Positions 1-51,026 of a stretch of 51,026 bases of DNA are shown here, one piece after another (the stretch's first letter is position 1; each line of letters begins with the position of its first letter). Source of the DNA: an uncultured Gammaproteobacteria bacterium (lineage in GTDB: Bacteria; Pseudomonadota; Gammaproteobacteria; CAMYKB01). A program made the translations under genes and the position numbers. Under the pieces are notes generated by a model. It was not told the origin of the DNA. It saw only the letters and a list, made by a program, of their open reading frames with translations, and did not search any database. Location: contig CAMYKB010000030.1 of NCBI GenBank assembly GCA_947258875.1, forward strand, positions 1-51,026. Reading direction: 5' to 3'.

Positions 1-65
1 GAACCAAAGGGGTTTAAGATAAAGAGCTAAGAGCATCAGATGAGCGGACTGGCGTCCGGTATAAT

Positions 66-94
66 GTTCTTTCTTTTCAGTAAAAAGAAAGAAC
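66..94 (-). terminator. Hairpin downstream of tRNA-Leu
   Basis: Perfect 12-base arms (GTTCTTTCTTTT and its complement) enclose a 5-base loop. The hairpin lies just beyond the 3' end of the minus-strand tRNA-Leu, where a terminator is expected. It is A/T-rich and lacks a GC-rich stem, so termination is only a guess. The rest of positions 1-105 holds a small GGAC/GTCC hairpin near 46-58 and nothing else I can name. Confidence 0.35.
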
Positions 95-105
95 CAAAGA
101 AATAC

Positions 106-192
106 TGGTGCCGAGAAGAGGACTTGAACCTCCACGGGGTTACCCCCACTAGCACCTGAAGCTAGCGCGTCTACCAATTCCGCCACCTCGGC
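106..192 (-). tRNA. tRNA-Leu (CAG anticodon)
   Basis: On the minus strand the sequence folds as a class II tRNA with a long variable arm. The acceptor is GCCGAGG paired with CTTCTCGGC-type bases, the D-arm contains GGTAGACGC, and the anticodon loop is TTCAGGT between CTAGC and GCTAG. That gives anticodon CAG, so the tRNA decodes CUG leucine codons. The 3' CCA is encoded (TGG at 106-108 on the plus strand). The gene is divergent from rnr. Confidence 0.95.
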
Positions 193-345
193 AGTGGCCC
201 CAAGTTCGGGCTGGTGTCCGGACTGAAATCCGACCAGCAATCCGATGGATTCAGGGAGCGCGAAACTGTACCTATAGGCCGCGGGCTTGTCAATTGGCGC
301 GGTGGGCGTCATTCTATGCACCCCAATCCGGATCAGCAGCTAAAA

Positions 346-2691
346 ATGACTAAAAAATCAAGATTTAAGGACCCCCACGCCGAGCGTGAGTCACGCAAGT
401 ATGAACGTCCGATACCCAGCCGGGAGCTTATCCTGAAGGTGTTGTCGGGCGATCAGGCGCCAATGGATTTCGACGCCTTGGCTGCGAGTCTGAATTTGCA
501 TGAGGATGTTGATCTTGAAGCCCTCAGACGCCGTGCTCGGGCCATGGAGCGCGACGGTCAGATCCTGCGAAACCGGCGTGGTAGCTACTTGCCGGTCGAT
601 CAAAGCGACCTGATCCGTGGCCGGGTTATCGGCCATCCGGATGGGTTTGGTTTTCTCAAGCCGGATGAGGGTGGTGATGACCTGTTTATGTCACCGAAGC
701 AGATGCGTTCATTAATGCACGGAGACCGCGCGCTGGTACGAGTGGCGGGAATCGACCGCCGCGGCCGCCGTGAAGGCGCCTTGGTTGAGGTGCTGGAGCG
801 TAACAATGAGCAGGTGGTGGGGCGCCTGTTTATCGAGAGCGGTATCTCCTTTGTGGTGGCTGATAATAAGCGTATCAACCAGGATGTTCTCATTCCCCCC
901 GAAAATCTGGGTGGCGCCACCTCGGGTCAGATCGTGATCGCTGCGATCATCGAGCAACCCAGTAAACACAGCCAGCCGATCGGCAAGATCATCGAGTTGC
1001 TGGGTGATCATATGGCGCCCGGCATGGAGATCGATATCGCCATGCGTTCACATAATCTGCCACACGAATGGCCGGATGAGGTCATGACCGAGGCGGCCGG
1101 TTTCGCACCTGAGGTCAGCGAGCGGGCGAAAGAGGGGCGCATCGATCTACGTGAGGTGCCCTTGGTTACGATTGATGGCGAAGACGCGCGTGATTTTGAT
1201 GATGCCGTATTTTGCGAGCGTATGGGCAAGGGTTGGTTACTGATCGTTGCCATCGCGGATGTCTCGGCTTATGTCAATATAGGCAACGCGCTGGATCAAG
1301 AGGCGCACAAGCGCGCCACTTCCGTATACTTCCCGGGGCGTGTGATTCCCATGTTGCCGGAAACCCTCTCCAATGGCTTGTGTTCACTTAATCCAAAGGT
1401 AGATCGTCTGTGTATGGTGTGCGAAATGCATATCACACAAGGTGGCCAGCTCAAGGATTTTAAGTTTTATGACGCCGTGATGCGTTCGGCGGCGCGCCTG
1501 ACCTATGACGAGGTGGCGGCCATGGTGATTGACCACAAGCCCGTCCTGCGCAAGAAGCACGCGAAGCTGGTTGACCATCTCGATGAGCTCTACACCCTGT
1601 TTAAGGCGATGCACAAGCAGCGCGCCAAACGTGGCGCTATCGATTTCGAGACCACTGAAACTTATATCGAATTCGGCAAGGAGCAAAAGATTGAACGTAT
1701 CGTGCCCCGCGTACGCAATGATGCGCATCGTATAATTGAGGAATGCATGATCGCAGCCAATGTCGCGGCCGCGCGTTTCCTTGAGAAAAAGAAAATGCCG
1801 GTGCTGTATCGGGTGCACGACGGGCCGAAAAATGAAAAAATCGAAGACCTGCGCAGTTTTTTGAATGAGTTAGGTTTGAGCCTGGGCGGTGGCGACGATC
1901 CACAACCCAAAGATTATGCCAAGATCATGTCAAGCATCAAGGATCGCCCGGATGCGCACCTGATCCAGACGGTCTTATTACGCTCACTCTCGCAAGCCAT
2001 CTATACGCCGGATAACGAGGGGCACTTCGGGCTTGCGCATGAAGCCTATGCGCATTTCACCTCGCCGATACGCCGTTATCCCGACCTGTTGGTACATCGC
2101 GCGATTCGCCATGTGCTGCAGAAAAACAAGCCCTCCAGTTTCGAATATAGCCACAACGATATGGTGACTAATGGTGAACACTGCTCCATGGCAGAGCGGC
2201 AGGCCGATGAAGCCACTCGTGATGCAGTGGACTGGCTCAAGTGCGAGTACATGCTGGATAAGGTGGGTGAAAGCTACAGCGGTGTGATCAGTTCCGTGAC
2301 ATCGTTTGGCCTGTTTGTCGAATTAAGCAATATCTTTGTTGAGGGTTTAGTACATATCACCTCACTAGACAATGACTACTACCACTTTGATCCCGCCGGC
2401 CACCGACTGCGCGGCGAACGCAGTGGTCAGGTATATCGCCTGGGCGATGAAATCCGTGTCAAGGTTGCACGGGTCGATCTTGACGAACGTAAAATTGATT
2501 TCGGCCTGGAAGATGCACCGAAGGCCAGAAGAAAAAAGAAGTCTGCCCCGAAAAAATCTACCACGAAGATAACCGGCAAGAAAAAGACGCGCGCTGGTTC
2601 AAATACCCAAAAGAAGAAAAAAGCGGGTACCAAATACCGCACTAAAGCGAAGACCACCAGGAAGAAAGGCACGGGTAAGCAGCGGAAATAG
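346..2691 (+). CDS. rnr: Ribonuclease R
   Basis: This is a 3'-5' exoribonuclease of the RNB/RNase II family that degrades structured RNA. The N-terminal part (about residues 20-90) carries the winged-helix segment with the ERPIPSRELIL stretch typical of RNase R. Two cold-shock-like domains follow, then the RNB domain with the metal-binding motif TIDGEDARDFDD (Asp277, 283, 285, 286). An S1 domain lies at about 640-725, followed by a Lys-rich basic tail. I chose the ATG at 346 (782 residues) because the family N-terminus aligns from there. The frame is open back to a GTG at 214, and an ATG at 316 is a second alternative. The next conserved gene downstream is rlmB, the usual rnr neighbour. Confidence 0.95.
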   Translation: MTKKSRFKDPHAERESRKYERPIPSRELILKVLSGDQAPMDFDALAASLNLHEDVDLEALRRRARAMERDGQILRNRRGSYLPVDQSDLIRGRVIGHPDGFGFLKPDEGGDDLFMSPKQMRSLMHGDRALVRVAGIDRRGRREGALVEVLERNNEQVVGRLFIESGISFVVADNKRINQDVLIPPENLGGATSGQIVIAAIIEQPSKHSQPIGKIIELLGDHMAPGMEIDIAMRSHNLPHEWPDEVMTEAAGFAPEVSERAKEGRIDLREVPLVTIDGEDARDFDDAVFCERMGKGWLLIVAIADVSAYVNIGNALDQEAHKRATSVYFPGRVIPMLPETLSNGLCSLNPKVDRLCMVCEMHITQGGQLKDFKFYDAVMRSAARLTYDEVAAMVIDHKPVLRKKHAKLVDHLDELYTLFKAMHKQRAKRGAIDFETTETYIEFGKEQKIERIVPRVRNDAHRIIEECMIAANVAAARFLEKKKMPVLYRVHDGPKNEKIEDLRSFLNELGLSLGGGDDPQPKDYAKIMSSIKDRPDAHLIQTVLLRSLSQAIYTPDNEGHFGLAHEAYAHFTSPIRRYPDLLVHRAIRHVLQKNKPSSFEYSHNDMVTNGEHCSMAERQADEATRDAVDWLKCEYMLDKVGESYSGVISSVTSFGLFVELSNIFVEGLVHITSLDNDYYHFDPAGHRLRGERSGQVYRLGDEIRVKVARVDLDERKIDFGLEDAPKARRKKKSAPKKSTTKITGKKKTRAGSNTQKKKKAGTKYRTKAKTTRKKGTGKQRK

Positions 2692-2723
2692 GGTTTACGT
2701 GTTTAGCTATGGGTGTGCTGTTA

Positions 2724-2912
2724 ATGCAATGGGAATATAAGACGATATTTTTTAAAACGAAGCATTTTTTTAGTGACAAGTTTGGATTCGAAAAACTCGA
2801 AAAAGAATTAAATCGACTTGGTGCGGAGGGCTGGGAACTGGTATCCAGTCTTTTGCAGGGAGTAGGAGGTACGGATGGACTTATCGGGATTTTCAAACGG
2901 CCGGCAAATTGA
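2724..2912 (+). CDS. Small DUF4177-like protein
   Basis: This is a 62-residue protein beginning MQWEYKT, with the WEYK start and the LNRLGAEGWELV core that mark the DUF4177 family. The function of that family is unknown. The ATG at 2724 is preferred because the conserved WEYK follows at once; an in-frame start at 2709 would add five residues. The gene sits between rnr and rlmB on the same strand, which may place it in their transcript, but it has no sequence relation to RNA enzymes that I can see. Confidence 0.75.
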   Translation: MQWEYKTIFFKTKHFFSDKFGFEKLEKELNRLGAEGWELVSSLLQGVGGTDGLIGIFKRPAN

Positions 2913-3001
2913 TACGCGTTAATCTATAACCTATCAGGTGCTTTCGCATCGATCATAGTTATTTTATTGAGTCAGGTAGTAGAAAATAGATCTGAGATTC
3001 C

Positions 3002-3745
3002 ATGTCCCACACTGAAATCATCTACGGCTTTAACAGCGTTATGGCTGCACTCACAAATGACGCGGGTAATATTATCGAGCTGTGGGTCGACCGCGAGCGC
3101 AAGGATGTGCGCATGAACAATCTACTGAAGCTGGCTCAGCAGCACGGCGTAATGGTGCATAAAGTTGAAACCCGCGCGTTGCAACGGCGTGTGGGTGAGC
3201 AGCGTCATCAGGGTGTGGTTGCCGCTTACCGCTCGGCTGCGCCTATGAATGAGCATCAGTTACTGGAGCTGGTGGCACAGGCGCGAAAACCACCTTTGTT
3301 ACTGATACTTGATGGCGTCACTGACCCGCATAATCTGGGTGCCTGTATACGCACTGCAGAGGCCGCGGGTGTGGATGCGGTGGTGGTACCGAGAGACCGT
3401 GCCGCCGGTTTGACGTCCACTGCCCGCAAGGTGGCCTCCGGATCGGCGGAGCGCATGCCTTTCGTTGCAGTGACCAATCTGGCCCGTTGTCTGCGCGATC
3501 TTAAAGAGCAGGGGGTGTGGTTGTTCGGCCTGGATGGCGAGGCCCGAGACGATATTTATGCTTTTGAACTAAGCGTGCCGCTGGCGCTGGTTCTGGGGGC
3601 TGAGGGCTCCGGGTTGCGGCGCCTGACTCGTGAGCTGTGCGATCAGATGGTCAGTCTCCCGATGGCGGGTCTGACCGAGAGTCTCAATGTGTCGGTCGCT
3701 GCCGGGATCTGTTTGTATGAGGTGGTGCGGCAGCGAAAGAGGTAA
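3002..3745 (+). CDS. rlmB: 23S rRNA (guanosine-2'-O-)-methyltransferase RlmB
   Basis: This SpoU/TrmH-family methyltransferase modifies the ribose of a guanosine in the peptidyl-transferase region of 23S rRNA (G2251 in E. coli). The 247-residue length matches the family. An N-terminal substrate-binding domain (about 1-75) is followed by the knotted SPOUT domain. Its three motifs are visible: LILDGVTDPHNLGACIRTAE near residue 102-122, LVLGAEGSGLRRL near 195, and LPMAGLTESLNVSVAAGICL near 220. The rnr-rlmB order is common in Gammaproteobacteria. The ribosome-binding site is weak. Confidence 0.95.
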   Translation: MSHTEIIYGFNSVMAALTNDAGNIIELWVDRERKDVRMNNLLKLAQQHGVMVHKVETRALQRRVGEQRHQGVVAAYRSAAPMNEHQLLELVAQARKPPLLLILDGVTDPHNLGACIRTAEAAGVDAVVVPRDRAAGLTSTARKVASGSAERMPFVAVTNLARCLRDLKEQGVWLFGLDGEARDDIYAFELSVPLALVLGAEGSGLRRLTRELCDQMVSLPMAGLTESLNVSVAAGICLYEVVRQRKR

Positions 3746-3817
3746 TCGCGCTTCAATGTTACGGCAATCAGGGCTGAATTATCCTCAATATCAACTCCTT
3801 AAGTGCCTGTATCGGCA

Positions 3818-3846
3818 TTGCATCGCTGTGGCGGCTCGAGTAGAAT
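3818..3846 (+). promoter_or_regulatory. Sigma70-type promoter for rpsF operon
   Basis: The -35 TTGCAT (3818-3823) and -10 TAGAAT (3841-3846) are separated by exactly 17 bases. They lie about 90 bases upstream of rpsF, in the rlmB-rpsF gap. The resulting leader of about 80 bases could hold the S6:S18 autoregulatory structure known in many bacteria, but I could not confirm its motif. Confidence 0.65.
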
Positions 3847-3935
3847 GCGCCGCCTTGAAACAGACTATTCTCCTTGCCTCACTGCTACGGTCTCACGGGC
3901 CACGTCAGGAGGCATAACCCCGTAAGGAGCTAAAA

Positions 3936-4376
3936 ATGCGGCATTATGAAGTAGTGTTTCTGGTCCATCCGGACCAGAGCGAGCAGGTCTCTGCCATGGT
4001 CGACCGTTACCGTTCGATGGTCGAAGGCTCAGGTGGCAAGATTCATCGCCTCGAAGACTGGGGGCGGCGTCAGTTGGCGTATCCCATCCAGAAAATCCAC
4101 AAGGCTCACTATGTGCTCATGAATATCGAGTGCGGCCAGGAAGCGCTTGATGAGCTGACCAGCGCCTTCCGTTTTAATGATGCTGTTATTCGTAATATGG
4201 TGATGAAGCGTGATGAGGCCGTTACAGAGGCTTCATTGCTGGTTAAATCCAGTGAAGAAGAAGCGTCCGAATCGCGTAGCGATACTCAGAAAGACGCTAC
4301 GCCCGAGGCTGAACTGGAGCCTGCTGCTGAAGCCGCGCCGGTCGAAGCCGCTGAAACCACTGCTGTAGAGGAATAA
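3936..4376 (+). CDS. rpsF: 30S ribosomal protein S6
   Basis: S6 binds the central domain of 16S rRNA as a dimer with S18. The sequence starts [18 protein letters not shown] and contains the family core [19 protein letters not shown] and the FRFND segment. At 146 residues it has a long acidic, Ala/Glu-rich tail after about residue 100. Such tails are usual in gammaproteobacterial S6, where RimK may add glutamates. A strong ribosome-binding site (AAGGAG) lies 8 bases before the ATG. It is followed 3 bases later by rpsR. Confidence 0.95.
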
Positions 4377-4379
4377 GCC

Positions 4380-4604
4380 ATGTCGAGATTTTTCCGTCGT
4401 AGAAGATACTGTCGTTTCACTGCAGAAGGTGTTAAGGAGATCGATTACAAGGATCTCAATACCTTGAAGAATTACGTAACCGAGACCGGCAAGATTGTGC
4501 CCAGCCGTATTACCGGTACCAAGGCGCGCTATCAGCGTCAACTGGCGACCGCCATCAAACGTGCACGTTATTTGGCATTATTGCCGTATTGCGATCAGCA
4601 CTAA
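4380..4604 (+). CDS. rpsR: 30S ribosomal protein S18
   Basis: This small basic protein partners S6 on the 30S platform. At 74 residues it matches the family and carries the diagnostic stretches [11 protein letters not shown] near the start, the [19 protein letters not shown] segment, and [12 protein letters not shown] near the end. It lies in the rpsF-rpsR-rplI operon, 3 bases after rpsF. Confidence 0.96.
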
Positions 4605-4632
4605 GCGAGACAACATACTTTAGGTGACCATG

Positions 4633-5082
4633 ATGGAAGTAATACTTCTGGACAAGATCGAAAATCTCGGCAACCTGGGCGACAAGGTCAAGGTGCGTTC
4701 AGGCTATGCGCGTAATTACCTGGTACCCACCGGCAAAGCCAAGTTTGCTACGGCAGCCAATATCGCGGAATTCGAAGCTCGCCGCGCTGAACTGGAGCAG
4801 GCCTCTGCCGACGCATTAACCGCTGCTAACGCGCGTAAGGACAAGCTCGATGGTATAGCGATATCTATCACTGCCAAATCCGGTGGTGAAGGCAAGCTCT
4901 TTGGTTCAGTAGGAACCATTGATATAGCAGAAGCCGTGACTGCCCAAGGCGTTGAAATAGAGCGCCGTGAAGTGCGTCTGCCGGAGGGTGCGATTCGGCA
5001 GGCGGGTGAATATGATATCGATGTGCACCTGCACAGCGATGTCAATGCAACAATCAAGCTAGTGGTTGTCGCCGAAGAATAA
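4633..5082 (+). CDS. rplI: 50S ribosomal protein L9
   Basis: L9 binds 23S rRNA near the L1 stalk. The N-terminal domain ([21 protein letters not shown]...[13 protein letters not shown]) is the L9 signature. A long linker helix rich in Ala/Glu and a C-terminal domain follow. Starting at the second ATG (4633) gives 149 residues, the normal length. In-frame GTG (4624) and ATG (4630) codons just upstream are less likely because AGGTG at 4622-4626 is then the ribosome-binding site. It is the last gene of the rpsF operon. Confidence 0.94.
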
Positions 5083-5091
5083 ATCCTGCTG

Positions 5092-5112
5092 CTGATAACG
5101 CCCTGTTATCAG
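5092..5112 (+). terminator. Hairpin after rplI
   Basis: CTGATAAC and its complement GTTATCAG form an 8-base stem around a 5-base loop, 10 bases past the rplI stop. No T-run follows, so it may stabilise the mRNA end rather than terminate. I see no other strong signal in the rest of the 183-base rplI-dnaB gap. Confidence 0.3.
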
Positions 5113-5265
5113 TCACTTGCTAACTGAAACTCGACGGTTGGTGTTGTGTTGCACCTAACATATTCTCTGCGTTATGAATTTGCAGGTGCTCACACCAACC
5201 GGTTCATAGTTTGCGCATCTCCGCGCTTGTGGTCTTTGTGGCTTTAAGGTAACGTCAAAACGCTT

Positions 5266-6666
5266 ATGCCGGAGTATTCAACACAAGCCCAACATCACGC
5301 CCCCAGTGCCGATCGTCTCAAGGTACCGCCACACTCGCTCGAAGCTGAGCAGTCGGTGCTCGGTGGTTTGATGCTGGATAACAACGCCTGGGATCAAATT
5401 GCAGATCGCGTCGTTGAGGATGACTTTTATCTTTACGATCACCGCATCATTTTTCGCGCCATAGGAGAACTGGCAGAGAAAAACCAGCCGTTCGATGTCG
5501 TTACATTGTCTGATATGCTGGAACGCGGCAAACAGTTAAATGACACAGGCAGCGTGCTCGCTTATCTGGGTACGCTTGCGAAAGACACGCCGAGCGCGGC
5601 CAATATCCGTGCCTATGCCGATATCGTGCGCGAGAAATCCATCTTGAGGCAGCTGATCTCCACCGGTACCGACATCGTGGATAGCGCTTTCAACTCAGAA
5701 GGCCGTGACAGCAAGGAATTACTCGATACTGCCGAGCAAAAGGTTTTCCGCATCGCTGATCAGGGGGCTCACGGCAAGCAGGGCTTCAAGAGTATCAGGG
5801 CGTTGCTAAAGAACACCGTCGAACATATTGATATGTTGTTCGAGCAGGATGATCCCATTACCGGTATTCCGACGGGCTACAACGAATTTGACGAAAAGAC
5901 CTCCGGGTTACAACGCGGTGACCTGATTATCGTGGCGGGACGCCCTTCTATGGGCAAGACCAGCTTCGCCATGAACATTGCCGAATATGCGGCACTCAAG
6001 AAAAATGCAGCAGTGGCGATTTTCAGTATGGAAATGCCGGGCGAGCAACTTTCGATGCGTATGCTGTCCTCCATGGGGCGTATCGACCAGCACCGCCTGC
6101 GTACCGGGCGGCTTGCCGAAGAAGATTGGCCGCGTTTGAGCAGTGCGGTTTCCATGCTTTCAGAAGTGCCACTATTTGTTGACGACAGCGCGGCCCTGTC
6201 ACCCACTGAATTACGTGCTCGTGCGCGACGCCTCAAACGCGAACATGATTTGCAGTTGATCGTGGTTGATTATTTGCAACTCATGTCGGTACATGGTACG
6301 TCGGAAAACCGTGCTACCGAAATCTCCGAAATCTCGCGTTCACTCAAGGCACTGGCCAAAGAGTTATCCGTGCCGGTGGTTGCCTTGTCGCAGCTCAATC
6401 GCAGCCTTGAGCAACGCACCGACAAACGTCCCGTAATGTCGGACTTGCGTGAATCGGGCGCCATCGAGCAGGACGCCGACCTCATCGTGTTTATCTACCG
6501 CGATGAGGTCTATAACGAAGACAGCCCCGATAAAGGTACGGCCGAGATTATCGTCGCCAAGCAACGTAATGGTCCTATCTTCAAGACACGGGTTACCTTC
6601 CTTGGGCAATATACGCGCTTCGAAAATTTCGTTCCCGAGATCTATTCAAACGAGAACTTTTCGTGA
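5266..6666 (+). CDS. dnaB: Replicative DNA helicase DnaB
   Basis: This hexameric 5'-3' helicase unwinds DNA at the replication fork and recruits DnaG primase. The N-terminal primase-binding domain (about 20-120, PPHSLEAEQSVLGGLMLDN) is followed by a linker and the RecA-like motor. Walker A is GRPSMGKTS near residue 226, Walker B is LIVVDYLQLM, and DLRESGAIEQDADL with an arginine-finger region follows. At 466 residues it has normal length and no intein. Its stop overlaps the alr start (GTGA), a tight translational coupling. Confidence 0.96.
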   Translation: MPEYSTQAQHHAPSADRLKVPPHSLEAEQSVLGGLMLDNNAWDQIADRVVEDDFYLYDHRIIFRAIGELAEKNQPFDVVTLSDMLERGKQLNDTGSVLAYLGTLAKDTPSAANIRAYADIVREKSILRQLISTGTDIVDSAFNSEGRDSKELLDTAEQKVFRIADQGAHGKQGFKSIRALLKNTVEHIDMLFEQDDPITGIPTGYNEFDEKTSGLQRGDLIIVAGRPSMGKTSFAMNIAEYAALKKNAAVAIFSMEMPGEQLSMRMLSSMGRIDQHRLRTGRLAEEDWPRLSSAVSMLSEVPLFVDDSAALSPTELRARARRLKREHDLQLIVVDYLQLMSVHGTSENRATEISEISRSLKALAKELSVPVVALSQLNRSLEQRTDKRPVMSDLRESGAIEQDADLIVFIYRDEVYNEDSPDKGTAEIIVAKQRNGPIFKTRVTFLGQYTRFENFVPEIYSNENFS

Positions 6667-7736
6667 AGCGCGCCGCGCGCGCTAACATCAATCTCGCGGC
6701 ATTGAGACACAACCTTAACCGCGTCAAACAACTTGCACCCAACAGTAAGATCATGGCCGTCATCAAGGCAGATGGTTATGGTCATGGCATGCTGCGCGTG
6801 GCAAATGCACTTGCGGATACTGATGGTTTCGCTGTGTCCTGTATCGACGAGGCCTTGTATCTGCGTGAAAGTGCGATTACTTATCCGATATTGTCCCTGC
6901 AGGGATACAAGAATGAGCGTGAGCTCAGATACGCTGCCGAATATGGCGTACAACTGGTGGTCAATAACGAACAGCAATTACATCTGTTGGAATCCATTGA
7001 TCTGCCAGCGCCGGTTGATGTCTGGTTGAAGGTTGATACCGGTATGCACCGCCTGGGCTTTATGCCGGAACATGCTGGCCGAGTCTATCAAAGGTTGACA
7101 CGTCTCAATGCTGTCAACAAGCCGCCAACACTAATGACGCACCTGGCCTGTGCCGATGATCCACAGCATCCAATGAATGCCCGGCAACTTGCAGACTTCG
7201 GTGACGCGATCAATGGGCTGGCCGGAAAGCAAAGTATCGCCAGTTCCGGTGCGGTGCTGGCGTTACCACACTGTCATCGCGACTGGGTGCGGCCGGGTAT
7301 CATGCTCTATGGCAGCACACCGTTGCAAGACGGTGACCGGTCACGCGATGATCTTAAGACCGTGATGACATTGAAGGCGCCGCTGATCTCGATAACGCAG
7401 GCCCGGCGGGGTGATGGTGTGGGTTATGGCGGTACTTTTGAGTGCCCCGAGGATATGCCTGTTGGTGTAGTTGCTATCGGTTATGCTGATGGCTACCCGC
7501 GGCATGCGCCCAGCGGCACACCGGTTATGATTAATGGACGAGGTACACAAATTATCGGCCGTGTCTCTATGGATATGGTTACCATCGACCTGCGGAATAT
7601 CGATGCTAAACTCGGCGATGAGGTCGAGTTGTGGGGCGAGGCGGTTCCTGTGGATGAAGTTGCGCGGCATGTTGGCACGATTAGCTATGAGTTGCTGTGT
7701 GGTGTTGGCGGCAGGGTGCATTTTTCCGAGAGTTGA
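6663..7736 (+). CDS. alr: Alanine racemase
   Basis: This PLP-dependent enzyme interconverts L- and D-alanine for peptidoglycan. The PLP lysine is K35 in the AVIKADGYGHG motif. The second catalytic residue, Tyr, lies in GDGVGYGGTF, and the C-terminal beta domain carries RVSMDMVTIDL. At 357 residues the length is normal. The start is a GTG at 6663 overlapping the dnaB stop by 4 bases, as in other gammaproteobacterial dnaB-alr pairs. Confidence 0.95.
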   Translation: MKRAARANINLAALRHNLNRVKQLAPNSKIMAVIKADGYGHGMLRVANALADTDGFAVSCIDEALYLRESAITYPILSLQGYKNERELRYAAEYGVQLVVNNEQQLHLLESIDLPAPVDVWLKVDTGMHRLGFMPEHAGRVYQRLTRLNAVNKPPTLMTHLACADDPQHPMNARQLADFGDAINGLAGKQSIASSGAVLALPHCHRDWVRPGIMLYGSTPLQDGDRSRDDLKTVMTLKAPLISITQARRGDGVGYGGTFECPEDMPVGVVAIGYADGYPRHAPSGTPVMINGRGTQIIGRVSMDMVTIDLRNIDAKLGDEVELWGEAVPVDEVARHVGTISYELLCGVGGRVHFSES

Positions 7737-7777
7737 GCGCGGAATTCTAATATTTTATAAAAAACCAAGGAAAGATA

Positions 7778-8275
7778 TTGGACGAACCTGAAAACAATCC
7801 TTATCAAACACCCCAGGCCAGGCTAGATCGGCCTGCAGAGAGTGGTGATATTACAAATTTTAAAAGAATTAGTGCATGGTGGGTATTTGGTTTATCCATT
7901 ATCACGCTGGGCATATATCCAGTTTACTGGATGTATACCAGAAGCAAAACGCTGAATTCGTTTCATCGTAACGAAATTCCCATGTATTTGCCAAACACGC
8001 TGGTCATAATCGTTGTCGCGTCATTTGCAGCGGCGTTCTTCGAGCAATCCGAGATTGGCATGCAAATATCACTGCTGATCAATATTTTATATATGGTGAT
8101 TTATCTTACGGTCCTGTTTACGTTGAGGAGCCGTTTGATGGAAGTTATGAATGGACCGTCTGCCGGGAAGTATTATATCGGGCCTGTGATAACCTTCTTT
8201 TTCAACGCGATTTACCTTCAATTCAAGATTAATCAATGTATTGATAATCAATCTAATTCGTATATGTTGGGATGA
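7778..8275 (+). CDS. Small multi-pass membrane protein (DUF4234-like)
   Basis: This 165-residue protein has four probable membrane helices (about 30-52, 70-86, 92-115 and 130-148). The polar N-terminus contains ENNPYQTPQARL, an arrangement often seen before such domains. The first helix, with TLGIYPVYWMYTRSKTLN, resembles DUF4234-type proteins, whose function is unknown. The start is a TTG, supported by AAGGAAAG 7 bases upstream. It follows alr by 41 bases but shares no evident role with it. Confidence 0.7.
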   Translation: MDEPENNPYQTPQARLDRPAESGDITNFKRISAWWVFGLSIITLGIYPVYWMYTRSKTLNSFHRNEIPMYLPNTLVIIVVASFAAAFFEQSEIGMQISLLINILYMVIYLTVLFTLRSRLMEVMNGPSAGKYYIGPVITFFFNAIYLQFKINQCIDNQSNSYMLG

Positions 8276-8307
8276 GTGGGCTTGATTTGTTGCTGTCCAA
8301 TCAGGAT

Positions 8308-8338
8308 GTCATTTCCGCGGAGGCGGAAATCCAGTTAA
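8308..8338. repeat. REP-like palindromic repeat, copy 1
   Basis: A 31-base unit of the type GTCATTTCCGC...ATCCAGTTAA forms an 8-base stem (ATTTCCGC/GCGGAAAT) around the loop GGAG. It matches the unit at 13422-13452 at nearly every base. The stem differences are paired (T:A here, C:G there), so the hairpin is conserved. Similar repeats are scattered in many Gammaproteobacteria. Confidence 0.7.
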
Positions 8339-8347
8339 GCCAGCGCG

Positions 8348-8380
8348 GTAGGTTGAGGTGAGTAAAGCGAACCTCCAACA
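8348..8380. repeat. Second dispersed-type hairpin repeat
   Basis: GTAGGTTGAGGTGAG...GCGAACCTCCAACA forms an imperfect hairpin and resembles a family of GTAGGTTG...CAACA repeats that I know from many proteobacterial genomes. It lies next to the REP-like unit in the gap before the cupin gene. Only one copy is visible in this window, so the assignment rests on resemblance. Confidence 0.4.
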
Positions 8381-8481
8381 GAATAAACTATTGAAATATT
8401 ACGTATCTCCGCTCAGTTTCAGGCTTACTCGTTAAGCTTGGCGTTCAGTTCTGAGCACTTAATTATGTAAGGAGAAGTGCT

Positions 8482-8979
8482 TTGACGACTAAACCTTCAT
8501 CTAAAAATGCTGATGGTATCTTTGAGCCGTTTTCGGTTAATGATGTTCCGTGGGAAGAATACTCGCAAGGTGAACGCTTCGGCATCCGCTTCAGACAACT
8601 TGGAGAATTTGGTGGTTGTTCACACGTCGGTGTATGTATGGAGGTGCTTGAGCCGGGCAAACAGGCCTATCCAGCGCATTACCACATGCTGGAAGAAGAA
8701 CATCTGCTGGTGCTGGAAGGTGGACTGACATTGCGACTGGGTGATAAGTCATATGAACTAGCCACTAATGATTATGTGTGTTTTCCGGCGGGCCAAAAGG
8801 CGGGGCACGCGCTGATCAACAACAGCGATGAACCATGTCGTTACCTCATCATTGGCGAAAGAAACCCAAACGATGTGATTGTATATCCGGATTCCGGACG
8901 GGTAGGTGTGCGTCTAACAGGCGAAGGCTATCGCAAGTCTGCAACGATGGATTACTGGGAAGGAGAAGACCCTAAGTAG
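8482..8979 (+). CDS. Cupin-domain protein
   Basis: This is a 165-residue single-domain beta-barrel protein. Cupin motif 1 is in the YPAHYHMLEEEHLLVLEGG region (His-x-His...Glu, about residues 65-85). Motif 2 is weaker (FPAGQKAGHALIN, around 100-113). These ligands suggest a bound metal, but the substrate cannot be read from the sequence. The start is a TTG preceded by TAAGGAG. The gene stands alone between a repeat-rich gap and the convergent nuclease gene. Confidence 0.75.
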   Translation: MTTKPSSKNADGIFEPFSVNDVPWEEYSQGERFGIRFRQLGEFGGCSHVGVCMEVLEPGKQAYPAHYHMLEEEHLLVLEGGLTLRLGDKSYELATNDYVCFPAGQKAGHALINNSDEPCRYLIIGERNPNDVIVYPDSGRVGVRLTGEGYRKSATMDYWEGEDPK

Positions 8980-9068
8980 CGCGCGATAGCGTAGCGTATT
9001 GCGCCGCATGGATTGCCATGACTGCAGAGGCGCGTTACAGCGATCTGCGTCGTTAATAAAGCAATGTA

Positions 9069-11729
9069 TTACAACTTACCCCAGGCTTCTTTCCGGCACA
9101 CTCCTTTCATTTCGCAATAAGTACAGGTTTCAGCATCGCCCCAGGCGGGTAGTGGGATTTCGGTTTCCAGTTGGGATTTCATTTCTATGAGCCGTTCCTG
9201 TATCGCCTTAGTTAGTGAATGCAGGTCCTCACTTTCTACGGCGCCAACGCTTTTTACATCATTGCTGAGCTGTACGTATTCGACACGCTGGGTGTTGTCG
9301 AGCATCAGGGCATAGCTGGTGAGTTGCACGGCTTCGCCTGCGAGAATGTCAGCTTTCTTGGGTATGCTGCCGGTTTTGTAATCAATAATGGCATGTTGTG
9401 TACCGTGTTGATCGACACGATCGATACGCCCCTTGATCTGCAATTTATCTGCAAGCTCTTTGTTCACCACAAGTTCGGTGTCTTTAACCCGCCATTCTGT
9501 GCTGCGCTGGATTTGCCAGTCGACGTATTTGGGGATCAATGCCGTCCAGCGTTGTTGCAGGCCGCGGTGCTGATAGTTTTGTTCGACGTCTTCGGCAAAT
9601 ACCGCGTCGCTGATGTCCAGCAACAAGGCGATGGCCTCACTGCGGTGTTCTTTGTTAAAGGGCCTGGTGAACGGTCCGGGGAGTCGCCTGGTGTCGCCGT
9701 GAAAGGCCTGCAGGGCCAGGTGTATGCGCTGGCCGTAATCTTTCTGGCGCAGTACCTCGGAAATCTCCTCGGCGGCTTGCAGGCCCAGGCAGTCGGCGGC
9801 GAAGAAGCGGTAGGGGCAGTCGATGAGGCGTTGATGGCGGGAGGCGGACAGGGTTTGCGGTAATAAGGTCTGCGGCGCCCTGGGTGCCGCCATGCTGGCG
9901 ACGCCTGTATAGGGGAATCGATCCTGTGGCTCGATGTGGGCCTCAGGTTCATTGACCAGTGCCCGCAGTTCGACATTGCTCAGGTCATTACCATAGGCCA
10001 GTTGATGGAAGACCTGCAGGGTTTGCAGCCAAGGACTGGGTAGCTGCAATTCACCTTGTTGTTCGCCTTGCAGGGTCAGCAGGATCTGCGGTGCAGCTTC
10101 CAACAAGCGGCGGAAGTGATGAAAGCGCTGGATCTGGGTGTCACGCCAGGTCCTGAGACCGAGTTCTGCGCGTACTGTGTTATTGAAAAACGGCGAGGCC
10201 TGATCGTGGCCCGGAAAATGTTCGCGATCCACTGAGGCGATGATCAGGGCATCGAATTGCAGCAAGCGGCTCTGGTCCATGTTCAGTAACTGCACCTGAT
10301 CGCTGGCGGTATTACCGGGACGAAAATTCTGGGTTTCCAGGGCGCGACCGCACCAGGTGCGCCAGTCCCGCCAGCTGAGTTTGATGCTGCGGCCCTGTAG
10401 GCTGGCGCGCAGCCCGGCCAGTTCTTGCAGGATACGTTGCCCGGCGGCATCAATTTGCAGTGTCTCCAGTATTCCGAGTCTGGAGAGGCTTTCTTCCAGC
10501 GCGGCAAAATAGCTGTCAGGTTCGGCGCTACGTGTCTGTATTAAAGAACTTAACGGCTCGGCTGCGCTGGCGAGAGTATCGAGCAGTTCATGAACCGCTG
10601 CTGCCGATTCATCGGCCCACTCAGGCAGCAGTCGCGCGCGCAGCTCTACCTGATGTCTGAAGCGCTGCAGGTCACGTGCTATGTTGGCGTGCAGGATGAT
10701 GTCCTGCTCCAGCCGGTATACGGCGTACAGATGATGTTCACGTGCAGTCCCCTTGAAAAGAAAGGGTGATTTGAGCACGTCCATCAGCGGCTGGTGCGCG
10801 AAGTCTTCTTCCAGGGTTTCAAACCAGCGTTCCAGCACAGCCGCTGCGCTGGTGGTTGACAGCGCCCAGCCGCCGCTGTCCTGTAACAGGATGCCGGCGC
10901 GTTCCAGTACGGCGCGCAGGCGTCGCGCGAGGCGGCGGTCTTCAGTAACGATACCGATACGTTGTTTACCCTCCAGTAGCCACTGGCGTATCTGAATGTC
11001 GACGCCCTGCACGTGTGATTCGGCGTCAGGGGCAGTGAATACACTCAAGTGTTGTTGTAACGGGCTGGAGTCATGCTGCGCGGCAAGTTGCGCAGCGCGT
11101 TGGTTGAGGGGTTGCTGCTGCCAGTTGTACACCTGCTGCAGGGTTTGAGTATAGGCGGAGTCAGCTACAGTGGCCGCGTGATGTGGAGTGACCAGCGTGT
11201 CGAGCAACGCGGTTAACGGTGCATCAGGGTGATAGCCCTTGTGCTGTACCTGGCCATGTAGCAGGATTTCGATGCGGTTTGCCTGGATGTTGCGATTAAC
11301 CCAATCGATCTCGGCGGGTAGTAGCTGTTCGTAGCCGGTCAGAAAAATGAAGCTGCCGTCGTTAGTAGCTGGATCATGCTGCAGCGCATCGTGATATACC
11401 ATTTGCGGGTCGAGTTTGTCTTCGGCATCAATTTGTTCCTGCCAGGCATGCCACAGGGTATACACCAGTTTAGCTTCGCGGCTCAGCGGTAATAAATCAG
11501 TGTCCGGCTCGCCATAGGCCTGGTTAAGGCGTGCAATAAAAGCCTGTTCGCTGTCATCAATGCGAGTGCCGTACAGGATCAGTTCATCGAACAGTGCCAG
11601 CAGGCTGGCTGCCAGTTGCCAGGGGTCGGCATGACTAAAGAGGCTGGAATGCGCCTGCAGGGCTTCGACCAGTATCAGCTCGCGGGCATGTTGGCTGAGG
11701 ACAGGCTTGTCCAGCTGAGTCCCGGTCAT
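9069..11729 (-). CDS. AddB-like PD-(D/E)XK nuclease, probable DNA repair protein
   Basis: This large protein resembles AddB-family nucleases: an inactivated superfamily-1 helicase-like body and a C-terminal PD-(D/E)XK nuclease. The active-site region is HAIIDYKTGS near residue 790. A Cys in DCPYRFFAADC and the terminal CTYCEMKGVC suggest the AddB-type iron-sulfur cluster. It probably acts in double-strand-break processing, and the family's members are about 900 residues. The first ATG in frame is at 11729 (886 residues). However, the frame is open to the fdxA stop at 11970, and those 80 codons read like the family N-terminus (VIIVPYGKDVL, NILLPNLRSSHRL), so the true protein is probably longer. 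No ATG, GTG or TTG lies in that stretch. Confidence 0.85.
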   Translation of the reverse strand: MTGTQLDKPVLSQHARELILVEALQAHSSLFSHADPWQLAASLLALFDELILYGTRIDDSEQAFIARLNQAYGEPDTDLLPLSREAKLVYTLWHAWQEQIDAEDKLDPQMVYHDALQHDPATNDGSFIFLTGYEQLLPAEIDWVNRNIQANRIEILLHGQVQHKGYHPDAPLTALLDTLVTPHHAATVADSAYTQTLQQVYNWQQQPLNQRAAQLAAQHDSSPLQQHLSVFTAPDAESHVQGVDIQIRQWLLEGKQRIGIVTEDRRLARRLRAVLERAGILLQDSGGWALSTTSAAAVLERWFETLEEDFAHQPLMDVLKSPFLFKGTAREHHLYAVYRLEQDIILHANIARDLQRFRHQVELRARLLPEWADESAAAVHELLDTLASAAEPLSSLIQTRSAEPDSYFAALEESLSRLGILETLQIDAAGQRILQELAGLRASLQGRSIKLSWRDWRTWCGRALETQNFRPGNTASDQVQLLNMDQSRLLQFDALIIASVDREHFPGHDQASPFFNNTVRAELGLRTWRDTQIQRFHHFRRLLEAAPQILLTLQGEQQGELQLPSPWLQTLQVFHQLAYGNDLSNVELRALVNEPEAHIEPQDRFPYTGVASMAAPRAPQTLLPQTLSASRHQRLIDCPYRFFAADCLGLQAAEEISEVLRQKDYGQRIHLALQAFHGDTRRLPGPFTRPFNKEHRSEAIALLLDISDAVFAEDVEQNYQHRGLQQRWTALIPKYVDWQIQRSTEWRVKDTELVVNKELADKLQIKGRIDRVDQHGTQHAIIDYKTGSIPKKADILAGEAVQLTSYALMLDNTQRVEYVQLSNDVKSVGAVESEDLHSLTKAIQERLIEMKSQLETEIPLPAWGDAETCTYCEMKGVCRKEAWGKL

Positions 11730-11969
11730 GATATATGAGCGTAAGGTCTGGATCTGCGGGCCGAGCAGGGCGTGTTGCGTAGCGGCTTTAAGTAGGCACT
11801 CTCGTAGCCGATGGCTGCTGCGCAGATTTGGTAACAGGATATTGATCCGGCTGAGATCGGGTAAGCGGTCTTTGCAGCGTTTTAGAACACGTTGGGCAAG
11901 GATGTCCAGGACATCCTTGCCATAGGGAACAATAATGACCGGGGTGCTGGCTGGTGCCCGGCTGATGAT

Positions 11970-12293
11970 TCAGCGTTCCAGCAACTTGAGTTTATCGGGC
12001 TTGCCGACCCAATCGTCGGCATCCTCCGGTGCCTCTTTCTGTACTGTTATCACCGGCCATTCCTGTGAGAGTTCGGCATTGAGCTGGATGAATTGTTGCT
12101 GATTCTCGGGGACATCATCCTCGGACATGATGGCCTCAATGGGGCATTCCGGTTCGCAGAGGGTGCAATCGATACATTCATCGGGATCGATCACCAGGAA
12201 GTTCGGACCTTCATGGAAACAATCCACCGGGCACACTTCCACACAATCAGTATATTTGCACTTGATACAGTCTTCAGTAACAACAAAGGTCAT
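11970..12293 (-). CDS. fdxA: 7Fe-8S ferredoxin
   Basis: This soluble electron carrier binds a 3Fe-4S and a 4Fe-4S cluster. The N-terminal half contains [19 protein letters not shown] and [17 protein letters not shown], the two Cys clusters of the FdxA family. The 107-residue length is typical. I chose the start at 12293 because the family begins [12 protein letters not shown] and a GGAG site lies just upstream; the frame extends further to 12368. Its TGA stop is in the same frame as the nuclease that follows it. Confidence 0.93.
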
Positions 12294-12465
12294 TCTTTTG
12301 GCTCCGCCAGGGGTCATGGATTCTCGGTGTCTATTGTAGCGGGAATCCATTGCCACCAACAATGGCAAATAACACAGGCTGTGCCGGTATTCATGTGGCG
12401 CATACGATATACTTTACGCAGTGATGCGGCGGGTATTGACAACAACAAAACAAGGGATAATGTGA

Positions 12466-13392
12466 ATGGTGGCAATGGATAAAGTGCTCGTTACGGGTGG
12501 CGCCGGATTCATCGGCTCACATACAGTCGATGCCCTGCTGGCAAAAGGTATATCGGTTCGGGTGTTGGATAACCTTTCCAGCGGATCACGAACCAACCTC
12601 CCCAACAATCATGCAAGCCTGGAATTCGTCGAAGGTGATATCCGCGACGCGCAGACCGTCGATAAGGTGATGCAGGGTGTCAGTCACGTATTGCACCTGG
12701 CGGCGCAGGTTTCCGTAGTGAATTCCATCGAAGACCCGCGCCACTCCGCCGATCAAAATATCATGGGCTACGTCACCGTGCTCGACGCCGCGCGCAAGGC
12801 GGGTGTGGAACGTTTAGTCTATGCTTCATCGGCCGCCATTTATGGTAATCCTGAAGAACTGCCCCTTAAAGAGTCTTCGTCATTAAAGCCGCTATCTCCC
12901 TATGGTCTTGAGAAGCTAATCAACGAGCGCTACGCCGAACTGTTTCGTGATTTGTATGGTATTTCCAGCACGGGTATGCGTTACTTCAACGTCTTCGGCC
13001 CCAGGCAGGATCCCAAGTCGCCCTACGCGGGTGTGATCGCGTTGTTTGTGGATCGCATTAAAGCTAACGAACCGTTGACAGTGTTTGGTGATGGACAACA
13101 AACACGTGATTTTATTTATGTCGGTGATGTGGCGAGCGCCAATATTGCGGCATTGGAGTCGCAATTCGAAGGCGCTTGCAATGTTGCGACTGGTAACACG
13201 GTTAACCTCCTGGAGATGATTGATACTTTGGCAGGGTTATGTGGTAACAAAGCCGATATTAATTTTGACGCACCACGTGAAGGGGATATTCAGCATTCGG
13301 CGGCAGATGTGTCGTATTTGCATTTGTCCCTGAAGGTTCGATCTGAGGTTTCTTTGGCGGATGGGTTGGAAAGGTTGTTGGCTTCGGAGTAA
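12466..13392 (+). CDS. NAD-dependent sugar-nucleotide epimerase (GalE-like)
   Basis: This extended short-chain dehydrogenase acts on nucleotide sugars for surface polysaccharide synthesis. The N-terminal Rossmann motif is TGGAGFIGSH (about residues 10-19). The catalytic set is Ser in YASSAAIYG and Tyr-x-x-x-Lys in SPYGLEK (about residues 145-151). At 308 residues it is close to UDP-glucose 4-epimerase-type enzymes. The exact sugar cannot be settled, and no polysaccharide cluster surrounds it. An alternative ATG lies 9 bases downstream at 12475. It is divergent from fdxA across a 172-base gap. Confidence 0.85.
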   Translation: MVAMDKVLVTGGAGFIGSHTVDALLAKGISVRVLDNLSSGSRTNLPNNHASLEFVEGDIRDAQTVDKVMQGVSHVLHLAAQVSVVNSIEDPRHSADQNIMGYVTVLDAARKAGVERLVYASSAAIYGNPEELPLKESSSLKPLSPYGLEKLINERYAELFRDLYGISSTGMRYFNVFGPRQDPKSPYAGVIALFVDRIKANEPLTVFGDGQQTRDFIYVGDVASANIAALESQFEGACNVATGNTVNLLEMIDTLAGLCGNKADINFDAPREGDIQHSAADVSYLHLSLKVRSEVSLADGLERLLASE

Positions 13393-13421
13393 GTCCCCTT
13401 TATTGCTCTGCATAATATTTC

Positions 13422-13452
13422 GTCATTCCCGCGCAGGCGGGAATCCAGTTAA
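13422..13452. repeat. REP-like palindromic repeat, copy 2
   Basis: GTCATTCCCGC...ATCCAGTTAA, 31 bases, forms an 8-base stem (ATTCCCGC/GCGGGAAT) around the loop GCAG. It is the partner of the unit at 8308-8338. It lies between the convergent epimerase and mutS genes, a usual place for REP elements. Confidence 0.75.
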
Positions 13453-13516
13453 TAAACTCAATGTTTCGCTCCGCGAGCTATTTATGCGGGTATTCGCACC
13501 TACGGGCGAGAACCTG

Positions 13517-13543
13517 CATAAAATAATAGTCGCGTTAGCGACT
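13517..13543 (-). terminator. Probable mutS terminator
   Basis: Read on the minus strand, AGTCGC and GCGACT form a stem around a TAAC loop, followed by ATTATTTTAT. It lies directly after the mutS stop, as expected for an intrinsic terminator. Confidence 0.55.
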
Positions 13544-13548
13544 CAATA

Positions 13549-16119
13549 TTATTCGTCAGCCAGTTGCTTAAGCCGATACAACAACTCCAACGCCTGTTTC
13601 GGTGTCAGCTCATCAGGATCGGTCTCGTTCAACAAGCCCAGCGCTGCGTGCGGTTGTTCTTCCTCTTCAAATCCCAGACCAAGCCCTAGCTGTGGACTGG
13701 GTTCGGCGTTGTTGACGCTCTGGTTTTCCAGTAGCAGCAAGCGTTGTTTTGCTCTTGCGATAACGGATTTAGGTACACCTGCCAATTGTGCGACTTGCAG
13801 GCCGTAACTCTGGTTGGCGGGGCCTTCTTTAACGGCATGCAGGAACACGATACTGTCATGATGTTCGACGGCGTCGATGTGCACATTGCTGATCGTGACA
13901 TGTTCTGCGGGCAGAGTGGTAAGTTCAAAATAATGCGTGGCGAATAAAGTAAAGGCACGATTGTGATCAGCGAGGTGCGCGGCACAGGCCCAGGCCAGTG
14001 ACAGGCCATCGAAGGTGCTGGTGCCGCGGCCGATTTCATCCATGAGCACCAGGCTGTGTTCGCTGGCGTTGTTGAGGATGTTGGCGGCTTCGGTCATTTC
14101 AACCATGAATGTGGAACGGCCTGATGAAAGATCATCGGATGCGCCAATGCGGGTAAAGATGCGATCGACGGGACCGATGACGGCGCGTTTGGCCGGAACG
14201 TAACTGCCGATGTGCGCCATCAGTATGATCAAGGCGGTTTGCCGCATGTAGGTGGATTTACCCCCCATGTTGGGGCCGGTGATCATCAGCATGCGGCGTT
14301 GTTCATCGAACAACACATTGTTGGGCACAAAGGCTTCGTCGAGTACATGTTCGACCACGGGATGACGCCCGGCTTCGATGTTTATCCCGGGTGTGTCGGT
14401 GAGCTCGGGTGCGTTGTAGTCCAGCGCGTCGGCGCGCTCGGCGAGTCCGCACAACACATCGAGTTCGGCGAGTCCTGTAGCGCACACTTGTAATGGGGCC
14501 AGATGTTCCAGCATGGATTCGAGCAGGGCATCGTAAATTGCTTTTTCGCGCGCCAGTGCGCGTTCGCGAGCGCTGAGTACCTTGTCTTCAAATGCTTTTA
14601 ATTCGGGGGTGATATAACGTTCGGCATTCTTGAGTGTCTGGCGGCGTATGTAATCGGCAGGTGCCTTGTCGGTCTGTGCGCGTGACAATTCGATGTAATA
14701 ACCGTGCACGCGGTTGTAGGCAACCTTGAGATTGTTTAGTCCGGTGCGTTTGCGTTCACGGTTTTCCAGGTCCAGTAAAAACTGGTCGGCGTTGTGGCTG
14801 AGGCCGCGCAGTTCATCGAGTTCGGCGTCATAACCCTCAGCAATCACGCCGCCATCGCGTATCAACACCGGCGGGTTATCGATGATCGCGCGGCGTAGTA
14901 GTTGTTCTATGTCCTGGTGCTCACCAATGTTGTCAGCCAGGCTGCGCAGCAGGGGCATATCATATTGCTTTAACAGAGATTGCAATTCGGGTAACAAGCT
15001 CAGCGTATCGCGCAAACCGGCAAGATCACGGGGTCGAGCAGATTTAAGAGCAACGCGCGCCAGGATGCGTTCGATATCGCTGATACCCTGCAATACCTCC
15101 CGCAGGGCTTCATAATCGCGGCCCTCCAGCAGACTGGCGATACCTTGATGCCGCTGTTGCAGCGTAAGTCGATCACGCAGGGGTTGCTTGATCCAGCGCC
15201 GCAGGGCACGTCCGCCCATGGCGGTCACGCTGCTGTCGAGCACAGCCACCAGGGTATTTTCCTGCTGGCCGCTGAGCGTTTTTTCCAGTTCAAGATTGCG
15301 GCGGCTGTCAGCGTCGAGAATGATGCTGTGTTCGCGTTGTTCGATGCGCAGGCCGTTGATATGAGGCAGGGCGTTGCGTTGGGTGTTCTTGACGTATTGC
15401 AGCAAGGCGCCGGCGGCAGCGATCGCCAACGGCATCCCGGCACAGCCAAAACCGGCGAGATCAGCGCTGCCGAATTGATCACACAATAGGCGCGTGGCGG
15501 TATCGACATCGAAATGCCAGGGCGGCAGGCGTTTGAGTCCGTTCGGCTCGCTGGTGGTGAAAGTAGTCTCTTCGCTGATTAAGGTTTCAGCCGGTTGCAG
15601 GCGCTCGATTTCCGCCAGCAGGGCTTCATCATTCTCGAGTTGCTGCACCACAAAGCGTCCGGAGCTTATGTCCAATGAGGCCAGGCCATAGCGGTTATCC
15701 TGTCTGTCGATGGCAATCAACAGGTTGTCGCGGCGTTCATCGAGCAAGGCATCTTCGGTGACGGTGCCCGGCGTGACGATACGCACCACTTTACGTTCCA
15801 CCGGGCCCTTGGAGGTGGCGGGATCGCCGATCTGTTCGCAAATTGCCACTGATTCGCCAAGGCGCACCAGCTTGGCAAGATAACCGTCGATGGAGTGCAC
15901 CGGCACACCGGCCATGGGAATGGGCTCGCCGGCCGACTGGCCGCGTTTGGTGAGGGTTAGATCCAGCAATCCGGCGGCGCGGCGCGCATCATCGAAAAAC
16001 ACCTCGTAAAAATCACCCATGCGGTAGAGCAACAGGGTATCCGGATGTTCGGCCTTAATGCCCAGATACTGCTGCATCATTGGCGTATGGCTATTGAGTT
16101 TTTGTGGGGACCTTCTCAT
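13549..16119 (-). CDS. mutS: DNA mismatch repair protein MutS
   Basis: MutS recognises mismatches and starts methyl-directed repair with MutL. The mismatch-binding domain I (about residues 14-120) shows the [11 protein letters not shown] motif with the Phe-x-Glu wedge. Core and lever domains follow, then the ATPase with Walker [10 protein letters not shown] near residue 615, the [12 protein letters not shown] Walker B region, and the FATHYFELT segment. At 856 residues it is full length. Many gammaproteobacterial genomes have mutS near recA and pncC; here it lies about 28 kb from them, on the opposite strand. Confidence 0.96.
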
Positions 16120-16204
16120 CAGGTTTTAGTATCAATGATCTGGTTTTTCGTATCCAGTATGTGAAGCTGTTTATTATAAATAAGGAATTGTAACAACTTG
16201 CGAA

Positions 16205-16384
16205 CAAATCGTAGCGCGCCTTGATGAGGCGGGTGACTGGTCGCGCGCGGCAGAATTGTACCGCGATTTTGCGAAGTGTATATGCCCGATATACCGGGCA
16301 GTTCCTACTTGTATGACTACGGTTTCGTGATTTATAACGACCAGGCCAAACAACAGCTGTTGGCCCTATTCGTTTGCGTGGTGT
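16205..16384 (+). pseudogene. Possible degraded TPR-like gene fragment
   Basis: Between mutS and the next gene, one frame reads ARLDEAGDWSRAAELYRDFA and another reads YLYDYGFVIYNDQAKQQLLA. Both look like helical repeat protein sequence, but they are in different frames and have no start or clear end. This suggests a decayed gene remnant. The remainder of 16120-16387 shows nothing recognisable. Confidence 0.25.
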
Positions 16385-16387
16385 TAG

Positions 16388-16708
16388 TTAATCTTCATCG
16401 CGGGTTGCTGCCTCTGGATCCCAGCCTTTCATTTTGGCTTGTTCAATGGCTTCGTCATAAATTCGTTTATGTCGTTCGCGCAAGTCATCAGGCAAGCTGC
16501 TCACCATGCAGCCGTATTTATCCCATTCGTCATTGACCTGCTGGTGTATGGCATCGATGCGTGAGATCACCCATCCTTCACAGGTCTCTGTCTCGGGTAA
16601 AATTCCAAATACCCAGGCATCGCGGATAATTTTACCGATCATAGTCATGCCGCCATTAATATCATTCTCCAGGCCGGCGTAAGTTTTAGGGGTACTGGGT
16701 CGCATCAT
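16388..16708 (-). CDS. Hypothetical protein
   Basis: I do not recognise this protein. From the ATG at 16708 it has 106 residues, with no signal peptide or membrane segment. The middle part (NGGMTMIGKIIRDAWVFGIL, then CEGWVISRIDAIHQQVNDEW) looks folded, and the C-terminal third is helical and charged, with an acidic end. AGGA lies about 13 bases before the 16708 ATG. The frame stays open to 16762. It is on the same strand as the sigma54 activator upstream, about 135 bases away, and may be independent of it. Confidence 0.6.
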   Translation of the reverse strand: MMRPSTPKTYAGLENDINGGMTMIGKIIRDAWVFGILPETETCEGWVISRIDAIHQQVNDEWDKYGCMVSSLPDDLRERHKRIYDEAIEQAKMKGWDPEAATRDED

Positions 16709-16844
16709 TAGTTTTGTTTTTCCTAAGGTCTGTAAAGTTATGCGATCGTTAGATCGCTTCATGATCGGGCTATAATTCTAACTGCTAGCGCAGTTATGTA
16801 ATAGCTCATTTAAATGGGGTTGATTCATTCCACCAACTAGTCGC

Positions 16845-18218
16845 TTAGTCGGATTCTATCCCCAGCTTCTTAAGTTTTCGCCATAACGAGACACGATCGA
16901 TCCCGAGAATTTTGGCCGCCTGGGTTCGGTTTCCGTCGGCCATTTTCAGTGCATTCAGGATATGTTCTTTTTCCTGTTCCTTTAATGTCGTCGGGGTAGC
17001 CGCCATCTCCGGCTTGAACACACGCACAGTGACTGAGCCCAGGTTTTGTGGCAGGTGTTCTATGTCCAGAGTCTTTCCATTGGCCAGCGCGACACCGCGC
17101 TCGATGAAGTTCGACAGTTCGCGTATGTTGCCAGGGTAGTCGTAGTCGACCAGGCGCTGCATCGCTTCGCTGCTAATCTCCTGTAAATCGCGTTCCATCA
17201 TCGCCGAGAACTTGCGCAGGAAGTAGTAGGCCAGCAATGGGATATCGTCCCGCCGCTCGCGCAAGGCGGGGAGAGTTAATGTGACGACATTGAGCCGGAA
17301 ATAGAGGTCATTGCGCATCTGGCCTTCATCGACGGCTGCTTTTAGGTCGCGATTACTGGCGGCGATGACACGTACATCGATATCAACCGGCTGGGTTGAT
17401 CCGACTCGCATCAGTTCGCGTTCCTGCAGTACGCGTAGCAGTTTAACCTGCATAAGCAGTGGCATTTCCGCGACTTCATCCAGAAACAGGGTGCCGCCCT
17501 GTGCTGCTTCGAACAGCCCGATCTTGGTTGCATTTGCCCCAGTGAATGCCCCTTTTTCGTGGCCAAATAACTCACTGGCCGCGATCTCCTCGTGCAGTGC
17601 GCCACAGTTGAATGCCACGAAGGGGCGTTCTGCGCGTTGGCTGTGCTGGTGTATGAAGCTTGCCAGGAGTTCCTTGCCGGTGCCGGACTCGCCATGAATC
17701 ACGACACTGGTGTCGGTGGCCGCGATCTGGCGGGTGGTCTCTAGTAGTCGTTGCATGCCCAAATCTTGTGTAATGATCGAAGCGATGCTTGAAATATCCT
17801 CGATGCGCTGTTTAAGCTGAATGTTTTCCCGTTTGATTTGGCGCAGGTCCATCGCAGAACGCACGACCTCGCGCGCTTCGTCTAGACGGAATGGCTTGGA
17901 TATATAGTGAAAGGCCCCGGCTTTCATGGCATCAACGGCGGAATCGAGTGAGGCGTGTCCGGTGATCATAATGACAGGCACGTCGGGCGTGGATTCCCGG
18001 ATGTGGCGTAAGACATCCATGCCATCGATGCCAGGCATTCGCAAATCAGTCAACACGAGGTCGAATTCAGTCCTCTGCATCTCGGCGAGACCAGTTTCTC
18101 CATCCCTGCAGGCCGTTACCTCGTACCCTTCACGTTCAAGGACATGACTCAGATTTGTTAGGGCGATAGCCTCGTCATCAATGAGCAGGATACGAGGCTT
18201 GCTATCGTTATCGCTCAT
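16845..18218 (-). CDS. NtrC-family sigma54-dependent response regulator
   Basis: This is a three-domain transcription activator. The receiver domain (about 8-125) has the acidic pair in LLIDDE and the phospho-acceptor Asp in LVLTDLRMPG. The AAA+ domain (about 150-385) has Walker A GESGTGKE and the GAFTGA loop that contacts sigma54. The C-terminal Fis-type helix-turn-helix is NRTQAAKILGIDRVSLWRKL. The ATG at 18218 overlaps the stop of the upstream kinase (ATGA), so the two are translationally coupled. Its likely target is the sigma54 promoter at 19840, divergent from this operon. Confidence 0.92.
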   Translation of the reverse strand: MSDNDSKPRILLIDDEAIALTNLSHVLEREGYEVTACRDGETGLAEMQRTEFDLVLTDLRMPGIDGMDVLRHIRESTPDVPVIMITGHASLDSAVDAMKAGAFHYISKPFRLDEAREVVRSAMDLRQIKRENIQLKQRIEDISSIASIITQDLGMQRLLETTRQIAATDTSVVIHGESGTGKELLASFIHQHSQRAERPFVAFNCGALHEEIAASELFGHEKGAFTGANATKIGLFEAAQGGTLFLDEVAEMPLLMQVKLLRVLQERELMRVGSTQPVDIDVRVIAASNRDLKAAVDEGQMRNDLYFRLNVVTLTLPALRERRDDIPLLAYYFLRKFSAMMERDLQEISSEAMQRLVDYDYPGNIRELSNFIERGVALANGKTLDIEHLPQNLGSVTVRVFKPEMAATPTTLKEQEKEHILNALKMADGNRTQAAKILGIDRVSLWRKLKKLGIESD

Positions 18219-19051
18219 GATAGTTCCTGTTCGCATGTTGATGTCTGATCATCTGATGACGCCCGTTCAAGAGGGAGCCAGATGGAGAATCGGGCACCGC
18301 CCTCGGGACGGTTCTCGACCGTGATACATCCGCGATGTTCATTGATGATTTCTTCAACCAGGTACAATCCCAGGCCAGTGCCTTCACCGCCGGACTGGGT
18401 GGTGAAAAAAGGATCGAATATCTGTGCCATGTATTCTGGCGGAATACCGGGTCCGTCGTCATCGACATGCAGCAACATTATATGTGTAAACTGGCCGATC
18501 CCGGTGACGTCGCCTGCCAGGTTATTGCTATTGATCGGCTTGGATTCCTGCCATGTGGTTTCCCTGCCTGTGATCCAGATGTTCTTGGCACCTGCATGTG
18601 CCGCGTTTTTTATGAGGTTGATGAATACCTGTTGCATGCGTTCGCGATCCACTAACAGCATGCCGTCAGTGATATCTTCGATGTGCAGGAACAGATCCTG
18701 CGGTAACAGGCGGTGAACCAGCAGAGCTGCACCCTGTACCAGCCGTGCGGCACCATATAGCTGCATTTGATGGATTGGCTGGCGCACAGTGTCGAGCAGG
18801 CGTTTGACAATGCGTCGTGCCCGCTCCGTTTCCCCATCGATATGTGATAGCCACTGTTTTCGTAAATCTTCGCGTGAGGTGCCATCGTCCTCCAAAAGTA
18901 GCTGAACAGAGGTCGAGATGTTGGAAAGTGGGTTGTTCAGTTCATGTGCCACACCCGACACCAGCACGCCGAGTGCTGCCGCACGTTCATGGCGGCGCAG
19001 CTGATTCTGCTGCTCGCGAAGTTGTTGCAGCATGGAATTGAAATGGAACAC
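18215..19051 (-). CDS. Sensor histidine kinase, C-terminal (catalytic) part
   Basis: This is the kinase half of a broken gene. The H-box His is in SGVAHELNNPLSN, the N-box is in INLIKNAAHAGAKN, and the ATP-lid G-boxes are VDDDGPGIPP and GGEGTGLGLY. It therefore retains all catalytic motifs and would phosphorylate the adjacent NtrC-type regulator. The frame continues upstream through a HAMP-like stretch (RVVRPLTQLENQLDQL) to about 19160, where it loses register with the sensor half. In its own frame the first start is the GTG at 19051. Whether a soluble kinase is made from here is unknown. Confidence 0.75.
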   Translation of the reverse strand: MFHFNSMLQQLREQQNQLRRHERAAALGVLVSGVAHELNNPLSNISTSVQLLLEDDGTSREDLRKQWLSHIDGETERARRIVKRLLDTVRQPIHQMQLYGAARLVQGAALLVHRLLPQDLFLHIEDITDGMLLVDRERMQQVFINLIKNAAHAGAKNIWITGRETTWQESKPINSNNLAGDVTGIGQFTHIMLLHVDDDGPGIPPEYMAQIFDPFFTTQSGGEGTGLGLYLVEEIINEHRGCITVENRPEGGARFSIWLPLERASSDDQTSTCEQELS

Positions 19052-19152
19052 GAAGGATTGAATCTCCTGGTCGTTTGATGGCTGGGTAAGCGTCTCAACA
19101 TGACCTTCTGCTAGTTGATCGAGTTGGTTTTCAAGCTGTGTCAGGGGGCGGA

Positions 19153-19686
19153 CTACCCGACCCCGATCAATATCACCGTGACAGAAGCAATCATTAATGT
19201 TCTAGCAGCTACCGAGGTGGTTTCGGTGAGGATACCTCGTTGACTCTGCTCCAGATCCTGGCTCAGCACTGAAAGTTGCTGTCCGGTGGTGCGGATTTCT
19301 TCTTGCTTGGCAGGGCGCTGGCTAGGGGAAAGATTGGCATACTGCTTCAGTTGTATACTGTAGCTAGACAGCGCCAGTTCCAGTTGCTGCAGTTCATCTG
19401 GGCCCACGATTGCAGCGAATACTCGCTCCCCTTCGGTTAGTGCATTTCGCGCCACATCTAGCTGCTGGCGCAGTTGTTCCAGGTCGTTCGGATCGTGGTA
19501 GAGGAACAGGTTTTTCTCATCACGACGTATTTTTTGGCTTGCATCAGACAGGTCTTGAACGGCCTCGCCTTCGATGATGTGGGTTTGCAGGTAGTGCAGG
19601 TCCGCAATGACTATCGCAACAATAATCAGCATCGCAGCCATGGAAAGTCCGTAGGAGGTGAGGATCTTGCTGCGCAGGCTGGTCAT
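19153..19686 (-). pseudogene. Sensor histidine kinase, N-terminal sensor part (frameshifted)
   Basis: This is the sensor half of the same gene. It has a first membrane helix (SMAAMLIIVAIVIADL), a roughly 130-residue helical periplasmic region of the four-helix-bundle type, and the beginning of a second membrane helix (TLMIASVTVILIGVG), then a TAG stop. The HAMP and kinase follow in the -1 frame. The second helix appears 8-10 residues too short, so a small deletion rather than a single lost base may be responsible. The start is unsure: ATG at 19686 is preferred, and 19725 would overlap a proposed upstream activator site. Confidence 0.65.
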
Positions 19687-19717
19687 GTCTACCGTGCATC
19701 CATTACTCGGATTAAGC

Positions 19718-19734
19718 TGTTGCATATTACAACA
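19718..19734. promoter_or_regulatory. Candidate upstream activator site 1
   Basis: The 17-base inverted repeat TGTTGCATATTACAACA has 6 of 7 arm bases paired around a 3-base centre. It matches the repeat at 19770-19786, with centres 52 bases apart (close to five helical turns). It lies upstream of the sigma54 promoter at a distance typical for NtrC-like activators. Confidence 0.5.
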
Positions 19735-19769
19735 CTGTTACAGTGGTTCACAATGCAACACCACCAGGA

Positions 19770-19786
19770 TGTTACATTCTGAAACA
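19770..19786. promoter_or_regulatory. Candidate upstream activator site 2
   Basis: The 17-base inverted repeat TGTTACATTCTGAAACA has the same TGTT-x-CA half-sites and 3-base centre as site 1. Its centre is about 88 bases before the expected sigma54 start point. A third, wider-spaced pair of the same half-site (TGTTACA at 19736 and TGCAACA at 19754) lies between the two. Confidence 0.5.
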
Positions 19787-19839
19787 GCTCCTCAGCAGCG
19801 AAATTATGTAACTATCTGTTTTAATAGGAAAAACAATTC

Positions 19840-19855
19840 TGGCACGATATCTGCA
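19840..19855 (+). promoter_or_regulatory. Sigma54 (-24/-12) promoter
   Basis: TGGCACGATATCTGCA has the -24 TGGCACG and the -12 CTGCA, with GG and GC exactly 10 bases apart. Only one base departs from the consensus (C for T in TTGCA). It lies about 40 bases upstream of the universal-stress-like gene and is divergent from the sigma54 activator operon. Confidence 0.8.
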
Positions 19856-19896
19856 ATTTAGTACGCAAAGATTTTAATTTTTGATAGGAGTATTCC

Positions 19897-20487
19897 ATGA
19901 AAGCATTAACCAACGCTGTGAAGCAGATGTTGGATGCCCTGGCCAATCAACACGCTGGTGAGCACCTGAGCATGACGGAAAAGAACTTGATCCTGAAGGG
20001 TGAACTGGGGGCTCTCAGTAGTACAGGTTCCAAGGTTTTCGAACCTGCCAACGTGCGTCCCAGCAGCAACGTGCGTCGAGTGGCGTTTTATATGGGAAGC
20101 GAATTATCGTCAGAGGTTATGGATTACGTGATAGAAACTTGCTCGCGCCTGGGGCATGGGCTTACGGTATTGACCTTCCAGTCCGAGCGCACAGCCAGGG
20201 CTTTGCTCAGTACTCACGAGCAGGCAATTGATGCAAACGAAGTCGACATGGAGCTGGTAACCCTCCATGGTGATCCTGTATCCGGCTTGAACCGGTATCT
20301 GCGCAGTCACCCTGAATTCGCATTTCTGGCCTGCAAGGATTCCGGCTATCTGGGACGCAGCTACCTGAAGGGTACCCAGCGTGAGAATGCTCTGCCAATA
20401 CCTGTCGTGATTGTAGCCACCACAGACGTAACGAGTGGTACGCAGGACGAGACGGATTCATCTGTGGAAACAGTGGTAAATCAGTAG
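19897..20487 (+). CDS. Universal-stress-like protein upstream of SulP permease
   Basis: This is a 196-residue soluble protein. After a helical N-terminus, a stretch beginning RRVAFYMGSELSSEVMDYVI and continuing GHGLTVLTFQ has the strand-helix pattern of the UspA/adenine-nucleotide-hydrolase-like fold. It ends in PIPVVIVATTD. I cannot name a family with certainty. It has a good ribosome-binding site (AGGAG), is the first gene after the sigma54 promoter, and is separated from the SulP gene by a palindromic terminator-like sequence. A role in sensing or regulating the transporter is an inference from position only. Confidence 0.65.
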   Translation: MKALTNAVKQMLDALANQHAGEHLSMTEKNLILKGELGALSSTGSKVFEPANVRPSSNVRRVAFYMGSELSSEVMDYVIETCSRLGHGLTVLTFQSERTARALLSTHEQAIDANEVDMELVTLHGDPVSGLNRYLRSHPEFAFLACKDSGYLGRSYLKGTQRENALPIPVVIVATTDVTSGTQDETDSSVETVVNQ

Positions 20488-20523
20488 TCACCAAATGATA
20501 TAATCACATTTTCATGCCGTTGG

Positions 20524-20551
20524 GTAAGATGCGCGCATCTTACCTTTTTTT
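20524..20551 (+). terminator. Intrinsic terminator or attenuator before sulP
   Basis: GTAAGATGCG is followed at once by its complement CGCATCTTAC, a perfect 20-base palindrome, and then CTTTTTTT. It lies between the stress-like gene and the SulP gene. It would end or reduce transcription from the sigma54 promoter into the permease. Confidence 0.65.
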
Positions 20552-20572
20552 ATGCCTGAATGTGGTTGATGT

Positions 20573-22639
20573 GTGTTAAAAAAAATCTTTCCTTTTTTTA
20601 GATGGTTCCCGCCCAGCGCTGAAAATCTACGTGCGGACGTAATCGCCGGTATTACGATCGCGATGATCCTGGTGCCGCAGAGCATGGCTTACGCGTCGTT
20701 GGCAGGCTTGCCTGTCGTCTACGGTTTATACGCCTCTTTTTTACCCGTTATTGTCGCGTCTATGTGGGGGGCATCGCGCTTCCTGCATACTGGCCCGGTT
20801 GCCATGCTGTCACTGATGTCGGCAGCGGCCATTGAGCCGTTGGCCAGTCGCGGTTCCGATGAGTTTATTCAGCTTTCTCTTTTGCTGGCCTTGCTGGTAG
20901 GTGTCCTGCGCCTGGCATTGGGCCTGTTTCGCATGGGGGTATTGATCAATCTTGCTTCACACCCGGTTATTCTGGGCTTCACCAATGCGGCTGCACTGAT
21001 TATTGGTTTGTCATTGCTGAACGGTTTTCTTGGGGTACCCATGCCTCGCTCAGATAGTTTTCTTGCTGACCTACTGCAGGTAGTTCAGCAGGTGTCCACG
21101 GTGCATGGCCCGACGCTGATATTTGGCCTCGGCGCGCTGGCGCTCTTGTATTGGTTGCGCGCGAAGTTTCCAAAACTGCCGGGTGTGCTGATTGTTGTTA
21201 TTGCGGGCACGGTAATCAGTGCCAGTATCGGTTTCGAAAAGATCAAAGTGGTCAATCCGCAGCAGGTAGAAGATGTAAGGGTACGTGCCAAGTTCGAGTC
21301 CTTGATGGCAGAAGATGAAAGGCTCAAACAAATCAAGGAACAGCAAAAGAGTATTGGTGGCCAATTACAGGATCTTAAAAGAGGCGACCAGCAAATGTAT
21401 ACTATGCAGGCAGACCTGTTGCGCCTTAAAGGTGAAGAGAGCAGCCTGAAACACAGTCTTTACAAGAAGCAGGTCGAAATTCACAAGATTGGATTGGTGT
21501 CCGAGGTACAGGACGATGGCGAGGTGTTTTACCAGCTTGCTGAACAGATGGGGCCATTTACAACCGTCTGGCGCTGGTCCGGCTATACCGAAGACAAGTT
21601 CAAACTCTCAGGTGGTGGTGCTGTTGTGGGTAGTATTCCCAGCGGATTGCCGGGCTTTAGTGTACCTACCATGGATCTCGGCGTTATATCTGACTTGTTT
21701 GCCGTGGCATTTATTATGGCCATGATCGGATTTATGGAGGCAACTTCGATCTCCCGTGCATTGGCTGCCAAGACCCGCGAAAAGCTCGACCCGAACCAAG
21801 AGCTGATTGGCCAGGGTCTGGCGAATATCGTTGGTAGTTTCTTCCAGTCATATGTCGTGAGTGGGTCGTTTTCACGCTCGGCGGTCGCAGCCAGTATCGG
21901 CGCCAAGACCGGTTTCTATGCCATTATCAGTGCGCTTGGCGTGTTGCTGGTGATGATGTTTCTGACGGATTACCTGTATCACCTGCCGAAGGCGGTGCTT
22001 GCCGCAATTGTTATGAGTGCTGTATTCGGCTTGATCGACTACAAGTCGATGGTGCATGCCTGGCGGGTAAGACGGAACGATGGCATCGTTGGTCTGATCA
22101 CCTTCGTCACCACCCTGGTGATGGCACCAAAATTGGCAGACGGTGTATTGGTAGGCGTCGCATTCACGATTTTCCTGTTCCTGGCGGGTACCATGAAACC
22201 TCGAAGTGATATCCTTGGGCGCAGGGCAGATGGTTCGCTGGCCGGCGCGGCCAGTCACGATCTGGCGCCGATAAGTGAAAATTACGTTGTGATGCGTTTC
22301 GATGGGTCACTGGTATTCATTAATGCAGCACATTTCGAGCAGGCTGTTTTGAAGTCGTTGAGTGAATTCCCGCAAGCCCAGGCCATTCTGATTATCGGTC
22401 AGGGTATTAATGGCGTTGATGCAACGGGTGAAGAAAAACTGCGTGCACTGACACGGGATCTCAAGGCGGCGGGCGTCACACTGATGCTAGCAGGCCTAAA
22501 GCGGCAGGTGCGTGAGGCATTAGAAAGGGCCGACCTGCAAAAGGTTATAGGTGAGGAGAATATCATCAGTAACAAGCTAACTGCTCTAAAAGTAATGGAG
22601 GCGCGGTATTCTGAAGGCAAGGTGAGGCAGGGCGCTTAA
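20573..22639 (+). CDS. SulP-family anion permease with coiled-coil insertion and STAS domain
   Basis: This is an inner-membrane transporter of the SulP family, which carries sulfate, bicarbonate or similar anions. The N-terminal signature MILVPQSMAYASLAGLPVVY lies near residue 28. About ten to twelve membrane helices follow, and a cytoplasmic STAS domain lies from about 565 to the end. At 688 residues it is longer than usual because residues 226-342 contain a charged, heptad-rich stretch (KFESLMAEDERLKQIKEQQK and onward) between membrane helices, where relatives have a short loop. The start is a GTG at 20573. The substrate is unproven; nearness to the carboxysome genes suggests bicarbonate, but sulfate remains possible. 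Confidence 0.85.
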   Translation: MLKKIFPFFRWFPPSAENLRADVIAGITIAMILVPQSMAYASLAGLPVVYGLYASFLPVIVASMWGASRFLHTGPVAMLSLMSAAAIEPLASRGSDEFIQLSLLLALLVGVLRLALGLFRMGVLINLASHPVILGFTNAAALIIGLSLLNGFLGVPMPRSDSFLADLLQVVQQVSTVHGPTLIFGLGALALLYWLRAKFPKLPGVLIVVIAGTVISASIGFEKIKVVNPQQVEDVRVRAKFESLMAEDERLKQIKEQQKSIGGQLQDLKRGDQQMYTMQADLLRLKGEESSLKHSLYKKQVEIHKIGLVSEVQDDGEVFYQLAEQMGPFTTVWRWSGYTEDKFKLSGGGAVVGSIPSGLPGFSVPTMDLGVISDLFAVAFIMAMIGFMEATSISRALAAKTREKLDPNQELIGQGLANIVGSFFQSYVVSGSFSRSAVAASIGAKTGFYAIISALGVLLVMMFLTDYLYHLPKAVLAAIVMSAVFGLIDYKSMVHAWRVRRNDGIVGLITFVTTLVMAPKLADGVLVGVAFTIFLFLAGTMKPRSDILGRRADGSLAGAASHDLAPISENYVVMRFDGSLVFINAAHFEQAVLKSLSEFPQAQAILIIGQGINGVDATGEEKLRALTRDLKAAGVTLMLAGLKRQVREALERADLQKVIGEENIISNKLTALKVMEARYSEGKVRQGA

Positions 22640-22842
22640 CGGGTAGTTTATACTCTGCTTTGAACGGTACTGACTGTTCTAGCAGGGATGCAGGCATGAA
22701 CGTTGCTGTGCTTGTTTTGTACGCTATCATATTGGTGTGATTTAACGAATTTATCTGTTCGCGGCTAGGCCGGGTGTCAGGTAGCGCCAGGCCCGTCACT
22801 CAAAAAACAACGATGTTTTAATATCTAATGTGGTAATCAATA

Positions 22843-22872
22843 ATTATATATAGATTCTAGTCTATATATAAT
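22843..22872. promoter_or_regulatory. Inverted repeat upstream of csoS1D (candidate CbbR-type operator 1)
   Basis: Perfect 12-base arms (ATTATATATAGA and its complement) enclose TTCTAG. The core ATAGAT-N4-GTCTAT recurs before cbbL and before cbbR. It is the only clear feature in the 335-base gap between the SulP gene and csoS1D, which is A/T-rich. Confidence 0.6.
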
Positions 22873-22974
22873 CAAGTTAATATTTATTTGTATATAAAGA
22901 GAGATTTTTTTAAGCTTTCCCGTCCAAATCGGTAGACATCGATCGGCATTCATGAAAGATGTGTTCGTTTTCTT

Positions 22975-23634
22975 GTGTCGCACTTTTCAGGAATAGCGTG
23001 GTTAGAGCAACAGAGTCTTATGGTAAAACTTAGAACTTACGTGTATATCGACTCATTGCAGCCACAGTTAGCGGAATACATGGCTTCTGTGTCACAGGGT
23101 TTTCCACCTGTACCTGGTGATGCATGTTTGTGGGTTGAAGTTTCACCAGGCATGGCTATTCACCGTGTTACGGATATTGCCCTGAAGGCCACACAAGTGA
23201 AGCTGACGCAGCAAGTTGTAGAACGCACCTTTGGTTCCATGGTTATTCATCACCGTGATCAGAGTGATGTACTTCAATCCGGTACGACATTGCTTGCCAG
23301 TATTGGAGCAGATGTCAATGACAGAGTGCATTGTGTCATCGAATGGCAGGAAATTATCCGGGGGATGTCAAATGATCATACGGTATTGATTAATCGCCAG
23401 CATCGTGGCGGTTCAATGATGCTTCCTGGTGAGAGTATGTTTATTCTTGAAACCCAACCGGCCGGATATATTGTATATGCAGCCAATCAGGCAGAAAAGG
23501 CGGCCAATATCACATTGATTGATGTGCGTGCGGTCGGTGCCCATGGTCGGTTAACCTTATCTGGTCGCGAAGCCGATGTGGAAGCTGCTGCTGCTGCTGC
23601 AATCAGAGCAATAGAAAATCCATCCTGGACTTAA
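22975..23634 (+). CDS. csoS1D: Carboxysome shell protein CsoS1D (tandem BMC domain)
   Basis: This is a trimeric, tandem bacterial-microcompartment-domain shell protein whose double-layered trimer is thought to form a gated pore in the alpha-carboxysome shell. The core matches known CsoS1D closely: [52 protein letters not shown] and [20 protein letters not shown], ending with a [14 protein letters not shown] stretch. The start is uncertain: GTG at 22975 (219 residues) or ATG at 23020 (204 residues), neither with a strong ribosome-binding site. It lies upstream of cbbL in its own unit with the Nudix gene 2 bases after its stop. Confidence 0.92.
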
Positions 23635-23636
23635 AC

Positions 23637-24233
23637 ATGCACCGTCAGGAATTGCTCCAGTTATTAAAAGGTTATAAGACTCGGTTTATGGATGAGCTGG
23701 CCTTTGTCTCTCGTTCCATCAGCTTTGTCGAACAACATGATGATTGTTTTTGTCGGGAATTGTGGCCGGCTCATGTCACTGGCTCGGCCTGGGTTGTGAA
23801 TCCGGATCGTAGTCGTGTGTTGATGATGCATCATAAGAAGCTCGATAAGTGGTTTCAGCCGGGCGGTCATGCCGATGGTGATTCGGATATTTTACGGGTA
23901 GCGTTAAAAGAGACGGCTGAAGAGACGGCGATGGATTCTGCTGATATTACGTTAATTGATAGCGGAATTTTCGATGTGGATATCCATACGATTCCGCCAT
24001 ATGGCAAGGATCCTGAACATCAGCATATCGATATTCGTTTTTTGATTGAGATTGATGACCGACTTCCTGTGCCGGGCAATGATGAGTCACACGAGGTGCT
24101 GTGGATAGGTTTACAGAATGTCTCTCATTATAACCGTAATCGTTCGACTTATCGTATGTTGGAAAAGACCCGTGCTATGCGTAACGCTATATCGCATCGG
24201 TCGGCAGCAGGCTATAAATCATTCCGATTATGA
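23637..24233 (+). CDS. Nudix hydrolase linked to csoS1D
   Basis: This is a 198-residue Nudix-fold pyrophosphohydrolase. The Nudix box is present as GHADGDSDILRVALKETAEE (about residues 78-98), with the REUXEE core seen as KETAEE. An N-terminal helical segment of about 50 residues precedes it, and FLIEIDDRLPVPGNDESHE follows. The substrate cannot be told from the sequence. The start lies 2 bases after the csoS1D stop, so the two are surely co-translated. A role in clearing a damaged or inhibitory phosphorylated metabolite near RuBisCO is only an inference. Confidence 0.85.
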   Translation: MHRQELLQLLKGYKTRFMDELAFVSRSISFVEQHDDCFCRELWPAHVTGSAWVVNPDRSRVLMMHHKKLDKWFQPGGHADGDSDILRVALKETAEETAMDSADITLIDSGIFDVDIHTIPPYGKDPEHQHIDIRFLIEIDDRLPVPGNDESHEVLWIGLQNVSHYNRNRSTYRMLEKTRAMRNAISHRSAAGYKSFRL

Positions 24234-24375
24234 TAGAGCAGGGTTAATACTGTTAGTGGGGTATTTTGGTGATATATTTACGCGTCATCGAAATCGGCAG
24301 ATGAGTAGGGTTTGTCTTGATTTTTGGGTTCATGATGAGGCGGTAATAACAGCCATTCGGTAAGAATGACGACGT

Positions 24376-24391
24376 ATAGATGTTTGTCTAT
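24376..24391. promoter_or_regulatory. Inverted repeat upstream of cbbL (candidate CbbR-type operator 2)
   Basis: ATAGATGTTTGTCTAT has 5-base arms with the same 6-base spacing and the same flanking T and G as the sites at 22843 and 33044. It lies about 120 bases before cbbL in the 279-base gap, where a carbon-fixation promoter should be. The rest of that gap is A/T-rich with no further clear motif. Confidence 0.5.
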
Positions 24392-24512
24392 GAATTATCA
24401 AATAAATATTAATTGGAACAATGTGTGGCTCTGGGTTTATCCTTTGCCCACAGAATTTTCTAGTTGTTTTTTTAAACATCACAGATTTAGTTAACGAAGC
24501 AGGAGTTTAACA

Positions 24513-25925
24513 ATGTCATCAAAAGCTTATGAAGCGGGTGTTAAAGAGTATCGCGATAAATACTGGACACCGGATTATGTGCCACTTGATACCGACCTTC
24601 TGGCCTGTTTCAAGGTTACTGGACAACCAGGTGTGCCACGTGAAGAAGTCGCTGCTGCAGTAGCTGCAGAAAGCTCGACTGGTACATGGAGTACGGTATG
24701 GTCAGAATTACTGACTGATCTGGAATTCTACAAAGGCCGTGCCTACCGCATTGAAGACGTACCGGGCGACTCCGAGTCTTTCTATACATTTATTGCTTAC
24801 CCGATTGACCTGTTCGAAGAAGGTTCGGTGGTAAACGTTCTGACTTCACTGGTAGGTAACGTATTCGGCTTTAAAGCGCTGAAGCACTTGCGTTTGGAAG
24901 ATATTCGCTTCCCAATCGCCTACATCAAGACTTGTGGTGGGCCGCCAGCAGGTATCCAGGTTGAGCGTGATCGCCTGAGCAAGTACGGTCGTCCAATGCT
25001 GGGCGCGACTATCAAACCTAAGTTGGGTCTGTCTGCCAAGAACTACGGTCGTGCGGTTTACGAATGTTTGCGCGGCGGTCTGGATCTCACCAAGGACGAT
25101 GAGAACGTAAACTCTCAGCCATTCATGCGCTGGCGTGACCGTTTTGAGTTCGTTGCTGAAGCGATTGATAAGGCAGAGCGCGAAACTGGCGAGCGTAAAG
25201 GTCACTACCTGAACGTTACCGCTTCAACACCTGAAGAAATGTACAAGCGTGCAGAATTCGCTAAAGAAGTTGGTTGCCCAATTATCATGCATGACTTCTT
25301 GACTGGTGGTTTCACTGCTAACACAGGTCTGGCTAACTGGTGTCGTGATAACGGCATGCTGTTGCACATTCACCGTGCAATGCACGCGGTAATTGACCGT
25401 CACCCGAAACACGGTATTCACTTCCGCGTACTGGCCAAGTGTCTGCGTCTGTCTGGTGGTGACCATCTGCACACGGGTACCGTTGTTGGTAAGCTGGAAG
25501 GCGACCGAAACTCAACTCTCGGATTCGTTGATCAGTTACGCGAATCTTTTGTTCCTGAAGATCGTTCACGTGGTGTGTTCTTCGATCAAGATTGGGGATC
25601 ACTACCTGGTGTCTTCGCCGTTGCATCTGGTGGTATCCACGTATGGCACATGCCTGCACTGGTCACTATCTTCGGCGACGACTCTGTACTGCAGTTTGGT
25701 GGTGGTACTCAAGGTCATCCATGGGGTAATGCTGCTGGTGCCGCGGCTAACCGTGTTGCTCTTGAAGCATGTGTTAAAGCGCGTAACGAAGGTCGTACCC
25801 TTGAAGCTGAGTCTAACGACATCATGACTCAAGCTGCCAAGAATAGCCCAGAACTTGCTATCGCGATGGAAACTTGGAAAGAAATCAAGTTTGAATTCGA
25901 AACTGTTGATAAGTTAGACGTTTAA
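24513..25925 (+). CDS. cbbL: RuBisCO large subunit, form IA
   Basis: This is the catalytic subunit that carboxylates ribulose 1,5-bisphosphate; eight copies join eight small subunits. Catalytic residues are visible: K168 in [11 protein letters not shown], and the carbamylated lysine K194 with the Mg ligands D196 and E197 in LTKDDENVN. The loop-6 region is [12 protein letters not shown]. The 470-residue length and N-terminus ([19 protein letters not shown]) fit form IA. AGGAG precedes the ATG. It is the first gene of the carboxysome operon, followed by cbbS after 47 bases. Confidence 0.97.
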
Positions 25926-25972
25926 TAAGCGTAGCTTGTTTCGAACAACATATTTATATAGAGGAATAATCA

Positions 25973-26302
25973 ATGAACACTACAGGTGATTATCAAACTA
26001 AAGCAACGTTGGAAACTTTTGGTTTTCTTCCAAAGTTGACTGCTGAAGAAGTACAGAAGCAGATCGCGTACATCATTGCCAATGGCTGGTCTCCAGCGAT
26101 TGAGCATGAGCATCCAAGTAATTCGATGGATCACTACTGGACTATGTGGAAGCTTCCATTCTTCGGTGAAACTAACATGGGCAACGTTCTGTCTGAACTT
26201 GAGGATTGTCGTCGTTCATACCCTGATCATCACATTCGTTTGATCGGTTATGACGCATACACGCAAAGCCAGGGTTCTTGCTTTGTTGTTTATGAAGGTT
26301 AA
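25973..26302 (+). CDS. cbbS: RuBisCO small subunit, form IA
   Basis: This 109-residue small subunit caps the L8 core. It contains family segments ETFGFLPKLTAEEVQKQIAY, WSPAIEHEHPSN, YWTMWKLPFFGE and CRRSYPDHHIRLIGYD. GAGGAA lies before the ATG. In carboxysomes it also contributes to the CsoS2 binding surface. It is the second gene of the operon, with a hairpin in the gap that follows. Confidence 0.97.
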   Translation: MNTTGDYQTKATLETFGFLPKLTAEEVQKQIAYIIANGWSPAIEHEHPSNSMDHYWTMWKLPFFGETNMGNVLSELEDCRRSYPDHHIRLIGYDAYTQSQGSCFVVYEG

Positions 26303-26346
26303 GAGCAAATAGTTAATACCAATCACCAGCGTCAGTATCTGAACGT

Positions 26347-26366
26347 GAATAGCTATCCGGCTATTC
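26347..26366 (+). other. Hairpin between cbbS and csoS2
   Basis: GAATAGC and its complement GCTATTC form a 7-base stem around a 6-base loop, flanked by CTGA/TCAG that could extend it. There is no T-run, so it is more likely an mRNA-stabilising or processing structure than a terminator. It would help RuBisCO outnumber the shell proteins. Confidence 0.4.
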
Positions 26367-26396
26367 AAGCTCAGGACTGACAGCACGGAGATAACA

Positions 26397-28646
26397 ATGG
26401 CACAAACAGCACGCGAAGCATCATTGGCTAGACGTAAAGCCTTATCGACTGCCGGTAAAACAGCTATTTCCGGCAATGCTGATCGTACTCGCACAGCGAC
26501 AGGCAACACAGCTACGGCTGTGGCACCAGCACCAGTAGCAAGCTATACAGCTGCGCCTGCGACAAGCAGCCAGGGCGGTAGTGCACGCAAAGCGGCACTG
26601 GCTCGACGCATCGCTATGTCTCAAGGTGGTAAGGGTGCAGTTGCAAGCACAGACAGGACTCGTTCAGCGTCAGCCAATGCCAAGACGGCAGCGGCACCTG
26701 CAGCGAACACGACGAGTGAACGTAAAGACTGTGGCTGCGGTTGTGATGGTAAGAAAGCTGAGACTCAAGCCGCACCGGCAGTGTCTACACAGGTTCAGGT
26801 CAACCGCGTAAAGAATGTTGCCCAGAACCCTGCGCGTTCAGCAGCGTTGTCACGTCGTAAGGCCATGTCTGCCAAGGGTAAGTCTGCTTTAAAGGGTGGC
26901 GCTGTCAGTGATGCCAGTGCAGCGCGTGCAGCCAACCCTAATCTGAGCAGTCGTGAACTGGCACAGGTATTGCGCGAACAGCGTAGCATTAAAGGTAAGA
27001 CGAGCAAGAAGGAAACCCGTACAGCAGCTACTGGTCCGGGTCGTCATCGTAAGGGACAGGCCGGCGCCGAAGATGCGTCCTGGAAAGTTGGTGCCAGCGA
27101 TACAGCTTCTGGCCAGACAGTGACCGGTACGATGGTCGATCGGACTGATGATGTGACCGGAAACGAAGCCAGTACATGTCGTGCAATTACCGGTACAGAA
27201 TATATGGGTGCCGACGTTTTCAAAGATTTTTGTCAGGCTGATGCCAAGCCGGGATTTAATCGAGTCAGTGTCACCTCTACTGGTTCGGGAAACAGTGTTA
27301 CTGGCAACAGAGTTGGTCGCAGCACAAAAGTAACTGGTGATGAATCAGGTACTTGCAAAAATGTGACAGGTGATGAATACGTTTCTGCAGAGCAGTCACA
27401 AAGTTATTGTGGAAGCTTTGCAACTGCAGCCCCTTCCAAGTTCAGTATTGCTGAAACAATGAAAGGCAAGACAGTTTCTGGTGACAATGTTGGTCGTTCG
27501 GAAAAGGTGACGGGCAACGAAAGTGGTGCTGACCGTGCATTAACTGGTACGCAATATATGCAGCGTGCTGATGATAACGCGCCTGCCAAGGTTAATGTCA
27601 GTCAGACATTGCGTGGTGGTTCTGTCACTGGGCAGCATATTGGTCGCAGTGAAAAAGTCACTGGTGATGAGCCCGGTAGTTGCCGCAATGTAACAGGCGA
27701 TGATTACGTAGGTTCAGAACAGTACTCAACTTTCTGCAAGAGTGCGCCTGCGCCAACTGATCGCAAAGTAGGAATGTCAGGCACATTAATGGGTAAGACT
27801 GTTACAGGCACTATGACTGATCGAAGTGACAATGTAACAGGTAGTGAAGCAGGCACATGTAAAGCGCTTACTGGTACGCCATATTCTGGGCAAGAGCAAA
27901 CGGAAGCGTTTTGTTCAGCACCCGATAAAGCAATGGCTATGGCACGTGCACGTAAAGGCACATCGAATGTTGGACCTAGCATGACAGGTATTCAGCCAGG
28001 TATTAATGGCGTCATGACTGGTAATGTAAAAGGTGTTTGTGAACCTGTTACAGGTACGCCTTACGTTGGCGCAGATCAGGCTGCTGAAGTGTGCTCTGCG
28101 ACTGCAGCATTACCATCGAGCCCTGATTTTCCGCAGCAGCTAGGTGGTGGTCAGCCGTGGGGTGAATTCAGCGTCACATCTCCAATTGGCGATGCTCAGG
28201 CAATGATGGCTAATGGCGCGATTACGGGTACAAGCTATGAGAAAGGTCATATAACAGGTCCTTTTGGTATGGCAGGTGGCAAAGTCACGGGTACTGAAGA
28301 AGCGCGTTTTGGTGGTTCCAATCAACCAATGCCGGAGCCCGTTCCAGGAACTGCAGGGATGGTTGATGGTCGCGTCAAGTCACGCATTACTGGTGAAGGT
28401 CAGGATGCGGGACAGAAAATCACGGGTGATGACTGGGACCGAGGTGATCATGTAACAGGTACAGAAGGGACTTCTGCAACGCGCCGAAATCCAACTCGCC
28501 GAGGCTCAACGGCTTTAATGGCTTCAATGGCAGTGGACAATAAGCGTAATGAAGAAATGCCGTTACCTGTAAGTAAAGTAACTGGCAGCAGTGGTAACAC
28601 TGAGCAAGGCTCTTTAATAACTTATTCTGGCGGCGCTCGCGGGTAA
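26397..28646 (+). CDS. csoS2: Carboxysome assembly scaffold CsoS2
   Basis: This is an intrinsically disordered scaffold that links RuBisCO to the shell. The N-terminal region (about 1-225) holds four repeats of the type ARxAxLxRRxAxSxxGK, the known RuBisCO-binding motif. A Cys-rich spot (DCGCGCDGKK) follows the second repeat. The middle region (about 228-566) has five to six repeats of the VTG...DRS..VTG..EAGTC..LTGTPY type with paired Cys. The C-terminal region ends in the shell-binding type tail SLITYSGGARG. At 749 residues it is somewhat shorter than the 869 of Halothiobacillus. I found no convincing frameshift site of the kind that makes the short CsoS2A form. Confidence 0.95.
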   Translation: MAQTAREASLARRKALSTAGKTAISGNADRTRTATGNTATAVAPAPVASYTAAPATSSQGGSARKAALARRIAMSQGGKGAVASTDRTRSASANAKTAAAPAANTTSERKDCGCGCDGKKAETQAAPAVSTQVQVNRVKNVAQNPARSAALSRRKAMSAKGKSALKGGAVSDASAARAANPNLSSRELAQVLREQRSIKGKTSKKETRTAATGPGRHRKGQAGAEDASWKVGASDTASGQTVTGTMVDRTDDVTGNEASTCRAITGTEYMGADVFKDFCQADAKPGFNRVSVTSTGSGNSVTGNRVGRSTKVTGDESGTCKNVTGDEYVSAEQSQSYCGSFATAAPSKFSIAETMKGKTVSGDNVGRSEKVTGNESGADRALTGTQYMQRADDNAPAKVNVSQTLRGGSVTGQHIGRSEKVTGDEPGSCRNVTGDDYVGSEQYSTFCKSAPAPTDRKVGMSGTLMGKTVTGTMTDRSDNVTGSEAGTCKALTGTPYSGQEQTEAFCSAPDKAMAMARARKGTSNVGPSMTGIQPGINGVMTGNVKGVCEPVTGTPYVGADQAAEVCSATAALPSSPDFPQQLGGGQPWGEFSVTSPIGDAQAMMANGAITGTSYEKGHITGPFGMAGGKVTGTEEARFGGSNQPMPEPVPGTAGMVDGRVKSRITGEGQDAGQKITGDDWDRGDHVTGTEGTSATRRNPTRRGSTALMASMAVDNKRNEEMPLPVSKVTGSSGNTEQGSLITYSGGARG

Positions 28647-28667
28647 CCGTAACGCTCTGAGTAGAGA

Positions 28668-30170
28668 ATGCTAAGGCGTAATACGAACCGCTCTATGGGC
28701 CGGAATAGAACCGGCTCCAGAGTGAGACAATCTGGCGCAACATACACGTCACGTCCTGATACGGCGAGACGAGTAGTTGTAGCAGACACGGCTAATCATC
28801 CGTTGGTTGATGGTCGTGACAATGGGCACTTATATCAATACGAACAAGCAGTAAAGAAGTCGTTTGATGCCATTGTTCCAGCGCTGCGTAAAGTCTCTGC
28901 TTTCCAGCATGAGGAAGATTTTGTTGCAAGAGCGCAAGCAGTAGCAACACAACAACTTGGGTATCAACTGCCAGAAGGAATTCTGCAAGACGCCTGGGTT
29001 GAACAGTTAGATATGCGTTCTTTATTTGCATGGTGTGTGTTTAAAACCTACCACCGTTTTTGTGATGAGTTTTTTATTAACGCACCATTGAATAACCAGA
29101 GTACTGAAGAATTTCAGGACTTTTTACAGCAGTGTGGTTTTCACACTTTGGATATATCGCCCTGTGCGGACGGACGTTTGGCTCACGCTATTCGTTACGT
29201 GTTACGACTACCGATTGATGCAGTACGTCGTAAATCCTACGCAGGCGCCATGTTTGATATTGATGACAGTATCCAGAAGTGGGTGGAAACAGAAATGCTG
29301 AGATATCGTGAAGGGCGGCCGAATACGGCAGATGCACCGACACGTTATCTAAAGACTGTGGCTTATCATTTGAGCTCAGTTGACCCAGGTTACGAGGGCT
29401 GTGCCGCACATGGTTCAGATGATGCGAAAGCTGCAGCGGAAGGGTTGAATCGCTTATTAGCGTTTCAACAAGCAGTTGAAAATAGTTTTTGTTGTGGTGC
29501 CTCTATCGACTTGTTGTTGCTGGGCATCGATACAGATACTGATGCCATCAAGGTTCATATACCTGATGCGAACGGTAACATCGAATTAGACAGGTTTGTT
29601 GATGCCAAAGAGGTTTATCAGCAAACACAGCATCTCTCAGCGGTAGATGGGATGCAGCGGATCGAACAAATGATTCGCGATGCGCAAGCAAATGTTAATG
29701 ACGGTATGTTGAAGTTGATTAGCAAACTGCTCATTAATAATTTGTCGCAAATAGAATATGTACGTAGCTACTTTGGTAGCCACTATGAAGATATTGGCCA
29801 TGCAGAGCGTTTTATTGGTGCTGGCATTGGCTTTGAAGAAGTGCAACTACGCAATCTGACATATTTTGCGTACTTGAACACGGTTGAAGAATCAACGGCT
29901 GACTTTGATGTTGGCATCAAGATCTTCAGCAAGTTAAATGTGGCGCATGGTTTGCCGGTACCTATCGTGATTCGGTTTGATTATCACGGCCAGGTACCTG
30001 GGGCACGCGAGCGGGCAACAGAGCACTGCCAACGCGTGTCAGATGCAGTAGCAAGTCGCTATGGCGACCTGTCTCAAAAGGGATTACTGCATACCTTGTT
30101 GGTGGTTCGTGATTGCAATGCTAACGGCCAGATTGAGATATTAGGTTCGTCGTTAAAAGCGGCGTTATAA
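28668..30170 (+). CDS. csoSCA: Carboxysomal carbonic anhydrase CsoSCA
   Basis: This diverged beta-carbonic anhydrase inside the shell converts bicarbonate to CO2 for RuBisCO. At 500 residues it matches the family. The zinc and active-site set aligns with the known enzyme: C166, D168 and R170 in SPCADGR, then H234 in AYHLSS and C245 in YEGCAAHG. The basic N-terminal tail of about 35 residues (RRNTNRSMGRNRTGSR) is of the type that binds RuBisCO. It lies 21 bases after csoS2. Confidence 0.95.
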   Translation: MLRRNTNRSMGRNRTGSRVRQSGATYTSRPDTARRVVVADTANHPLVDGRDNGHLYQYEQAVKKSFDAIVPALRKVSAFQHEEDFVARAQAVATQQLGYQLPEGILQDAWVEQLDMRSLFAWCVFKTYHRFCDEFFINAPLNNQSTEEFQDFLQQCGFHTLDISPCADGRLAHAIRYVLRLPIDAVRRKSYAGAMFDIDDSIQKWVETEMLRYREGRPNTADAPTRYLKTVAYHLSSVDPGYEGCAAHGSDDAKAAAEGLNRLLAFQQAVENSFCCGASIDLLLLGIDTDTDAIKVHIPDANGNIELDRFVDAKEVYQQTQHLSAVDGMQRIEQMIRDAQANVNDGMLKLISKLLINNLSQIEYVRSYFGSHYEDIGHAERFIGAGIGFEEVQLRNLTYFAYLNTVEESTADFDVGIKIFSKLNVAHGLPVPIVIRFDYHGQVPGARERATEHCQRVSDAVASRYGDLSQKGLLHTLLVVRDCNANGQIEILGSSLKAAL

Positions 30171-30186
30171 AGCGCGGAGAAACTAG

Positions 30187-30435
30187 GTGAAAATTTGTCA
30201 AGTAGTAAAACCGCTGGTATCAACTAACCGCATACCGGGTATGGAACACAAGCACCTACAGGTGGTGCATGATGGTTCGGCACTGGCAGTGGCTGTTGAC
30301 GCAGTCGGTGCAAAACCTGATGACTGGGTTATCTGTGTCGGTAGTTCTGCTGCGCGTGAAGCTGCGGGAAGTAAAGAGTACCCGAGTGATTTAACGATTG
30401 TTGGCATTATCGATCACTGGGAAGCAGAGAGTTAA
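30187..30435 (+). CDS. csoS4A: Carboxysome vertex protein CsoS4A
   Basis: This 82-residue pentamer-forming shell protein (BMC-P/EutN-CcmL fold) caps the icosahedral vertices. It has the characteristic PLVSTNRIPGMEHKHLQVV and DWVICVGSSAAREAAGS stretches. The start is a GTG preceded by GGAG. It lies 16 bases after csoSCA and is followed 5 bases later by its paralogue. Confidence 0.94.
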   Translation: MKICQVVKPLVSTNRIPGMEHKHLQVVHDGSALAVAVDAVGAKPDDWVICVGSSAAREAAGSKEYPSDLTIVGIIDHWEAES

Positions 30436-30440
30436 TCGCT

Positions 30441-30695
30441 ATGGAAATTTTTCAGGCGGATAAATCCCTGGTTTGTACGAGCCGCGTACCTGGCTTGAAG
30501 CAGACACACCTACGAGTTTTGCGAAGCACAAGTGGTAGCAAGGTGGTGGCAGTTGACCCGGTTGGCGTTAGAGAAGGTAACTGGGTTTTTACAGCAAGTG
30601 GTTCTGCGGCGCGTTATGCGGCAGGTGACTTTGAAGTACTTACTGATTTAACGATTGCAGGAATTATTGATAACTGGCAAGACGATGCCGGTTAA
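30441..30695 (+). CDS. csoS4B: Carboxysome vertex protein CsoS4B
   Basis: This 84-residue paralogue of CsoS4A has SLVCTSRVPGLKQTHLRVL and GNWVFTASGSAARYAAGD. Both paralogues are needed to seal vertices against CO2 leakage in other alpha-carboxysomes. The gene follows csoS4A closely in the same operon. Confidence 0.94.
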   Translation: MEIFQADKSLVCTSRVPGLKQTHLRVLRSTSGSKVVAVDPVGVREGNWVFTASGSAARYAAGDFEVLTDLTIAGIIDNWQDDAG

Positions 30696-30746
30696 TGAAT
30701 AAAGAAAGTTTTTTTTAATTTAACTGAGATATCAGGAGATAAGCAG

Positions 30747-31046
30747 ATGGCTAGTGAAAACTACGGTATTGCCTTGGGCATGATCGAAACTCGTGGCTTA
30801 GTGCCAGCAATTGAAGCAGCAGATGCGATGACCAAAGCAGCTGAAGTTCGTCTAATCGGGCGTGAGTTCGTTGGTGGTGGTTACGTAACTGTTCTGGTTC
30901 GTGGTGAAACAGGTGCGGTTAACGCTGCGGTTCGCGCTGGTGCCGATGCCTGTGAACGTGTTGGTGATGGCCTGGTAGCGGCGCACATCATTGCACGCCC
31001 ACACAAAGAAGTTGAACCAGTTCTGCCGGCTGGTGGTGCTAGTTAA
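30747..31046 (+). CDS. csoS1: Carboxysome shell hexamer CsoS1, copy 1
   Basis: This 99-residue single BMC-domain protein makes the hexameric facets of the shell. It contains GIALGMIETRGLVPAIEAAD, LIGREFVGGGYVTVLVRGE and GAVNAAVRAGADACERVGD. CAGGAG lies before the ATG. It differs from the next gene at only a few positions in the shared BMC core; the main difference is the tail (HKEVEPVLPAGGAS). It probably corresponds to CsoS1A or CsoS1C, but which cannot be told. Confidence 0.95.
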   Translation: MASENYGIALGMIETRGLVPAIEAADAMTKAAEVRLIGREFVGGGYVTVLVRGETGAVNAAVRAGADACERVGDGLVAAHIIARPHKEVEPVLPAGGAS

Positions 31047-31077
31047 TCAATCGTTTTGTAACGACTGATTGATTTTT
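31045..31077 (+). terminator. Terminator-like attenuator between csoS1 copies
   Basis: AATCAATC and GATTGATT form a stem with an inner CGTT/AACG, followed by TTTTT. It begins in the stop codon of the first csoS1. Placed inside the operon, it should lower but not abolish transcription of the downstream genes. Confidence 0.55.
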
Positions 31078-31102
31078 CTTTATCCTATTAAGGGGAATAA
31101 CT

Positions 31103-31420
31103 ATGGCCGATGATACTTACGGTATTGCTTTAGGCATGATCGAAACACGTGGTCTGGTTCCTGCTATTGAAGCAGCGGATGCCATGACAAAAGCAGCAGA
31201 AGTTCATCTGATCGGACGCGAGTTTGTTGGTGGTGGCTACGTGACAGTTCTGGTTCGTGGTGAAACAGGTGCCGTTAATGCTGCCGTTCGTGCCGGTGCT
31301 GATGCCTGTGAACGTGTTGGTGATGGCCTGGTTGCAGCGCATATTATTGCTCGCCCGCATTCCGAAATTGAACCTGTATTAGCAAATAGCGAAGGTTTTG
31401 AGTCTAGAAAGGTTTCTTAA
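31103..31420 (+). CDS. csoS1: Carboxysome shell hexamer CsoS1, copy 2
   Basis: This 105-residue BMC-domain shell protein is almost identical in its core to the preceding copy. The C-terminal tail differs and is longer (SEIEPVLANSEGFESRKVS). AGGGGAA lies before the ATG. Tandem csoS1 copies are normal in alpha-carboxysome operons. Confidence 0.95.
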   Translation: MADDTYGIALGMIETRGLVPAIEAADAMTKAAEVHLIGREFVGGGYVTVLVRGETGAVNAAVRAGADACERVGDGLVAAHIIARPHSEIEPVLANSEGFESRKVS

Positions 31421-31442
31421 CCTGGCACGTGTGTAATTCGTG

Positions 31443-31895
31443 ATGCTATACGCAACTGGAGATCAGTGGGTCCTGGGTTACCTGGGTAGGGCGCTTAGTT
31501 TGGAGATGACCGCAGTACAGCAGTACGCGACTCAGGCCAAATTGGTGTCAGTCTGGGGACTGACTGAGGATGCTAGTAAGTTACAGGAGGAGTCGCTCGA
31601 AGAGATGGGTCATGTAGAGAGAATAATCTCTCGCATGCTCGCTCTTGAGGCGGCACCGAATGCTTCCGTGCTGCGCCCGGTAAAACTGGGTAGGAGTTTG
31701 CGAGAACTCTTACTCGCTGATGCAGAGCTGGAAAAAGATCTGGTTGAGCTCTACAGCCAGGCTGCTCACCATTGTGCACGAAATGGTGATCATGATAATC
31801 GCCGATTTTTCAATGACTTATTGATGGAAGAACAGGCGCACGACGCAGCATTAACGGAGTGGTTAAAAAAGCTTGAGTCTTCCGAGACTTCGTAA
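31443..31895 (+). CDS. Ferritin-like protein of the carboxysome operon
   Basis: This is a 150-residue four-helix-bundle protein of the bacterioferritin-like type. The helices carry Glu and His pairs suited to a di-iron site: LSLEMTAVQQYATQA, LEEMGHVERI and LLMEEQAHDAALTEW. Similar genes occur in many alpha-carboxysome loci, but their function is unproven; redox or iron handling is possible. The ATG at 31443 is used; a GTG lies one codon before it. It sits between csoS1 and the acRAF gene. Confidence 0.85.
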   Translation: MLYATGDQWVLGYLGRALSLEMTAVQQYATQAKLVSVWGLTEDASKLQEESLEEMGHVERIISRMLALEAAPNASVLRPVKLGRSLRELLLADAELEKDLVELYSQAAHHCARNGDHDNRRFFNDLLMEEQAHDAALTEWLKKLESSETS

Positions 31896-31928
31896 TCCAC
31901 GCGTGTTAAATTCTGATTCGGAGTGACC

Positions 31929-32210
31929 ATGAAAAAAGAATGGAATGAGCGCAATCGTCCCAACCGCCTGGAAAAACAATACCAGTTCGAGGACTATGAA
32001 GCGTTACGTGGCTTTCTTGATCGTGCGGCGGAATTGTCTGAAAAAGAAGATTATTATCCTGATATGGGCTTTGGTCGCGATTATGTGAATATCACAATCC
32101 ATGCACCGGAAGACAGTAAAACTGTCACTGAACAACAACGTCAATTTGCAGTACAACTTGATTCACTCTTTAGTGAGAAATCTAGTGAGAAACCTATAGA
32201 GCACGAGTAA
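31929..32210 (+). CDS. RuBisCO assembly factor acRAF (pterin dehydratase-like)
   Basis: This 93-residue protein resembles pterin-4a-carbinolamine dehydratase. It has FEDYEALRGFLDRAAELSE and the DYVNITIH strand, and it lacks a full catalytic His set. Such proteins in carboxysome operons act as a RuBisCO assembly chaperone. GGAG precedes the ATG at 31929; a GTG at 31923 is a less likely start. Its TAA stop overlaps the next start by one base (TAATG). Confidence 0.85.
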   Translation: MKKEWNERNRPNRLEKQYQFEDYEALRGFLDRAAELSEKEDYYPDMGFGRDYVNITIHAPEDSKTVTEQQRQFAVQLDSLFSEKSSEKPIEHE

Positions 32211-32830
32211 TGAGTATTATTGCCATTGTTGGTAACAAGGGTGGGGCAGGGAAAACAACATTATCGTTGAATATCGCTACGGGCATGAAAAACAGGGGCC
32301 GTACAGCAATCATCGATGCTGATCCACAGCGTTCCTCTTTACAATGGCGGGCATTTGCTGAAAATGATGCGGTCTCTGTCTATGAAGCGAATAATGAGCT
32401 GGGTGTGCAAGCTCAAATATTAATGCAAGACTATGAAAGGATCATCATAGATTGTCCACCCTCCGTGTTTGCTCCACAGACAAACAAAGCACTAGTTATC
32501 AGTGATCGTGCTGTTATCCCGGTACAGCCATCCCCCATGGATTTGTGGGCAACTATACATATTGTTGAAGCTGTAGAACAAGCCCAGCAAACTAACCCCA
32601 GATTAAGACCATTACTTGTTATTAACCAGCTGGAACCACGCACGATTTTATCCAGGCTGGTACGTGATGCGGTAAAGGAAATAGGTATACCCGTAGCGGA
32701 TACCATGATTCGTCGTCGCACCATATTTAGAAGCAGTGCACTTGAAGGCAAAAGTATTTATGAGGTTGGCCGACGTGGTGACGAAGCTGTAGAAGAAATC
32801 GAGCAATTGATCCAGGAGATTATGCAATGA
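32210..32830 (+). CDS. mcdA: Carboxysome-positioning ParA-type ATPase McdA
   Basis: This 206-residue ParA/MinD-family ATPase spaces carboxysomes along the nucleoid. The deviant Walker A is NKGGAGKTT near residue 9-17, Walker B is in IIIDCPPS, and DADPQRSSLQW follows the signature. It overlaps acRAF by one base and overlaps mcdB by four (ATGA), so it is a tightly coupled pair. Alpha-type McdA genes have this operon position in other proteobacteria. Confidence 0.9.
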   Translation: MSIIAIVGNKGGAGKTTLSLNIATGMKNRGRTAIIDADPQRSSLQWRAFAENDAVSVYEANNELGVQAQILMQDYERIIIDCPPSVFAPQTNKALVISDRAVIPVQPSPMDLWATIHIVEAVEQAQQTNPRLRPLLVINQLEPRTILSRLVRDAVKEIGIPVADTMIRRRTIFRSSALEGKSIYEVGRRGDEAVEEIEQLIQEIMQ

Positions 32831-33039
32831 GCAGTAATGACAAAATGAAAGATAAACTCGTCAATTCAATGCGAATGACAAAGACAGGTACAGCCACTAC
32901 AACTACTGCTTCTGAGAAAAAAGAACGACCTGCAGCTACAGCAAAGCCAGCGAAAAAAGCGGCGCAACCTCGCAAAAAGCCTGCCTCAACACCTGCTGCT
33001 TCGGGTTTTTCGTCTGGATGTAGAGTCTGGCCGGACTAG
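32827..33039 (+). CDS. mcdB: Carboxysome-positioning adaptor McdB (alpha type)
   Basis: This short, low-complexity protein of 70 residues is rich in Ala, Lys, Thr and Pro and is probably disordered. The C-terminal end CRVWPD carries the near-terminal Trp that is conserved in alpha-type McdB proteins. Such proteins load on the carboxysome shell and stimulate McdA. The ATGA overlap with mcdA supports the assignment. The sequence is otherwise too short and biased for homology. Confidence 0.8.
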   Translation: MSSNDKMKDKLVNSMRMTKTGTATTTTASEKKERPAATAKPAKKAAQPRKKPASTPAASGFSSGCRVWPD

Positions 33040-33043
33040 AAGC

Positions 33044-33069
33044 ATTATATAGATTGAAGTCTATATAAT
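33044..33069. promoter_or_regulatory. Inverted repeat upstream of cbbR (candidate CbbR-type operator 3)
   Basis: Perfect 10-base arms (ATTATATAGA and its complement) enclose TTGAAG. The core matches the sites before csoS1D and cbbL. It lies 5 bases past the mcdB stop and about 230 bases before cbbR. It may also act as a terminator, but no T-run follows. A second weaker pair (CCTGA/TCAGG) lies at 33086-33103. Confidence 0.6.
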
Positions 33070-33296
33070 TAAAGAATATAATCTTCCTGAATATATAATC
33101 AGGCATTTCGAAATTACAGGCTTAAGCCATGAAGTGTCTGGCTATCAAGGATTAAACCATTCCATTTTTATCACACAAATCGTGCGTGGAGATGGAAATC
33201 AAGACTTCTGCCGTTAGCTCGATATCTCAAACTATATTGGACGCGGTGAGTTTTACATTGATTTGGTTGACCTGATTACTAAAGCCGGTTGTTTAC

Positions 33297-34340
33297 ATGC
33301 CCAAGTCAAGTGATAACACCAGCAACACACCCACCGCGACATCTGATTTCCTGGTCCGTCATGCGACTTTACGACAATTACAAGTTTTTGAAGTAATCTT
33401 CCGATTAGGCAGTTTCACACGTGCGGCTGAGGAACTGTTTCTTACCCAGCCAACGGTCTCCATGCAAATCAAGAAGCTTAGCGACGCTATTGGTCTACCT
33501 CTGTTCGAGCATGTTGGGCGTCGTATTGAACCGACTGAAGCCGGTATCGAGCTCTATGACGCCTGTCGTCGTATGTTCGAGTCTTTATCGAATTTTGAGA
33601 TGAAAGTGGCGGATATGAAAGGCTTGAAACGGGGCCGCTTGCGCCTGGCTGTCATTACTACCGCTAAATATATGGCGCCAGAAATGCTTGGTGACTTTAG
33701 CAAGCTTTATTCCGGGATTGAGTTAGCCCTGAAGGTCACTAATCGCGATAGTATTATTGAGCGTATGCACAATAATGTCGACGATCTTTATATCATGGGC
33801 CAGGTGCCGGAAGGTGAGCTTGACGTACAGTCATATGCCTTCGCACCAAATCCTTTAGTTGTGCTCGCACCTCGCGATCATCCAATGGTTAGCAAGAAAA
33901 ATATTCGCCTTGAAGAGATAGCCGAGGAACCTTTTATAGTGCGTGAACCAGGATCCGGGATGCGTGACGCTACCTTCCGGGCATTCGATGCCAAGGGACT
34001 ACGACCAAAAGTAAGGATGGAACTGGGAAGTAATGAGGCCATTAAACATGCCATCGTTGGTGATCTCGGTCTGTCGGTGATGTCTTTGCACACTATATTG
34101 CTTGAAGGTATTGATGGACCAGTTGCCGTTCTTGATGTTAAAGGATTTCCCATCATGCGTAACTGGTACATGGTTTATCCGAAAGGTAAAGAACTATCAC
34201 TGATAGCAAGGACATTCCTTGATTTTGCTATTGAATATGAATCTATTATTTGTGAGCGTATGGAGAGTTTGTTGCCGGGCAGCAAAGAGGCCTATATGGA
34301 AAGCAAAGAACGGGGTAGCAAAAAATCCAAAAAGGCATAG
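33297..34340 (+). CDS. cbbR: LysR-type regulator CbbR
   Basis: This is a 347-residue LysR-family activator of Calvin-cycle genes. The N-terminal helix-turn-helix is in the region LRQLQVFEVIFRLGSFTRAA, followed by the LTQPTVSMQIKKLSD recognition helix (about residues 24-60). The two-lobed effector-binding domain follows (about 90-305). The C-terminal tail is Lys-rich. It lies downstream of the carboxysome operon, in the same direction, and upstream of the DAB cluster, so it could control both. CbbR proteins usually sense NADPH or sugar phosphates. Confidence 0.9.
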   Translation: MPKSSDNTSNTPTATSDFLVRHATLRQLQVFEVIFRLGSFTRAAEELFLTQPTVSMQIKKLSDAIGLPLFEHVGRRIEPTEAGIELYDACRRMFESLSNFEMKVADMKGLKRGRLRLAVITTAKYMAPEMLGDFSKLYSGIELALKVTNRDSIIERMHNNVDDLYIMGQVPEGELDVQSYAFAPNPLVVLAPRDHPMVSKKNIRLEEIAEEPFIVREPGSGMRDATFRAFDAKGLRPKVRMELGSNEAIKHAIVGDLGLSVMSLHTILLEGIDGPVAVLDVKGFPIMRNWYMVYPKGKELSLIARTFLDFAIEYESIICERMESLLPGSKEAYMESKERGSKKSKKA

Positions 34341-34370
34341 GTTTTCAGTGAATAGATTTATCGACATTAA

Positions 34371-34387
34371 ACTATAGCTTCTATAGT
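34371..34387. promoter_or_regulatory. Short palindrome downstream of cbbR
   Basis: ACTATAG, CTT and CTATAGT form a 7-base inverted repeat with a 3-base centre, about 30 bases after the cbbR stop. It shares the TATAG half-site with the three candidate operators but has a different spacing. It could be a hairpin at the cbbR end or an operator for the dab genes. The gap 34341-34513 also contains three tandem ATAATTC units (34422-34442). Confidence 0.3.
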
Positions 34388-34513
34388 AAGACTCAATGAG
34401 TAAATGACGCTGATTACATACATAATTCATAATTCATAATTCAATATTTTTATATCTGGAAATTGTTGGCTTAGTGCTCAGAATAATATCAATGCCAGGT
34501 TGGAGCGTGAATA

Positions 34514-34669
34514 GTGACGATTTTCAATGAAACAGGTTTACGTGACCTGCAAGGTGATATCTTTGGCGGTGTTGCAGCTGCTGTTATTGTTCTGTCTATG
34601 GCATTAGCTTTCGGCGTAGCTTCTGTAACTGGTGTCGAAACCGATCTAATAACAAGACCAGCAGTCTGA
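34514..34669 (+). pseudogene. 5' remnant of a SulP permease gene
   Basis: A GTG-started frame of 51 codons runs MTIFNETGLRDLQGDIFGGV and on, then loses similarity and stops. About 31 of its first 45 residues match the start of the complete SulP protein encoded at 40706. It therefore preserves the beginning of a second, diverged sulP gene. It ends 20 bases before dabB and is too short to be a transporter. Whether it is still translated as a leader is unknown. Confidence 0.75.
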
Positions 34670-34688
34670 CAGGGGTAGAGATAAAAAC

Positions 34689-36368
34689 ATGGAGCGACTC
34701 ATCATCGTTATTGCGGTTCTGCCGCTTGTTTCCGCGTTATTGATTCAGTTATTCGCTGGGCGCATCGGCCGTGACATTGCTCGGGTCAGTGTGGCCTTTA
34801 CCACCCTCAGTTTCCTATTATCTAGCCTGCTGCTATGGTGGGCATTGATTGGTTACGGGCCGCAGACGCTGTCGCTGGGCTATGCTGGCACGATCGTGCT
34901 GTTTGATCCTCTGAGTACCTTGCTGGCTGCGATCATCCTCGGCATCAGTTTGATCGTGCATTTGTACTCGGTGCGGTATATGGCCGAAGAAGCCGCCTAC
35001 GGCCAGTTCTTTGTGTTACTCGATCTGATGACAGCTGCGCTGTTATTCATGGTCATTGCGGGTGACTTGATTACGCTGGTAATCGCCTGGTACCTGGTCG
35101 GTGTGTTACTGTATTTCCTGTTGGGGCAGGACACTCGTAGCCAAACCGCGTACCGCTTTGCCTTCTGGACCCTGATTACATATCGCATTGGCGACTTACC
35201 GTTAATTCTCGCCGCTGCATTGCTGTATAACGCATATGATACCTGGTCATTGGCGACTATCTTTGCCGAGATTATGGCTGATCCATATGCTCATGAGGTT
35301 ATGGGTTTACCGTTAACGGAAGTAGTAGCTGCATTAATCGGCTTTGCTGCCTTTGCCCGTTCAGCCCAATTTCTTTTGCACACATGGCTACCTTACACCA
35401 TGGATGGGCCGACCCCGGTGTCGGCCTTGATGCATGCTGGTATCGTTAATGCTGGTGGGTTTTTAATCAATCGTTTTGCACCCGTGTTCATTCATAGCGG
35501 GGGCGTGTTGAACTGGATCTTCGTCGTCGGTTTGATCACCGCCGTGTTTGGCTCGCTGCTGATGTTAACCCAGAACGACATCAAAAAAGCACTTGGTTAT
35601 TCAACCATGGGTCAAATGGGTTTCATGATCATGGAATGTGGTATCGGCGCATTCTCATTAGCGATCTACCATATGTTCGCCCATGGTGTTTTCAAAGGCA
35701 CTATGTTCCTGTCCGCGGGTAGTGTAATCAATAATGCGCGTCAGGACGATGGCATTCCTAAAGATGAGCTCTATACCTTTGCAGTTGAAAAACAACCAAA
35801 CAAGGCACGTCAACCATGGCTACTGATGGCAGCCATTACCCTGGCTGTACCACTGGTGATTTTGGTTTTTGCGCATCTACTTGTTGCTGAAAATTATTAC
35901 CAGAAGCAGGGGGCGATCGTGTTGTTGTTCTTTGGTTGGGTAACGGGTGCACAACTTATCTTTGCCACATACCGTATGCGTAGCCAGAATGTCTGGAGAC
36001 TGGTGGGTTTGAGTGTGTTATCACTCGTGGTTGTAGTGCTGGGGTATGTTTTTATTAGCCATGCCTTTGATCTGTTTCTCTATCCGGATCCTGCGTTCCG
36101 TGCGCAGCTTTACTCTGCTGCCACAATAGACCTGCTACCTTTCGAGGTTTTGGTAGTCATCACCACATTGATTATCGTTTCAGGGTGGGTCGTGACATAT
36201 TATATGGAACAAAGCGATTATAGCCGACGCCAGCGAACTAAACGTTTGTGGCTAAACTTTTATGCACTGATATCTCGGGAGTTTTATATCAGTGACATTT
36301 ATACTCGTTTGGCGCGCACATTGTTGGCAATTTCTGGTCGATTAAATGTCTGGTTGAGGTGGTTATAA
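34689..36368 (+). CDS. dabB: DAB inorganic-carbon pump, membrane subunit DabB (NuoL-like)
   Basis: This 559-residue multi-pass membrane protein belongs to the proton-translocating NuoL/MrpA-like family. Typical core segments are MDGPTPVSALMHAGIVNAGG, the KKALGYSTMGQMGFMI stretch, and a His-rich IYHMFAHGVFKGTMFLSAG. In DAB complexes this subunit supplies the cation gradient that drives CO2 hydration by DabA. AGGGGTAGAG precedes the ATG. No other complex I genes are present, which argues against a NADH dehydrogenase. It is followed 1 base later by the small membrane subunit. Confidence 0.9.
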   Translation: MERLIIVIAVLPLVSALLIQLFAGRIGRDIARVSVAFTTLSFLLSSLLLWWALIGYGPQTLSLGYAGTIVLFDPLSTLLAAIILGISLIVHLYSVRYMAEEAAYGQFFVLLDLMTAALLFMVIAGDLITLVIAWYLVGVLLYFLLGQDTRSQTAYRFAFWTLITYRIGDLPLILAAALLYNAYDTWSLATIFAEIMADPYAHEVMGLPLTEVVAALIGFAAFARSAQFLLHTWLPYTMDGPTPVSALMHAGIVNAGGFLINRFAPVFIHSGGVLNWIFVVGLITAVFGSLLMLTQNDIKKALGYSTMGQMGFMIMECGIGAFSLAIYHMFAHGVFKGTMFLSAGSVINNARQDDGIPKDELYTFAVEKQPNKARQPWLLMAAITLAVPLVILVFAHLLVAENYYQKQGAIVLLFFGWVTGAQLIFATYRMRSQNVWRLVGLSVLSLVVVVLGYVFISHAFDLFLYPDPAFRAQLYSAATIDLLPFEVLVVITTLIIVSGWVVTYYMEQSDYSRRQRTKRLWLNFYALISREFYISDIYTRLARTLLAISGRLNVWLRWL

Positions 36369-36369
36369 C

Positions 36370-37131
36370 ATGACTGATTCAATGATCATTCTGCTTGCCG
36401 GAATTTTCCTACCGTTGTTTCCCATGAGTATGGTATTCAACGCTATCATTGAAAAAATCAAATATGTCTGGGTGCGGGCAGTCTTATTTGTAGTATGGCC
36501 CTTATGCGGTTTATTGATTGTGTTCAATAGCAATGTGGTCATACCCGGTTGGTTATTGCCACTGGCCCTGGCTACCTCAGCGCTGTATGCCTTACGTATG
36601 CTGAGCTTGCGTGGAGTGGACCAGTGGTGTGGGTTTTTGGCCACTTCGTTATGGAGTTTACTCTGGTTAGCCGTCATGCAGGATGCTACGGCGGTATTGT
36701 TGAATAGTTATGCATTGAGTATGAGTGTGCCACTGGTATTACTGGTGTTACTAAGTGCAGGCCTGGAACAACGCTTTGGTGCTGCTTATACCGGTTTATA
36801 TGGTGGGCTGGGAAGAGCGATTCCCCGTTTCGCAGGAATATTGGTCACGGTTGTAGTAGCTGCGATTGCCACACCGTTGTTCCCGACCTTTTTTATTATG
36901 CTCGACATGGTTGTTGAAACCGTTTCGGCCACGCCGCTTACAGCGATGGTTTTGTTGCTTATCTGGTTGCTGTGGAGCTGGGCCGGAGCGCGCTTGATCC
37001 AGGGCTTGATCGTAGGCAGGGCAAGTGATGTCAAGATAGCAGATATGGGTAACACTACCACCAGTCTATTTTCGCTGGCGCTACTTGCGTTAATTGTTGC
37101 TGGTGTGTACCTGGGTGGAGTTATTTTATGA
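36370..37131 (+). CDS. Membrane protein of the DAB cluster (truncated NuoM/NuoL-like)
   Basis: This 253-residue protein has seven or eight hydrophobic helices and few charged residues. It shows no motif that I can name, but its hydrophobic layout resembles the terminal part of a NuoL/NuoM-like protein. Its position is fixed between dabB and dabA, with a 1-base gap and a 4-base overlap (ATGA), so it is very probably part of the same complex. Similar three-gene arrangements occur in DAB1-type operons. Confidence 0.75.
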   Translation: MTDSMIILLAGIFLPLFPMSMVFNAIIEKIKYVWVRAVLFVVWPLCGLLIVFNSNVVIPGWLLPLALATSALYALRMLSLRGVDQWCGFLATSLWSLLWLAVMQDATAVLLNSYALSMSVPLVLLVLLSAGLEQRFGAAYTGLYGGLGRAIPRFAGILVTVVVAAIATPLFPTFFIMLDMVVETVSATPLTAMVLLLIWLLWSWAGARLIQGLIVGRASDVKIADMGNTTTSLFSLALLALIVAGVYLGGVIL

Positions 37132-40100
37132 GTTTAGTAATTGGACAAAGACTCAGGATACGCTCCATGATCTATGTGGCGAGCGAAGCAATTCCGTTTT
37201 TCTACCCAATGCGTACCTTTATTCATCATAATCCTCTACACAACCTGGAGGATCTGCCTTTTGAGCAGGCCGTACAGGAAGGTAAGCGTTTATTTCATGG
37301 TCGTGTCTTCTTACGCAGACCTGTTTATCAAAACTACCTGGAGCAGGGTAAGGTGGATAGACAGGACCTGACTTCACAAGTAGCCGACTATGTAGCTAAG
37401 CGTGAACCTCTGCCTGGTATTGACCTGCAGCGATGGCTGATGGCGCTTTTAACCCAAACCGAACAAAAAGTGGTTATTAGACACAACATTGCCAGTACCG
37501 AGGATCTTCAAGCGGCGGTAAACAACAAGGGTCTGACGCAGGAAGTATTTATACCTGACCGTATAGTGCCGTATTTACGACATGAATTACTTGGTGATCG
37601 ACCTGTTTATGATGCTGCGGATGCTTTGTATGGCACCGAAATCGCTACCGAACTCGATGAACTTGTCATCAAAAGTTGCCTGGACTTTTTTGATGAGGGT
37701 CAATCAGTCTGGTCGATGCCGGGGCGCAAAGGTGGCTTCTTTCAGGCCTGGCGTAAAGTGGCCAATCGCAATATCCGGCTTTATTTGCGAGGTATGCATA
37801 TACAGGACATTCTTGCTGTAGACGACACGCCGGAGGGTGTGATTACCCATGTAATGAATACGCTAGGCATTCCCGAAGAACGCTGGGTTCATTATTTCAC
37901 ACGTGAATTGGCGCAACTGCATGGTTGGGCAGGTTTTATACGCTGGCGCTGGAATGCCAAGAATTATTACTGGAGCAAACGTTATCCCGCTGACCTGATC
38001 GACATGATGGCTATACGTTTAACCTTTGCGCTGGCTCTGCTTAGTGAGCGGCACAATGAGTGGGGTCGTAAAGGTATCGCCACTACGGCGCTTGAGATTG
38101 AAGAAGCGATCGAAAGCAAAACCATGGAAACGTATTTACGTTATGAGTTACATGGCAAACGTATTGTGCCGGCCATGGCGAAACGAGTGGAACAGACCCT
38201 TGCACGCGGTAATGATCCGCAAATCGAAAAAGTCTTTAATGAGTATGTTGAGTTCAAACGCCAGCATGAAGCCAGGACACAGGCGGACAGGCTGTACACG
38301 CTGGCTACACGTGTTAACCAGATGGATGCCCTGCGATCGTTAACAGCTGATGAATTTAGCGATTTGCTGGATAGCCTGCGCATGTTTGAGTTTTGTGAAG
38401 GTATGTTCTGGTTACGCGCCATGGAAGCTCGTGCCATTAAACATTTACTGGCCGGGGTAAACCTTGCACCACCTGAGCCGCGCGATAAACGCCCCTTCGT
38501 GCAGGCGATGTTTTGTATTGATACCCGTTCCGAACGTATTCGTCGCCATCTGGAAAGTGTTGGTGATTATCAAACTTTTGGCATTGCTGGTTTCTTTGGT
38601 GTGCCCTTGAGCTTCATGGAGCTGGGTAAGGGTAGCGAAATGCATCTTTGCCCAGTGTTGTTAACACCGAAAAACCTGGTACTGGAAATGACCGTCGCCG
38701 ATGCCGAAGACGTGCATCCGGTTACAGCGCTTGAGAAGGCCATGCATGAATTGAAAGCATCGGTGTTTGGCCCCTTTGTAACGGTTGAGGCAATTGGCTT
38801 GTTATTCGGGTTTGATATGGTTGGCAAGACCTTGATGCCACAAACCTATAATCACTGGCGTAAACGCCTGTATCGAAAAAAACGTTCCACACATCTTCTG
38901 ATCGATAAACTCGATCGCGAGCAAGCAGATTCTATTCTAAGAACAATACAACGTGCTGTGATTATCATGGCGATTGAACAAGATCTAGGTCTGGAAGCCG
39001 AACGCATTAGTGACGACATGGTGCGCGAGTTGCGTGAGGCCGCCCTGGGTAGACACAAGGGCGCTGCCACGCTGGGTAGTTTGTTAAATTTAAGTAAACA
39101 ACAGGAGCGTGAATTCATATTGCGCTTGCGTGACAACTACCGGATTGATGCTGCCTATACCCAACTACAAATGGAAAGACTGGCGCGGATCGGTTTCAGC
39201 CTTGATGAGCAGGTAAATTTCGTTAGCCAGGCGCTGCGGTCGATAGGCCTAACCAAGGATTTCTCGCGTTTTATACTGCTGTTTGGACATGGTAGTTCCT
39301 CGGAAAACAATCCGTATGAATCTGCACTGGATTGTGGTGCATGCGGCGGAAATCATGGCCATGTCAGCGCACGAGTGTTGGCCCAGATGGCGAATAAAAA
39401 TGAAGTGCGCCGGAAGCTACGTATTCAGGGGATTGAAATTGCAGACGATGTCTGGTTTGTTGCTGCGCTTCACAACACCACCACAGACGAACTAAAACTT
39501 TACGATCTCGATCATATTCCATCGACACATATTTTTTATATTGATCGCTTACGTACGGGACTGTTAGCTGCCTCGCGTCTTTGTGCTCAAGAGCGGTTAC
39601 CCAGTTTACAGCTTAAACCACAGGCCCGAGAGCCGGCAGTTGCTTATCGCGAAGTCGAGCGAAATGCAATGGACTGGTCACAAGTGCGGCCGGAATGGGG
39701 CTTGTCTCGAAACGCCTATATAATTATTGGCCGTCGAAGTTTAACCAAGACTATGTCACTGGAAGGTCGTTCGTTCCTGCATTCCTATGATTATCATCTG
39801 GATCCCAAGCTACGACTTTTGGAAAATATTCTTACAGGCCCCTTGGTTGTGGCTCAATGGATTAATATGGAACACTATTTTTCAACAGTTGATAATGAAC
39901 GCTTTGGAAGTGGCAGCAAGGTATATCACAATGTTGCTGGTCGGTTTGGTGTCATGACGGGTGGGCTGAGTGATCTCCGTACCGGATTGCCTTCCCAGAC
40001 CGTTCTGGATAAAGGATTACCATTTCATGAGCCATTACGCCTGATCACCGTAATAGAGGCTCCTCTGGAACATGCCTGGCGGGCGATAGAAAGTGTCGTT

Positions 40101-40256
40101 ACCGTCAAGAACCTGGTACTAAATGATTGGATCCGAGTTCTGGTCATCGATCAGGAGAAACAAGTTGTCTATAGCTACAATAATGGTAATTGGGATGAAC
40201 AGTCACTAGTCGATACGCACGAGTTATCCTTAGCCAAGGAGTCCAGTACGCAATGA
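37128..40256 (+). CDS. dabA: DAB inorganic-carbon pump, carbonic-anhydrase-like subunit DabA (DUF2309)
   Basis: This cytoplasmic subunit is thought to hydrate CO2 to bicarbonate in one direction, driven by its membrane partner. The expected zinc ligands are visible: C463 and D465 in AMFCIDTRSERI, H721 in LFGHGSSSENN, and C736 in LDCGACGGNHG. At 1042 residues it is of the long DabA1 type rather than the shorter DabA2. Its stop overlaps the PII-like gene by 4 bases (ATGA). Confidence 0.92.
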   Translation: MSLVIGQRLRIRSMIYVASEAIPFFYPMRTFIHHNPLHNLEDLPFEQAVQEGKRLFHGRVFLRRPVYQNYLEQGKVDRQDLTSQVADYVAKREPLPGIDLQRWLMALLTQTEQKVVIRHNIASTEDLQAAVNNKGLTQEVFIPDRIVPYLRHELLGDRPVYDAADALYGTEIATELDELVIKSCLDFFDEGQSVWSMPGRKGGFFQAWRKVANRNIRLYLRGMHIQDILAVDDTPEGVITHVMNTLGIPEERWVHYFTRELAQLHGWAGFIRWRWNAKNYYWSKRYPADLIDMMAIRLTFALALLSERHNEWGRKGIATTALEIEEAIESKTMETYLRYELHGKRIVPAMAKRVEQTLARGNDPQIEKVFNEYVEFKRQHEARTQADRLYTLATRVNQMDALRSLTADEFSDLLDSLRMFEFCEGMFWLRAMEARAIKHLLAGVNLAPPEPRDKRPFVQAMFCIDTRSERIRRHLESVGDYQTFGIAGFFGVPLSFMELGKGSEMHLCPVLLTPKNLVLEMTVADAEDVHPVTALEKAMHELKASVFGPFVTVEAIGLLFGFDMVGKTLMPQTYNHWRKRLYRKKRSTHLLIDKLDREQADSILRTIQRAVIIMAIEQDLGLEAERISDDMVRELREAALGRHKGAATLGSLLNLSKQQEREFILRLRDNYRIDAAYTQLQMERLARIGFSLDEQVNFVSQALRSIGLTKDFSRFILLFGHGSSSENNPYESALDCGACGGNHGHVSARVLAQMANKNEVRRKLRIQGIEIADDVWFVAALHNTTTDELKLYDLDHIPSTHIFYIDRLRTGLLAASRLCAQERLPSLQLKPQAREPAVAYREVERNAMDWSQVRPEWGLSRNAYIIIGRRSLTKTMSLEGRSFLHSYDYHLDPKLRLLENILTGPLVVAQWINMEHYFSTVDNERFGSGSKVYHNVAGRFGVMTGGLSDLRTGLPSQTVLDKGLPFHEPLRLITVIEAPLEHAWRAIESVVTVKNLVLNDWIRVLVIDQEKQVVYSYNNGNWDEQSLVDTHELSLAKESSTQ

Positions 40257-40579
40257 ATAATCTCAACTCTAGTTCAGTCAAGAAACTTGAAATCATTCTC
40301 AGTGGTGAGCATCAGGCCTTTGCAACCGATTTGCTTGATAATGCAGGGGTAACTGGTTATACAATTATCAATAACCTTTCCGGTAAGGGGCGCCATGGTT
40401 TTCATGAAGGTCACCTGATGTTCAACGAGGAGGATGTTTTGATTATGATCATTGCAGCAGTGCCCGATAAACTGGTCGAGCCTATTCTTGATGGCCTCGA
40501 ACCATTTTATAGTGAGCACTCTGGAGTTGTGTTTGTGTCTGATATCCAGGTCACCCGACTTGTTAAATTCAGTAGTTAA
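40253..40579 (+). CDS. CPII-like PII signalling protein
   Basis: This 108-residue protein has the ferredoxin-like PII fold pattern (KKLEIILSGEHQAFATDLLD, GYTIINNLSGKGRHGFHEG, then VPDKLVEPILDGLEPFYSEH). It lacks the Tyr-containing T-loop of GlnB. CPII proteins linked to carboxysomes bind adenine nucleotides and bicarbonate, and this one overlaps dabA by 4 bases. It probably regulates the DAB pump or the SulP permease downstream. Confidence 0.85.
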   Translation: MNNLNSSSVKKLEIILSGEHQAFATDLLDNAGVTGYTIINNLSGKGRHGFHEGHLMFNEEDVLIMIIAAVPDKLVEPILDGLEPFYSEHSGVVFVSDIQVTRLVKFSS

Positions 40580-40705
40580 CAAAAAAGTAGTTTGGGTCAG
40601 AGTAAAAAAAACAGGATCATAGAGCAATATTCGCTAACGTTTATTATTACATTTAGTAATTAAGATCCCTTAACTGTGTGTTAGGCAGCCTGAGTATTGA
40701 GCTTT

Positions 40706-42352
40706 ATGCGCATCTTTAATGAAATTGGTTTCCACAATCTTCGCGGTGATATTTTTGGCGGCGTAACAGCAGCCGTAATTGCTTTACCCATGGCACTTGC
40801 TTTTGGTGTGGCTTCAGGCGCTGGTGCAGAAGCGGGGTTGTATGGTGCGATTCTTGTAGGTTTATTTGCAGCATTGTTTGGTGGTTCGCCAACGCTAATA
40901 TCTGAACCCACTGGACCAATGACTGTTGTCTTTACCGCAGTTATTGCAAATCTTATCGCGTCAGATCCTGTTAATGGTATGGCTATGGCGTTTACTGTGG
41001 TGATAATGGCCGGCATGTTCCAGATTCTTTTTGGTACTATGCGCCTTGGCAAATACGTCACCCTGATGCCCTACACTGTCGTTTCCGGTTTTATGTCGGG
41101 GATCGGCATTATCCTGATTATTCTGCAAATAGGTCCACTACTCGGCCAGGCAGTACCATCTGGTGGAGTCATCGGTATTCTGCAGGCTATACCGGAACTT
41201 ATCACAGGTATTCGTGCTGAAGAAACAATGCTTGCTGCACTTACCGTGGCGGTCCTATTTTTTATGCCTAACCGCTTTAAGCGTTACATGCCAGCGCAGC
41301 TGCTTGCTTTGATCGTAGGTACTGTGGTGTCTGTGTGGTTACTGAGCACAGATGATATTCGTCGTATTGGTGAGATTCCAACAGGGTTACCGGAATTTCA
41401 ATTACCTGTGTTTGGCGCAGAGCAATGGCGAAGTATGCTAATCGATGCCATTGTGCTTGGGATGTTGGGTTGTATTGATGCACTACTAACATCTGTTGTT
41501 GCGGATAGTATCACACGAAAACGACACAAGTCGGATAAGGAGTTAATCGGGCAGGGTATAGGTAATGTTATGTCTGGTTTATTTGGTGGCTTACCTGGTG
41601 CAGGTGCAACCATGGGTACAGTCGTAAGTATACAGGCTGGTGCTCAGACCGCATTAGCCGGTATAGTGAGGGCTGGCATACTACTTATTGTCGTACTATG
41701 GGCTGCTGATCTTACTTCACCCATACCTTTGGCGGTATTGTCCGGCATTGCATTAAAAGTAGGCATCGATATTATCGATTGGGGATTTCTAAAACGCGCC
41801 CATTTGATCTCTGGTAAGGGTGTATTGATTACTTATGGGGTTATTGCGCTAACGGTATTTGTTGATTTGATTGCAGCTGTAGGTATTGGTTTATTTGTCG
41901 CTAATGTCATGACAATTACACGACTATCTGACTTGCAAGCAGATGATGTAAATGCAATAACGGATCCTGATGATACAGTTCTGGAACTTTCAGCACGTGA
42001 GAAAGAATTATTAAAATCAGCTTCAGGTAAGGTTTTATTGTTTCACCTGAAGGGTGCTATGATTTTTGGCACATCACGTGCAATCACCCGGAAGAATTCA
42101 CAGATCGAGGGTTGTCATGCTCTTGTCGTTGATATAAATGATGTACTGCATCTTGGTGTTTCTGCAGCATTATCTCTTGAAGAGGCCATTCTTGATATGA
42201 CTCGAGCGGATAGAACGGTTTATATCGTAGCCAGTGAAGGACAACCATTACAGCGCCTTGAAAAGATGGGAGTGCTAAAAAATATACCTAAAGAAAATGT
42301 TGTTGATGAACGAATTATTGCGTTTGAACGTCTTGAAGAATTATCAGCCTGA
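40706..42352 (+). CDS. SulP-family permease (putative bicarbonate transporter)
   Basis: This 548-residue anion transporter has about ten to twelve membrane helices beginning with FGGVTAAVIALPMALAFGVA and a C-terminal STAS domain (about 430-548). SulP proteins beside DAB and carboxysome genes are good candidates for bicarbonate uptake. The ATG at 40706 is used; an in-frame TTG at 40697 would add three residues. It follows the CPII-like gene by 126 bases. Unlike the first SulP in the window, it has no coiled-coil insertion. The GGGTCAGAGTAAAAA stretch at 40594 in the gap resembles a known dispersed repeat end, but it is a single copy. Confidence 0.9.
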   Translation: MRIFNEIGFHNLRGDIFGGVTAAVIALPMALAFGVASGAGAEAGLYGAILVGLFAALFGGSPTLISEPTGPMTVVFTAVIANLIASDPVNGMAMAFTVVIMAGMFQILFGTMRLGKYVTLMPYTVVSGFMSGIGIILIILQIGPLLGQAVPSGGVIGILQAIPELITGIRAEETMLAALTVAVLFFMPNRFKRYMPAQLLALIVGTVVSVWLLSTDDIRRIGEIPTGLPEFQLPVFGAEQWRSMLIDAIVLGMLGCIDALLTSVVADSITRKRHKSDKELIGQGIGNVMSGLFGGLPGAGATMGTVVSIQAGAQTALAGIVRAGILLIVVLWAADLTSPIPLAVLSGIALKVGIDIIDWGFLKRAHLISGKGVLITYGVIALTVFVDLIAAVGIGLFVANVMTITRLSDLQADDVNAITDPDDTVLELSAREKELLKSASGKVLLFHLKGAMIFGTSRAITRKNSQIEGCHALVVDINDVLHLGVSAALSLEEAILDMTRADRTVYIVASEGQPLQRLEKMGVLKNIPKENVVDERIIAFERLEELSA

Positions 42353-42430
42353 TAGGTTATTCATAAATCATGATTCCAATATTTCTGTATGCAAAAAATG
42401 AAGATATGAAATATATGCCATCTGAAGCAG

Positions 42431-42760
42431 TTAGATGATTGCTACATCAGGCAACTGTTTATCCAGACTCAGATCGGCAATCATGCGCTTTAATCTGTGG
42501 TTCTCATCTTCGAGTTGCTTTAGTCGGCGTACCTCGGAAATACCCAGACCACCAGACTTCATTCTTCCCGTCATATAAGGTCGCCTCTGAGATCGCCATC
42601 TTCCGGCAGACCTCGCCGACCCGTTTCGGCCTGCTATAGCGCAAAGGCAATCTGTACACCTGTGAACTTCGTTCTCCTCATGGCAAATGCCCTCTCTTCT
42701 TCTATCTATTTTGACAGAAATCCCTACTTTTGGAGGCTCCAATTTATAGGGGGGAGGACA
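42431..42760 (-). mobile_element. Decayed IS3-family remnant (orfA fragment and left end)
   Basis: On the minus strand, an ATG at 42681 begins MRRTKFTGVQIAFAL and then meets a stop. Other frames continue as GEVCRKMAISEATLYD and GISEVRRLKQLEDENHRLKR, which together reconstruct an IS3-type OrfA with its leucine zipper. The terminal sequence TGTCCTCCCCCCTATAAATT, read on the minus strand from 42760, looks like the element's left end. The orfB transposase and right end are missing, so the element is dead. No gene is seen in 42353-42430. Confidence 0.75.
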
Positions 42761-42902
42761 CATCATTGGCGTGTGTTTATTTTGTTTCAGATTGGGTGAG
42801 GTAGCCATCGGCGCAGTCTAGCGAAAAGCAGGCAGGGTATACTACAGTCTGTTTCATACAAATGAATTTTAACGCCACAGACAGGGGCGCTGATTAAAAA
42901 AC

Positions 42903-43394
42903 ATGCGGCAAGAACTCGAACAACTTTCACAAACCGTAGGCCAGGTCTTAAAAGTTCACCAGCTGATGGTCGCTACTGCCGAATCCTGTACCGGTGGCTG
43001 GGTCGCCAAGGTACTGACCGATATCGCAGGCAGCTCGGCCTGGGTCGAACGCGGGTTTGTGACCTATACCAATCAGGCCAAGGTGGAGATGCTGGGTGTG
43101 CGACAGACTACCCTGGAGGCCCATGGCGCTGTCAGTGAACAGACCGTGCGTGAAATGGCCGTCGGGGCGTTGGCCAACAGCCTTGCCGATGTTGCGGTGG
43201 CGATCAGTGGCGTCGCGGGGCCAGGCGGAGGCGCGCCGGACAAGCCCGTTGGCACAGTGTGGTTTGCCTGGGCACGTAGAGGCGATGGTATAAAAACAGC
43301 CTGCGACCGGTTCGACGGAGATCGTGAGGCAGTACGCCAGCAGGCTGTACTGCAAGCCTTGCGGGGGATTAAGACACTTGTCGAAGCAGAATAA
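42903..43394 (+). CDS. pncC: Nicotinamide-nucleotide amidase PncC (CinA C-terminal domain)
   Basis: This 163-residue enzyme deamidates nicotinamide mononucleotide in NAD salvage. It has family motifs TAESCTGGWVAKVLTDIAGSS, FVTYTNQAKVEMLGV, AVSEQTVREMA and ISGVAGPGGGAPDKPVGTVW. It lies upstream of recA, a common gammaproteobacterial arrangement. The end of the gene overlaps the thpR start. Confidence 0.95.
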   Translation: MRQELEQLSQTVGQVLKVHQLMVATAESCTGGWVAKVLTDIAGSSAWVERGFVTYTNQAKVEMLGVRQTTLEAHGAVSEQTVREMAVGALANSLADVAVAISGVAGPGGGAPDKPVGTVWFAWARRGDGIKTACDRFDGDREAVRQQAVLQALRGIKTLVEAE

Positions 43395-43914
43395 CACCCG
43401 GCAGAGGCTGTTTTTTGCGTTGTGGCCCGACGTTGATACTCGCGCGCGCATCGCAAAATGTTCACTTAGATTGCCCCGTAAACGCGGCAAACCGGTGGCG
43501 GTAGAGAATCTCCATATCACGCTGGCCTTTATCGGTATGGTTGATGGTGATACGCGCGCCTGTCTCGAATCTCAGGGGGGGGCGCTGCAGGCTCCGCAGT
43601 TTGAGCTGGTACTGGACCAGTTTGGCTATTTCCCCAAACCCAAAGTCCTGTGGCTTGGGGTCTCGCACCGTCCCCAGGCGCTTGGCGGATTGGTGGCTGG
43701 CTTGAATACAGCGCTGGCACCATGCGGATATCAAGCTGAGGCGCGCCCCTTTCACCCGCATGTGACCTTGTTCCGCAAGGCTGAGCCTGCCGCTGAGCCG
43801 GCCGCGGCAGAGACGATTCACTGGCTAATAGACCATTTCAGTCTGGTGGAATCGGTCACAGATCCGGGTGGCGTCCGCTATAAAGTGATCAGGGATTATC
43901 CGCTGGACGCTTAA
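43378..43914 (+). CDS. thpR: RNA 2',3'-cyclic phosphodiesterase (LigT/ThpR)
   Basis: This 2H-family phosphoesterase has two HxTx motifs, HITL in NLHITLAFIG and HVTL in FHPHVTLFRK. It starts RLFFALWPD, as is typical. I chose the TTG at 43378 (178 residues), preceded by a GGGGG stretch, because the family begins just there. The frame is open to an upstream ATG at 43324, which would lie deep in pncC. The 17-base overlap with pncC suggests coupling. The gene occurs near pncC and recA in several genomes. Confidence 0.9.
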   Translation: MSKQNNTRQRLFFALWPDVDTRARIAKCSLRLPRKRGKPVAVENLHITLAFIGMVDGDTRACLESQGGALQAPQFELVLDQFGYFPKPKVLWLGVSHRPQALGGLVAGLNTALAPCGYQAEARPFHPHVTLFRKAEPAAEPAAAETIHWLIDHFSLVESVTDPGGVRYKVIRDYPLDA

Positions 43915-43917
43915 TCT

Positions 43918-43942
43918 GGCAGCCCGGCTTTTTTCGGCTGCC
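43918..43942 (+). terminator. Hairpin after thpR
   Basis: GGCAGCC and GGCTGCC form a 7-base stem around a loop that contains TTTTTT. The stem starts 4 bases after the thpR stop. The T-run is in the loop rather than after the stem, so termination is uncertain. Confidence 0.35.
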
Positions 43943-43972
43943 GGTTCTGTGTGATAATCCGATGCTTGAAAC

Positions 43973-44013
43973 GGCAATAGACATCCTGGGGCTGTGTTAG
44001 CCCACCTATTGCC
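43973..44013 (+). promoter_or_regulatory. Nested hairpin in the recA leader
   Basis: GGCAATAG and CTATTGCC form an outer 8-base stem, with an inner GGGCT/AGCCC stem around GTGTT. It sits 20 bases upstream of the recA start. A -10-like GATAAT lies at 43953-43958. I did not find a LexA-type CTG-N10-CAG box. Confidence 0.45.
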
Positions 44014-44033
44014 GATCTTGAGGAGAGAAATCC

Positions 44034-45071
44034 GTGGATGAAAATCGTAAAAAGGCATTAGCCGCAGCGTTGGGCCAGATTGAGAAACAATTTGGCAAGG
44101 GCGCCGTGATGCGTATGGGTGATGGCACTGCTGCGCGTGATGTGGAGGTGGTTTCTACCGGCTCACTGGCGCTGGATGTGGCGCTGGGTATCGGTGGTTT
44201 ACCCAAAGGGCGCGTTGTTGAGATTTACGGTCCGGAATCTTCCGGTAAAACCACGCTGACCCTGCAGGTCGTTGCTGAATGCCAAAAACACGGTGGTACA
44301 GCGGCCTTTGTGGATGCCGAGCATGCGCTGGATCCCGGTTATGCGGAAAAGCTGGGGGTGAATGTCGATGATCTGCTGGTGTCGCAACCTGATACCGGTG
44401 AACAGGCGCTGGAGATCACCGATATGCTGGTGCGCTCAGGCGCGGTCGATGTCGTGGTGGTCGACTCGGTGGCGGCGTTGACGCCCAAGGCCGAAATTGA
44501 AGGCGAGATGGGTGATTCCCATATGGGCCTGCATGCCCGTTTGATGTCGCAGGCACTGCGCAAACTTACCGGCAACATCAAGCGCTCCAATACTATGGTG
44601 ATCTTCATTAACCAGATCCGCATGAAGATCGGCGTGATGTTCGGCAGCCCGGAAACCACTACCGGTGGTAATGCGCTCAAGTTTTATTCCTCGGTACGCC
44701 TGGATATCCGCCGCATCGGCTCTATCAAGAAGGGTGATGAAATCGTTGGTAACGAAACCCGCGTCAAGGTGGTTAAGAACAAAATGGCACCGCCGTTCAA
44801 GAAGGCTGAATTTGAAATCCTCTACGGTGAGGGTATCTCGCATGTCGGTGAGCTTATCGACTTGGGTGTGCAACACAATATCGTCGATAAATCCGGCGCC
44901 TGGTACAGTTACAAGGGCGACCGCATTGGCCAGGGCAAGGACAATGCACGTACCTTTATGAAAGAGCATCCGGAGATCGCCGAGGACATTGATAATCAGT
45001 TGCGCGCACTGTTGCTACCCAAAGGCGAGCCCGTCATAGAGAGTGAGGTTGAAGCAGCCGAAGAAGCCTGA
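44034..45071 (+). CDS. recA: Recombinase RecA
   Basis: RecA forms filaments on single-stranded DNA for strand exchange and promotes LexA cleavage. Walker A is GPESSGKT at residues 66-73, and the [14 protein letters not shown] and [15 protein letters not shown] stretches are clear. At 345 residues with an acidic tail it is normal. The start is a GTG ([13 protein letters not shown]), with GAGGAGAG upstream. It is followed by recX, which overlaps it by 29 bases. Confidence 0.98.
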
Positions 45072-45531
45072 GGCTTCCATTCCCGAAAGAGATAGTCGTC
45101 AAGTCGCGCTGGGCCTACTGGCCCGGCGCGAACATTCACGTCATGAGTTACAGTACAAGCTTGCCTCGCGGGGTTTCGAAGAGCCGGAAATCGAAGATTT
45201 GTTGAGTGCGCTGACAGCAGAGCGGCTGCTCAGTGATGGACGGTTCGCTGAAGCCTATGTGCGTTCGCGCCAACAACGTGGCATGGGACCGTTGCGCGTC
45301 AGGGCTGAACTCAGGGAGCGCGGTGTGGCGGGTGAGTTAATCGATGATGCGCTTTCAAGGGCTGAAGACGACTGGCTCGAGCTTGCTCGAGCACAGTTCC
45401 ACAAGAAATTTAGTGAGGGTGCTGCGCGTGATTATAAAGCCCGCGCAAAGCAGGCCCGGTTTTTACAACAACGCGGTTTCTCGGGTGATATTATTCGTAG
45501 CGTGTTGGATGATACTGATGCGGCCGATTGA
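45043..45531 (+). CDS. recX: Regulatory protein RecX
   Basis: RecX limits RecA filament growth. At 162 residues it has the three-helix repeat pattern with [40 protein letters not shown] and [10 protein letters not shown]. The start is uncertain: GTG at 45043 or TTG at 45049, both within the end of recA, which implies translational coupling. Confidence 0.93.
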
Positions 45532-45562
45532 GTTTTTGTAATGATGCTATTGATGACTGAGA

Positions 45563-48196
45563 GTGAGTGGATTTTTGGCTAGTAAGATCACAACCAGTGC
45601 GGAATTACGCACACTGTTTCTGGATTATTTCAAGGCCAGCGGCCATGAGGTCGTGGCCTCCAGTTCGCTGGTGCCTGCCAATGATCCCACCTTGCTGTTT
45701 ACCAATGCCGGTATGGTGCCGTTTAAGGATGTTTTTCTTGGTCGCGAGAAGCGTCCCTATACGCGTGCCACCAGCAGCCAGCGCTGTGTGCGCGCGGGTG
45801 GCAAACATAATGACTTGGAAAACGTCGGCTACACCGCACGGCATCACACCTTTTTTGAGATGCTGGGTAATTTCAGCTTCGGTGATTATTTCAAACGCGA
45901 GGCGATCCACTATGCCTGGGAATTTCTTACCGATGTCATCGGTCTGCCTCCGGAACGCTTGTGGGTGACGGTTTACGAAGAAGATGATGAAGCCGAAGAC
46001 ATATGGCTGAAGGAGATCAAGGTTGATCCTCAGCGTTTCGGCCGTATAGGCGCCAAGGATAATTTCTGGTCCATGGGTGATACCGGTCCCTGCGGCCCTT
46101 GCACGGAAGTCTTTTACGATCACGGCCCAGACATTCCGGGCGGTCCACCGGGCAGTCCGAATGAAGACGGCGACCGTTACATCGAGATCTGGAATCTGGT
46201 GTTCATGCAGTACGATCGCGACAAGAACGGTAACCTTAACCCCTTGCCCAAACCATCGGTTGATACTGGTATGGGCCTGGAGCGACTTGCCGCCATCCTG
46301 CAAGGGGTGCACAGCAATTATCAAATTGATCTGTTTCAGAAATTGATCAATGTAGCGGCTGATGTCATTGGTACGCAAGACAAAGAAAATGCTTCATTAA
46401 AAGTTATCGCTGACCACATTCGTTCCTGCAGTTTCCTGATCGTCGATGGCGTATCGCCGTCCAATGAAGGTCGTGGTTATGTGTTGCGCCGTATTATCCG
46501 CCGCGCTGCACGACATGGACATAGCCTCGGTATGACGGAACCCTTTTTCTATAAAATTGTGCAAGCATTGTGCGATGAAATGGGTCAAGCCTATCCCGAG
46601 TTGGTGAAAGCACGATCACAGGTCGAAGGTGTGCTGCAACAGGAAGAGGAACGCTTTGCCGAAACATTGGAGCAAGGACTGCGCATTCTGGAAGAAGATC
46701 TTGCCGGTCTCAAAGGTAAAGAGATTCCGGGCACGACCGTGTTCAAGCTTTATGATACTTATGGTTTCCCGGTCGATTTAACCAACGACATCGCGCGTGA
46801 ACGCGGTCTGAGCCTGGACATGGCGGGTTACGGCCGTGAAATGGACGCACAGCGTGAACGTGCTCGTGAGGCCAGTAAATTCAAGTCTGATGAGCTCGTC
46901 AATGCGGAGGTTGTCGGTAAGCTTTCACCAACAGCGTTTTCAGGTTATGACCATCTGGTCGACCAAAGTCGGGTTGTTGCCCTGATCAAAGATGGCATCA
47001 GCGTTGATGCCTTGTTGACAGGTGAAGAAGGGGTCGTGCTACTCGATCCAACCCCATTCTATGCTGAGTCCGGTGGCCAGGTCGGTGATGCCGGTATGTT
47101 GGAGGGCGAAGGTGCAGATTTTGAGGTGCGTGATACGCAGAAACAGGGCGCACTGCACGCGCATATCGGCACCGTAAAATCGGGGGCTATCAAGCGTGGC
47201 GATATGCTCACAGCGCATGTCGATAAAGCGCGCCGTCAAGCGATCATTCTCAATCATTCGGCTACACATTTGTTGCATGCCGCCTTGCGCAAGGTGTTGG
47301 GCGAACATGTGCAGCAAAAGGGCTCACTGGTTGCACCGGATCGCCTGCGGTTTGATTTTTCACATCATGAGGCGGTGACTGATACGCAGTTACAAGAAAT
47401 CGAGAAATTGGTGAATGATGAAATACGTGCCAATGCTGCAGCGCAGGCCCGGGAGATGCCGATGGAAGATGCCGTCGCCAGTGGTGCCATGGCATTGTTT
47501 GGTGAAAAGTACAGCGACGTGGTGCGTGTACTCTCGATCGGTGAATTTTCGATGGAGTTGTGTGGCGGCACCCATGTCGAGCGTGCCGGTGATATTGGTG
47601 TCTTCAGAATTATTGCAGAATCGGGTGTCGCAGCCGGAATACGCCGTATTGAGGCATTGACGGGTGATAATGCGCTGTGCTGGATTGCAGAGAATGAAAA
47701 GCGACTCGATGATATTGCTGGTCTGGTCAAAGCTGGTCGCGACGACGTTGATGCCAAGGTGCGGCAAGTACTGGAGCAGAACCGCGCACTAGAGAAAGAG
47801 CTGCAACAGTTGCGTGCCAAACTGGCCTCGCAGGCGGGCAGTGATCTAGCGTCGCAGGTCGTAGAAATCAATGGGCTTAAAGTTCTGGCGGCTAATCTTG
47901 AGGGTGCCGATCCGAAATCATTACGTGACACTATGGATCAGCTCAAGAACAAACTCGGTAGCGCTGCCATCGTGCTTGGCACGGTCAAGGATGACAAAGT
48001 CAGCCTGGTGGCCGGGGTTACCAAGGACCAGATCGCGCGTATCAAAGCGGGTGACCTGGTGAATGCCGTTGCCCAGCAGGTTGGTGGCAAAGGCGGAGGG
48101 CGTCCGGATATGGCGATGGCGGGTGGCAATGACCCCAGAGCATTAGATCGAGCGCTAAAGAGTGTGCCTGGCTGGGTTGAGCAACAACTTTCTTAA
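45563..48196 (+). CDS. alaS: Alanyl-tRNA synthetase
   Basis: This class II synthetase charges tRNA-Ala. The aminoacylation domain shows [15 protein letters not shown] and [17 protein letters not shown]. The editing domain carries [11 protein letters not shown] and [11 protein letters not shown], and the C-terminal Gly-rich segment is [15 protein letters not shown]. The GTG at 45563 gives 877 residues; the TTG at 45575 (starting [11 protein letters not shown]) is equally plausible and fits the family N-terminus better. It follows recX by 31 bases, the usual order. Confidence 0.96.
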
Positions 48197-48274
48197 CCGC
48201 GCTCTTTAAACCCGTCTCCATTTATTGTCTAATGCGCGTCCCGGTAGATTCCTGATAATAGATGTAATCAAATC

Positions 48275-49525
48275 ATGGCATTGATTGTTCAGAAATACGG
48301 TGGCACCTCGGTTGGTTCGGTGGAGCGAATCCAGAATGTGGCCGAAAAGGCCGTGCAGTTTCGCAAGCAGGGGCACGATCTGGTGATCGTTGTCTCTGCG
48401 ATGAGTGGCCAGACCGATCGTTTACTGGGGCTGGCACGCGAAATTCATGAACGCCCCGCCGGACGTGAGCTTGATGTATTGCTCTCCACCGGTGAACAAG
48501 TCACCATTGCCTTATTAAGTATGGCCTTGCAGCAGCGAGGTTGCCCCGCCGTTTCTTATACCGGTGGGCAGGTACATATCCTGACCGATAGCGCACATAA
48601 CAAGGCGCGTATTCAGGATATTGAAGGGGCCAGGGTGCGGCGCGACCTGGCGGATGGCAAGATAGTGGTAGTGGCCGGTTTTCAAGGTGTTGATGAACAT
48701 GGCAATATTACTACCCTCGGGCGAGGGGGCTCTGATACCACTGCCGTTGCGTTGGCGGCTGCCCTAAACGCCGATGAATGCCAGATCTATACTGATGTGG
48801 ATGGTGTGTACACTACCGACCCGCGTGTTGAACCCCAGGCCCGGCGTCTTGGTCGCATTACCTTTGAGGAAATGTTGGAAATGGCCAGCCAGGGCTCCAA
48901 GGTGCTGCAAATCCGGGCAGTTGAGTTTGCCGGTAAATACGGCGTGCCATTGCGGGTATTGTCTAGTTTTGAGGATGGACCCGGTACCTTAATCAGCCTT
49001 GAGGATGAAGATATGGAAAAAGCGTTAATCTCCGGTATCGCCTTTAACCGGGACGAAGCGCAGCTGACGATTGCGGGTGTGCCTGATCAGCCCGGCGTGG
49101 CATACAATATTCTTGGACCGATTTCAGATGCCAATATCGAAGTCGATATGATTGTACAAAACGTGGGAGCTGACGACACCACCGATTTTACCTTCACTGT
49201 CCATAGAAATGATTACGATAAAGCTATGGAGCTGCTGACGGATGTGTCCAGGAAACTGGGTGGACGCACTGTAGAAGGCGACAAAAAAATCATTAAAATC
49301 GCCCTGGTCGGTGTCGGCATGCGTTCACATGCGGGCATTGCCAGTAAGATGTTCAAGGCGCTGGCGGACGAGGGCATTAACATCCGCATGATCTCAACCT
49401 CCGAGATCAAGGTCTCTGTAGTGGTTGAGGAAAAATATCTTGAGTTAGGTGTGCGGGCGCTGCATGATGCTTTTGGTCTGGCAGAGGCCGCCGAAGATGA
49501 GGCGGATGTCAAAGCAAAGATATAA
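48275..49525 (+). CDS. lysC: Aspartate kinase
   Basis: Aspartate kinase makes aspartyl-phosphate for lysine, threonine and methionine synthesis. The kinase domain begins LIVQKYGGTSVGSVERI and includes TLGRGGSDTTAVALAAAL and YTDVDGVYTTDPR. Two ACT domains (about residues 265-400) give feedback control. At 416 residues it is the single-function type. It lies between alaS and csrA, the order found in many Gammaproteobacteria such as Pseudomonas. Confidence 0.95.
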   Translation: MALIVQKYGGTSVGSVERIQNVAEKAVQFRKQGHDLVIVVSAMSGQTDRLLGLAREIHERPAGRELDVLLSTGEQVTIALLSMALQQRGCPAVSYTGGQVHILTDSAHNKARIQDIEGARVRRDLADGKIVVVAGFQGVDEHGNITTLGRGGSDTTAVALAAALNADECQIYTDVDGVYTTDPRVEPQARRLGRITFEEMLEMASQGSKVLQIRAVEFAGKYGVPLRVLSSFEDGPGTLISLEDEDMEKALISGIAFNRDEAQLTIAGVPDQPGVAYNILGPISDANIEVDMIVQNVGADDTTDFTFTVHRNDYDKAMELLTDVSRKLGGRTVEGDKKIIKIALVGVGMRSHAGIASKMFKALADEGINIRMISTSEIKVSVVVEEKYLELGVRALHDAFGLAEAAEDEADVKAKI

Positions 49526-49566
49526 AATAAGATGTAAACTTAAGTGTATAGGCTATAGAGGGGCCC

Positions 49567-49654
49567 CAGGATTAAGGGTTGCATTGTAGCTACAGGGAGA
49601 ATATAGGACTTATAATAACTATAAAAAACAAATATTTAGGAGATAATCAGGATG
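49567..49654 (+). promoter_or_regulatory. csrA leader with GGA motifs (possible CsrA autoregulation)
   Basis: The leader carries CAGGA (49567), ACAGGGA (49592), TAGGA (49604), TTAGGAG (49636, the ribosome-binding site) and CAGGATG (49648), which overlaps the start codon. Multiple GGA sites covering the ribosome-binding site and start are the pattern by which CsrA represses its own mRNA in E. coli. Confidence 0.5.
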
Positions 49655-49840
49655 TTAATTTTAACACGTCGAGTTGGAGAAACATTAATGATCGGTGATG
49701 AAGTCACCGTGACGGTTTTAGGGGTAAAAGGTAATCAGGTGCGTATTGGTGTAAATGCCCCCAAAGAAGTCGCTGTGCACCGTGAAGAAATCTACGAACG
49801 CATCAAGCGTGAAAAAGAGCAGGCCGCAAGTAGTAGCTGA
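49652..49840 (+). CDS. csrA: Carbon storage regulator CsrA
   Basis: This is an RNA-binding dimer that controls translation and stability of mRNAs by binding GGA motifs in hairpin loops. At 62 residues it has the full [18 protein letters not shown] start, the [20 protein letters not shown] core and a short tail. AGGAG precedes the ATG. It is followed by the tRNA-Ser and tRNA-Arg genes, as in E. coli. Confidence 0.97.
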
Positions 49841-49917
49841 TCGCCAGTAGATCAACCATAACGATATTTTCCAGACTGCACCCGGTTCACGGTGTGGCGT
49901 GGAATTTTCGCACTTCC

Positions 49918-50029
49918 GGAGAGATGGCCGAGTGGCTGACAAAATCGTCGGGAACGATTTTGAACCGCCGGTAGGCGGGCCTGTAAGGCGAAGGGCAGGA
50001 AGCCCGGAGTAACGCGCTCCGTGGAGCGC
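49918..50029 (+). repeat. tRNA-Ser 5' fragment joined to hairpin element A
   Basis: Positions 49918-49939 are identical to the first 22 bases of tRNA-Ser(GCT). They break off in the D-loop and continue into an array of hairpins: AAAATCGT/ACGATTTT around CGGGA (49940-49962); CCGCC/GGCGG around GGTA; a small GCC/GGC; GGGC/GCCC around AGGAA (49993-50005); and GCGCTC/GAGCGC (50014-50029). The intact tRNA-Ser starts 52 bases later. Confidence 0.75.
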
Positions 50030-50081
50030 CGTTCTAAATGGGAAGATTAAAAGTAGCGGAAATACCGTTACCAATGAATGT

Positions 50082-50172
50082 GGAGAGATGGCCGAGTGGC
50101 TGAAGGCGCTCCCCTGCTAAGGGAGTATACGTTAATAGCGTATCGAGGGTTCGAATCCCTCTCTCTCCGCCA
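50082..50172 (+). tRNA. tRNA-Ser (GCT anticodon)
   Basis: This is a class II tRNA. The acceptor GGAGAGA pairs with TCTCTCC, discriminator G, CCA encoded. The anticodon loop CTGCTAA between CTCCC and GGGAG gives GCT (AGC/AGU serine codons). The long variable arm is TATACGTTAATAGCGTAT-like. The order csrA to tRNA-Ser is conserved in Gammaproteobacteria. Confidence 0.96.
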
Positions 50173-50211
50173 TTTAATAAGGGGGCGGGGTTTTCGCCCC
50201 CTTATTAAATG
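50171..50211 (+). terminator. Long hairpin after tRNA-Ser
   Basis: A perfect 17-base stem (CATTTAATAAGGGGGCG and its complement) surrounds GGGTTTT. It begins in the CCA end of the tRNA. The stem ends in A/T pairs without a following T-run, but its strength and position fit a terminator or a 3'-end processing signal. Confidence 0.55.
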
Positions 50212-50222
50212 GCTAAAGTGGC

Positions 50223-50351
50223 TCGAACCCTCGCTATAGATAACTGGGTTCGACCAATCCGCCGGGAGCGGATTGGAACAGCGGCGGTTTTTGCCGCTGG
50301 CCCCAAAGGGGCGAGGGGCAGGGAAGCGCCGAGTAATCTCTTTCTCCGCCA
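50223..50351 (+). repeat. Hairpin element B joined to a tRNA-Ser 3' fragment
   Basis: It begins with an inverted copy of the tRNA-Ser T-arm (TCGAACCCTCG, 50223-50233), then a direct GGGTTCGA (50246-50253). Hairpins follow: CCAATCCGC/GCGGATTGG around CGGGA (50254-50276), CAGCGGC/GCCGCTG (50279-50299), GCCCC/GGGGC around AAA, and a stem around AGGGAA (50315-50330). It ends with a sequence close to the last bases of tRNA-Ser, including CCGCCA. Confidence 0.75.
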
Positions 50352-50540
50352 TATCCAAAGAAAAAGGGGCTTCTGGCCTACTGCTGTCCCACTAAATGAG
50401 GAACGGCAGCCCAAGGCTGATAGTGTCACCATCACGCCGCTTAAGAGGGGTTGAGAAGAAGGTGGTCATAGGCGGATTCATGCCCTGTGCTTGGTATCAC
50501 CTGTCAGTAGACACAATCTGCTCATAGTGGCTATCTTTGC

Positions 50541-50569
50541 TTGCAGCCTGTGTGAGAATTAAGGATAAT
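50541..50569 (+). promoter_or_regulatory. Sigma70-type promoter for the tRNA-Arg region
   Basis: The -35 TTGCAG and -10 GATAAT are separated by exactly 17 bases, followed by a GC-rich stretch (CCGCGC) typical of stable-RNA promoters. It lies 20 bases upstream of the partial tRNA-Arg copy, so the fragment and the intact tRNA should be on one transcript. I see no gene in 50352-50540. Confidence 0.6.
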
Positions 50570-50588
50570 TCCGCGCTCTTTGATTGTT

Positions 50589-50676
50589 GCGCCCGTAGCT
50601 CAGCTGGGCGAGGTGGATAAGAATTTGATCCAGTGAATCAAATTCCCAGTGAGCGCCAGGGCAGGGATGACCTGGC
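50589..50676 (+). repeat. tRNA-Arg 5' fragment joined to hairpin element D
   Basis: Positions 50589-50607 match the first 19 bases of tRNA-Arg(ACG). They are followed by GAATTTGAT/ATCAAATTC around CCAGTGA (50621-50645) and GCCAGG/CCTGGC around GCAGGGATGA (50655-50676). The latter loop contains CAGGGATG, close to the known CsrA-binding consensus. The intact tRNA-Arg starts 60 bases downstream. Confidence 0.7.
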
Positions 50677-50736
50677 AGGTGTTCAGTAAAACTATTGATG
50701 TATCGCCATGGATGGCTAGAAAAGTTTAAAGTTTTT

Positions 50737-50813
50737 GCGCCCGTAGCTCAGCTGGATAGAGTACCTGGCTACGAACCAGGGGGTCGGAGGTTCGAATCCT
50801 TCCGGGCGCGCCA
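50737..50813 (+). tRNA. tRNA-Arg (ACG anticodon)
   Basis: The acceptor GCGCCCG pairs with CGGGCGC, discriminator G, CCA encoded. The anticodon loop CTACGAA between CCTGG and CCAGG gives ACG (CGU/CGC/CGA arginine codons after A-to-I editing). The T-arm is GGAGGTTCGAATCC. It is the second tRNA after csrA, matching the usual Ser-Arg order. Confidence 0.97.
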
Positions 50814-50816
50814 TAT

Positions 50817-50856
50817 AAACAAAAGGCCTACCCTTGTGGTAGGCCTTTTGTTTATT
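50817..50856 (+). terminator. Intrinsic terminator after tRNA-Arg
   Basis: A perfect 16-base stem (AAACAAAAGGCCTACC and its complement) around CTTGT is followed by T-rich sequence (TTTTGTTTATTT). It begins 4 bases after the tRNA CCA. Confidence 0.75.
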
Positions 50857-50874
50857 TAGTGCACTGAATTATGC

Positions 50875-51009
50875 TCGAACCTCCGAACATAATTGAGAAT
50901 CTGGTTCGACAAAATTGCCTGGAGCGGTTTTGAACAGCGGCGTTATTTGCCGCTGGCCCCGGAGGGGCGGAGCACAGGGAAGTGCGGAGTAATCCTTCCG
51001 GGCGCGCCA
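50875..51009 (+). repeat. Hairpin element C joined to a tRNA-Arg 3' fragment
   Basis: It begins with an inverted copy of the tRNA-Arg T-arm (TCGAACCTCCG, 50875-50885) and a direct GGTTCGA (50903-50909). Hairpins follow: CAAAATTGC/GCGGTTTTG around CTGGA (50910-50932), CAGCGGC/GCCGCTG, GCCCC/GGGGC around GGA, and GCAC/GTGC around AGGGAA (50972-50985). It ends with the last 19 bases of tRNA-Arg, including CCA (50991-51009). Its layout matches element B. Confidence 0.75.
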
Positions 51010-51026
51010 TCAGTAAAAATCATAAC

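Follow-up and report, generated by a model that had tools for sequence, protein, structure and literature searches.

Near the right-hand end of the window (the whole stretch of DNA analysed, 51,026 nt, which is one contig, C30, of a gammaproteobacterial genome of 3.01 Mb), intact genes for tRNA-Ser(GCU) and tRNA-Arg(ACG) are each bracketed by pieces of themselves, a 5′ fragment on the upstream side and a 3′ fragment on the downstream side (Table 1). The fragments are fused to hairpin-bearing elements designated A to D. Elements A, C, and D have one homologous core of 72–82 nt in common; C shares 79% identity with D over 103 nt, and terminator-like hairpins precede these two. An earlier note on this DNA had described the bracketing, had taken all four elements as related and without an encoded protein, had placed the breaks in D-loops or T-loops, and had read element C as if inserted into the T-loop. 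Its coordinates proved right, the lack of an encoded protein and insertion into T-loops and D-loops are supported, and cores C and D lie exactly between GGTTCGA and ATCC/ATCT. The relatedness holds for A, C, and D, which a single covariance model (R1) recognizes at 84, 75, and 71 bits, but is not detectable for B, which scores only 3.6 bits. Element D also recurs at the end of another contig (G000:C18:37084), and the window contig itself ends at 51026; this recurrence is an assembly overlap and no additional copy, the assembly being broken within core D, and the two contigs are probably neighbors in the genome.

Table 1. Genes, tRNA fragments, and elements at the two tRNA loci of the window
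Feature	Position	Strand	Evidence and remarks
csrA	49652-49840	+	directly 5′ of element A; PF02599 match G000:C30:49652-49807, E = 2e-25
tRNA-Ser(GCU) 5′ fragment	49918-49939	+	22 nt, 100% identical to 50082-50103; break in D-loop after GGCTGA
Core A (C...GTA)	49940-50011	+	P3 hairpin with loop CGGGA, P4, P5, P6 hairpin with CAGGAAG; R1 84.2 bits (49938-50013)
Rest of D-arm/anticodon-stem strand ACGCGCTCC, then its complement GGAGCGC	50012-50032	+	sequence; folds as hairpin
Intact tRNA-Ser(GCU)	50082-50172	+	ARAGORN
tRNA-Ser T-arm, antisense copy	50223-50236	+	inverted repeat I4 with 50141-50154
T-arm 5′ part GGGTTCGA, insertion target of core C	50246-50253	+	sequence
Core C	50254-50335	+	P3 loop CGGGA, P6 C[AGGGAA]G; R1 75.4 bits (50252-50337); weak AaHKsRNA22 match
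tRNA-Ser 3′ fragment, T-loop to 3′ end	50336-50351	+	16 nt, slightly diverged; repeat D6
tRNA-Arg(ACG) 5′ fragment, break in D-loop	50589-50607	+	repeat D3
Element B, hairpins including CAGGGATG and GCCATGGATGGC	50608-50716	+	R1 only 3.6 bits, no core by the model; fold z = -2.5
Intact tRNA-Arg(ACG)	50737-50813	+	ARAGORN
tRNA-Arg T-arm, antisense copy	50875-50886	+	inverted repeat I5
T-arm 5′ part GGTTCGA, insertion target of core D	50903-50909	+	sequence
Core D	50910-50991	+	P3 loop CTGGA, P6 CAC[AGGGAA]GTG; R1 71.4 bits (50908-50993)
tRNA-Arg 3′ fragment, exact	50992-51009	+	repeat D5

The core, about 72–82 nt long, is organized as four hairpins (C-P3-GAAC-P4-P5-P6-..GUA). This structure is strongly supported by covariation: 98.3% of cells in P3–P6 are paired, double changes occur in 15 of the 20 pairs, and 0/500 shuffles reach this. 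P3 is partly constrained by the search pattern that gathered some of the copies, whereas P6 is unconstrained by it. Among 615 inner pairs of P6 stems, G-U pairs (12) are rarer than mismatches (29), so the pairing constraint may extend to DNA and not concern RNA alone.

Copies elsewhere show that a repeated process, and not chance, produced this arrangement, as the earlier note had argued from two tRNA genes. Searches with R1, built from 45 cores without E. coli sequences, and with BLAST recovered many copies in the source genome and its relatives, also at other tRNA genes, clearly contrary to the absence of more copies that the note had named as a refutation. R1 finds 16 distinct core copies in the source genome (counting the contig-end copy as D) and BLAST gives 10 matches; the same plan appears there at the tRNAs Ser(UGA), Ser(CGA), Gln(UUG), and Gln(CUG). 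At Ser(UGA) the upstream tRNA copy is broken twice, in the D-loop and in the T-loop (L003), and at Ser(CGA) a full-length upstream tRNA copy has its T-loop interrupted. Several non-tRNA copies in this genome sit inside another dispersed repeat. This second dispersed repeat (GAGGTACTTTCTTTGTC..GACAAAGAAAGTACCCAAAG), present at L170, L176, L180, L182, and other loci, is host to several cores and is surrounded by more ANGGAN hairpins.

Within that repeat, an empty site and filled sites in the same genome define the inserted unit. The empty junction reads GACAAAGA/AAGTACCC (L180), and filled ones read GACAAAGA, C...GTA, AAGCACCC (L176) or similar, from which it follows that the unit is C...GTA and the target GA|A. 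Insertion of C...GUA at GA|A is precise, with no evident target duplication. Adjacent-tRNA fragments flank 109 of 263 distinct copies (90 T-arm, 13 D-arm, 5 anticodon arm, and 1 other). Within tRNA genes the trinucleotide is found chiefly in three places, the T-loop, the D-loop, and the anticodon loop. Every D-arm copy is upstream of an intact tRNA, whereas 69/80 sense T-arm copies are downstream of one. T-loops that offer GAA on both strands, by virtue of the palindrome TTCGAA, carry 73 sense and 0 antisense copies at about 50 loci. Counts do not represent independent events because copies are often tandem. All 10 antisense T-arm copies belong to tRNAs for Met, Phe, and Asn, in which the sense T-loop has no GAA. 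Seven sense T-arm cases occur without GAA, so the rule is strong and not absolute.

Roughly half of the copies lack a flank from a matching tRNA, and insertion sites include positions beside tmRNA, group II introns, an hsdS gene, and other repeats. As happens with tRNA genes, one tmRNA gene (L272:1501-2016) has a 3′ fragment of itself, joined to a core, on its downstream side. Cores also lie within or beside domain I of group II introns (RF02001), at the same place in different introns (L067:6828-7066 and 5540-5778; L042, L103, L080). In Pseudomonas/Stutzerimonas (L076:849-929, L114, L155) the core follows the ATGA overlap of two genes that we take from their sequence to be hsdM and hsdS; it forms an in-frame N-terminal extension of HsdS, and its P6 loop ATGGAT offers a second start codon.

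Spare tRNA copies would explain why intact genes are bracketed. A hit in the sole copy of an essential tRNA would not persist, and surviving insertions should therefore be those with a spare copy; insertions into a spare, duplicated part of a tRNA would leave the intact gene with core-joined tRNA fragments on its flanks. Bare insertion does not account for the antisense copy of the tRNA 3′ half that stands ahead of many downstream copies. In relatives this arm is complementary to the copy's own tRNA 3′ fragment, the pairing of an RtT-type outer stem, over a mean of 7.2 nt, compared with 5.2 when arms are dealt among copies; for window copy D the figure is only 3 nt. The motif GAGAA occurs in 38/103 left flanks, against 2 in a control window. 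A possible source of the antisense arm is template switching by fold-back, at the terminator hairpin and at the palindrome TTCGAA. In left flanks of downstream T-arm copies from unrelated tRNAs and genomes (e.g., L006, L011, L167), the antisense T-arm reads TGAGAA in place of TTCGAA.

Until now RtT has stood as an orphan RNA repeat, noted next to a single tRNA operon of E. coli and next to some tRNA genes of Pasteurellaceae. Judged by sequence homology, our core is the unrecognized core of Rfam RtT (RF00391, the E. coli tyrT repeats) and of AaHKsRNA22 (RF02902, Aggregatibacter sRNA 22), and the module is distantly related to the RtT repeats of E. coli, which have received little study. R1 finds all four tyrT repeats (E from 1e-4 to 9e-3), and the tyrT-tyrV region of E. 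coli K-12 follows the same plan, with GGGGAAGGATGAGAA..AAGGTTCGA, then the core, then ATCCTTCCCCCACCACCA. This recovery and shared plan make the window elements members by homology, though they score below the Rfam thresholds: an Rfam scan of the window gave no RtT match at E ≤ 1, and AaHKsRNA22 reached 32.3 and 26.1 bits there against a cut-off of 39.8. Elsewhere the RtT model gives 34.1 bits at L006 and, among relatives, 40.6 (L011) and 45.6 bits (L158), of which only the last passes its cut-off of 45, and AaHKsRNA22, which matches core C over its full length, is above cut-off at L226. The earlier note had recognized no named family and had held a match to a named repeat or RNA family to be decisive against it; in substance there are two, since RtT and AaHKsRNA22 have the same core, and its statement survives only in that both models stay under their cut-offs on the window copies.

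RtT repeats and our copies agree in the T-loop junction (GGTTCGA, core, ATCC, and the same tRNA 3′ end), in tandem copies 3′ of the tRNA, and in the antisense arm GGATGAGAA seen in many relatives. C and D, like the E. coli tyrV repeats, neighbor a tRNA gene and carry the 3′ end of the tRNA. They differ in that the Rfam model covers a subset and that D-loop, anticodon-loop, upstream, intron, and non-tRNA copies fall outside the RtT description. A direct DNA comparison of E. coli genomes with the consensus core gave no match beyond weak 32-nt pieces, and the connection to E. coli had to be made through RtT and the covariance model. Cores are present in 35/75 gammaproteobacterial genomes, source genome included. 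Phylum-wide, 94/398 genomes have one, and 53 of these 94 belong to at least one class other than Gammaproteobacteria.

The loops of the core point to a possible function. GGA is present in the P6 region of 235/263 copies, in the C-ANGGA form in 222/263; the P6 motif is CAGGA(U/A/C)G or C[ANGGAN]G, and P3 carries CNGGA with N free. For comparison, a review gives CAGGA(U/A/C)G for the CsrB repeat, RUACARGGAUGU for the SELEX consensus, and ANGGAN for the RsmE loop (PMC7652899). GGA is found in both P3 and P6 in 96/120 copies, at distances of 26–63 nt (median 44), a spacing that would be within reach of one CsrA dimer, which bridges sites 10–63 nt apart (PMC7652899). From these motifs, transcribed cores probably bind CsrA/RsmA, and would then serve as titrating or cis-acting sites. 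Outside cores, too, GGA tops the 64 triplets in such hairpins; this holds in both locus sets when the stem is 5 or 6, and in the pattern loci when it is 7. Genomes with a core carry csrA far more often (87/94) than genomes without one (133/304; Fisher 9e-19). Phylogeny confounds this association, and two genomes, G013 (100% complete) and G139 (99%), contain a core and no csrA match. The core loci give weak, below-cut-off matches to RsmY (29.3 versus 57 bits) and TwoAYGGAY (34.5 versus 43). Cores resemble the CsrB/RsmY/TwoAYGGAY clan of CsrA-binding RNAs (CL00106) in their GGA apical-loop hairpins with CAGGAnG/ANGGAN, and differ in having two sites only, in being dispersed and inserted, and in their weak family scores. 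Two further observations count against such a role: C and D lie beyond terminator-like hairpins, and the E. coli RtT repeats have no GGA in P3/P6-type loops, so CsrA binding cannot be the function of every member. Full-text searches of open-licence literature returned no paper linking RtT to CsrA, and in the literature searched we found no prior description of the insertion rule or of the probable CsrA link.

On balance we favor, with some confidence, a dispersed nonautonomous module that inserts at GA|A, that has RtT and AaHKsRNA22 among its members, that would move through single-stranded DNA, and whose transcribed copies are predicted to bind CsrA/RsmA. IS200/IS605 elements and REP/RAYT systems have hairpins near both ends, a fixed 5′ target, no evident target duplication, and a one-strand preference. 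The core is like them in each respect. Its perfect subterminal hairpins and strong sense bias, together with a fixed 5′ target and no evident duplication, fit single-stranded DNA insertion of the IS200/IS605 type; transposition into a single-stranded non-template or lagging strand would yield the sense bias. Unlike them, it has no GTAG-type REP signature and no linked transposase was found. Y1 transposases co-occur weakly with the core (25/35 core-bearing versus 18/40 other genomes, P = 0.03), too weakly to name the moving enzyme, and are missing from several core-rich, near-complete genomes, including G061 and G062. A stronger version, in which a transposable RNA module spreads predicted CsrA-binding hairpins across proteobacterial genomes through insertion in single-stranded loops of tRNA-like sequence and so brings tRNA operons, the csrA neighborhood, introns, and genes like hsdS under the control of CsrA, we regard as tentative and less likely than not. 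Another reading, on the whole unlikely, is that the same insertion module is purely selfish, REP/MITE-like DNA whose GGA loops are recognized by the moving enzyme and are unrelated to CsrA. Dispersal in other repeats and introns, the scarcity of G-U below that of mismatches in P6 stems, as a DNA hairpin would allow, and the presence of cores in a few genomes without csrA are what this reading would lead one to expect, but it leaves aside a loop pattern (constant A and GGA, variable N, and an invariant closing C-G) that equals the CsrA/RsmE rule, the enrichment of GGA hairpins outside cores too, and the likeness of the hairpins to RsmY/TwoAYGGAY.

Two further explanations carry less weight. Bosl and Kersten (as cited in PMC4986893) described RtT as released from tRNA operon transcripts, with effects on the stringent response, and RtT-type units could be retained as processed RNAs for amino-acid stress that spread by local duplication within tRNA operons and not by insertion. 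That account in PMC4986893, the downstream position of most sense T-arm copies, the antisense-arm pairing above the dealt value, and the frequency of GAGAA in left flanks all suit this proposal; it is nonetheless improbable given the antisense insertions, the absence of a matching tRNA flank at about half of the copies, and the cores in group II introns, hsdS, and other repeats. The fragments might also be attL/attR scars of lost phages or islands whose integrases used tRNA genes as attachment sites. Such integration typically leaves 3′ tRNA fragments downstream of intact tRNA genes, as seen here, but D-loop and anticodon-loop sites and upstream 5′ fragments are atypical of it, the same 75-nt core is present at every site, and non-tRNA sites follow the GA|A rule as well; we reject this very improbable reading on site and core identity.

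Dispersed, GA|A-directed insertion places RtT in a widespread insertion family, and the target rule and strand preference constrain any proposed mechanism. Predicted CsrA binding offers a testable function for many family members. If correct, ready-made sites could rewire CsrA regulons once inserted, and many unexplained tRNA fragments in proteobacterial genomes would share one cause.

Several further observations concern the surroundings of individual cores. Insertion after ATGA and ORF-less copies prompted us to consider a HEARO/IscB guide RNA, which we rejected as no Rfam scan gave a HEARO match. Among the phage records listed, matches were to tRNA genes only. A viral contig (L156, IMGVR_UViG_2513237355_000005), probably of a prophage, has the same tRNA-Ser-flanking core as Alishewanella (L088). 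Enterobacterial repeats of about 400 nt (L046, L072, L075, L125, L132) contain a core, and some of them have GTTC..GTGAACGGAAC ends. In several Serratia species (e.g., L060:340-415) a core lies in the spacer ahead of a gene that, from its sequence, is presumably flgK.
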